Source of the DNA: a virus
DNA length: 31,591 nt
IMG/VR virus record: IMGVR_UViG_3300025325_000102
Span: 1-31,591 of that record
Reading direction: 5' to 3' (one strand)
Made by a program: the position numbers and the translations under genes. Each line of letters starts with the position of its first letter. Positions within the stretch are counted from its first letter, which is position 1. The notes beneath the pieces are model-generated. The model worked only from the letters and a program-made list of their open reading frames with translations. It was not told the origin of the DNA and did no database searches. Below, in pieces: positions 1-31,591 of the stretch.

Positions 1-20
1 GGCCGCCGCGGCATTGAGTT

Positions 21-257
21 TTAGCTGCGGGCATAACGTTTCGCCCTCCTGACCTCTACCGAACATACCGGATGGGTGAGATTTCCAACGCCGCACACGA
101 CGATTTCTCCTCGGCCGCCCGCAGCCTGATAGGCGGACCTGGCCGCGTCTGTTACAGACTCGGGAACATAGGTTGCAGCCGTCGAACGAAAGTTCGCGAG
201 ATATTTGTCGAATGCGTGATCTGCTGCTTCTTGCGCGACTTTGATTGCGCTCGTCAT
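21..257 (-). CDS. Small hypothetical protein
   Basis: A 78-residue protein I do not recognise. The N-terminal half is helical and alanine-rich and the C-terminus is basic (VRRAKRYARS). A good ribosome site, AGGAG seven bases before ATG, supports this start. It is the second gene of a two-gene minus-strand unit that diverges from the integrase, and the gene before it ends just upstream of the same ribosome site. It could be a phage early or regulatory gene or a chromosomal gene beside the integration site; the window does not decide. No helix-turn-helix or membrane segment is evident. Confidence 0.55.
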   Translation of the reverse strand: MTSAIKVAQEAADHAFDKYLANFRSTAATYVPESVTDAARSAYQAAGGRGEIVVCGVGNLTHPVCSVEVRRAKRYARS

Positions 258-261
258 CGTC

Positions 262-277
262 CATCTCCTGTCAGGGA
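262..277 (-). repeat. 16-bp leader repeat, copy 1
   Basis: On the minus strand this reads TCCCTGACAGGAGATG. It contains the stop codon of the gene at 271..567 and the ribosome site of the gene at 21..257. An identical copy lies at 571..586. Confidence 0.7.
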
Positions 278-567
278 CGCATAATCACATTAAGATATCC
301 AGTTGACACCAATACTTCGCGCGTTTCGTCCGTGACATCGTCATCACACACCAGTGTGTGTGCTTGTCCAGGTCGGCTTCCCTGGAATCCCAGCCTCCGA
401 CTCTTGGGACTGACGCGCACGCCGTCGCGATCGGCCAGCGTCACTCCGTAACGCGGGTGGCGAATCACCGCCAGCGATTCCAGGGGTGGGACCTCGCCGG
501 AGGGCTGGACATACACCCAACCCAGGTTTTTTTGTAGAATCGTTTCGGTGTTCTTGATCGTCGCCAT
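271..567 (-). CDS. Hypothetical protein
   Basis: A 98-residue protein with no family I recognise. I place the start at ATG 567 (MATIKN) rather than six bases upstream, because AGGAG then lies six bases before the start codon. The middle part (HPRYGVTLADRDGVRVSPKS) looks like a small beta-rich fold. It is first in the two-gene minus-strand unit and is preceded by a reasonable sigma-70 promoter (609..637), so it may be expressed from the integrated element. Its product might be an early phage protein. Function is unknown. Confidence 0.6.
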   Translation of the reverse strand: MATIKNTETILQKNLGWVYVQPSGEVPPLESLAVIRHPRYGVTLADRDGVRVSPKSRRLGFQGSRPGQAHTLVCDDDVTDETREVLVSTGYLNVIMRP

Positions 568-570
568 TGT

Positions 571-586
571 CATCTCCTGTCAGGGA
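571..586 (-). repeat. 16-bp leader repeat, copy 2
   Basis: This is an identical copy of the 16-base minus-strand leader at 262..277. Here it supplies the ribosome site for the gene at 271..567, and the TGA inside it no longer ends a visible gene. Confidence 0.7.
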
Positions 587-608
587 TTCGTGTCCACCAC
601 TGGAGATG

Positions 609-637
609 ATTCTAGTGCAGCGAATCAACTTTCGCAA
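609..637 (-). promoter_or_regulatory. Candidate sigma-70 promoter for the left minus-strand genes
   Basis: The minus strand has TTGCGA, 17 bases, then TAGAAT: four and five matches to the -35 and -10 consensus at ideal spacing. It points toward the genes at 271..567 and 21..257. It overlaps an inverted repeat that reaches toward the integrase promoter, so it may be repressed. Its activity is inferred only. Confidence 0.45.
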
Positions 638-664
638 GAGCAATGCGGAAAATTTACTGCACTA
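613..664. repeat. Inverted repeat between divergent promoters
   Basis: TAGTGCAG (613..620) and CTGCACTA (657..664) are perfect inverted copies with 36 bases between them. The left arm overlaps the minus-strand -10 region and the right arm lies just before the candidate integrase promoter. It could be an operator pair or integrase arm sites. Confidence 0.45.
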
Positions 665-676
665 AATTCAATCGCC

Positions 677-685
677 TGGTAAGAT
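677..685 (+). promoter_or_regulatory. Weak extended -10 promoter for integrase
   Basis: TGGTAAGAT is an extended -10 form (TG, one base, TAAGAT) about 40 bases before the integrase start. No good -35 is visible. The call is tentative. Confidence 0.3.
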
Positions 686-724
686 GTACCGCCTGATGGA
701 CACCCGATCATGGAGGATGGCACG

Positions 725-1882
725 ATGCCACGCGAACGCAAGGTCCGCCGCCGGGGCCGCGGTGAGGGCAGCATCACGCGGCGGAAGGACGGCCTGTATC
801 AGGCGAGCGTCTCGCTGGGGCGCCGGCCCGATGGGTCGCGGCACCGGGAATTCGTGTACGCGCGGAGCAAGGCCGAGGTGATCGAGAAGCTTCAGGAGCT
901 TCGCAAGGGCAGCTCAGTGGCAGCACCGGCCCATCAGCCCCCCAGGCTCGTGGAAGAGTTCCTCCTCCAATGGCTCGACCAGCAATCTCAGGTTTGCCAG
1001 GCCACTCGGCAGCGCTATCGCCAGCACCTGGCCCACCTGATCCGGCACCTTGGACAAGAATTCGTCGCTGCTCTCACGTCCGAACGGGTCGCACGTCTCT
1101 ACACCCAGATGGCTCAGACGGGTTGCTCAGCCCAGGAGATCGGCGACTGCAGCCGCCTGCTCGGCACAGCTTGCAAATCTGCTGTTCGCCAGCACCTCTT
1201 GATACAAAACCCTGTCCCAGACGTCCCGCGACCCAAGGTTGTGCGCCGCGAGGTCCGGCCGTTCACCCTGGAGCAGGTCGCATTGTTTCTGGCCGCAGCG
1301 CGTGACCTGCCGCTCTTCGCCCTCTACGTGCTGGCGATTGATTCCGGGATGCGGGAGGGGGAGATGCTGGCGCTCGAATGGGAAGACTTCGACTGGCAGC
1401 GCGGAACCGTACGGGTCGAGCGGACCTTCACCCGTGACGGCCACCGTATCCTCATCAGTCCCGGGAAGACCAAACGGAGCCGGCGAGTCATTTGCCTGAG
1501 CCGAACCACCCTGGAGGTCCTGGACCAGCACCGCCAGACTCAACTCCGCCAGGGACTGATCCACGCTCATGTGTTTTGCAATCGCCGGGGTGGCTATATC
1601 TGGCCCGAACACCTGCGCGAGCGCCTGTTCAAGCCACTGCTGCGGCGGGCTGGCCTACCCGTGATCCATTTCCATGACCTGCGCCACACGTGCGCCACCC
1701 TGCTGCTGTTGATGGGAGAGAAGACCCTGGTGGTCAGCGAGCGGCTGGGCCACTCCAAGCCGTCCATCACGGCCGACGTCTACCAGCACCTGCTGGAGGG
1801 AATGCAGGAGGGCGCTGCCCAACGAATGCAGCAGATCATGGATGCCGCGCTGCCCGCAACTCGGGAGCGATTGACTGAGTAG
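725..1882 (+). CDS. int: Tyrosine-type site-specific integrase
   Basis: Tyrosine recombinase of 385 residues that would catalyse phage integration and, with helpers, excision. The N-terminus is basic with an AP2-like arm-binding segment (GEGSITRRKDGLYQASVS), followed by a helical core-binding domain (about 75-170) and the catalytic domain (about 175-355). The catalytic set is complete: R210 in GMREGE, a lysine near 248 in GKTK, HDLRH giving H317 and R320, H343 in LGHSK, and Y353 in DVYQH. I chose ATG 725 because GGAGG lies eight bases before it; ATG 710 lacks a good site. It is the only early gene recognised and runs toward the tail-fibre end of the late operon. It is intact and probably active. 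Confidence 0.95.
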   Translation: MPRERKVRRRGRGEGSITRRKDGLYQASVSLGRRPDGSRHREFVYARSKAEVIEKLQELRKGSSVAAPAHQPPRLVEEFLLQWLDQQSQVCQATRQRYRQHLAHLIRHLGQEFVAALTSERVARLYTQMAQTGCSAQEIGDCSRLLGTACKSAVRQHLLIQNPVPDVPRPKVVRREVRPFTLEQVALFLAAARDLPLFALYVLAIDSGMREGEMLALEWEDFDWQRGTVRVERTFTRDGHRILISPGKTKRSRRVICLSRTTLEVLDQHRQTQLRQGLIHAHVFCNRRGGYIWPEHLRERLFKPLLRRAGLPVIHFHDLRHTCATLLLLMGEKTLVVSERLGHSKPSITADVYQHLLEGMQEGAAQRMQQIMDAALPATRERLTE

Positions 1883-2077
1883 ATGGCTGAGTCCAGAGCG
1901 CGGGAGCAAAATCTCGTGGGGAACGTGCGAGAAGCTTTGGCCTGGTATGTGGTGGCGAAAGTCTGCGAACATCCCTTGGACGCGCCGCTGTATGCGACCG
2001 GCCAGTGGCTGAGCGGGCACACCTGGAAGCACTTGTTGGCGGCTCTCGGAGGGTCAGGATGTAGTGGGGATGTAGGG
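1883..2077. other. Gap between convergent integrase and late operon
   Basis: This 195-bp gap separates the integrase stop from the last minus-strand structural gene. A plus-strand frame stays open from ATG 1883, directly after the integrase stop, but has no good ribosome site and then runs antisense through two structural genes. I see no clear terminator, no tRNA and no convincing attachment core, although an attachment site near the integrase would be expected here or at 574..724. Short direct repeats (GGATGTAG, GGGTCA) lie at about 2048..2080. Confidence 0.4.
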
Positions 2078-2494
2078 TCAGCTCGTGAATACACCAACGG
2101 CGCCGCCTTCCCAGCGGCCCCAGAAGATCGTGCCGCCGGTCGCAGTGCCCTTGACCTCGGCGCGATACTTGTTGTCGCCGTCCGGGAAGGCCGTGGCTGG
2201 GATGTCGGCCATGAAGTTGTAGCCGATACTGTCCACCCCCGGAACCCAGGTGGCATCCGTCTGCAGCGAGTCAAAGACGACGCTGCTGATCGTCAAGGTC
2301 GCGGTGTAGGTCTCGGTCGCGGGGTCAACGAGTTTGAAGACCTTGATGGTCAGAGACGTGAGATCGGCCTGCAAGAGCAGCCGGCCTTCACCCGCCACGA
2401 TGGCGCCGGTGCCAGACCGGCCGACCATCCGGCCCTGGATGGTGGCGGTCCCGTCCTCGTTCCACGTGCCGTAGAAGGTCGTCTTGGCCGACAT
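2078..2494 (-). CDS. Small beta-rich tail-tip or fibre-associated protein
   Basis: A 138-residue protein rich in alternating hydrophobic residues, Thr and Gly, as in virion beta-sandwich proteins. No named family is recognised. It is the last gene of the long minus-strand late operon, downstream of three fibre-type genes, so a distal-tail or fibre-accessory role is likely. It has no signal peptide, membrane segment or cysteine. It ends close to the convergent integrase, leaving a short gap. Confidence 0.65.
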   Translation of the reverse strand: MSAKTTFYGTWNEDGTATIQGRMVGRSGTGAIVAGEGRLLLQADLTSLTIKVFKLVDPATETYTATLTISSVVFDSLQTDATWVPGVDSIGYNFMADIPATAFPDGDNKYRAEVKGTATGGTIFWGRWEGGAVGVFTS

Positions 2495-2500
2495 GCTACC

Positions 2501-2743
2501 TCATTTCTGCACGATCTGGCCCTTGGAAAATCCCGGGAGCCAGATCTGTCCCGCCGTGAAGTACGCCGGTCCGCCGACCAGCGGCACCGCCAGCCCGGCC
2601 GCAATGCCACGATAGCGAGAGGTCACATGGCTGCGATCGCCAGCGTTGAGGGCGGCGATGCCGTCGAGCCGGCAGCACACAGCGGAGTCCCGCCCCGAGT
2701 AGGCCTGAACGGACGCTCTTTTTTCAGCGCTGTCGATCGCCAT
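2501..2743 (-). CDS. Small hypothetical late protein
   Basis: An 80-residue protein starting at ATG 2743 (MAIDSAEKRASVQ), four codons inside a longer frame and immediately after the stop of the upstream fibre gene. The N-terminal pattern (short helix, then RDSAVCCRLDGIAALNAGDRS) followed by a hydrophobic GLAVPLVGGPAYF segment is seen in small structural proteins, but I cannot name a family. Tight packing between a fibre gene and the last late gene supports expression with them. Confidence 0.6.
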   Translation of the reverse strand: MAIDSAEKRASVQAYSGRDSAVCCRLDGIAALNAGDRSHVTSRYRGIAAGLAVPLVGGPAYFTAGQIWLPGFSKGQIVQK

Positions 2744-2745
2744 AA

Positions 2746-4131
2746 TTAAGACCACACAGATCTAGTAAATGTCGTCGAATCGTCCGAGACGGTTGCTGTG
2801 GCGATGGAGGTCGCATCGGCGTTGTTGCGAAGCGTCTCGGTCGAGGCCGTGGTGGTGCGTTTGTTGCGTGCCAGCAGGAAGCACCACTCCAGAGCCTCCA
2901 GCACGTTCCCCGTCACCCCCGGTACTGCCGTCAATTCTGCCATCGCCTTGGCCCACACGGCATCCCTGATCTCGTTGGCCGCATCCGTAGCCAGCGCCGC
3001 CGCGTCAATGGCCCCCGCGGCAAACGTCGCAGCCGCGATCGAGCCGGCCAGAAGGCTGTAGCCGGTCTTGTCGCTGTTGGTCCCCACCGTGACCGAGAAA
3101 CTGAATGCTGTCAGGGTCCTGGTCGCCGAGGCCCATACGGCGGTGCCGATCTCGGTTCCCGCGTCGGCCGCCAGGGCCGCGGCGTCAATGGCTCCGGCCG
3201 CGAACGTCGCCGCGTCGATGGCCCCGTTGGCGATCGCGGCCGCGTCGATGGCGCCCGCGCCGAACGTCGCGGCGACAATCGCGCCGGCCGACAATGTCCG
3301 TGTCGTGGTCAACCATACCTTATCCGCAGCCGCTTGGGAGAATTCGGCTGCCCCAATCGCGTCCGTGGCAATCGCGGTTGCGTCGATGGCGCCTGCCCCA
3401 AAGGTTGTGGCGACAATGGCTCCCGCGGACAGCGTGCGCGTCGTCGAGGACCAGACCTTGTCCGCCGCCGCCTGGCTGAATTCAGCAGCCCCGATCGCAT
3501 CGGTGGCGATCGCAGCCGCGTCAATGGCTCCTGCCCCGAAGGTCGCGGCCACGATGGCACCAGTCGACAGAGTGCGGGTCGTCGATGCCCAAATCTTGTC
3601 CGCGGCAGCTTGAGCGAACTCAGCCGAACCAATTGCATCCGTGGCGATAGCTGCGGCCGTGATGGCCGCACTGGCGAACGTCGCGGCATCGATCGCCCCA
3701 TCCGCAATTGCGGCCGCGTCGATGGCACCGGCAGCAAAGCTTGCTGCCGTGATGGCTGCGACCTGGAACGACCCGACCTCGATCCCGCCCAGGAGGTCTG
3801 TGTCCATCGACCGCCCGGAGGTTGTCGGGAATGCCAGATCATCGGGTATGCGCACATGCACCCTGTACTTCAGATTCACCTGCTTGGCGCCCGTGGCGGA
3901 GAATCGGAGGGACAGGATGCCGAGCGTATCGCTATCGGAAGATGAGATCGTAAAAGCGTACCAGCCATTCTCCATCTCGGTAATGATGACCGTCATGGCC
4001 GCAAAGGCCCCGCCATTTTTGCTGATGCGCTTCGTCCAGGAGCCATCTATAATACCGGTAACAGGATCGCCATTAGAGTCAAACGCGAAGAAGGTGTCGG
4101 CCAGGCTGGTGGATTGCTTGATCGGATACAT
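2746..4131 (-). CDS. Repeat-rich tail fibre or tip protein
   Basis: A 461-residue protein. Residues 1-105 form a beta-rich domain similar to the N-terminus of the fibre at 4362..6581 (both begin with a KQST-type motif). Residues about 124-385 are built from short AGAIDAAAIATDAIG-type repeats, including a 46-residue unit in two full copies plus part of a third. The C-terminus (about 388-461; WAKAMAELTAVPGVTG, then LARNK and DDSTTFTRS) matches the C-terminus of the same neighbouring fibre. The repeats suggest an elongated, probably trimeric shaft. The start overlaps the upstream stop as TGATG, suggesting coupled translation. A receptor-binding role is inferred from family style and position. 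Confidence 0.75.
   Translation of the reverse strand: MYPIKQSTSLADTFFAFDSNGDPVTGIIDGSWTKRISKNGGAFAAMTVIITEMENGWYAFTISSSDSDTLGILSLRFSATGAKQVNLKYRVHVRIPDDLAFPTTSGRSMDTDLLGGIEVGSFQVAAITAASFAAGAIDAAAIADGAIDAATFASAAITAAAIATDAIGSAEFAQAAADKIWASTTRTLSTGAIVAATFGAGAIDAAAIATDAIGAAEFSQAAADKVWSSTTRTLSAGAIVATTFGAGAIDATAIATDAIGAAEFSQAAADKVWLTTTRTLSAGAIVAATFGAGAIDAAAIANGAIDAATFAAGAIDAAALAADAGTEIGTAVWASATRTLTAFSFSVTVGTNSDKTGYSLLAGSIAAATFAAGAIDAAALATDAANEIRDAVWAKAMAELTAVPGVTGNVLEALEWCFLLARNKRTTTASTETLRNNADATSIATATVSDDSTTFTRSVWS
3232..3603 (-). repeat. 138-bp tandem repeats in fibre gene
   Basis: Units of 138 bases (46 codons) at 3603..3466 and 3465..3328, plus a partial third unit to about 3232. Each encodes ADK(I/V)W, TTRTLS, AIVA, AIDA(A/T)AIATDAIG and a final E-F-S/A-Q. 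Smaller AIDA-type repeats extend the array on both sides. Confidence 0.8.
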
Positions 4132-4361
4132 CAGTTGACTCTCCCCCAGATCAGCTCCGAAACGCCTCGGAAGAATGCCCTGTACTGCACCACCAGGACC
4201 GCCCCGCCGGGCGCCGCCGCTGCAATCCCCGGATACTTGCCCGCCATATGCTGACGGTCGGCATTCGTCCCGAGCGAGCCGTCCGGGTTCGGATAAACAC
4301 GGCTCCCCCCCAGGTCGAAGTTAAGGCACGAGGCGCGACGGTCTCTTGTATCCACAGACAT
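4131..4361 (-). CDS. Small hypothetical late protein between fibres
   Basis: A 76-residue protein whose ATG directly follows the stop of the large fibre gene (TAAATG) and whose stop overlaps the next start. No family is recognised. It has a polar N-terminus (DTRDRRASCLNFDLGGSRV), a middle with YPNPDGSLGTNADRQHMAG, and an AVLVVQYRAFFRG stretch that could be a beta strand or short amphipathic helix. Coupling to both fibre genes suggests a fibre-assembly or tip partner. Confidence 0.65.
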   Translation of the reverse strand: MSVDTRDRRASCLNFDLGGSRVYPNPDGSLGTNADRQHMAGKYPGIAAAAPGGAVLVVQYRAFFRGVSELIWGRVN

Positions 4362-6581
4362 TTATGCGAACTCCGTCCGGCTGAAGGTCGTGCCATCATC
4401 TGCGACAGTGGAGGTGGCCAGTGGCGTCGTGGTGTCGTCCCGGAATACCGTCTGGGTCGTGGCCGTCTGGGTGATGCGATTTCTCGCCAGCTCAAACACC
4501 CACGTCAGCGCCGCCAGGGTCGTGCCCGACACGGCCGGCACCGCGGTCAACTCCGTCATGGTCTTCGCCCAAATCTCGTCCACGGCATCGCTCGCCAATG
4601 CCGCGGCGTTGACGGCGCCCGCCGCGAAGGTGGCAGCGTCAATCGCCCCGTCGGCAATCCCGGCCGCTGTGATGGCACTGGCCGCGATGGCCGTGGTGCC
4701 GATGCCGTTGGCCGATATCCTCACTCCCTGGAGCACGGCGTCCAGTGCCGGATCGTTGGTCGCCAGAACCACGTACCGGCTCGTGTTGTCCGGCGTCGTG
4801 ATCCAGTTTCGGTCCGTCGTCGCTATCTTGGTGGTCCCGTCGTAGTCCGCAATGGAGCGCGTCTGCCCGGTCCCCGTGCCTGAGTAAATCTTGATCGCCT
4901 GACCATTGTAGAGGTCGTTCGTCGCCGATGCCGAGGCGGCGAGCGTGATGGTCCCGGCCGCGCCCGTCTGGGCAGTGCCGCTGTGCTGGTCGGGAGAATT
5001 CATCGGCTCCAGTGGCACCGCCCCCCATTCGAGGATCGCGTAAGCGTCTCCCGAGGCCGGGGTCGTATCCCAGTTGGGTGCGATGGTGGCCGTCTTGGTC
5101 GTGCCGTCGTAGTCCTGGATGAGCCGCGCCTGCTTGGCTCCCGTACCGGTATGGATTGCCACCAGCAGCCCGTTGAATAGATCGTCGTTCGCCGGAGCCG
5201 CGGCGGCCAGAACGATCGTCGAAGCCGTGGAACCAGCCTGGGCCAACCCGGTGTGGAAGTCGTCGTTCATCGGGATGCCGCTCGTCACGGTCATCCGGAA
5301 GCCATCGCCGCTGGTCCCGCCCCCCTGGGCCAGCATCCCGTGCCCGGTCGCGCCTCCGGCGCTATTCATCCCGTGGCCCGTGCCAGCGCCGAAGAACCGC
5401 ACGCCATCGTTGTTGGTGCCCGCCAGGAACTCGGCCCCCGGGTTGGTCCCGGCGGCGATGACTGATAGGCCGGTGCCGCTCAGGCTCGCCTCGAACCTGG
5501 CCCCCGAACCGGTGATGGCGCCTCCCAGACAGTGCAAGCCGTGGCCGTTGTCGCCACCGAAGAAGAGCCCTCCCTCGCCAGTCCCGTCCCCCAGAGCCGC
5601 GATCCCGTGGCCGTCGAGGAAGCCGAAGCAACTAAGACCATTGCCATCCGCAATCGCCTGGAAGACTGCGCCAGTGCCCGACGTTGCCCCGCCGATAGCC
5701 TGGAAGCCGTCGCCCGTGACGCCGCCGACGAATCGACCGCCGGCGAAACTGCCGATGCCGGTGAACAGCACCCCATTCCCAGCCGTCGAGCCCCCCTGGC
5801 ACACCAACCCGTGGGCCCCGCTGGTGGAGCCGCCGACGAAGAACGCTCCCGGGCCAGCTCCTGCACCCTCGCCCCGGAAGCCAGCCGCCGCAGTAGCGCC
5901 TGCCACTCCACGGATTCCGTGGCCGTTGGCCCCCGCGCCCTGCCCCTCCAGGCCAGCCGCCGACCCGGCGCCGACGAATCGGCCACCCACGCCGTTGGTC
6001 CCACCACCCGTAGAGAGCAGGCCGTGACCAACCCCGTTACCGAGGAAACTGGTTCCGTGCCCGCCCCCGCCGGTGCTGGAGCAGACGAATCCCGTCCCGG
6101 CCGCATTCGTGAACGTGACACCTCCATTCCACGCGACCGCGCCCGTGACAGTGAACGTGCTGCTGTACAGGACCGCCCCTGTGACCGTCAGAGCCGCGAG
6201 CGTCACGGTCCCGGTGTTGGAGCCATTAATGATCAGCCCGCCCGAGGCCCCGGCGGCCGCAGCAGGCAGAGCCGTAAGGCCAAGCCGCACTGCGTCATTG
6301 AGATCCGCCGCAATCACCTGATCCACAAGGTCGGTCGGGTCTGCGGTCGCGCTGGTGATATGGATTGCCAGGTCGCCCAGCGTGTCCGTGTGGGCGGTCG
6401 TAAGGGCGAGATTGTAAAAGCCACTTCCGCGATCCGTTACAGTTGGCGTGATGGAAGCAAACGCTGCGCCGTCCTTCGAGGCCGTGATGGTGAGGGTCAG
6501 GCCGGCGAGACCGGTGATGTGGTCGCTGGTCGCGACCATCAAGATCATGCGGTTGCGCGTCGTCGATTGTTTCAGCAACAT
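4362..6581 (-). CDS. Large glycine-rich tail fibre
   Basis: A 739-residue putative fibre. Residues 1-100 form a beta-rich domain (SKDGAAFASITPTVTDRGSG) shared with the fibre at 2746..4131. Residues about 170-428 are a glycine-rich repeat region with many GHG, GGxTxG and FVGxG motifs, likely an extended beta-helix or triple-stranded shaft. Two related modules of about 75 residues follow, each with an F/YNG, TGTG and DYDGTTK pattern. A short AIDAATFAAGA repeat and a C-terminal module (about 660-739) match the C-terminus of the other fibre. It probably contacts the host surface. There is no peptidase or lyase motif. The upstream stop lies three bases before its start. Confidence 0.8.
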   Translation of the reverse strand: MLLKQSTTRNRMILMVATSDHITGLAGLTLTITASKDGAAFASITPTVTDRGSGFYNLALTTAHTDTLGDLAIHITSATADPTDLVDQVIAADLNDAVRLGLTALPAAAAGASGGLIINGSNTGTVTLAALTVTGAVLYSSTFTVTGAVAWNGGVTFTNAAGTGFVCSSTGGGGHGTSFLGNGVGHGLLSTGGGTNGVGGRFVGAGSAAGLEGQGAGANGHGIRGVAGATAAAGFRGEGAGAGPGAFFVGGSTSGAHGLVCQGGSTAGNGVLFTGIGSFAGGRFVGGVTGDGFQAIGGATSGTGAVFQAIADGNGLSCFGFLDGHGIAALGDGTGEGGLFFGGDNGHGLHCLGGAITGSGARFEASLSGTGLSVIAAGTNPGAEFLAGTNNDGVRFFGAGTGHGMNSAGGATGHGMLAQGGGTSGDGFRMTVTSGIPMNDDFHTGLAQAGSTASTIVLAAAAPANDDLFNGLLVAIHTGTGAKQARLIQDYDGTTKTATIAPNWDTTPASGDAYAILEWGAVPLEPMNSPDQHSGTAQTGAAGTITLAASASATNDLYNGQAIKIYSGTGTGQTRSIADYDGTTKIATTDRNWITTPDNTSRYVVLATNDPALDAVLQGVRISANGIGTTAIAASAITAAGIADGAIDAATFAAGAVNAAALASDAVDEIWAKTMTELTAVPAVSGTTLAALTWVFELARNRITQTATTQTVFRDDTTTPLATSTVADDGTTFSRTEFA
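5298..6074 (-). repeat. Glycine/histidine-rich repeat region of fibre
   Basis: Encodes residues about 170-428 of the large fibre, an irregular repeat of roughly 20-25 residues with GxG, G(H/D)G and GGxTSG motifs. Histidine recurs in GHG (for example GVGHGLL, NGHGLHCLG, TGHGMN). Bacterial-surface or phage-shaft folds of this kind are usually beta-helical, but the fold is not proven here. Confidence 0.65.
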
Positions 6582-6584
6582 CTG

Positions 6585-7469
6585 CTACACCCCCTGCAGC
6601 TGCCGTGCCCCTGTCCGTGTCCCCAGCCGCGAGAGCGTGCGCCGGAATGCCGTCGCGGCTGCCGCCGCTGGTTGCGCTGCCGTCCCGGCCAGGTCGAGCC
6701 GATTCAGCATCCCCTGGTAGTAGTTCCGCGACGTGTTGTACAACGTGCTCATTTCGAGTGCCGACAAAGCGCGATCGTAGATGCGGATGTCGTCAAATTC
6801 CGCATCCCCGCCCCGGGTGTCGCCGTTGAGAAAACGGCCGATGCGAGCGGCCGTGAAGGTGGAGCAATCCTGCGGTGTCCCCCCGTTGGCCGTCGTCGCG
6901 ATCGCGACACCGTTTTTGTACCACTGGCCCGTTGATGCCAGATTCTGATTCGTGTACCCGAGGTGGAACCAATCCCCCAGGGTCCAGGTTAGACTCGTGT
7001 TCGTCTGTCCGAGCGCCTGGCTGCTCGAATCCGCAACAAAGCCCACGACGGAGCTGTGGCGCAGGAAGATTCTCGGATCAACTGCAGTCGGCGATCCCCA
7101 CTGGAAAACACTTTTCTCGGCACCGGTCCCGGGGGCGTAGTCGGGCCTTATCCACACGCAGAACGTAAAGGGACCCGAGACGGTCCGGATTTTCAGGGCG
7201 CTCGACAATTCGATGTAACCCGTGGTGATTTCCATATCCCACGAACCCCAGCCGCCCGGCCGCATCACCTTCCCCCGGGTGGCGACCAGACCCGCCGCAA
7301 AAGCCCCCGTGTTGCCTGCGCGGCCCGCCACGCTCAGGTCGGGGATAACCCTGCTTTCTCCGATGCCCGGCAGGTACAATAGCCACGTTACCAGTCCCCG
7401 GTTCAGAGGGTGCTGGTTGTTCGCCGGCCCCGTCAGGTCGATTCCCCAATCTGTATTAGCTAGTGCCAT
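6585..7469 (-). CDS. LamG/concanavalin-like tail protein
   Basis: A 294-residue protein with a LamG-type jelly-roll at about 90-240. The visible signs are PFTFCVWIRPD, DWFHLGYT, GQWYKNG, and DAEFDDIRIYDRALSALEM just before TLY. The last is the typical closing strand of bacterial and phage LamG domains. The C-terminus is alanine- and arginine-rich. Domains of this class usually bind glycans, so adhesion or receptor recognition is plausible. It sits among fibre genes and its gene is followed three bases later by the large fibre. It lacks a signal peptide, which fits a virion component rather than a secreted protein. Confidence 0.8.
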   Translation of the reverse strand: MALANTDWGIDLTGPANNQHPLNRGLVTWLLYLPGIGESRVIPDLSVAGRAGNTGAFAAGLVATRGKVMRPGGWGSWDMEITTGYIELSSALKIRTVSGPFTFCVWIRPDYAPGTGAEKSVFQWGSPTAVDPRIFLRHSSVVGFVADSSSQALGQTNTSLTWTLGDWFHLGYTNQNLASTGQWYKNGVAIATTANGGTPQDCSTFTAARIGRFLNGDTRGGDAEFDDIRIYDRALSALEMSTLYNTSRNYYQGMLNRLDLAGTAAQPAAAAATAFRRTLSRLGTRTGARQLQGV

Positions 7470-7473
7470 TATG

Positions 7474-8100
7474 CTACACTATCGAGTCGCTATCGTACGT
7501 GATGGCCAGGCCCTTGACGTGGCCATTGGCCCCCACGGCTCCCTCGTGTGACCACACGACCCGGAACGATTCAACTCCATTGAGATTCAACGTTACAACG
7601 AATTTGCTGGCATCGTTCCAGATCACGTCCGCCGAGTCCTTCTGAACCGTCAATCCATCAAGCAAATTGATCGAGGTGTTGGTGACGATTTCCTGGCATT
7701 CCGCCCATTCAGAATCCGCCAAGGTCGTCGTGTCCTGGATGTACAGCAGGTCCCCGGCGACAAAGCCCGTCGTGGATGCCACCGCCAGGACGGTTTCAGC
7801 CACTGGCTCCGTGGCCGTCATGGCCTCGGTGTCGGCCGTCGTCGCCGACGTCACGAGCTCCAGGATCGTGATCCAATGTTCCGTCGCCGCTCCGGCGCCA
7901 TCGTCGGGCCGAACCTGAATCTTGAACATCCCGGGGTTGGTGTTGGCCGCGGCCTCGACGAGGGCGTGATAGAGAAACAACACCGCAGCGCGCTTGGTCA
8001 GGCAGCTGATCGCCGAACCAACCACCGTCGCGGGATGCACAACGGACTGATGCGATAGTATATCTACAGAGTCCGTCTTGACGGGAGTCGAGGTTGCCAT
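7474..8100 (-). CDS. Structural protein of the fibre cluster
   Basis: A 208-residue protein of unknown family. It is rich in Val, Thr and Ala with mostly beta character. The middle has the VASTTGFVAGDLLYIQ pattern seen in many virion beta modules, and the end (SKFVVTLNLNGVESFRVVWSHEGA) also looks like strands of a sandwich. It is four bases from the LamG gene below it. A baseplate, fibre-base or decoration role is inferred from position and composition. No catalytic residues are evident. Confidence 0.7.
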   Translation of the reverse strand: MATSTPVKTDSVDILSHQSVVHPATVVGSAISCLTKRAAVLFLYHALVEAAANTNPGMFKIQVRPDDGAGAATEHWITILELVTSATTADTEAMTATEPVAETVLAVASTTGFVAGDLLYIQDTTTLADSEWAECQEIVTNTSINLLDGLTVQKDSADVIWNDASKFVVTLNLNGVESFRVVWSHEGAVGANGHVKGLAITYDSDSIV

Positions 8101-8115
8101 TGCATACGTCTCATG

Positions 8116-8856
8116 TTACCAGAAATAGCCACGGCCAATCGTCATATGCTCGATCGGCATTGCGACATCGCCGGCTAAATAGATGTCCCGACCCGATGGA
8201 TAGAAAATGCGCGGGTGATCGGCCTTGGCGGGCGCAAGGGTCAGCGTCAGGTTGAAGGCCGCATTGTTAACGCATGGCTCTGGAGAGGAATGACCAAACA
8301 GGGGCCAATAAGCCGTCCGAGCACTCGGGCGAATCAACAGCGGCGAAATTCCATTTGCCAGCGCCAGCATTTCCGCGTCCGTCAAACCTACATTCCATGT
8401 TGCCAACTCGGCCATATCTCCTTCCAGCTCCCCACCGCTGCCATCATTGTATCCAATAATTATACTATTAAAAGTTAAAGAGACGGTGTCGCCGGACGCC
8501 ACACTACCCCCTGACACGCCATTCTTGTAAATATACAGATTCCCTCCCGTATGTAGCCAGGCAAAATGCTGCCAGACATCGGTACTGTATGCGACTCCTA
8601 TTTCATCCCCCGCTCCATCGTAGTTGCGAGCCCAAATACGATCATTTCCCCCCTTGATTCCGCGAACGAATGAGAAAGCCGCAGTGTTTACGTGATGCAA
8701 CAGTGCTGGCAAATAAAAAAGGTTGGCATTCGTTACAGGCGTTCCCACTGGCTTGTACCAGCATGCGATGGTCCCTGCAGAAGCGGTAATGAAATTCGAC
8801 GGCGCGGAACTATTGGTCAATGTCTGGTCGTCGGTGCCGTTGAAAGTCCGAGCCAT
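8116..8856 (-). CDS. Second LamG-type tail protein
   Basis: A 246-residue LamG-like protein: GTIACWYKPVG near the start, WQHFAWLHTGGNLYIYKNG, then MAELATWNVGLTDAEM, the usual order of LamG strands. It starts directly with MARTFNG and has no signal peptide. Base composition is visibly more AT-rich than its neighbours in places (for example around 8455..8480), which suggests more recent acquisition. It is the second carbohydrate-binding-like protein within 2.3 kb, consistent with an exchangeable host-range cluster. Confidence 0.8.
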   Translation of the reverse strand: MARTFNGTDDQTLTNSSAPSNFITASAGTIACWYKPVGTPVTNANLFYLPALLHHVNTAAFSFVRGIKGGNDRIWARNYDGAGDEIGVAYSTDVWQHFAWLHTGGNLYIYKNGVSGGSVASGDTVSLTFNSIIIGYNDGSGGELEGDMAELATWNVGLTDAEMLALANGISPLLIRPSARTAYWPLFGHSSPEPCVNNAAFNLTLTLAPAKADHPRIFYPSGRDIYLAGDVAMPIEHMTIGRGYFW

Positions 8857-8858
8857 CG

Positions 8859-9110
8859 TTAACCTCCGAAGCGCTTCTGAGCCACCAAGAGGAAGAGCTC
8901 GGCCTTCTGCGCGGCCGTTAGCAACGTCCGGGCCGCTACCGGCAGGGCCAGGTTGTAGGCAGCGCCGCTGGTATCAATAAAGTCATCCGTAGCGTCTACC
9001 GCGGCATCCAGCTGAGGCTTCGTCAGAGGAAAGGCCTCCTTGCGAGAGCTAAGGTCCGCTCCCCAGGCGGCCCGAATGGCCTTGCGCTGAGCTGCATTGA
9101 GAACCGCCAT
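8859..9110 (-). CDS. Small helical late protein
   Basis: An 83-residue, mainly helical protein (AAQRKAIRAAWGADLSSRKE, then LTAAQKAELFLLVAQKRFGG). The spacing is tight, two bases from each neighbour. Small proteins of this type often sit next to fibre or decoration genes in siphoviruses of uncultured hosts, but I know no function. The C-terminal helix repeats the AAQKA motif of the N-terminal helix. Confidence 0.7.
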   Translation of the reverse strand: MAVLNAAQRKAIRAAWGADLSSRKEAFPLTKPQLDAAVDATDDFIDTSGAAYNLALPVAARTLLTAAQKAELFLLVAQKRFGG

Positions 9111-9111
9111 G

Positions 9112-9606
9112 CTATTGCTCCACTATTTCGATACCTAGAAGCTCCATATCTGTAGTTACGTCGTCCGTTCCATTCGTCCCATCAGCATCGCGCCGCACCT
9201 TGAGCCGAAACAGGTCGCCCGCCACCACAGAATCCATAGCGGCGCCGTCGGCGAAGGCGATACTGACAATGGTCTCAATGCCGCTGGTACCGTTGGGTGT
9301 GGCGCTCGCGTCCGTCATGGTGGCGAAGCTGTCGGCGTCGATGTCCAGACCGGTGATTCGCTCCCAGCTGACCTCGATGTTGACTGTCCCCGAGGTCGCG
9401 CTCGTGAAGGCCACGTGCAGCTTCACGGTTACGCCGCCACCCGCATAGTGGGCCGGCATGATGCCAGTGAACACGGCTTCCTCGTCAGCGCTGCCGTCAG
9501 CATCGAGAACGGGGTGGCCGTTGCGCAGATCAAGAGTCATGAAGGACGCAGCGGGTGGCTCGTTGTCCAGGGGCCGGAACACGCAGAGGCTATTGCCGGT
9601 CGCCAT
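9112..9606 (-). CDS. Beta-rich virion protein
   Basis: A 164-residue protein. I prefer the second ATG (9606), which gives GAGGAG a five-base spacing; the first ATG is too close. It is acidic and mostly strands: GGGVTVKLHVAFTSATSGT, NIEVSWERI, then GDLFRLKVRRDADG. It resembles single-domain virion beta-sandwich proteins found near tail fibres in uncultured siphoviruses, but the family name is not certain. Two hairpins lie directly upstream of its ribosome site. Confidence 0.7.
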   Translation of the reverse strand: MATGNSLCVFRPLDNEPPAASFMTLDLRNGHPVLDADGSADEEAVFTGIMPAHYAGGGVTVKLHVAFTSATSGTVNIEVSWERITGLDIDADSFATMTDASATPNGTSGIETIVSIAFADGAAMDSVVAGDLFRLKVRRDADGTNGTDDVTTDMELLGIEIVEQ

Positions 9607-9624
9607 CATCTCTCCTCAGAAAGG

Positions 9625-9656
9625 GACCCGCCGGCGCTGCCGGGCGCCGGCAGGTC
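9625..9656 (-). terminator. Strong GC hairpin upstream of virion gene
   Basis: GCCGGCGC and GCGCCGGC arms with outer GACC/GGTC pairing around a six-base loop. On the minus strand only CCCTTTCTG follows, so it is at best a weak terminator. It may protect or regulate the mRNA of the gene starting at 9606. Confidence 0.4.
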
Positions 9657-9668
9657 TCATCATCAGAC

Positions 9669-9687
9669 ACACACCTACGAGGTGTGT
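9669..9687. repeat. Short hairpin ACACACC/GGTGTGT
   Basis: Perfect 7-bp inverted repeat with a five-base loop, 12 bases from the larger hairpin at 9625..9656. Both lie in the 100-bp gap below the 36-residue gene at 9711..9821. Confidence 0.5.
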
Positions 9688-9710
9688 CGGCTTGGAATCA
9701 GCAGAATCAT

Positions 9711-9821
9711 TTACGATTCCTCTCCTCGTATTCCATCTGCGGCCGCACACAGGGGGACCAGGACGCAGAACGCTACCACGACCAGGAGAGTCAGCAGCCA
9801 GGAGCGCCAGCGGTAGGGCAT
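9711..9821 (-). CDS. 36-residue signal-peptide-like protein
   Basis: A short gene starting at ATG 9821, directly after the TAA of the upstream gene (TAAATG). The product begins MPYRWRSWLLTLLVVVAF, two arginines and then about 18 hydrophobic residues, ending ADGIRGEES. It looks like a membrane anchor or a cleaved signal peptide (AAA just before D). A lysis-related or membrane role is possible. Its size makes any function uncertain, but the coupled start supports translation. Confidence 0.5.
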   Translation of the reverse strand: MPYRWRSWLLTLLVVVAFCVLVPLCAAADGIRGEES

Positions 9822-10355
9822 TTACTTCGCCATTTGCTGGATCGATCCATCGGGCAGCCGCCGCCACTTCACTCGCTCGGTTTCCTTCCAGGTGCCGTTG
9901 GGTTGCTGCCGCTCATGTACCTCCCACCACTCCTGAGCCTGGGCGGGAGCCGGGGTCGGCGTGACAATCTCCTTCCCGTGATCCCGCGTACCCCACCAGA
10001 TGCCGGCAGCCGTCACGGCGCCGGCCAACACAGACCCGACCCCGACGGCGGTTTTCGACCACCCCGTGGAGCGGTTCACGTTGTAATCGTCGCAGACGAT
10101 GATATCGCCCACGGGATCTTCAGGGTTTGGGCTCAGCGGCTGACCCAAGACCTTGTCCTCCAGTCGTTTGACCTTCTGTCGATCCGCTGCCGCCAGCACC
10201 GCCAGGTCCTTGGTCAGGATCGCCTCCTGGGCCACCCCCAGCTTCGATCGTTTTGCCAGGATCTGCTGGCTGGCTTCCGCCCGGGCCAGGTCCTCCAGGT
10301 CGGAGCTGCTGGCGGGCTGTGCGGATTTCCTGTCGTCGTTGCGCCAGAACAGCAC
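9822..10355 (-). CDS. Membrane-anchored coiled-coil protein (downstream frame)
   Basis: A 177-residue product starting at GTG 10355 with a perfect AAGGAG seven bases before it. The N-terminal half is helical and charged (SSDLEDLARAEASQQILAKR). A membrane segment lies near residues 95-115 (GVGSVLAGAVTAAGIWWG), followed by a proline-rich linker and WWEVHERQQPNGTWKETERV near the C-terminus. It overlaps the gene at 10120..10479 by about 235 bases in the +1 frame. Codon third-base bias switches to this frame almost exactly at 10355, so the two may instead be one frameshifted gene. Function is unknown; membrane or lysis accessory is possible. Confidence 0.65.
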   Translation of the reverse strand: MLFWRNDDRKSAQPASSSDLEDLARAEASQQILAKRSKLGVAQEAILTKDLAVLAAADRQKVKRLEDKVLGQPLSPNPEDPVGDIIVCDDYNVNRSTGWSKTAVGVGSVLAGAVTAAGIWWGTRDHGKEIVTPTPAPAQAQEWWEVHERQQPNGTWKETERVKWRRLPDGSIQQMAK

Positions 10356-10479
10356 TGATGGACTCCTTGGAATCCTGCGTGGCAGCCAGATACGCCAGCC
10401 GCAACTCTTGCATCGCCAGACCATGGAGCTTGACTTCGTTGATGAACGCGGTCGCCAGTATCTCCTCATCGGTTGCCAT
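10120..10479 (-). CDS. Helical protein with out-of-frame overlap (upstream frame)
   Basis: A 119-residue frame. Residues 1-43 (MATDEEILATAFINEVKLHG onward) look like a genuine helical protein and start 14 bases inside the previous gene. After about residue 42 the sequence turns Gly/Pro-rich, and third-base GC bias is lost in this frame while it rises in the +1 frame used by the gene at 9822..10355. The C-terminal two thirds may therefore be untranslated, non-functional, or bypassed by a frameshift. No family is recognised. Confidence 0.5.
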   Translation of the reverse strand: MATDEEILATAFINEVKLHGLAMQELRLAYLAATQDSKESISAVLAQRRQEIRTARQQLRPGGPGPGGSQPADPGKTIEAGGGPGGDPDQGPGGAGGSGSTEGQTTGGQGLGSAAEPKP

Positions 10480-10711
10480 TGGCGAACCCCGCGCTCATGG
10501 CTGTGACGATTTCTTCCGAGGACAGTTCCGGCCGCGTCCGGACTTTCAAGCCCACGTCGTCGGCCAGAACCTCGACCCACGCGACCGGGAGAGTCGTGCC
10601 ATCTTCGGCGAAGAACACCAGGGCCAGGACAGGACCGCGCTGGTTGTACTCGTACACTCCAGCGATTAACTCCTGGAGCTGCTGGGCGGCCAGAATCGTC
10701 TTGGCCAGCAT
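10466..10711 (-). CDS. Small hypothetical protein
   Basis: An 81-residue protein: an N-terminal helix (AKTILAAQQLQELIAGVYEY) followed by strands (GPVLALVFFAEDGTTLPVAW) and an acidic helix (PELSSEEIVTAMSAGFANG). The compact alpha/beta pattern resembles small phage adaptor domains, but I cannot assign it. It is two bases downstream of the gene above and overlaps the next start by 14 bases, so it belongs to the same transcript as the protease gene. Confidence 0.65.
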   Translation of the reverse strand: MLAKTILAAQQLQELIAGVYEYNQRGPVLALVFFAEDGTTLPVAWVEVLADDVGLKVRTRPELSSEEIVTAMSAGFANGNR

Positions 10712-10712
10712 G

Positions 10713-10955
10713 TCACGTCCCCGGTGGTTTCATGCCCGGGACCGCCGTGGGGGTACCACCAAGCATCGCCGGCAGGAACGCCCGCGCCTGGCCGCCACCA
10801 CTCTCGCCGATGATGCGCTGGGTCAAGCCTTCGCGCATCCCGACCTTCCCTTCCAGCATCCCGATCCGCTGAGCTTCCATCACGAAAGCGTGCCCCTGGG
10901 CGCTCGAGAGAACCACGTGCTCTAAAGACCCAGCTATCGTTGCATCAATCGCCAT
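10713..10955 (-). CDS. Small hypothetical protein
   Basis: An 80-residue protein with a strong ribosome site (GGGGAG, seven bases, ATG) that overlaps the end of the protease gene region. It is rich in Gly, Met and Ala with helical stretches (GHAFVMEAQRIGMLEGKVGM) and a Pro/Gly tail. No family is recognised. Its close position after the protease/collagen gene suggests they share a transcript. Confidence 0.65.
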   Translation of the reverse strand: MAIDATIAGSLEHVVLSSAQGHAFVMEAQRIGMLEGKVGMREGLTQRIIGESGGGQARAFLPAMLGGTPTAVPGMKPPGT

Positions 10956-10967
10956 ACCGATACTCCC

Positions 10968-11963
10968 CTATTTGATTGGTTCGATCCGGGTACGTTCCCG
11001 CTCGCTTGCTGCTTTGATCTCTTGTGTCTGCTTCCGCAGCGCATCTATTTCGGCTCGGATGGCCGCGGTGTCAGCATCGCGTCCAGCCGCACCTGGAGGT
11101 CCAGGAGGGCCGGCTGATCCGGGGATTCCCGGATCGCCCGCAGGGCCGACTCGGCCAGGTAGACCCTGAATCCCGGCTGGTCCCGCAGGGCCTGGAGGAC
11201 CTTCCGCACCAGCTGGTCCCTGAGGTCCTGGCAGGGGTCGAACGGTCTTAAGCTCATTGATTTGCACCTGTAGCTTGCGCAGTTCCGCCAGCAGGATCGC
11301 AGTATCGGGAGAGGGCGGCCCCGGGGGCGGAGTCACGACACCACCCGGGGCCCGCGGAGCAACCACGACGGTAACGCCAGGATCGCGCCAGCGCGGAAAC
11401 CACTGCTGGCAGCGCTGGCTGATGAAACGCTGAATCTCCAAAACTCCAGTCGCTCTACTCTCATCCCCTGAACCGCCCCACAGGACGCCGACGAGCGTCT
11501 GATCGCTGGCCCGGAAGATCCCGCTGCCGCTATCGCCGCTGGAGGTGTTGAGTCGGAAGGAGGCGACGGGGACGTTCTGTTGGGTCCAGGATCGCGTGCC
11601 GATCGATTGGCCGACCCGTTGGACCGGTCCGCGGCCGTGCGGGTAGCCGACCTGCCACACCTGTTCGCCCGACGCCGTGGGGGTCGAGGCCAACGGCACC
11701 CAGGGGGTCGCGGCATCCCCCTGGATCGCGACAGCCGCCAGATCAGCCCGGTCATCGACGCCGACAAGCGTAGCGAGGAAACCGCGGCCGGACGGGAGTC
11801 TAACGGTTACCCGCCCTGCGCCGCCTGCCGGAAACAGATGCCTGCAGGTCAGGACCAGGGCGCGGTCACCCTCGACACACACCACAGTCCCGGACCCACC
11901 ACTGATAGAGCCGCCGAGGTCATTCGTGATATGGACACTGGCCGCCACCAACTTCGCCGGCAC
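10968..11963 (-). CDS. Trypsin-like serine protease with collagen-like stalk
   Basis: An open frame of 331 residues from GTG 11963. The chymotrypsin-fold protease domain (about 5-190) has all three catalytic residues: H42 in TCRHLFP, D74 in DRADLAAV and S145 in SSGDSGSG. It is followed by a Pro-rich linker, a short coiled coil ([19 protein letters not shown]), 17 uninterrupted Gly-X-Y triplets (about 246-296) and a C-terminal charged helix. The GTG has no ribosome site. In the same frame upstream, a signal peptide (12063..12140) is separated from it only by one TGA, so the original gene probably ran 12140 to 10968. It may act on the cell surface or trimerise through the collagen-like part. 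It is either a broken gene or a recoded one. Confidence 0.75.
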
Positions 11964-12062
11964 CGGGGCTTGGTGCGGAATACCGTAGGGTTCACGGGAT
12001 TCGCGAACTACCGGAGGAGCACCTGCCCGGACGAACTGGCCGGGAGAAACGGGACATGTTGG

Positions 12063-12140
12063 TCAGGAAAATCCAGATTGCGCCCGGGCAGGAGGGATCA
12101 GCCAGAGGAGAAACAGAAGTGCCAGCGCGAAGGATCGCAT
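12063..12140 (-). CDS. Signal-peptide ORF ending in in-frame UGA before protease
   Basis: Encodes 25 residues: MRSFALALLFLLWLIPPARA, a classic signal peptide with an A-R-A cleavage site, then QSGFS and TGA. The same frame then stays open through the protease gene with no other stop. The promoter at 12174..12202 is ideally placed for it. Alone it would be a useless peptide, so it is best read as the first exon-like part of an interrupted secreted protease. The stop is followed by C (TGAC), a context in which UGA can be leaky. A base error in the sequence is an equally simple explanation. Confidence 0.65.
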   Translation of the reverse strand: MRSFALALLFLLWLIPPARAQSGFS

Positions 12141-12173
12141 CGTAGGGAGCTTCTCCCACCGCGCCGTGCGGAC

Positions 12174-12202
12174 ATTATCGCCAATCAGCATCGCCAGGAC
12201 AA
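12174..12202 (-). promoter_or_regulatory. Sigma-70-like promoter for protease unit
   Basis: Minus strand TTGTCC, 17 bases, GATAAT: four and five consensus matches at ideal spacing. It starts right after a terminator and about 35 bases before the signal-peptide ATG, marking a separate transcription unit. Confidence 0.5.
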
Positions 12203-12240
12203 GAGAAAAGGCCGGGGATCGACGCGGTGATACCCCGGCC
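12203..12240 (-). terminator. Rho-independent terminator
   Basis: Arms GGCCGGGG+ATC and GAT+CCCCGGCC (one bulged base) with an eight-base loop, followed on the minus strand by TTTTCTCTT. It lies 17 bases after the stop of the gene at 12257..12457 and would end transcription coming from the RTX gene. Confidence 0.75.
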
Positions 12241-12256
12241 CGGCACAACGGGGTGC

Positions 12257-12457
12257 CTATGTCTGCAGCAGCTCCAGTGCCCGCATACCGCCAGGCAACG
12301 TGTAGTCCTCGATCAGCTCGAACGATCCCAGGGGCGTCGCCCGCCGCGCATGATGCCAGCAAAGGTCCTGGACGCGATCCTCCGGGAAGGCCACGCATCC
12401 CTGATCCAGGTGGAATCGAGCAATCGCCTCACCATCATCGAACCGGCAGCGCGGCAT
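12257..12457 (-). CDS. Small hypothetical protein
   Basis: A 66-residue protein with a good ribosome site (GAGGTGATTAC before ATG). It has three cysteines and several histidines (LDQGCVAFPEDRVQDLCWHH), which could bind a metal. No family is recognised. It follows the RTX-like gene by ten bases and precedes a strong terminator, so these two form the end of a transcription unit. Confidence 0.6.
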   Translation of the reverse strand: MPRCRFDDGEAIARFHLDQGCVAFPEDRVQDLCWHHARRATPLGSFELIEDYTLPGGMRALELLQT

Positions 12458-12466
12458 GTAATCACC

Positions 12467-13363
12467 TCAGAATCTCAGGATCAGGTCCCGATCGTCGGCC
12501 AACAGCACGTCCAGGAGATCGGCGCGGAGGATATCGGAATCGGCCCCGCCGACCAGCACATCCGCTCCGGCGTCGCCGCTGAGATCGTCGCGGCGCCCGT
12601 TGCCGACCAGGACGTCGTTTCCGGCTCCGCCCTTGAGCAAATCAACCCCGCCGCCGCCGACGAGCACGTCATCCCCGGCAGCCCCATACACGACGGAATC
12701 GACCGTGGAGAAGTTAAGGAAATGATCATTCCCGTTCCCCAATACCCCAGCGATCGTATCGACCGCCCCACGGGCAAACCCCATGGTCTGCCCGTTATAC
12801 ACCACCTGCAGCTGCCCACCTTGCTCCTGCACAATCGCTCGATCATCTCCCCCGCTACCGAGCAGATACAGCACACCACCCAGCAACTGCACCGGCTGAG
12901 TCGTGACGCCAAACACCACGTTGGGCCGGTCCTCGCGGTCATTGCCGAAGAGGGTGGTCCCGTTGCCGATCAGTCGATCCCGGCCGAACCCGCCGTCAAT
13001 CACGCTGGTGCCGACGATTGAGTAGATGGTGTCGGCCCCGGTGCCGCCGAAGATGCGGTCATTGCCAAAGGTCCACAGGGTATCATCCCCCCGGTCCCCC
13101 TCCATGATGGTCGTGACGCTTGGCAGCAGGACCGTCAGGATGTCGTTCCCGCCCTCACCCTCGACCCTCACCATCTGGACCGCCACCGTGGCATACATCG
13201 CCGACTGATTGTCGATCGTCGCCAACACTTTCATACTGTCGGCCGATAACCCAACGTTCACCACATTGGGGGCATCGTCTCCCAGGATCGACAGCAACCC
13301 CCCCTGGAGGGAAATGGACGCCGGGGTCAGGCGATCTTCCAGTTGTTCTACGACGAGTCTCAT
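12467..13363 (-). CDS. RTX-like calcium-binding protein with planctomycete-type N-terminus
   Basis: A 298-residue protein starting MRLVVEQLEDRLTPAS. The (V/L)E-x-LEDRLTPA motif is typical of the N-terminus of many Gemmataceae surface or secreted proteins, whose role is thought to be export or sorting. The rest is rich in degenerate RTX nonapeptides such as GGNDILT, GGTGADTI, GAAGDDVLVGGGG and GGAGNDVLVGNG, which bind calcium in beta-rolls. There is no ordinary hydrophobic signal peptide. The start overlaps the stop of the upstream frame (GAATGAG). It is most likely a host-derived cargo (moron) gene, possibly surface-exposed on the lysogen. A structural role in the virion is an alternative. 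Confidence 0.85.
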   Translation of the reverse strand: MRLVVEQLEDRLTPASISLQGGLLSILGDDAPNVVNVGLSADSMKVLATIDNQSAMYATVAVQMVRVEGEGGNDILTVLLPSVTTIMEGDRGDDTLWTFGNDRIFGGTGADTIYSIVGTSVIDGGFGRDRLIGNGTTLFGNDREDRPNVVFGVTTQPVQLLGGVLYLLGSGGDDRAIVQEQGGQLQVVYNGQTMGFARGAVDTIAGVLGNGNDHFLNFSTVDSVVYGAAGDDVLVGGGGVDLLKGGAGNDVLVGNGRRDDLSGDAGADVLVGGADSDILRADLLDVLLADDRDLILRF

Positions 13364-13614
13364 TCACTTAGTCCTCTATAGGCGAGATATTGTTTCACGA
13401 TGACTAAACGCAAGCTCAGGTCCTGCTGGGCGAAAAACCACAATGCAGCAATCAGGGTCTGGCGGCCGGGCAGGCCGAGCTGGTCCCCGGTCTTGCCGAG
13501 CAAACCCAGGAGCGAGGGACTGCCAGGCTTGGCGGACCCAGGCGATCCCGCGGGCGAGCCAGCGCCGGCCGGCCGGCTGCGCGACCTCTGCAGCAATCCC
13601 CGGAAGAGTTCCAT
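13360..13614 (-). CDS. Downstream-frame partner of the gene at 13376..13789
   Basis: This frame gives at least 84 residues from ATG 13614 (MELFRGLLQRS). Its C-terminal part (SLLGLLGKTGDQLGLPGRQT, then LIAALWFFAQQDLSLRLVIV) has clear coding bias, and its stop overlaps the RTX-gene start in the usual ATGA way. No ribosome site precedes ATG 13614. The likely reading is that the protein starts in the frame of 13376..13789 and switches to this frame near 13507..13517, by recoding or a mutation. Function is unknown. Confidence 0.5.
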   Translation of the reverse strand: MELFRGLLQRSRSRPAGAGSPAGSPGSAKPGSPSLLGLLGKTGDQLGLPGRQTLIAALWFFAQQDLSLRLVIVKQYLAYRGLSE

Positions 13615-13789
13615 AATCCCAGCATTGCCAGACGAGTCGCTGCCTCGATTCCACGGGCAAGAGCGAGAAGGACCAGCAGGCTGCCTCCATGACACGGGTG
13701 CGAGTCGTGTGGGCCAGCTGGGCCGTGATCTCGAGCGCCTCCACGACCTCCTCGGGCGCCATGATTCGCTTGGCGTCCGGCTTCGCCAT
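13376..13789 (-). CDS. Hypothetical helical protein, frame probably shifts
   Basis: A 137-residue frame starting MAKPDAKRIMAPEEVVEALE. The first 90 residues have strong third-base GC bias and look like a genuine helical protein. The last 45 lose the bias, whereas the +1 frame gains it and ends properly at the next gene. It sits four bases below the membrane/coiled-coil gene at 13793..14197, in the membrane-protein cluster where lysis genes are expected. No family is recognised. Confidence 0.6.
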   Translation of the reverse strand: MAKPDAKRIMAPEEVVEALEITAQLAHTTRTRVMEAACWSFSLLPVESRQRLVWQCWDYGTLPGIAAEVAQPAGRRWLARGIAWVRQAWQSLAPGFARQDRGPARPARPPDPDCCIVVFRPAGPELAFSHRETISRL

Positions 13790-13792
13790 ACC

Positions 13793-14197
13793 TTACGAGC
13801 TCTTGCCGAGGTCCCTTGATAGCACCAGGGCGATGAGGGCGTAATCGGCCGCCTTGCCCGCGTGGTACTGGGCCAGCTCCTGGTACGTCCCCACGGCCAT
13901 CAATTCGCGAGCGCTCTCCGCCGTGGGGGCCGCGGCATCGTCATCCAGGCGACGCACCTTGGTCTCATAGGTCCGCAACTGTTCCCGCAGCTTGCGGTTC
14001 TCCTCTTCGACCAGTTCCATCCGGTCCACCATCTGGGGATTCACCACCATCCCGATCCCGGCGGCTTGCGTCGGTTTGCTCTCCACTGGATTCCTCCTCT
14101 CGGGGCGCAAGATTTTCGCTTCCATGGCCATACATATCATCATACCAATGGTGACCAGCCAAATGCCCCATAGAGCTGCCTCGGCCGCGCCCGTCAT
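13793..14197 (-). CDS. Membrane-anchored coiled-coil protein
   Basis: A 134-residue protein with an N-terminal membrane segment (about 7-27; LWGIWLVTIGMMICMAMEA), then a coiled coil around 55-85 (DRMELVEEENRKLREQLRTY) and a C-terminal helical part. The start overlaps the upstream stop by ATGA, so it is coupled to the similarly built gene at 14194..14607. Short proteins with one N-terminal membrane segment and a coiled coil include inner-membrane spanins and holin accessories. That is only a possibility here. Confidence 0.7.
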   Translation of the reverse strand: MTGAAEAALWGIWLVTIGMMICMAMEAKILRPERRNPVESKPTQAAGIGMVVNPQMVDRMELVEEENRKLREQLRTYETKVRRLDDDAAAPTAESARELMAVGTYQELAQYHAGKAADYALIALVLSRDLGKSS

Positions 14198-14607
14198 GTC
14201 GGATCGCCCTCCTTGTGCTCCGCACGCTCCGCACCGGCACCGCCCGGCAGAGGCAGTCGCCGCATGATTTCCCTGTGATCCTTTCTCAATTCTTCGATCG
14301 CGCTGATGCGTCCTTTTACCTGGTCATCTCTCGTGGCTTCCGCTAGCTGTCGAATCCCCTTCAGCTCCACGATCTCATCGCGCTGGATATCGGTCTGTTT
14401 TTCTTGCGTCCTGGCGATCTCCTGCAGGGTCGCGGATTGCTCGACCTGGACCTTCTCGATTTTTTCGATGAAGACCATGTGGCGATCCGCCAGGGGCTTG
14501 ACGACGTTTTTCGCCAGCCAGGTGCCCATGCGATAGAGCGCATAAACCAGCATCAGCAACAAGGCCGCCGTGATGCCAAAATCGGCAGCGATCTTGGTGA
14601 AGTCCAT
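14194..14607 (-). CDS. Membrane-anchored coiled-coil protein, possible lysis gene
   Basis: A 137-residue protein: short N-terminus (MDFTKIAADFG), one membrane segment (about 12-35), then a long charged coiled coil (about 45-120; EKIEKVQVEQSATLQEIART). The C-terminus is polar and acidic. Size and topology fit an i-spanin or a holin-associated protein, but no sequence motif proves it. It is the first of two coupled genes of the same design. No endolysin was found nearby. Confidence 0.7.
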   Translation of the reverse strand: MDFTKIAADFGITAALLLMLVYALYRMGTWLAKNVVKPLADRHMVFIEKIEKVQVEQSATLQEIARTQEKQTDIQRDEIVELKGIRQLAEATRDDQVKGRISAIEELRKDHREIMRRLPLPGGAGAERAEHKEGDPT

Positions 14608-14647
14608 TCATCTGCCCTTCTCAGATCACGTCACAGGGCGGCTATCC

Positions 14648-14998
14648 TCAGCCACGGGGCTGAGATGGCTTGTGCTGCCAGGACTGGATTCTGACTCGCA
14701 AGGCCCAGTACCACAGGACGCTCTTCAGTCCACACCAGGTTCCCTTGATCCACCAGGTCCACAGGATGAACCACGCAAGCCGTCGAGCCTCTTCGGCCCG
14801 ACAGTGGAAGAGCCACTGGTCGTGGTAACCAATCCACAGCATGTAGCCATCGTCGGAGGTATGGACCACATGAAATGGCCTGCCGTCCTCATCGGGGTGT
14901 CCGCATTCTAGCTCCAACTTGTCGCCAGGCGCTCGGATGTCCCCGCACCACCAGCCGCCGAGCCATCGGTAGAGTCTATTCGCTATGGCTAATCTCAT
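14648..14998 (-). CDS. Tryptophan-rich hypothetical protein
   Basis: A 116-residue protein starting at ATG 14998, which overlaps the upstream stop by ATGA; a longer frame upstream is an artefact. It is rich in Trp and Cys (YRWLGGWWCGDIRAPG, then LAWFILWTWWIKGTWCG). The C-terminal aromatic stretch may associate with a membrane. No family is recognised. Coupling to the small tail-associated gene at 14995..15324 supports late expression. Confidence 0.65.
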   Translation of the reverse strand: MRLAIANRLYRWLGGWWCGDIRAPGDKLELECGHPDEDGRPFHVVHTSDDGYMLWIGYHDQWLFHCRAEEARRLAWFILWTWWIKGTWCGLKSVLWYWALRVRIQSWQHKPSQPRG

Positions 14999-15324
14999 GT
15001 CACATCCACGTAATTCGAGACAAAGTCCGGTTGCGTTGTCGTAATGGCTCCCGCCAGCACAGCCGTCAAGCTCTTGTTCGTCGCGTCGAGAAACTGCGGT
15101 GGCTCCCACACGTACGTGTCGAGCGTCGTGATGGTGACGCGCTTCAAAATCCGTGTATTGGCCCCATGGACGTAACTGAGGGTCAGGGTCACGCTGGCCG
15201 TGTCGGCGTTGTAGAAGACGATGTTCCTCAGCAGCCGGCGCGTCGAGGCAGCGGGGGCGGCGACGACCGTCACGGGGGTCGTAGAATTGAGAGTGCCATT
15301 GTTGTTGATTTCCAGAAACGCCAT
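14995..15324 (-). CDS. Beta-sandwich tail-associated protein
   Basis: A 109-residue protein with a pattern seen in many small virion proteins encoded near fibres: RRLLRNIVFYNADTASVTLT, then KRVTITTLDTYVWEPPQFLD, then AVLAGAITTTQPDFVSNY. It would be a single beta-sandwich. It directly follows the fibre gene stop. A role as a fibre-base or decoration protein is inferred. No catalytic site is visible. Confidence 0.7.
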   Translation of the reverse strand: MAFLEINNNGTLNSTTPVTVVAAPAASTRRLLRNIVFYNADTASVTLTLSYVHGANTRILKRVTITTLDTYVWEPPQFLDATNKSLTAVLAGAITTTQPDFVSNYVDVT

Positions 15325-16956
15325 CTAGATCCCCAGGAAATTCCGCGACAGAAATTCCGATGCCGTGCTCGTGACGCCCGTTACGATCCCCCCCTTGGTC
15401 GTGACCCCAACACCGTCGCTGGTCGTGATCCCCGGGGTGCCGTTCACGGCGAACTGCGGCACCACCCCGGCCCCGTTGTGGGTCAGATCGCACAGCGTAT
15501 TGCTCAGGAAAGTATCGAGCCGCAGCCTCAGCAGATCCGACCCGTCGGCCAGGTCGAAAGAGATTTCCGACAACGTGGTGTTGAAGAAAATTCGGCTTGT
15601 CGTGACCCCGCCATTGTAGACAACAATACTCTGCGTATGTTTGATCCAGATGTCTGAGCCGAAGTACGCGATGCCGTCGAACTGCGCCTTTGCCCCCGTG
15701 ATGCTAATCGAGACCCCACCGGCCACCACAAGGGTTTCGACCGTCTTGTTGCCGGCCCCGAGAAACTGATCCACCAGGTTGACGATGCCCTTGGTGGTGC
15801 TGTTGGCCTCGGCGAGGTTCTGCCACGTCGGGTCCCCCGAGGTCGTGGCGGTCACGACCTGACCCGTGGTGCCGGCAGCCGTGACCCCCACGGGGCTAGT
15901 GCCGTTGCCGAACAGGATGCCGCGCAGGGTAAAGCTGGTGGCTCCAGTGCCACCCAGATTCACGTCGAGCGTGTTACCCGCTGATTTGCCAGTAATGATG
16001 CCGCCCGTGATGGTCCAGTTGTTGGCCGGTGTCGCGATGGTGTCGTAGAGGCCGCGGCTGACCGTGGTGCCACCATCGGGACTGATCCCAAATGCGGGCG
16101 TAGCGGAGACATCACCTGCTTCAGAAGAGAAGATGGCCAACGCCTGGTTCGGGCCGGTAGCACCACGCAATCGCCATTTGAACGTGCTGCCTACGATCGC
16201 GCTGTGAAAAACCCCGTCAATCCCATTGTCGCTCGATAGGCCCACCGCCGAGGAGCCACCGACAAAATAGACGGTCCCGAGCGCACCACCTACGGCCAGG
16301 CCAAAGGCATCGAATTTACCTCCGGCAAAAACATTGCTAACGAACGTCTTATCGCCCGACCCCATCGTCTGGGCAACGAGCGACACAATGCCCCGCTGGG
16401 TCGCCGAGGCATCCGCATGATCGATTCGGGCCACGCCAGCGCTGGGCGTGCTGACTACGTAGCCATCCGCCTGGTCGAATTCCAGGGTGGTGACCATCGT
16501 GACGGTGGGGGCAAGGTCGACCTCGCGAACCGTCAGGGTCCCGGCCCCACCGCCCATGGAGGGCGTCTCGAATAGGTAGAAGTCGCCCTCAGGAGCCAGG
16601 AAAAGTCGCACGATCGTGTTGATCGTCACACTGCTGCCATCGCTCGCGTAGGCGGGCAGCACGCTCGTGGTGCCGCTCAGCCCGATGGTGTTGTCGGTGA
16701 AGTTGCCGCTGGTGTCGGTCTTCTGCTGGGTCCAGGCGTGCGGGGTCGGGGGCCCGCCGCCCGCGGCCGTGATCTTGCCCCAGATGCTGACAGGCTGGCG
16801 GACGACCAGCTGAAACCCGGTTCCGTCGCGCGTCACCTCGATCCCGGAGCCTTCCACGCGATCGTGAGCTTCGACCTCGTGGCCGAGGCGATTCAGCTCG
16901 CCCGCGGAAAGCTGGCCGGCAGGCTCGATAAGGGGGAACGGTTGTAGCGGCATCAT
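15325..16956 (-). CDS. Tail fibre/tip protein
   Basis: A 543-residue fibre-type protein. The N-terminal region (about 1-170) is a folded domain, including RLFLAPEGDFYLFETPS. The rest is a Gly/Thr/Ser-rich shaft containing two related copies of a module that starts (Q/T)(R/K)GIV(S/N)LV and continues with GxGxKT(F/V)xxxxVxxG. It has no peptidase motif. It is the first gene below the lone plus-strand gene, so its transcript must either read through that gene or start in the 100-bp gap, where no clear promoter is seen. The ribosome site before the double ATG is weak. Confidence 0.75.
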   Translation of the reverse strand: MMPLQPFPLIEPAGQLSAGELNRLGHEVEAHDRVEGSGIEVTRDGTGFQLVVRQPVSIWGKITAAGGGPPTPHAWTQQKTDTSGNFTDNTIGLSGTTSVLPAYASDGSSVTINTIVRLFLAPEGDFYLFETPSMGGGAGTLTVREVDLAPTVTMVTTLEFDQADGYVVSTPSAGVARIDHADASATQRGIVSLVAQTMGSGDKTFVSNVFAGGKFDAFGLAVGGALGTVYFVGGSSAVGLSSDNGIDGVFHSAIVGSTFKWRLRGATGPNQALAIFSSEAGDVSATPAFGISPDGGTTVSRGLYDTIATPANNWTITGGIITGKSAGNTLDVNLGGTGATSFTLRGILFGNGTSPVGVTAAGTTGQVVTATTSGDPTWQNLAEANSTTKGIVNLVDQFLGAGNKTVETLVVAGGVSISITGAKAQFDGIAYFGSDIWIKHTQSIVVYNGGVTTSRIFFNTTLSEISFDLADGSDLLRLRLDTFLSNTLCDLTHNGAGVVPQFAVNGTPGITTSDGVGVTTKGGIVTGVTSTASEFLSRNFLGI

Positions 16957-17056
16957 GACACCAAAGACTTAGGAATTCCGGGATTTTTCCTTGCTCTCCA
17001 TCCTGCCCATCGTTCAGCTGCTAGTAGCCCGCGCAAAGTCTCCAGGAGAATCCGTC

Positions 17057-17365
17057 ATGACCGACCGTGCACGCCTTGGCCTGATTGCCTGCTTGATCAC
17101 ATTCATCACCTGCGTCTGCCCCTGCCTGTTGCTGATCCAGGCCGGCGTGCAAACTGTCAAACCTGCCGCGGCGTCCTCGATCCGGGCAGCTGTACCATCA
17201 ATAGCCGGCACAGTGCCATCCACAACGCAAGTCCCGCAAGGCTTGCGTTCCCAGGACAAGGCGGCCATCGATTATGCTGAAAGCGTGCGCCGGAAAAACG
17301 CCGCCGACGCCGAGGATGCCGCCATTGATCGATTCAACAATCGCCATCTTTTCCAGGGGCGCTGA
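17057..17365 (+). CDS. Lone plus-strand single-pass membrane protein
   Basis: A 102-residue protein on the opposite strand to the whole late operon. I chose ATG 17057 because AGGAGAA lies six bases before it; a longer frame upstream lacks a site. Residues 7-30 are a hydrophobic, Cys-rich membrane segment (LIACLITFITCVCPCLLLIQ), followed by an Ala/Pro/Ser/Thr linker and a charged C-terminal helix (KAAIDYAESVRRKNAADAED). Its TGA abuts the stop of the convergent tail gene (TGATCA), leaving no terminator. It looks like an inserted accessory gene expressed independently. It might modify the envelope or block superinfection. Family unknown. Confidence 0.7.
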   Translation: MTDRARLGLIACLITFITCVCPCLLLIQAGVQTVKPAAASSIRAAVPSIAGTVPSTTQVPQGLRSQDKAAIDYAESVRRKNAADAEDAAIDRFNNRHLFQGR

Positions 17366-18559
17366 TCAAATCGTCGTGATTGAAGGAACCTCGAACAGCT
17401 TGGCGAAGTCCACCGACGTATAGGGCTTCAGCCCCGAACCATCGTTCGCCACCACGGCCTCGAACCGAGGGCCGCCGGCCGCATTGCGCCGGTACGCTAC
17501 ATTCCAGCCAGTAGGCCGAAATTTGAACTTGTAGCTGATCTCCCACTGAATTTTCCCCGTCGTGGCACGATAGCGCCTGGTGTTAGGAGCTTCAAAGAGC
17601 AGTGTCTCGGCCGGGTAGCAGTTATCAAACAGCACAGAGTTGACCGAGCCGATACACCCTTCGATGTTCATCTCGGGGACTTCGGGAACTTCGCGCCAAA
17701 TGTACGTCAGCTCCTTCGTGGGAAGGACCTTGGCGAAGCCGGTTACGATCGGTTGGTTGTCCGAGACGAACTTGAACGATTGGCCCGGCAACTCGATAGA
17801 CTGAGACGCATAGGTGTAGTAACGGGACACGTAACGGGATAATTCTTTCAGAGAGGACGCCGCAGCCACGCCATCGCTCTCTACCTGATAATCCAGCGCC
17901 CGGTACGTGATGGCCATCCGGGCGTAGCCATCGGTGTTGTTGTCGGTGTCGTAGAAGTAGAGTTGGCCGTTCTGCCCCTTGCCGGGAATCCCGATCCCTT
18001 CCATGATGCGGGCTTCGACCGCGTAGAGCCACGGATACTCCCGGTGCTGGGCCGGGGGCGTGCGCAGCAGCAGCCCCTTGCCGGCACTCTTGGCCACCAG
18101 GCCGCTGGCAGCCGCACTAGATACGTTCCTGTCCAGCGTCCAGGTGCTGGCCCCCGTGGAGACGACCTTGTAGGTGCCGGCGATGAAGTTGGCGCCACTG
18201 TAGACGACGAGCAAACGGTCCACGTCCACGGCTTGGACCGTGAAGCCAGTGATCGTGATGGTTGCCGAGGCCGCTGCGGTCGTGGCCGTGATGGTGGAGC
18301 CATCGAACGACACGTTCTTCGGCTGCGTCGAGAACGAGATATTGGAACTGTGGCCAAGGAGCGACTCGATAAACCGATCCTTTGAACGCCACAAAACGTC
18401 GTAGACCTCGAGCGCCTGGGAGTTGTCCGAAACGAACTGGACCTCGTAATCCGGCCGCCGATTCGCGGATGGCAGACTCAACAACTTCCCGACGTTCAGG
18501 ACTAAGCCCGAATCGTTCAGAATCGTGGCCGAATTGGTAACGGACGTGAAGGTAGGCAT
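17366..18559 (-). CDS. Tail protein, possible distal tail or hub component
   Basis: A 397-residue protein directly after the tape measure gene, coupled by TAATG. That position usually holds the distal tail or hub protein, but I see no decisive motif. An inserted beta-rich module (about 90-165; RLLVVYSGANFIAGTYKVVS) resembles mobile insert domains found in many virion proteins. The rest includes YPWLYAVEARIMEGIG and KELTYIWREVPEVPEMNIEG. The C-terminal half is conserved-looking mixed alpha/beta. A tail structural role is likely; the exact place is uncertain. Confidence 0.7.
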   Translation of the reverse strand: MPTFTSVTNSATILNDSGLVLNVGKLLSLPSANRRPDYEVQFVSDNSQALEVYDVLWRSKDRFIESLLGHSSNISFSTQPKNVSFDGSTITATTAAASATITITGFTVQAVDVDRLLVVYSGANFIAGTYKVVSTGASTWTLDRNVSSAAASGLVAKSAGKGLLLRTPPAQHREYPWLYAVEARIMEGIGIPGKGQNGQLYFYDTDNNTDGYARMAITYRALDYQVESDGVAAASSLKELSRYVSRYYTYASQSIELPGQSFKFVSDNQPIVTGFAKVLPTKELTYIWREVPEVPEMNIEGCIGSVNSVLFDNCYPAETLLFEAPNTRRYRATTGKIQWEISYKFKFRPTGWNVAYRRNAAGGPRFEAVVANDGSGLKPYTSVDFAKLFEVPSITTI

Positions 18560-19722
18560 TACCGTGCCACCGCGGGCCGTAGCTGTCCAAGCTTGTCGTT
18601 CGTCATCTGCTGGGCCTCCAGCATCTGCTTCTGAACTTCCAGTTGCTGCTGCTCTACCGTCTTCCCCTGGGCGCCCAGGTCGGCCTTCAGAGCCGCAATC
18701 TGGACGCGCTCGAACACTTTCCCCACATCCTCAAACCCCCCGCCACCCGGTTCCAGGCGGGCACGATTGCCGGCCTTTCGGTCCGCTTCAGGCTTGACCA
18801 GTCCAAGGCCCTCCAGCAGGTCGCGCAGGTTCTTGGCCATGTTGCCAATCAGTTCGGCAACGAACTTCAGTACCGGCACCAGGGTGGCGATAAGGGCACT
18901 GGCCAGTTCAACCACCAGGTCGATCAAGGGCTTGAATGCGTCAATGACCAGCGATGCCAACTCGGCGAAAGCGCCGAAGAGGGGCTTCAGAGCATCGAAC
19001 AATTTCCCCAGGGCCGCACGCCCTTTTTCGGTCCCGAGGAAGATAGCCGCCAGGGCCGTCACGATCGCCCCAATGACGATCAGGATGCCGCCCGTGACGC
19101 CGTTCAAACCTGTAAACGCTACCGTCAAGGCCTGAATGCCCGCCACGACCAGCGAGATCCCGCCTACCAACTTGGGCAACACGGTCGCGACTGCCAGGAC
19201 CGCCACGCCCGCAAGGGCAAAATTGGCAATCAGGTCCCTCGTTTGATCCGATAGGCCGCGGAAGAACTCGGCCAACCGGGCCACGATATCGACCACCTTG
19301 TTGATGATGGGAGCGAAGATGTCGCCGACGGCGCGGCCCAGACGCTCGAACTGAAACGCCAGGGCATTGGCCTGAACGGTCCCCCGGAGCCCAACTGCCA
19401 CCAGGGCGGACAGGCTCGCTGCAGCGACCTGTAGGGGCCGGACCAGACCCGTGACAGCCCCAAGTTGCTCCTGAAAGCGCCCGATCTGCTGACCGAACCG
19501 GGCCAGGTGAGCCCCCACGGTCCCTAGCTCGGCTCTCAGGACCGCAAAATCTCGGGCCCTCTCGATAACAAGTTTTTCTTGCAGGAACTGCCGCAGGAAC
19601 CCGAACCGGACCGAGCGATCAACGAGGTCCAATTGCTGCCGCATGGAGCGCAGCTCATCACTGAAAGCGACGAAGCCTTTGGCAGAGATCTCGACAAACA
19701 GCTCGGCCAATTTGAATGCCAC
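18559..19722 (-). CDS. Tape measure protein
   Basis: Sets tail length and helps DNA entry. I chose GTG 19722 (387 residues, starting MAFKLAELFVEISAKGF) because GAGG is eight bases before it and it closely follows the end of the frameshifted chaperone frame. The N-terminus is a long helix, and hydrophobic stretches (about 175-235; LAGVAVLAVATVLPKLVGGI and ILIVIGAIVTALAAIFLG) are typical of tape measures. It is short for the family, so the tail should be short, around 60 nm if the usual 0.15 nm per residue applies. It lies after the tail chaperone as in most siphoviruses. Confidence 0.85.
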   Translation of the reverse strand: MAFKLAELFVEISAKGFVAFSDELRSMRQQLDLVDRSVRFGFLRQFLQEKLVIERARDFAVLRAELGTVGAHLARFGQQIGRFQEQLGAVTGLVRPLQVAAASLSALVAVGLRGTVQANALAFQFERLGRAVGDIFAPIINKVVDIVARLAEFFRGLSDQTRDLIANFALAGVAVLAVATVLPKLVGGISLVVAGIQALTVAFTGLNGVTGGILIVIGAIVTALAAIFLGTEKGRAALGKLFDALKPLFGAFAELASLVIDAFKPLIDLVVELASALIATLVPVLKFVAELIGNMAKNLRDLLEGLGLVKPEADRKAGNRARLEPGGGGFEDVGKVFERVQIAALKADLGAQGKTVEQQQLEVQKQMLEAQQMTNDKLGQLRPAVAR

Positions 19723-19727
19723 GATTG

Positions 19728-20407
19728 CTACCTCGCCTGCTCCAGCCGTTGCCGCGGTGTCAGGGACCGCCACCACTCCGCATACGCTTCCAGGTCCGCC
19801 TGGCCCATGACGCCAGGACTGCCGCCCTGTGGGGCCGGGTCGTTCTTCTCCAGGTACAGGACCATCTCGGGGATGGTCATTTGATCCAGTTCCCAGGGCC
19901 GCAGGTGGCGTTCCTGGAGCAGAAACCGGTCAATCGTCCGAAGGTCAATGGCGCCCGGCGGAGGGTCTTGCTCGCCGGGCCCTATTCGTTTCCCAGGGCC
20001 GGCACAGCCCCGGATGCCTGGTCGAACTTCTCCTGCATCACCTTTAGGCCCAATTCCAGCACGATCTGCCAGCCCTCTTCTTCCCCCGCTTCGGGCTGAT
20101 ACTTGCGCAACAGTAGATACGCCAGGTAAGCTGCGCCTTCCACGGAGCCCAGCAACCCATTCACCTTCGGGCTGCCGAGACCGAGGTGAATGGCCTTTTC
20201 ATCCAGGGCCTTCCGAACAATCTCGCCCGCCACCTTCTCGGGCAACCGGTCAATAATCCGGAGGGCCTCTTCGACCGGATCTGGCAGCTGGGTCTTGGCC
20301 CAGTCCATCCATTGCCGCCAGGTCGCTCGATCAAACCGAGCAAGCTTCCAGGTCCGTCCCAACGCCTGGACTTCCGTCTCGCGCCCCAAGTGGGCCATAA
20401 AATCCAC
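19728..20407 (-). CDS. Tail assembly chaperone fusion (G-T), made by -1 frameshift
   Basis: If ribosomes slip back one base at GGGAAAC (19988..19994), the 140-residue upstream protein is extended by 86 residues to 226, ending at 19728. The extension contains PGAIDLRTIDRFLLQERHLR, TIPEMVLYLEKNDP and YAEWWRSLTPRQRLEQAR. It has good coding bias and no start or ribosome site of its own. Lambda and many siphoviruses make gpG and gpGT in this way to load the tape measure with tail tube subunits. Slippery site, stem-loop and gene order all fit. Confidence 0.8.
19953..19994 (-). promoter_or_regulatory. Programmed -1 ribosomal frameshift site
   Basis: In the zero frame the codons are CTG GGA AAC, giving a canonical G GGA AAC heptamer at 19988..19994. 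Seven bases downstream a perfect 8-bp stem (GCCCGGCG / CGCCGGGC at 19973..19980 and 19953..19960) encloses a 12-base loop. The zero-frame stop (TAG) lies between them. Confidence 0.85.
19982..20407 (-). CDS. Tail assembly chaperone, short form (G-like)
   Basis: A 141-residue mainly helical protein between the tail tube and tape measure genes. The start is GTG 20407, preceded by GGGGAG at good spacing; an internal ATG three codons later is less well placed. Motifs include RATWRQWMDWAKTQLPDPVE and VEGAAYLAYLLLRKYQP. Its last codons contain the slippery heptamer. It coats the tape measure during tail assembly in related phages; it is not expected in the mature virion. Confidence 0.8.
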   Translation of the reverse strand: MDFMAHLGRETEVQALGRTWKLARFDRATWRQWMDWAKTQLPDPVEEALRIIDRLPEKVAGEIVRKALDEKAIHLGLGSPKVNGLLGSVEGAAYLAYLLLRKYQPEAGEEEGWQIVLELGLKVMQEKFDQASGAVPALGNE

Positions 20408-20421
20408 TACCGTACTCCCCT

Positions 20422-20838
20422 TTAGGTCGGATACGTCACAGTCGCCACGGTGCTGGCGTCTAGACCGACGTCAAAGTTGTAATTCATCAAACCATTGACC
20501 GGAGATGCGTAATTGACCTTGGTGATCAAAACGCCCATGGTGAATTTGTTGTTGACCCCGGCGCCGGTGGCAAGCGTAACGGTGCCTTTGACCCCGGCTT
20601 TGATTTGTGGCGGGGTCGCGTGCGGGAAGGCCGCAAGATCATAGTTGGCCGTCACGTTGGAGAGAAAATCGTAGATTCCGGCGATGCAGGCTTGCAGGCC
20701 TCCTGTGCCGCTGTGGGTCGTGATGAGTCGCACGACTTCTTCGCCGCCAGTCCAGCCGGTAATATTGAGAGTCGTGGCGGCCCCAGCCCCCACCGCCTGG
20801 AACGTGACCGGATTCGAGAACCCTGCGACGAACGCCAT
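20422..20838 (-). CDS. Major tail tube protein
   Basis: A 138-residue protein that forms the tail tube. It is beta-rich: VTFQAVGAGAATTLNITGWT, IKAGVKGTVTLATGAG, and an end MNYNFDVGLDASTVATVTYP. Size, position before the chaperone pair and composition match small siphovirus tube proteins. A single tube gene and no sheath gene indicate a non-contractile tail. The ribosome site (GAGG, six bases, ATG) is good. Confidence 0.8.
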   Translation of the reverse strand: MAFVAGFSNPVTFQAVGAGAATTLNITGWTGGEEVVRLITTHSGTGGLQACIAGIYDFLSNVTANYDLAAFPHATPPQIKAGVKGTVTLATGAGVNNKFTMGVLITKVNYASPVNGLMNYNFDVGLDASTVATVTYPT

Positions 20839-20846
20839 ACCTCACC

Positions 20847-21026
20847 TCACGGTTGTTTCTTCGTAGATGCCTTCGGGTCCAGCCACGTCCCACAGGTGCA
20901 GGGGAACGGTTTCAACTCACGCGAACCCTGGGCACGGCCGCACTCGGGGCAGCGGACTGCAACGATCATGTCCACGCCTTCGCCATACACGATTGCCTGT
21001 ACTTCCTTCGGCTCTGACTCGCTCAT
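20847..21026 (-). CDS. Small zinc-ribbon protein
   Basis: A 59-residue protein whose ATG overlaps the upstream stop by ATGA. It has VRCPECGRAQGSREL and PFPCTCGTWLD: four cysteines in CxxC and CxC knuckles, a likely zinc ribbon. It ends with a basic tail (KASTKKQP). Similar tiny zinc ribbons are common in phage late operons. The role may be in assembly or nucleic-acid binding, but this is unknown. Confidence 0.75.
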   Translation of the reverse strand: MSESEPKEVQAIVYGEGVDMIVAVRCPECGRAQGSRELKPFPCTCGTWLDPKASTKKQP

Positions 21027-21556
21027 GGGGACCCCAGTATTACGATGTCGTAGATCACCGCGCTCGCTGTAGGGTTGTTGACCCGCAGAACCTTACTGGT
21101 CCCGCTGACCGTCCACTGGTCAATCTGGTTGTCCTTAAAAAACAGATTCTGAACTTCTTCTGTGTGAGTCGTGGCCCCAAACCATGCCTGCCAGGGATTA
21201 GATGCCGCGGCGCCGAGAACGAGCCGTACCGTCGTCGCCGGGGTCACGATGCGAAAGAAAACCCACGCCACCTTGGTCAACGCCAGCGCCTGGCCAAAGG
21301 CATTGAGGATCGAGGCATTGTTGAGATCCAAATCATCATTTGCTCCCGCCCCAACGCTCCGGCGATCGTGCCAAAGATTGGTCGCCTGGTTGGCGGCAGT
21401 GCCATTGCTCAGGACGTTCTGGATCGCGGCGAAATTCGTCGAGCCGGGCACCAAGGCATCTGGGATGCTGTTCTGAGCCGACGCGGTACCAAACGCCTCA
21501 GTCAAAACGGCGTTGAAATCCAGGAAGTACTTGGCCGCCAGATCGAACGTCGGCAC
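21023..21556 (-). CDS. Tail-region structural protein
   Basis: A 177-residue protein starting at GTG 21556, coupled to the tail terminator (TAGTG). Sequence is mixed alpha/beta with NAFGQALALTKVAWVFFRIV and a C-terminal TSKVLRVNNPTASAVIYDIV, suggesting a beta-sandwich. No named family is recognised. Its place between tail terminator and tube suggests a minor tail or second tube-associated protein. Confidence 0.7.
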   Translation of the reverse strand: MPTFDLAAKYFLDFNAVLTEAFGTASAQNSIPDALVPGSTNFAAIQNVLSNGTAANQATNLWHDRRSVGAGANDDLDLNNASILNAFGQALALTKVAWVFFRIVTPATTVRLVLGAAASNPWQAWFGATTHTEEVQNLFFKDNQIDQWTVSGTSKVLRVNNPTASAVIYDIVILGSP

Positions 21557-21972
21557 TACGTCCTCGCTCTCTGGATCATGACTCGATAGTCAACCGTCAC
21601 CCCGTACACGATCTCGCCATCCGGCGCCCGCAGCTCATCCGCCTGCGGTAGGTAGCCTTCGCGGTACAGAGCCAACGTCACGGCACTGGTGAACGTCAGG
21701 GCCGCGAAGTCGAACGCCGCCTTGAGCAGATCGGCCGCCGCTTCTGCCGTCGCCAGTCCCTTGGCAAAGACGACAAACTGAATCAGCGACGATTCCACGT
21801 ACGGGGAACCCGTCGACCACTCCACCGTCTGACCCGTCGTCAGCAGCACGCAGAACGGCAGGGCCGTCGTCTCCGGCACCTGGCCCATCCAGAGGCCACC
21901 CGGCACCGCAGCCACCAGCGCGGCCGAGGCGTTGAACTTCACCAGCAGGGCACCGAACAGGCTGTCGGCCAC
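21556..21972 (-). CDS. Tail terminator/completion protein
   Basis: A 138-residue protein starting at GTG 21972 with GGAGG eight bases before it. The pattern fits the gp17/DUF3168-like group that ends tail tube growth and joins the head: FNASAALVAAVPGGLWMGQV, TALPFCVLLTTGQTVEWSTG, SSLIQFVVFAKGLATAEAA, and a C-terminal strand GVTVDYRVMIQR. Gene order (neck, terminator, tube) agrees. Confidence 0.75.
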   Translation of the reverse strand: MADSLFGALLVKFNASAALVAAVPGGLWMGQVPETTALPFCVLLTTGQTVEWSTGSPYVESSLIQFVVFAKGLATAEAAADLLKAAFDFAALTFTSAVTLALYREGYLPQADELRAPDGEIVYGVTVDYRVMIQRART

Positions 21973-21988
21973 GCATCACGCCTCCGGC

Positions 21989-22372
21989 CTAGAATCGCCC
22001 CATAATCGCCAGCAGCTCATGCCGGATAGCCAAGATCGTTCGGACCAGCCATGGATGGTTCCCGAATTCGTGTACGCGCCCATAGATGACATTGGTTCCG
22101 ATCCGAGCCACCAACTTATCGTCGTTGAACTCCTGCGTCACGCTCGCCCGCAGCCGGCCACTTAGCTTGCGCGGCGGCGCCCCCGGGGTCGCGGGCACGG
22201 TGGCCCGATAGTAGATAATGCCGGTAGCCGATTTTACCCGTTTCCGTGGAGCCGGCACGCTCAGCGTCTCTTTGAGTCGCCTGCTCGCATGAAAGGCGGC
22301 CTTGCGGAAGCTGCGAGCAACGAGCTTTCGCACTTCGTCAGACACCTGGGCACCGTTCCATTGCAACGTCAT
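21989..22372 (-). CDS. HK97 gp10-like neck protein
   Basis: A 127-residue protein of the HK97 gp10 family. It has a basic N-terminal helix (DEVRKLVARSFRKAAFHASR) and the signature GRLRASVTQEF, then ARIGTNVIYGRVHEFGNHPW near the C-terminus. Members join head and tail at the neck. It stands between head closure and tail terminator, as in HK97-like phages. The ribosome site is modest (GGTGCAGGG next to ATG). Confidence 0.8.
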   Translation of the reverse strand: MTLQWNGAQVSDEVRKLVARSFRKAAFHASRRLKETLSVPAPRKRVKSATGIIYYRATVPATPGAPPRKLSGRLRASVTQEFNDDKLVARIGTNVIYGRVHEFGNHPWLVRTILAIRHELLAIMGRF

Positions 22373-22381
22373 CCCTGCACC

Positions 22382-22726
22382 TCAATCATCCGCGCCCAGG
22401 ATCTCCAGGTAGGAGTCAATGCCACCCATGGCCCTGTACTCCACCCTGCCTACGACCCGGATCAAGATTCCATCGCTCGTGACCAGCACATCGCCGTTGT
22501 CGATGTCCGTATCCCCCGGGAGGAAGACCCGATAAGCCACGTGCATATCCAACTGCTGATACTTCAATCGCTGGTCCGAGGAGAGCGATTCTACGCGCGC
22601 CGGAATCTCGACCGCCTCCGCCTTGTCCACGAACGGCAGATGGGTGGAGCCGCCGCTGGTGTCCTTGGCAATCGTCGGCCGCTGGACCGTCACCGTGTCC
22701 TCGGCCAGGAGGGCGTCGTAGCTCAT
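22382..22726 (-). CDS. Head closure (head-tail adaptor) protein
   Basis: A 114-residue beta-barrel protein of the SPP1 gp16/HK97-type stopper class. Signs are a start DTVTVQRPTIAKDTSGGSTH, then EIPARVESLSSDQRLKYQQ and an end YLEILGADD after DGILIRVVGRVEYR. It plugs the portal after packaging. The ATG overlaps the connector gene stop (ATGA), suggesting coupled translation. Confidence 0.8.
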   Translation of the reverse strand: MSYDALLAEDTVTVQRPTIAKDTSGGSTHLPFVDKAEAVEIPARVESLSSDQRLKYQQLDMHVAYRVFLPGDTDIDNGDVLVTSDGILIRVVGRVEYRAMGGIDSYLEILGADD

Positions 22727-23442
22727 ACGGCCACCTCGCGGTACCTGGACAGGATCTGCCGAATTGACGCCATCTCGGCCCCACTGCCGTTGCCCGACGA
22801 TGGCCCGAACAGGCTGTAGCTGTACTGGCCGAGCGATTCCGATTGCGGGGACCCGCCGCCGAACTTCGCCGTGCGGCGCAGGTGCGATACGTACAGGTTC
22901 TCTGCCAACTCCAGGTCTTTCGGCTTCGTCGCCACCGTGTAGCCGGCCACGTACACGACCTTGATGTTACCCGCGCGCGGCAACGGCGGTTCGTGCGACA
23001 GCCCCCCGGTCCGCTGCTGATCCGACCACGCGGGATAGAAGGCCCCGCTGGAGATCGCCAGCGGCCACACGCTATTGATCCGCTCGACGATGCCGCGCCG
23101 GCTCACCGAGACAGCGCCGATGGTGGTGTCAAAGACCAGGGCATACTCGGTCCCGGCCACCAGGATCGTCGACGATGAAAAGGCGCCTGACGCCTGGCCG
23201 TAGTATGCCCCGGAGTCCACGTGGATGCTGGTGATGCTGATGACCGGCCGCTGGCGCAGGATCAGCAGGGGCATCCCGTCCCCCGAATAGAACTCCGTGT
23301 AGGTGGCCTGCTCGATGTCGCGCCCCAGATACTCCTTTATAGCCGCATCCGCTGCGTCAATCATGGCGGCAAGCCGGGCATCTTCGGTGTTGGACCGAAT
23401 ACCCAAGAAGCATTTCAAACTAGGAAGCGTGGTCAGTGCCAT
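22723..23442 (-). CDS. Head-tail connector (gp6-like)
   Basis: A 239-residue adaptor that binds below the portal. The N-terminus LTTLPSLKCFLGIRSNTEDA, followed by LAAMIDAADAAIKEYLGRDI, is the typical helical start of gp6/gp15-like connectors. The middle is strand-rich (LLILRQRPVISITSIHVDSG) and a C-terminal helix follows. ATG 23442 is preferred; an in-frame TTG at 23454 is possible, and the ribosome site is weak for both. Its start borders the intergenic CRISPR repeat unit. Confidence 0.85.
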   Translation of the reverse strand: MALTTLPSLKCFLGIRSNTEDARLAAMIDAADAAIKEYLGRDIEQATYTEFYSGDGMPLLILRQRPVISITSIHVDSGAYYGQASGAFSSSTILVAGTEYALVFDTTIGAVSVSRRGIVERINSVWPLAISSGAFYPAWSDQQRTGGLSHEPPLPRAGNIKVVYVAGYTVATKPKDLELAENLYVSHLRRTAKFGGGSPQSESLGQYSYSLFGPSSGNGSGAEMASIRQILSRYREVAV

Positions 23443-23586
23443 TTTTGCTTGCAATTCCCAGGAGCCGCAGTTAAAACCATCGTCTGGTCAGACGAACGTG
23501 GTTTCCCCACGCATGTGGGGGTGAACCGATCGAGATGGCAGACGCTGCCATCAAAGAATCAGCCACGTTTATCTGACCTTTTCTTT
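23443..23586 (+). ncRNA. Candidate structured RNA carrying a solitary CRISPR repeat
   Basis: This 144-bp gap in an otherwise tightly packed operon holds, in plus orientation, a weak promoter (TTGCAA 23449..23454, 17 bases, TAAAAC 23472..23477), a dyad CGTCTGGTCAGACG (23481..23494), a type I-E-like repeat (23500..23528) and a hairpin TGGCAG-ACG-CTGCCA (23536..23550). Cas proteins are absent here. It resembles the solitary repeat units described as RNA anti-CRISPRs. Transcription is not shown. Confidence 0.45.
23500..23528 (+). CRISPR. Solitary type I-E-like CRISPR repeat
   Basis: A 29-nt sequence with stem CCCCAC, loop GCAT, stem GTGGGG and the I-E-type end GTGAACCG. It is identical over its last 27 bases to the repeat at 29376..29404 on the other strand. 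No second repeat lies at the 61-nt spacing on either side, so it is a single copy, not an array. Confidence 0.8.
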
Positions 23587-23766
23587 TCACTTCGTCAGGT
23601 AATGGGTACCAGCGGCGGGTGTCACTTCCCGTCGCTGGTATAGCGGGCTTTCTCGCCCGATCGCTTTCACCGAGATCACCTTCCCTTGCGAGATCATCAG
23701 GCGCGTCGTCGCGGCATCCGCCACGATCGATCCGCCTGCCCTCAGACAGACCCGGTAGTAGGTCAT
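23587..23766 (-). CDS. Small hypothetical head-region protein
   Basis: A 59-residue protein from ATG 23766, four bases after the upstream stop. It begins MTYYRVCLRAGGSIVADAAT and ends TPAAGTHYLTK; a compact strand-rich fold is likely. Similar very short genes often lie between capsid decoration and connector genes, but no function is known. Its downstream side opens into the gap with the solitary CRISPR repeat. Confidence 0.65.
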   Translation of the reverse strand: MTYYRVCLRAGGSIVADAATTRLMISQGKVISVKAIGRESPLYQRREVTPAAGTHYLTK

Positions 23767-23769
23767 GCA

Positions 23770-24153
23770 TCACCGCTTATCGATCGTCCCGTGGATCGCC
23801 ACGTCCACTTGGCCAGCGGCTCCAGTGGCCACCTTCGGCCACGTCCCCGCCTTACAGTAGTGCGGCACGTTGAGTGAGATCGCAATACTGGTCCCGATCG
23901 CCAGGGTCACGCGAGCGATGATTTCCCCCGCCGCCGCGGCATTGTTGGCGCCGTCGTAGATCGTGACCGTTTGGGCCGTCGCCCCTACGGAGATCGTCAG
24001 GTCTGAGACGATCACCCACTCGGCCGCCGTCACCGTGATGGCCACCGTGGAGTCGGGCCCGTAGAGCAAGATGCGAGCCGCGGTTTCCGCCAGCGCCGAG
24101 GCGTCAGCGGAACTGAAATCTCCGTGAATCGGTATCCCGAGAGGAGTCTTCAT
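23770..24153 (-). CDS. Head-region beta protein
   Basis: A 127-residue protein preceded by GGGGAG. It is almost entirely strands: LYGPDSTVAITVTAAEWVIV, QTVTIYDGANNAAAAGEIIA and a C-terminal VDVAIHGTIDK. This size and composition fit a capsid decoration or minor head protein. No family is certain. It lies between the 252-residue head protein and a 59-residue gene. Confidence 0.7.
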   Translation of the reverse strand: MKTPLGIPIHGDFSSADASALAETAARILLYGPDSTVAITVTAAEWVIVSDLTISVGATAQTVTIYDGANNAAAAGEIIARVTLAIGTSIAISLNVPHYCKAGTWPKVATGAAGQVDVAIHGTIDKR

Positions 24154-24168
24154 ACGTCAGCACTCCCC

Positions 24169-24927
24169 TTAGCGTAGTTGCGCGACCTTGACCCAGTCGA
24201 TGTCCAGGACGGCCTGATCGGTGCCGGTCGCGTGGACCGTGAACGACGGCGTCAGGGCCACGATCGGGATATTGGCCGTCAACAGCATGGTGGCGTTGGC
24301 GACGCCATCGACGTAAAACGTCACGTCGGTGACACCATTGACCACGAAGCCGAGCTTCACGTAAGTAGCAGCTACGAGAGTCTTGACCGCCGCCACCGTC
24401 CCCCGGGCGGTCGCCTGCTCGCTGGAGGCGATCAGCACGCCGTCGCCGGTGAAGGACTCGAACCCAATCCCGTTCGCCGTCGTCAACGCCGACGTGGCCA
24501 CCAGGGTGGTGTCGAGTTCAGCCAGGCCGACAAAAATGTCGCCGCTGATATGCGATATCTTGAGTCTGGTTTCAAACCACAGATGCTTGCCCGCAGCGGG
24601 CTGGAAGTCGATACCGGCCAGCTGAATTTGCGGTCCCTGGCCGTCCGTGACGGCACCGGCGTTCAAGGTCGCCACCCCGCCGGCCAGTGTGCCAGCCACG
24701 GCCGTTCCTGCCGTAGCCTGTGTCAAAATCCAATCATCGGCCGCCTTGGTCAGGTGATGGAAATCGTCGAAAAAGACATGACCCACCGTGGGGTCGGCCA
24801 TCATCTCCAGCAGCGGGCAGCTCTGCCAGAGACTCGTTCCCCTGGCGGGGGACAGCACGGGATCGGTGTAATTCAGCACCGAGCCGCTGTTGCCGATCCC
24901 CGGGGCAAAATAAGATTTTGTACCCAT
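24169..24927 (-). CDS. Concanavalin-like head protein, possible decoration
   Basis: A 252-residue protein downstream of the capsid gene. After an N-terminal arm (about 1-50, ending with DDFHHL), the rest is a jelly-roll: AGKHLWFETRLKISHISGDI, then TYVKLGFVVNGVTDVTFYVD, and an end AVLDIDWVKVAQLR. This resembles LamG/concanavalin-type domains. A virion surface decoration role is inferred from position and fold. The ribosome site (AGAGG) is good. Confidence 0.7.
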   Translation of the reverse strand: MGTKSYFAPGIGNSGSVLNYTDPVLSPARGTSLWQSCPLLEMMADPTVGHVFFDDFHHLTKAADDWILTQATAGTAVAGTLAGGVATLNAGAVTDGQGPQIQLAGIDFQPAAGKHLWFETRLKISHISGDIFVGLAELDTTLVATSALTTANGIGFESFTGDGVLIASSEQATARGTVAAVKTLVAATYVKLGFVVNGVTDVTFYVDGVANATMLLTANIPIVALTPSFTVHATGTDQAVLDIDWVKVAQLR

Positions 24928-24986
24928 CGTCGTTACCTCTTGTTAGGGACTCACCCAGGGGCCAAAGGCCAGGGCCCCAAACAAGA

Positions 24987-25475
24987 TCACAGGGCGGACG
25001 GCACCACCGCCTGGGCGAATCGCGCCTCGCTCAGGATGTAGAGAATGCAGCCCAGCTGGACACCGCCGACATCGGCCACGCGGGCGCGGATAAACTTGAA
25101 TCCGCCGTCCACGTCCAACTCGTCGGAGTCAAATTCCACGACCCAGATGGCCTGCAGTTCGGCCGAGGTGGCATCGGTGTAGGTCGCTGCCGCCGCCTGA
25201 TCGACCCGGGTGAAGATGCCGACGGCCGTCAGCAACAAGCCTTGTTTGACGTAGATGTTGCGAAACGTCAGGGCCTTCGCTCCGGTGCCGGTGTTGGTCG
25301 TCGCCTGCTCCATCGTCAACGTGGGGTCATCGCCCGCGGTCCCGATGGCTTTGAATAACACCACCGAGACATGATGGTAGTTCTCCAGCGACACCCAGTC
25401 GCCGTCATTCGCACCCCCACCCAAATCGACCGGCACAACGGCAGAGCTGATGTTGTTGTTTTCACAGAAACGCAT
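24987..25475 (-). CDS. Head protein after capsid gene
   Basis: A 162-residue protein that begins MRFCENNNISSAVVPVDLGG, with a strong ribosome site (AAGGAG, seven bases, ATG). It is strand-rich, with SLENYHHVSVVLFKAIGTAG and ELQAIWVVEFDSDELDVDGG. It lies directly after the capsid gene, where decoration or auxiliary capsid proteins usually sit. A small hairpin in front of it may adjust its expression. Family not recognised. Confidence 0.75.
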   Translation of the reverse strand: MRFCENNNISSAVVPVDLGGGANDGDWVSLENYHHVSVVLFKAIGTAGDDPTLTMEQATTNTGTGAKALTFRNIYVKQGLLLTAVGIFTRVDQAAAATYTDATSAELQAIWVVEFDSDELDVDGGFKFIRARVADVGGVQLGCILYILSEARFAQAVVPSAL

Positions 25476-25504
25476 ATTAGAACTCCTTCAAGCTAAGCAA
25501 GGAC

Positions 25505-25521
25505 GCTAGGAACTGCCTAGC
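25505..25521. repeat. Hairpin between capsid and next gene
   Basis: GCTAGG-AACTG-CCTAGC, a perfect 6-bp hairpin in the 52-bp gap after the capsid stop. It has no T-run on either strand, so it is more likely an mRNA-stability element than a terminator. Confidence 0.5.
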
Positions 25522-25527
25522 CCAGGA

Positions 25528-26781
25528 TTACGCGCGAGTTGCAAGAGCGACGAAAGGCGACTGTGTGGCAGCGCCCTTGAAGGGCGTCAGAACAGAGTTC
25601 CACCACGTTTGTCCGTCTACCCGGTAGGTGAAGCGATAAACCATCTGGTCTGTGAGAAACTCGACATGCATCGACATTGCGGACCTGATGCCACCACTCT
25701 TGACGACCGTCAGGTACTGCTTCATGTCGCACAGCACGATATCCCCCACGGTGCCGAGTGTGGGGTTGAACTCTGTTTCGATGACGGGCCGGCCCCGCAG
25801 GGTCGCATACCGAGCAGCCGTCAACCCCCCCGGGGGCATGTAGAGCAGCTGGCCAGCCGTACCGAGCGCAACGTTCATCAGATCGAGCTGGCGTTCGGTG
25901 TCCTGGTTGATCAGCCAGATTGCATTCGAGCGAGCCGATGCGTGAAGCCGCTTCCACATCTCGGCGATGTTCTCCGGCACGATCGTGAGTGCCGGCTGGC
26001 CCGCCTCCTTGGCAACCGTGACGAGGGCGAGCGAACTCAGGATACCCTGCGGTTTTCCTGCGCCCTCGCCGTTCAGGATGGCATCGCCGGTCAAGAAGTT
26101 GATTTCCTCAGCGGCCGCCTTCTGGACGTAGCTCTCCAGCCCCGGGCCGGCGTCCTCCAGCAATTCCTCGGTCGCGTAAACCAGGACCGTGAGTTTATGG
26201 ACCTCCAGCCTGATCTTGCGGAACTTGGGCTTTGAGGCGACCAGGGGATCGCCTTCATCGGCCCAGTAGCCCCTGACGCCACCACGGCGGGAACCCGTGG
26301 CCCGGGAGGTTTCGTCAATGGCCCTGAGGGTCATGTTGTTGGACGATGTCGGCATGGAGTCCGTGCGGTCGAGGAGATTCTCCTCGGCGTGCATGATCTC
26401 CCGGATGCCCTCGGCGAACTGCGGCGCCAGCAGGAACCCGCCATCGGAGTCAATTGCTTCCCCGAGGCCGGTCGCGGCCTTTTGCATCCACTCGGCGCTT
26501 GGGTTCAGCCGCTTATCCATGGCGCGACTAACGGCGTAATTTCGGATCGCCAGCAGCTGCTCCCCCATGGATTTCCAGCCGAAACGCTTCGCCTCGTCCA
26601 TGTCGATCGCCGTGGCGGCCACCTTCTCGGCGCCGGCCATCACGGCCTTGGTGTCCTTGACGGGCCGCTGAGCTTCCTTCAGCTCGACTCGCAGCGCCTG
26701 CAGTTCTTTGACGATTTCCTGCGTGGGATCGGGCGTTTCGACTTGTTCGGGGGCTTTCTCGGGGACCGTAGCGGTCGCCAT
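25528..26781 (-). CDS. Major capsid protein, HK97 fold
   Basis: The main shell protein, 417 residues from ATG 26781 (MATATVPEK), which has GAGAGG eight bases before it; an upstream in-frame TTG/CTG-type start is unlikely. An N-terminal helical/coiled-coil delta-like domain (about 1-100) probably acts as scaffold and is removed by the protease. The mature part begins near SDGGFLLAPQFAEGIREIMH and has the family signs LVYATEELLEDAGPGLESYV, GDAILNGEGAGKPQGILSS and a C-terminal QMVYRFTYRVDGQTWW. It follows the prohead protease, as usual. Confidence 0.95.
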   Translation of the reverse strand: MATATVPEKAPEQVETPDPTQEIVKELQALRVELKEAQRPVKDTKAVMAGAEKVAATAIDMDEAKRFGWKSMGEQLLAIRNYAVSRAMDKRLNPSAEWMQKAATGLGEAIDSDGGFLLAPQFAEGIREIMHAEENLLDRTDSMPTSSNNMTLRAIDETSRATGSRRGGVRGYWADEGDPLVASKPKFRKIRLEVHKLTVLVYATEELLEDAGPGLESYVQKAAAEEINFLTGDAILNGEGAGKPQGILSSLALVTVAKEAGQPALTIVPENIAEMWKRLHASARSNAIWLINQDTERQLDLMNVALGTAGQLLYMPPGGLTAARYATLRGRPVIETEFNPTLGTVGDIVLCDMKQYLTVVKSGGIRSAMSMHVEFLTDQMVYRFTYRVDGQTWWNSVLTPFKGAATQSPFVALATRA

Positions 26782-26808
26782 ATGCTGAACCTCTCGCCGG
26801 CAAAGCAA

Positions 26809-26846
26809 AAACCCCGTGGAAGATCAGGTGATCTTCCGCGGGGTTT
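26809..26846 (-). terminator. Terminator-like hairpin in capsid leader
   Basis: AAACCCCGTGGAAGATCA and TGATCTTCCGCGGGGTTT pair over 16-18 bases with one G-T pair, followed on the minus strand by TTTTTGC. It lies only 28 bases before the capsid start codon, leaving no room for a promoter between them, so attenuation or mRNA protection are more likely than full termination. Confidence 0.6.
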
Positions 26847-26893
26847 GCTCGCTAGGCTCAGGTGAGGAGCAGCAAATGGGCCGCTGATGGGAT

Positions 26894-26918
26894 GCGCTGG
26901 GTGCCGTACCCAGAGCGC
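26894..26918. repeat. Second hairpin in capsid leader
   Basis: CTGGGT-GCCGT-ACCCAG, extended by GCG/CGC with a two-base bulge. A -10-like TATAAC (minus strand, 26928..26933) lies just upstream, so capsid mRNA might start here and carry both hairpins. No good -35 is visible. Confidence 0.45.
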
Positions 26919-26928
26919 TATTTGTGTG

Positions 26929-27117
26929 TTATACTAGTTCCTTTGTCTGCAATCGCACCGTGTTGATTCCTCCACGATGCACTTCCAGCTCGACCGCTCC
27001 GATGCCGGTGAAGCCCGGCTGAAGGACGCGCCGCAGCAGCTCTTCCATCGCACGCTGAGCACGGTGGGCCTTCTCGGCGCGATCTCCATCAGGTGGTAGT
27101 CTACCGTTCGGTTGCAT
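26929..27117 (-). CDS. Small hypothetical protein
   Basis: A 62-residue protein starting directly after the prohead protease stop. It has a basic helix (GDRAEKAHRAQRAMEELLRR) and a strand-like C-terminus (GIGAVELEVHRGGINTVRLQ). No family is recognised. It lies at the end of the portal-to-protease block, just upstream of the hairpin-rich capsid leader. Confidence 0.6.
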   Translation of the reverse strand: MQPNGRLPPDGDRAEKAHRAQRAMEELLRRVLQPGFTGIGAVELEVHRGGINTVRLQTKELV

Positions 27118-27119
27118 CG

Positions 27120-28394
27120 TTAGTCAACTCTGCCCGTCGCAATTCGTAGCTCTCGCCGCAGTGCCGACATCTCCTTCAGGACTGGGGACCAGTCCACAAC
27201 AGCTCCGGTCCTTGCATCGACAATCGCCCGGGTTACGTGCGATTTCTTCTCTTCCTTCTTCGGCTCTTCCTCCTCTTCATCCTCCGCCATCTCGATCCCA
27301 AGATCAAGGTCAGGATAGTCGCGAGCCGCCGCGGCTGCAAGCATCGGCAGGATCTTCTCATACAAGCGCCGGACCGCGATCCCCGGCTCCAGCTGGGGCA
27401 GCTTCGCCTGGATGTGGGCCGCGAGTTCCATCAGGCACTGGGCCCCGAGGGGCATCTGCTTCTCTTCGGAGTCGGCACCGGCGTCGTCCGGCTCTTCGTC
27501 GTATTGCTTCTCTTCGGCCACGGGGGCCTCCTCGGCGGCTGTCGTGGGATGCACCGTCACGGTACCGTCGTGGTTGAACTCCATCGTTGTCGCACCTGTA
27601 AGGGATTGCCGGCCAGAACCAGGCTCGCTGGTGCCAACGATCCCCGTTATCAGCTCGCTATCCCGCTTCATTTTCTCCGTGACGGGCAGCAGGTGAGCTT
27701 TCGGGGTAAGCGCAGAGTACGGCTGCAGCGCCTTCCGCAGCTTCGTGCTGATCCGAGCCGTGTCGAGGTCGTCCAGCATCAGGGCCTCGGGGTTGGCCGG
27801 CACCCCCACGACGCTGAACTCCAGCAGCTCCCAGCGCTTGAACAGCCAGCCTTCGCGCTGGAACACGCTGCCGGGTTTTGCCTTTGAGGCGATCTGCTCC
27901 CCCTCCAGGGGAATGAAACCGATCGAGGTCGCCGAGAGAAACCCGCGCTTCACCTTGCCGTAGATGTACGCGGCGTCCGGGTCCTGCTGATCGAAGTAGC
28001 AGGTAGCGACGATGCGATCCGGCTGGAGCGAGACGGCGAGCTTGCCATCGGGTCCCACGGCCTTGCCGATCGGGATGGGATTCTGCTGGTGATTGTAAAA
28101 AACCACGGGGTTGCGCTTGTAGTTGTCCAGCGAGCATCCCTTGGAGATCATGATGTCGCCATCGCGATCCTGCGCGGTGGTGCTGATGATGAACGTGGCT
28201 GACATCAGCTTGTCATCGGTTGCGACCATGGAACCGGTGGGGTCCGCCAGCATAAGCTTCTCGGCGCCGGCGAGCTTCCAGGCATAACCTGTTTGGGGTG
28301 GCCATGAGGTGATGCCGTCTTTCTCGACAAACCAAGCCGTGATGCGCTCATTGCGTTTGCTGATGCTGCGGATGATGGCGTTGGTGCGAGTCAT
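27120..28394 (-). CDS. Prohead protease, HK97 type (S78/U35)
   Basis: A 424-residue capsid maturation protease. The protease domain (about 60-210) has AQDRDGDIMISKGCSLDNYK, YNHQQ with the likely catalytic H102, GFLSATSIGF with the likely catalytic S157, and ELLEFSVVGVPANPEAL. It is twice the usual length because of a long C-terminal part, with acidic low-complexity stretches (about 285-315 and 375-395, E/D/K-rich) and helical segments between, which could serve as scaffold. The ribosome site (GGAG, seven bases, ATG) is good. It lies between ABA-sandwich and capsid genes. Confidence 0.9.
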   Translation of the reverse strand: MTRTNAIIRSISKRNERITAWFVEKDGITSWPPQTGYAWKLAGAEKLMLADPTGSMVATDDKLMSATFIISTTAQDRDGDIMISKGCSLDNYKRNPVVFYNHQQNPIPIGKAVGPDGKLAVSLQPDRIVATCYFDQQDPDAAYIYGKVKRGFLSATSIGFIPLEGEQIASKAKPGSVFQREGWLFKRWELLEFSVVGVPANPEALMLDDLDTARISTKLRKALQPYSALTPKAHLLPVTEKMKRDSELITGIVGTSEPGSGRQSLTGATTMEFNHDGTVTVHPTTAAEEAPVAEEKQYDEEPDDAGADSEEKQMPLGAQCLMELAAHIQAKLPQLEPGIAVRRLYEKILPMLAAAAARDYPDLDLGIEMAEDEEEEEPKKEEKKSHVTRAIVDARTGAVVDWSPVLKEMSALRRELRIATGRVD

Positions 28395-28396
28395 GG

Positions 28397-28783
28397 TCAG
28401 GCTCCGATTATGGTCAGAAGGGCAGTCCTGCAGATCGCCAGGGGCGCCGTGCCACCGGGGGCCGTGGCAGCGTAGGTGTCACCGTCCAGGGTGCCGAGAC
28501 AGCATTCGCAGGCGCCCCCGCGCTGCTGCGTTACCTCGACCCAGCCATACCGATCCGTCAGCCACTCCACCACTTCCCAGACTTTGGAGATCTCAGTAGA
28601 ATACCTCTTTGGTCCGTTATCGTTATGGCATTCCTTGGACCCGTCCTTGCTGTACCACCAGTCGCCATCGGTCCAGTCGCCCATGAAGTCGGCAATCAGC
28701 CGATCCATCTTCCGCCCTGCCGGCAGCGCCAGAATCTGCTTCCTTGTCAGCTTGCTGCGGGCGATCTCATTGGACTTCGGCAT
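28397..28783 (-). CDS. Phage ABA-sandwich domain protein (BC1872-like)
   Basis: A 128-residue protein. The pattern MDRLIADFMGDW, then KRYSTEISKVWEVVEWL, W-x-V and a C-terminal GGTAPLAICRTALL is the signature of the phage ABA sandwich domain family, whose function is unknown. The middle carries a Cys-rich insert (GGACECCLGTLDG). Ribosome site AGGAG is good. The family usually sits in early or accessory regions, so its place between MuF and protease is slightly odd. Confidence 0.75.
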   Translation of the reverse strand: MPKSNEIARSKLTRKQILALPAGRKMDRLIADFMGDWTDGDWWYSKDGSKECHNDNGPKRYSTEISKVWEVVEWLTDRYGWVEVTQQRGGACECCLGTLDGDTYAATAPGGTAPLAICRTALLTIIGA

Positions 28784-28801
28784 GGGCTACGCTCCTGCTG
28801 G

Positions 28802-29674
28802 TCACGCCAGCACTTCCGTCCACGTACACATGCAGTGCGGGTGCCGCGGCGGGTGCATGATCACCGCATACGGCCCCACGCCGGCGATGACGAACGGCTG
28901 GTCCAACGGCACTTCCACCCCATCGAGCGGCAAACACATGGGGCATGCGTCCGCTGAAGCCAACCAGCGCTTTCCCGTCACGACTCCGCTCTCCTGGGCC
29001 GCAATCAGCTGCCCCGCATGGACCGCCCGACTGGCCTCCGTAGTGGCGATTCGGAACGCCCGCATGGGATCGTCGAATATCTCCTGCACCCGGGCCGTCA
29101 GCTGGAAGAGTGCCTCACCTCGCTCCAGGCCCGTCGATAGCTCGCGCCGCAAGTCCTGAATCGCCTGCCCCAGCTCGCGCGTGGCGGTCTGGTTGGTCGC
29201 ATCGCAGAACTGGAACACGGCCTGGCGGATCGCCTCCAACACGCGCGGATTGAAGACATCGAACGCGGGGTCGAAGACGTCTAAGAGGCGGTCTTCGGGG
29301 GCACCTTCGTCTTTCAATTCACCCCCACGTGCGTGGGGAAAAGGACGAAGGCGACCCAAGCCGTATCCTGGACGTCGGTTCACCCCCACATGCGTGGGGA
29401 AAAGGTCCTTCCTCTCCCGTATCTGCCTCCTAATCCGCCTCATTGCGCCCCTGATGCCCTCCGCGTAGTACCCGTGCAGTAGCGGTTCCATTGCCGTCGC
29501 CATCGGCTGCGTCCAGTGGTTGAGCGACGGCACCCGCTCGGGATTCTGCCGCAGCTTCGCCAGCACCTCGCGCTGCTGCCGGCGGAAGATGACCCGCAGG
29601 GCGCGGGCGATCTTGCGGCCCGTGGGAATGTCACGGCCATGCCGAGGGTCAATGGTGCGGAGGATGAGTTTCAT
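28802..29674 (-). CDS. MuF-type head morphogenesis protein containing a CRISPR mini-array
   Basis: A 290-residue minor head protein of the SPP1 gp7/Mu gpF class, which binds the portal inside the capsid. The C-terminal MuF domain (about 205-288) shows FRIATTEASRAVHAGQLIAA, KRWLASADACPMCLPLDGVE and a closing HPPRHPHCMCTW; the cysteine and histidine pairs probably bind metal. Residues 91-120 (LFPTHVGVNR through PFPHARGGEL) are encoded entirely by two type I-E-like CRISPR repeats and a spacer, exactly 90 bases, starting and ending on codon borders. The start overlaps the upstream stop (ATGA). The insert falls in the linker between the helical N-terminus and the rest, where it may be tolerated. 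Confidence 0.9.
   Translation of the reverse strand: MKLILRTIDPRHGRDIPTGRKIARALRVIFRRQQREVLAKLRQNPERVPSLNHWTQPMATAMEPLLHGYYAEGIRGAMRRIRRQIRERKDLFPTHVGVNRRPGYGLGRLRPFPHARGGELKDEGAPEDRLLDVFDPAFDVFNPRVLEAIRQAVFQFCDATNQTATRELGQAIQDLRRELSTGLERGEALFQLTARVQEIFDDPMRAFRIATTEASRAVHAGQLIAAQESGVVTGKRWLASADACPMCLPLDGVEVPLDQPFVIAGVGPYAVIMHPPRHPHCMCTWTEVLA
29315..29404 (-). CRISPR. Two-repeat, one-spacer mini CRISPR array inside a head gene
   Basis: Read on the minus strand: repeat 29376..29404 (29 nt, stem CCCCAC-GCAT-GTGGGG, end GTGAACCG), a 32-nt spacer (29344..29375), and repeat 29315..29343 with two kinds of change (loop GCAC, end GTGAATTG), as expected for a degenerate trailer repeat. 29+32+29 is the standard type I-E geometry. 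No cas gene is in the window. The unit is co-directional with the head gene that it interrupts. Confidence 0.85.
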
Positions 29675-29919
29675 TCAACAATTCGCGCTCTAATAGGATT
29701 CGTCAGCGCATCTGGCACCGCCAGCTTCCGTTGCATCTCATCCTCTTCCGCGACCGTCAGGGCATTCCTAGACAACTGGTAGATCGTCAGGAGCAGCTCC
29801 TCTTTGGTCCCATGCGCGGGCCGCCAGTCCCGGATGCCCTGGCAGATGGCTCCCAGGGCTAGCGTCATTTCGATGTAGGGGTTCTTCGGGCCTTTCGCCT
29901 CATCCAATTCACCAGTCAT
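29671..29919 (-). CDS. Small hypothetical protein
   Basis: An 82-residue, mainly helical protein (NPYIEMTLALGAICQGIRDW and EELLLTIYQLSRNALTVAEE). Its stop overlaps the MuF-gene ATG, so the two are coupled. The ribosome site (AGGG, six bases, ATG) is fair. No family is recognised. Position next to portal and MuF suggests a head-assembly accessory. Confidence 0.7.
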   Translation of the reverse strand: MTGELDEAKGPKNPYIEMTLALGAICQGIRDWRPAHGTKEELLLTIYQLSRNALTVAEEDEMQRKLAVPDALTNPIRARIVE

Positions 29920-29932
29920 GTGGCACCCTGGC

Positions 29933-30190
29933 TCAGCCTGCTGCCAGCCTCCGAATTGCTCTCTCCAGGCTCACTAGGCAGTCAAAGCGATCCGTCGTCA
30001 CATCAATCGGGATAAATCCTATCCCTGAACATGAAAGGCATTGATGCCCAGGAGCGATCTCCCCGTTATTCTCGCATGCAACACACGGACGATAGAGCAT
30101 CCTGTAGTCAATCTCCGGCACCGGAGCGCGACATCCGGGTCTTCCGCACCATGGCGTCTTCAGATGAGGAGTGCAAACGCACATCACCAA
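29933..30190 (-). CDS. Cysteine-rich zinc-finger-like protein
   Basis: An 85-residue protein overlapping the portal stop by a few bases. It has three cysteine clusters: MCVCTPHLKTPWCGRPGC at the N-terminus, RPCVACENNGE, and HQCLSCSGIGF. The last two resemble DnaJ-type CxxCxG knuckles and should bind zinc. The C-terminal helix is LVSLERAIRRLAAG. The start may be at 30184 (second Met). Function is unknown; such small zinc proteins are frequent in phage operons. Confidence 0.7.
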   Translation of the reverse strand: MVMCVCTPHLKTPWCGRPGCRAPVPEIDYRMLYRPCVACENNGEIAPGHQCLSCSGIGFIPIDVTTDRFDCLVSLERAIRRLAAG

Positions 30191-31591
30191 TCCTCGCGCC
30201 GCTTCGCCTGCCCATTGCTCAACGCCGACGACAACCGCCCCGGCGGCTTGCCCTCCTCGTCGCCAGGCTGCTGCCCGTTCCGCATCGCCTCCGCCTCGGC
30301 ATCCGCCCGCTCCGCCTCGTCCGCTGCAGCCTGGACCGCCGACAGCTCGGGGAACTGCTCTTCCTCGTTGAGCGGATACTCCTGGATGCCGATCGGCAGC
30401 ATGGGGTTATCGCCCCCGTACTCGTAGGGCGCGTAGCCGATCTCCTGCCGGACCTCGTTGATGGTCAGGACGCCCTTTTCCAGGTAGGCCACATGCTCGG
30501 CCAGTTTCTGCACCGGGTCCTCTTGCGTGCAGTCGTCCCAGTAGACGCGGATGCGGCGCTGCTCGTCATATCGAGGAGCAATTTTGTCCGTGTAGCAATC
30601 CCCCAACATCTTGGTCAGGGGATTGATGGTGTAGCTGCAGAACCAGTTCAGGACCGCGATATTGCTCCCGTAGGTCATGCCGTCAGACGACATCGCCGCC
30701 TGGCGCGGGACGCCGAACAGGCCGAGGATCATGTCCCGCATTTGGTCGGTGCTGGCGGCGAAATCCATCTCCCGAGGGGTCGTCATGTAGGGCTTGACGT
30801 CCTTGACCCCGCCAAGGATGACGGGCCGGCCTGCCTTCGTGGGGCCGCTGAAGCGGCTCATGAACCGCTGCTCAATGCGTTCCAGGTCGTCCTGATTGGG
30901 CTGCACCGTTGTCGGGTCCAGGAGCAGCATCGGCCCCAGCTGAGCGACGTTTTTGAACGCATGATAGCGGCTCTGACTGATCGCCTCATCCTGGTCGATC
31001 CAACGGCTGCCCGCGGTTGTATGGGCCCAGCCGTCGAGTTTGGAGATCGGCGATTTGAATTTGAGATGCACAATCTCGTCTGCCGGCAGGTTCTGAAATC
31101 GAGCCGTCACGTACACGGGCCGAATGTCATAGCTGGTGATAATGCCATCGGAATTCTCGCACCGGGGCCAGACCCAATGGCTCGGCATCACCCAGGCTTC
31201 AGCCGGGAGACCAAGCTTATCCTTCGGCAGCCAGATGTAGGAGTTGCCGGTCAGGTAGAGGAAGATCACCAGCTCTTTCCAGAAGTCACTGGCCGTGTCC
31301 GGCTCGTTGGGGTTCCGGAGCAGTTGCACGAGCCGATGATCCGGCGGCAGCGGCTCCAGGTCCTCGGATTGGGTGATTTGCGTCATGGCCTTGCGGCGCT
31401 GCCGCAGGTCCAGGCCCTTGTAGCGATAGCGACGAGCGCCCTTCAGCCGCCCGTCCATCATGGCGGGCCTGACCACGGCCGCCTGGGGCTGAAGCTGCGC
31501 GATCTTGTTGGCGATGGACCCGATGGCGATGAAGGTCCAGTATTTGTAATGCTGTACCTGCTCGGTCCGGGAATCGGTCCAGGTGTTGCCG
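30184..31591 (-). CDS. Portal protein, partial (N-terminus beyond window)
   Basis: HK97-type portal, cut by the right edge; 469 codons are visible, the first being part of GNTWTDSRTEQVQHYKYWTF. The dodecameric portal is the DNA entry gate. Typical motifs are IAIGSIANKIAQ, YLTGNSYIWLPKD, NLPADEIVHLKFKSP, DEAISQSRYHAFKN, ILGLFGVPRQAAMSSDGMTY and NWFCSYTINPLTKMLGDCYT. A Q/E-rich C-terminal tail ends at 30184. A start inside the window (GTG 31476) is not real because the frame stays open with family-like sequence up to the edge. Terminase genes should lie to the right. Confidence 0.92.
   Translation of the reverse strand, partial: GNTWTDSRTEQVQHYKYWTFIAIGSIANKIAQLQPQAAVVRPAMMDGRLKGARRYRYKGLDLRQRRKAMTQITQSEDLEPLPPDHRLVQLLRNPNEPDTASDFWKELVIFLYLTGNSYIWLPKDKLGLPAEAWVMPSHWVWPRCENSDGIITSYDIRPVYVTARFQNLPADEIVHLKFKSPISKLDGWAHTTAGSRWIDQDEAISQSRYHAFKNVAQLGPMLLLDPTTVQPNQDDLERIEQRFMSRFSGPTKAGRPVILGGVKDVKPYMTTPREMDFAASTDQMRDMILGLFGVPRQAAMSSDGMTYGSNIAVLNWFCSYTINPLTKMLGDCYTDKIAPRYDEQRRIRVYWDDCTQEDPVQKLAEHVAYLEKGVLTINEVRQEIGYAPYEYGGDNPMLPIGIQEYPLNEEEQFPELSAVQAAADEAERADAEAEAMRNGQQPGDEEGKPPGRLSSALSNGQAKRREDW

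Follow-up and report, generated by a model that had tools for sequence, protein, structure and literature searches.

The phage genome record analysed here (31,591 nucleotides, referred to below as the window) carries a type I-E-like CRISPR repeat-spacer-repeat unit in frame inside the gene of a MuF-type minor head protein, and comparison of the encoded residues indicates that its spacer is a coding variant of the gene segment adjoining the array. A solitary third repeat elsewhere in the window is likewise followed by 32 nt that resemble the gene beside it, and comparable placings of a guide beside its target in unrelated viruses point to an inter-viral weapon kept linked to its own immunity. 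The explanation that we favour, and to which we assign a somewhat better than even probability as a whole, is a mini-array aimed at related phages and kept beside the carrier's own escaped target allele. The features of the head-protein locus are as follows.

28802..29674, minus strand: MuF-type minor head protein gene (290 aa) holding the mini-array; Pfam Phage_Mu_F, E=2.8e-10, and PHROG head families
29376..29404, minus strand: first type I-E-like repeat, CTTTTCCCCACGCATGTGGGGGTGAACCG; identified by repeat pattern, hairpin and a Gemmataceae array with the same 26-nt core (C/T allowed at one base)
29344..29375, minus strand: 32-nt spacer of the MuF array; its reverse complement reads DEGDPSRILDV, a variant of the MuF segment adjoining the array
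29315..29343, minus strand: second repeat, CTTTTCCCCACGCACGTGGGGGTGAATTG; 3' end degenerate (GAATTG versus GAACCG)
29277..29311, plus strand: divergent self version of the target, formed by MuF codons DEGAPEDRLLDV and separated from the array by 3 nt; the PAM position (29274-29276) holds AAG

The unit spans 29 + 32 + 29 = 90 nt on the minus strand (29404-29315) with its repeats 61 nt apart, which is the geometry of type I-E units (28-29-nt repeats, 32-33-nt spacers and a period of ~61 nt). The repeat pattern was matched three times in the window, against 0.00 matches expected from 100 shuffles. Each repeat is predicted to fold into a CCCCAC/GTGGGG hairpin, after which comes an 8-nt handle of the GUGAACCG type, with the second MuF repeat ending in GUGAAUUG; this second repeat differs from the first at three bases, two of them near the 3' end. 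Degeneration of the 3' end is frequent in trailing CRISPR repeats. The 90-mer begins on a MuF codon border and, while two of its three phases run into TGA, the phase used is open. Geometry, repeat pattern and open phase together confirm the original prediction of a type I-E-like repeat-spacer-repeat written in frame inside the MuF gene. The spacer and the phage's own target form an inverted repeat that is paired in the predicted mRNA fold. An Rfam search gave no match, and an AlphaFold model of the MuF protein built from three sequences had a mean pLDDT of 38, which is too low for use, with residues 92-126 drawn as coil. Over 7,045 bases that take in the array, a second IMG/VR contig (L005) shows 100% identity; it may not represent an independent assembly.

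None of the 26 window gene products tested was recognised as a cas or known defence protein, the nearest approach being one weak match to a restriction enzyme (E=0.004). The window has the make-up of a virus-borne mini-array, in that a viral genome carries no more than one or two spacers and gave no cas hit among those 26 products, in a virus record that may be incomplete; that the MuF-borne unit is a cas-less, type I-E mini-array of this kind is part of the favoured explanation and shares its joint probability, use against relatives included. In the open-licence literature we found no report of a mini-array lying in frame within a virion gene. Elsewhere on the minus strand, 2746-4131 contains three 138-bp direct repeats (~73% alike) and many A/D-rich repeats and probably encodes a tail-fibre-like protein, and 10968-11963 is a phage gene in which an HtrA-like protease portion precedes collagen-like repeats.

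Comparison with the closest MuF homologues (L007 and L008, 85% identical at the protein level) shows a difference at this site: the relatives read RARK-RVYGTIR-KDEG and the window reads RERKD-[30 residues]-KDEG, so that the closest homologue has seven unrelated residues in place of the array. Residues 91-120 are accordingly an insertion, and a homologue exists that lacks both the 30 residues and the repeat; at up to 3 mismatches, the repeat is absent from the whole L007 (31 kb) and L008 (46 kb) records. At the DNA level, one codon plus 90 nt replace 21 nt of the nearest relative. The proposal that the insert added exactly 30 codons without breaking the frame therefore holds for the in-frame 90 nt and has to be amended for the event itself, in which 21 nt were replaced and the net gain was 72 nt. 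Likewise, the argument that a repeat-spacer-repeat is the smallest in-frame insert is arithmetically correct, and the real event replaced 21 nt. Apart from the array, the sole indel in the MuF alignment is a codon inserted in the phage's own target.

The origin of the spacer was assessed by comparing its reverse complement, DEGDPSRILDV, with the MuF protein of the window, which one codon (3 nt) past the array reads DEGAPEDRLLDV, and with that of the sister phage, which reads DEGAPERILDV. At the homologous site of the sister gene the spacer matches 23/32 nt, the best of all loci compared (next 21), and 6 of the 9 differences fall at third codon positions. When random phage 32-mers of similar G+C were scored against the sister MuF gene, 0 of 12,000 were as good on nucleotide and protein jointly (8/12,000 on nucleotide alone and 14/12,000 on protein alone); against the whole sister contig, 3 of 1000 equalled the spacer in both respects. 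A degenerate back-translation of the spacer motif found only two other contigs in IMG/VR, in both cases in the MuF gene. No exact target was present in IMG/VR, GenBank phages or PLSDB plasmids, the matches in the latter two reaching only E >=3, and a search for a closer source phage by degenerate motif and alignment returned only relatives already known. Searching the spacer against phage and plasmid genomes, as had been proposed, thus led to the MuF gene of a relative (23/32) and, in GenBank phages and PLSDB, to these E >=3 matches only. The earlier guess that the guide is directed against a competing virus is strengthened by this match to the homologous gene of a relative. Because the spacer lies about equally far from the phage's own copy (10 differences and a codon gap) and from the sister copy (9 differences), we infer that its source was a third, related phage.

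Against the spacer, the phage's own copy matches at positions 1-5, 7, 9 and 10 and mismatches at 6, 8, 11 and 12, and the inserted codon shifts the distal part. From the known seed rules of type I-E systems, one would expect the seed mismatches and the extra codon to protect the carrier against its own guide.

The solitary third repeat, which was absent from the original prediction, lies in a second insert beside a head-tail adaptor gene.

23500..23528, plus strand: solitary third repeat, GGTTTCCCCACGCATGTGGGGGTGAACCG; identified by the repeat pattern
23529..23560, plus strand: spacer-like 32-mer that follows the solitary repeat and is not closed by another one; its translation, IEMADAAIKES, resembles the neighbouring adaptor gene
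23443..23587, no strand assigned: insert relative to sister phage L013, holding the solitary repeat and the 32-mer; ends approximate
22723..23454, minus strand: head-tail adaptor gene (PHROG 442, E=8e-24); probable start ATG at 23442

In the sister, 3 bp separate a 59-aa ORF from the adaptor gene; in the window this gap is ~145 bp and contains the solitary repeat, so that two repeat-bearing inserts distinguish the window phage from its sister. In the whole window, the best translated match of the solitary 32-mer is the adjacent adaptor gene, where the residues IDAADAAIKEY (23361-23330, ATG in the PAM position) constitute its diverged target. The score of this match was reached by 17 of 12,000 random 32-mers compared with the adaptor gene, 10 of its 13 differences fall at third codon positions, and mismatches to the phage's own adaptor gene occur at positions 3, 7 and 8. 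By eye, the homology to the adaptor gene ends with the 32 nt, as expected for a spacer. No promoter or leader was found at the solitary repeat by sigma-70 consensus.

The repeats of the window are of type I-E by sequence class, and the host is probably a member of the Gemmataceae; these assignments are made because of the capsid matches, the shared repeat core, contigs with Cas6e and a Fructilactobacillus plasmid. An alignment search with the major capsid protein gave Gemmataceae MAGs (48-50% identical) as four of its top five genome matches. One of 95 Gemmataceae genomes holds at least 22 copies of TTCCCCACGCACGTGGGGGTGAACCG at a spacing of ~61 nt, five others hold variants of the repeat with 1 to 3 mismatches, and in three (G027, G028 and G098) Cas6e lies on the same contig as a near-variant repeat. 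On the Fructilactobacillus plasmid, a similar repeat adjoins a complete type I-E set of effector genes. The phage repeat equals the Gemmataceae array repeat over a 26-nt core with C at the variable base and is not identical to it over the full 29 nt, the 5' ends differing (GGCTTCCCC in the 22-copy Gemmataceae repeat versus CTTTTCCCC in the phage), and the exact 27-nt core of the phage repeat had no match in 84,980 genomes. The expectation of finding the same repeat in a host type I-E array is hence borne out for the CRISPR repeat class and the 26-nt core, and not for the exact 27-mer or the full 29 nt; that the repeat might belong to no CRISPR array at all can be set aside, given the Gemmataceae array of that class with at least 22 copies. 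The spacers of the Gemmataceae arrays matched the window phage at best at 22/32, which is the chance level. As a further hint of the host, the window encodes at 12467-13363 (minus strand) a calcium-binding-repeat protein with the N-terminus MRLVVEQLEDRLTPA, like QLEDRTTPA in the Gemmataceae contig L138.

To place the two elements in a wider context, IMG/VR was scanned with type I-E repeat patterns, giving 62 stretches with a first pattern and 34 with a second. When arrays of one or two spacers were compared blind with the sequence flanking them, L029, L036, L021, L037 and the solitary element of the window beat every control, and L004 was equalled by 1 of 60 controls. Owing to the inserted codon, the MuF spacer did not reach significance in this test, where 17 of 54 controls did as well. 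Against a null of random 32-mers on both scores, L036, L079, L063 and L037 were reached by 0/1500, L021 by 1/1500 and L004 by 61/12,000. Nearby diverged targets were seen for L036, L021, L037, L063, L079 and L004, at distances of 49 bp to 1.8 kb. AAG occupied the PAM position at four of nine such sites versus ~1% expected, an excess that is supportive only, the nine sites being hand-picked. Most small viral arrays in the survey were without a nearby match, and the spacers of arrays with at least five repeats rarely matched their flanks (translated test, one reading direction). In these sequences, then, the placing of a guide near its target is recurrent, not universal.

Individual records differed in arrangement. 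An unrelated phage (L004:4570-4662) has an intergenic repeat-spacer-repeat whose spacer reads KIASDAGLTD; a neighbouring HTH (small-terminase-like) gene at a distance of 257 bp encodes the similar KIAKSAGATD, and AAG occupies the PAM position. The two-repeat array at L036:6237-6680 has a spacer matching its own contig at 31/32 nt ~300 bp away, with ACG in the PAM position. The related contigs L028, L029, L031, L042 and L046 have a common spacer with a 32/32 match of their own 1.4 kb away (TGA in the PAM position). The array at L021:8350-8530 (also L051 and L068) has a spacer whose pairing to a site at 49 bp distance covers precisely positions 1-5 and 7-11; the PAM position there reads ATG. In a four-repeat array, the spacer at L063:5374-5405 encodes TFRVISVDSG, ten residues identical to those of a gene 1.8 kb away from which it differs at 9/32 nt, eight of these at third codon positions. 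L024, L039 and L075 were dropped as further cases owing to a duplicated array and G+C-rich or unconvincing matches.

Under the favoured explanation, the MuF array would be transcribed with the late mRNA of its gene, in the sense needed for Cas6e, and the Cas6e of a type I-E host would release a crRNA of ~61-62 nt. Host Cascade could then load this crRNA and attack any co-infecting relative whose target and PAM are intact, while the carrier would escape through the seed mismatches and extra codon of its own allele. A predicted cost is that excision of the crRNA destroys that MuF mRNA. A guide recombined away from the escaped allele would attack its carrier, so that close pairs would survive; because array and immune allele adjoin, the guide would rarely be parted from immunity by recombination, and we propose this linkage as the reason for the proximity of array and target, which recurs at the second element of the phage and in several unrelated viral arrays. 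Objections are that no perfect target was found in IMG/VR, GenBank phages or plasmids, that no host repeat seen equals the phage repeat over its 29 nt, that the MuF spacer was not significant in the blind flank test, that no leader or promoter was found at the solitary element, that excision would cost the MuF mRNA, and that most small arrays in the survey have no nearby match. The evidence base consists of metagenomic records in which the statistical support for any single match is modest, and its strength lies in the agreement of the matches.

Several other explanations were weighed. The elements may be inert relics, pieces of a host array copied beside the protospacer, for example during repair of a Cas3-made break, that persist solely through being in frame or intergenic. 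Such an origin fits a solitary element that lost or never had its second repeat and at which no promoter was found, as well as the degenerate second MuF repeat, and homology-guided capture would account for proximity without function. Simple recombination through spacer homology, however, would not leave the spacers inverted relative to the phage's own target with its own copy kept; both 32-mers are about equally far from the sister and the own gene, which disfavours a captured spacer against the window phage itself, and the array remains open in frame. We regard a relic as unlikely, with a small yet appreciable chance. Coincidental likeness of the 32-mers to neighbouring genes, with the array's target unrelated, appears very improbable: each match is weak alone (recall the 3/1000 random 32-mers against the whole sister contig), but two elements in one phage each lie beside a match, 16 of 22 differences follow the third-position pattern, and L036 has the same arrangement with a near-perfect 31/32.

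Phage solitary repeats can act as RNA anti-CRISPRs (Racr), including against type I-E (Camara-Wilpert et al. 2023, PMC10651486), and the repeats of the window might serve as decoys that tie up host Cas6e and Cas7, the 32-mers being incidental. That solitary repeats inhibit type I-E and other systems (PMC10651486), and that one window element is a type I-E-like repeat standing alone, with no cas gene recognised in the phage, speak for this. The lone repeat is, however, followed by 32 nt like the adjacent gene, as are the 32 nt of the repeat-spacer-repeat in the same phage, which are thus hardly incidental; one 32-mer sits between two repeats at the exact array spacing, and there is no recognisable promoter near the solitary repeat. 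We give the decoy function little credence. To a regulatory role, in which the crRNA partly pairs with the phage's own gene and Cascade represses without cutting, we ascribe a similarly low probability. CreA guides of CreTA modules derive from minimal CRISPRs and pair partially with their target (PMC8501985), and the window resembles them in having a minimal array beside a partly matching target with a PAM: the own MuF copy keeps AAG and its paired positions 1-5, 7, 9 and 10, and the L021 copy, with its ATG, shows the exact CreA pattern (PMC8501985). CreA, though, uses positions 1-5 and 7-11 to pair with the promoter of a toxin (PMC8501985), whereas the window elements do not show this pairing to a promoter with a PAM, being mismatched at 8 and 11 (MuF) and at 3, 7 and 8 (adaptor). 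Both targets lie in coding sequence instead of promoters, and repression of this kind would shut down late genes of the phage itself.

The mini-array aimed at relatives has its closest precedent in archaeal viruses, where mini-arrays directed against relatives, with mutated self loci, are established (2019, PMC6858448), and where the proximity of array and target in two viruses was reported and left unexplained (PMC6858448). The likeness extends to one or two spacers, the lack of recognised viral cas genes and close targets, and probably also to host-type repeats, spacers against relatives and mutated target loci of their own (PMC6858448). The archaeal-virus arrays are intergenic, with leader, promoter and known exact targets (PMC6858448), whereas the window array is of type I-E and lies in frame in a virion gene, with no exact target found and, at the solitary element, no leader found. 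A Bathyarchaeia virus array has two spacers with exact self matches, noted without explanation (PMC10848311).

A further reading is that the unit is an RNA-guided homing or killer-immunity element: it would direct host Cascade to the allele of the very gene in which it lies, spare its own altered allele and spread in mixed infections when rivals that have been cut use the carrier as repair template. This would amount to a natural phage CRISPR gene drive whose guides sit at their target, and it is distinctly unlikely in our estimation. In phage homing endonuclease genes, the cutting specificity is encoded at or beside the allele that is spared from cutting. The window would be alike in placing specificity at an allele that it spares, and would differ in relying on an RNA guide for specificity and on the host for the nuclease; homing here is hypothetical.

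These findings indicate that a CRISPR unit can lie within protein-coding sequence, a place in which array finders and gene callers could each miss it. They also make testable the proposals that linkage protects the carrier from its own guide and that the array spreads by homing. Taken together, the proximity of guide and target in tailed phages with a type I-E-like array, in one case inside the targeted gene itself, suggests a recurrent pattern and not a quirk.
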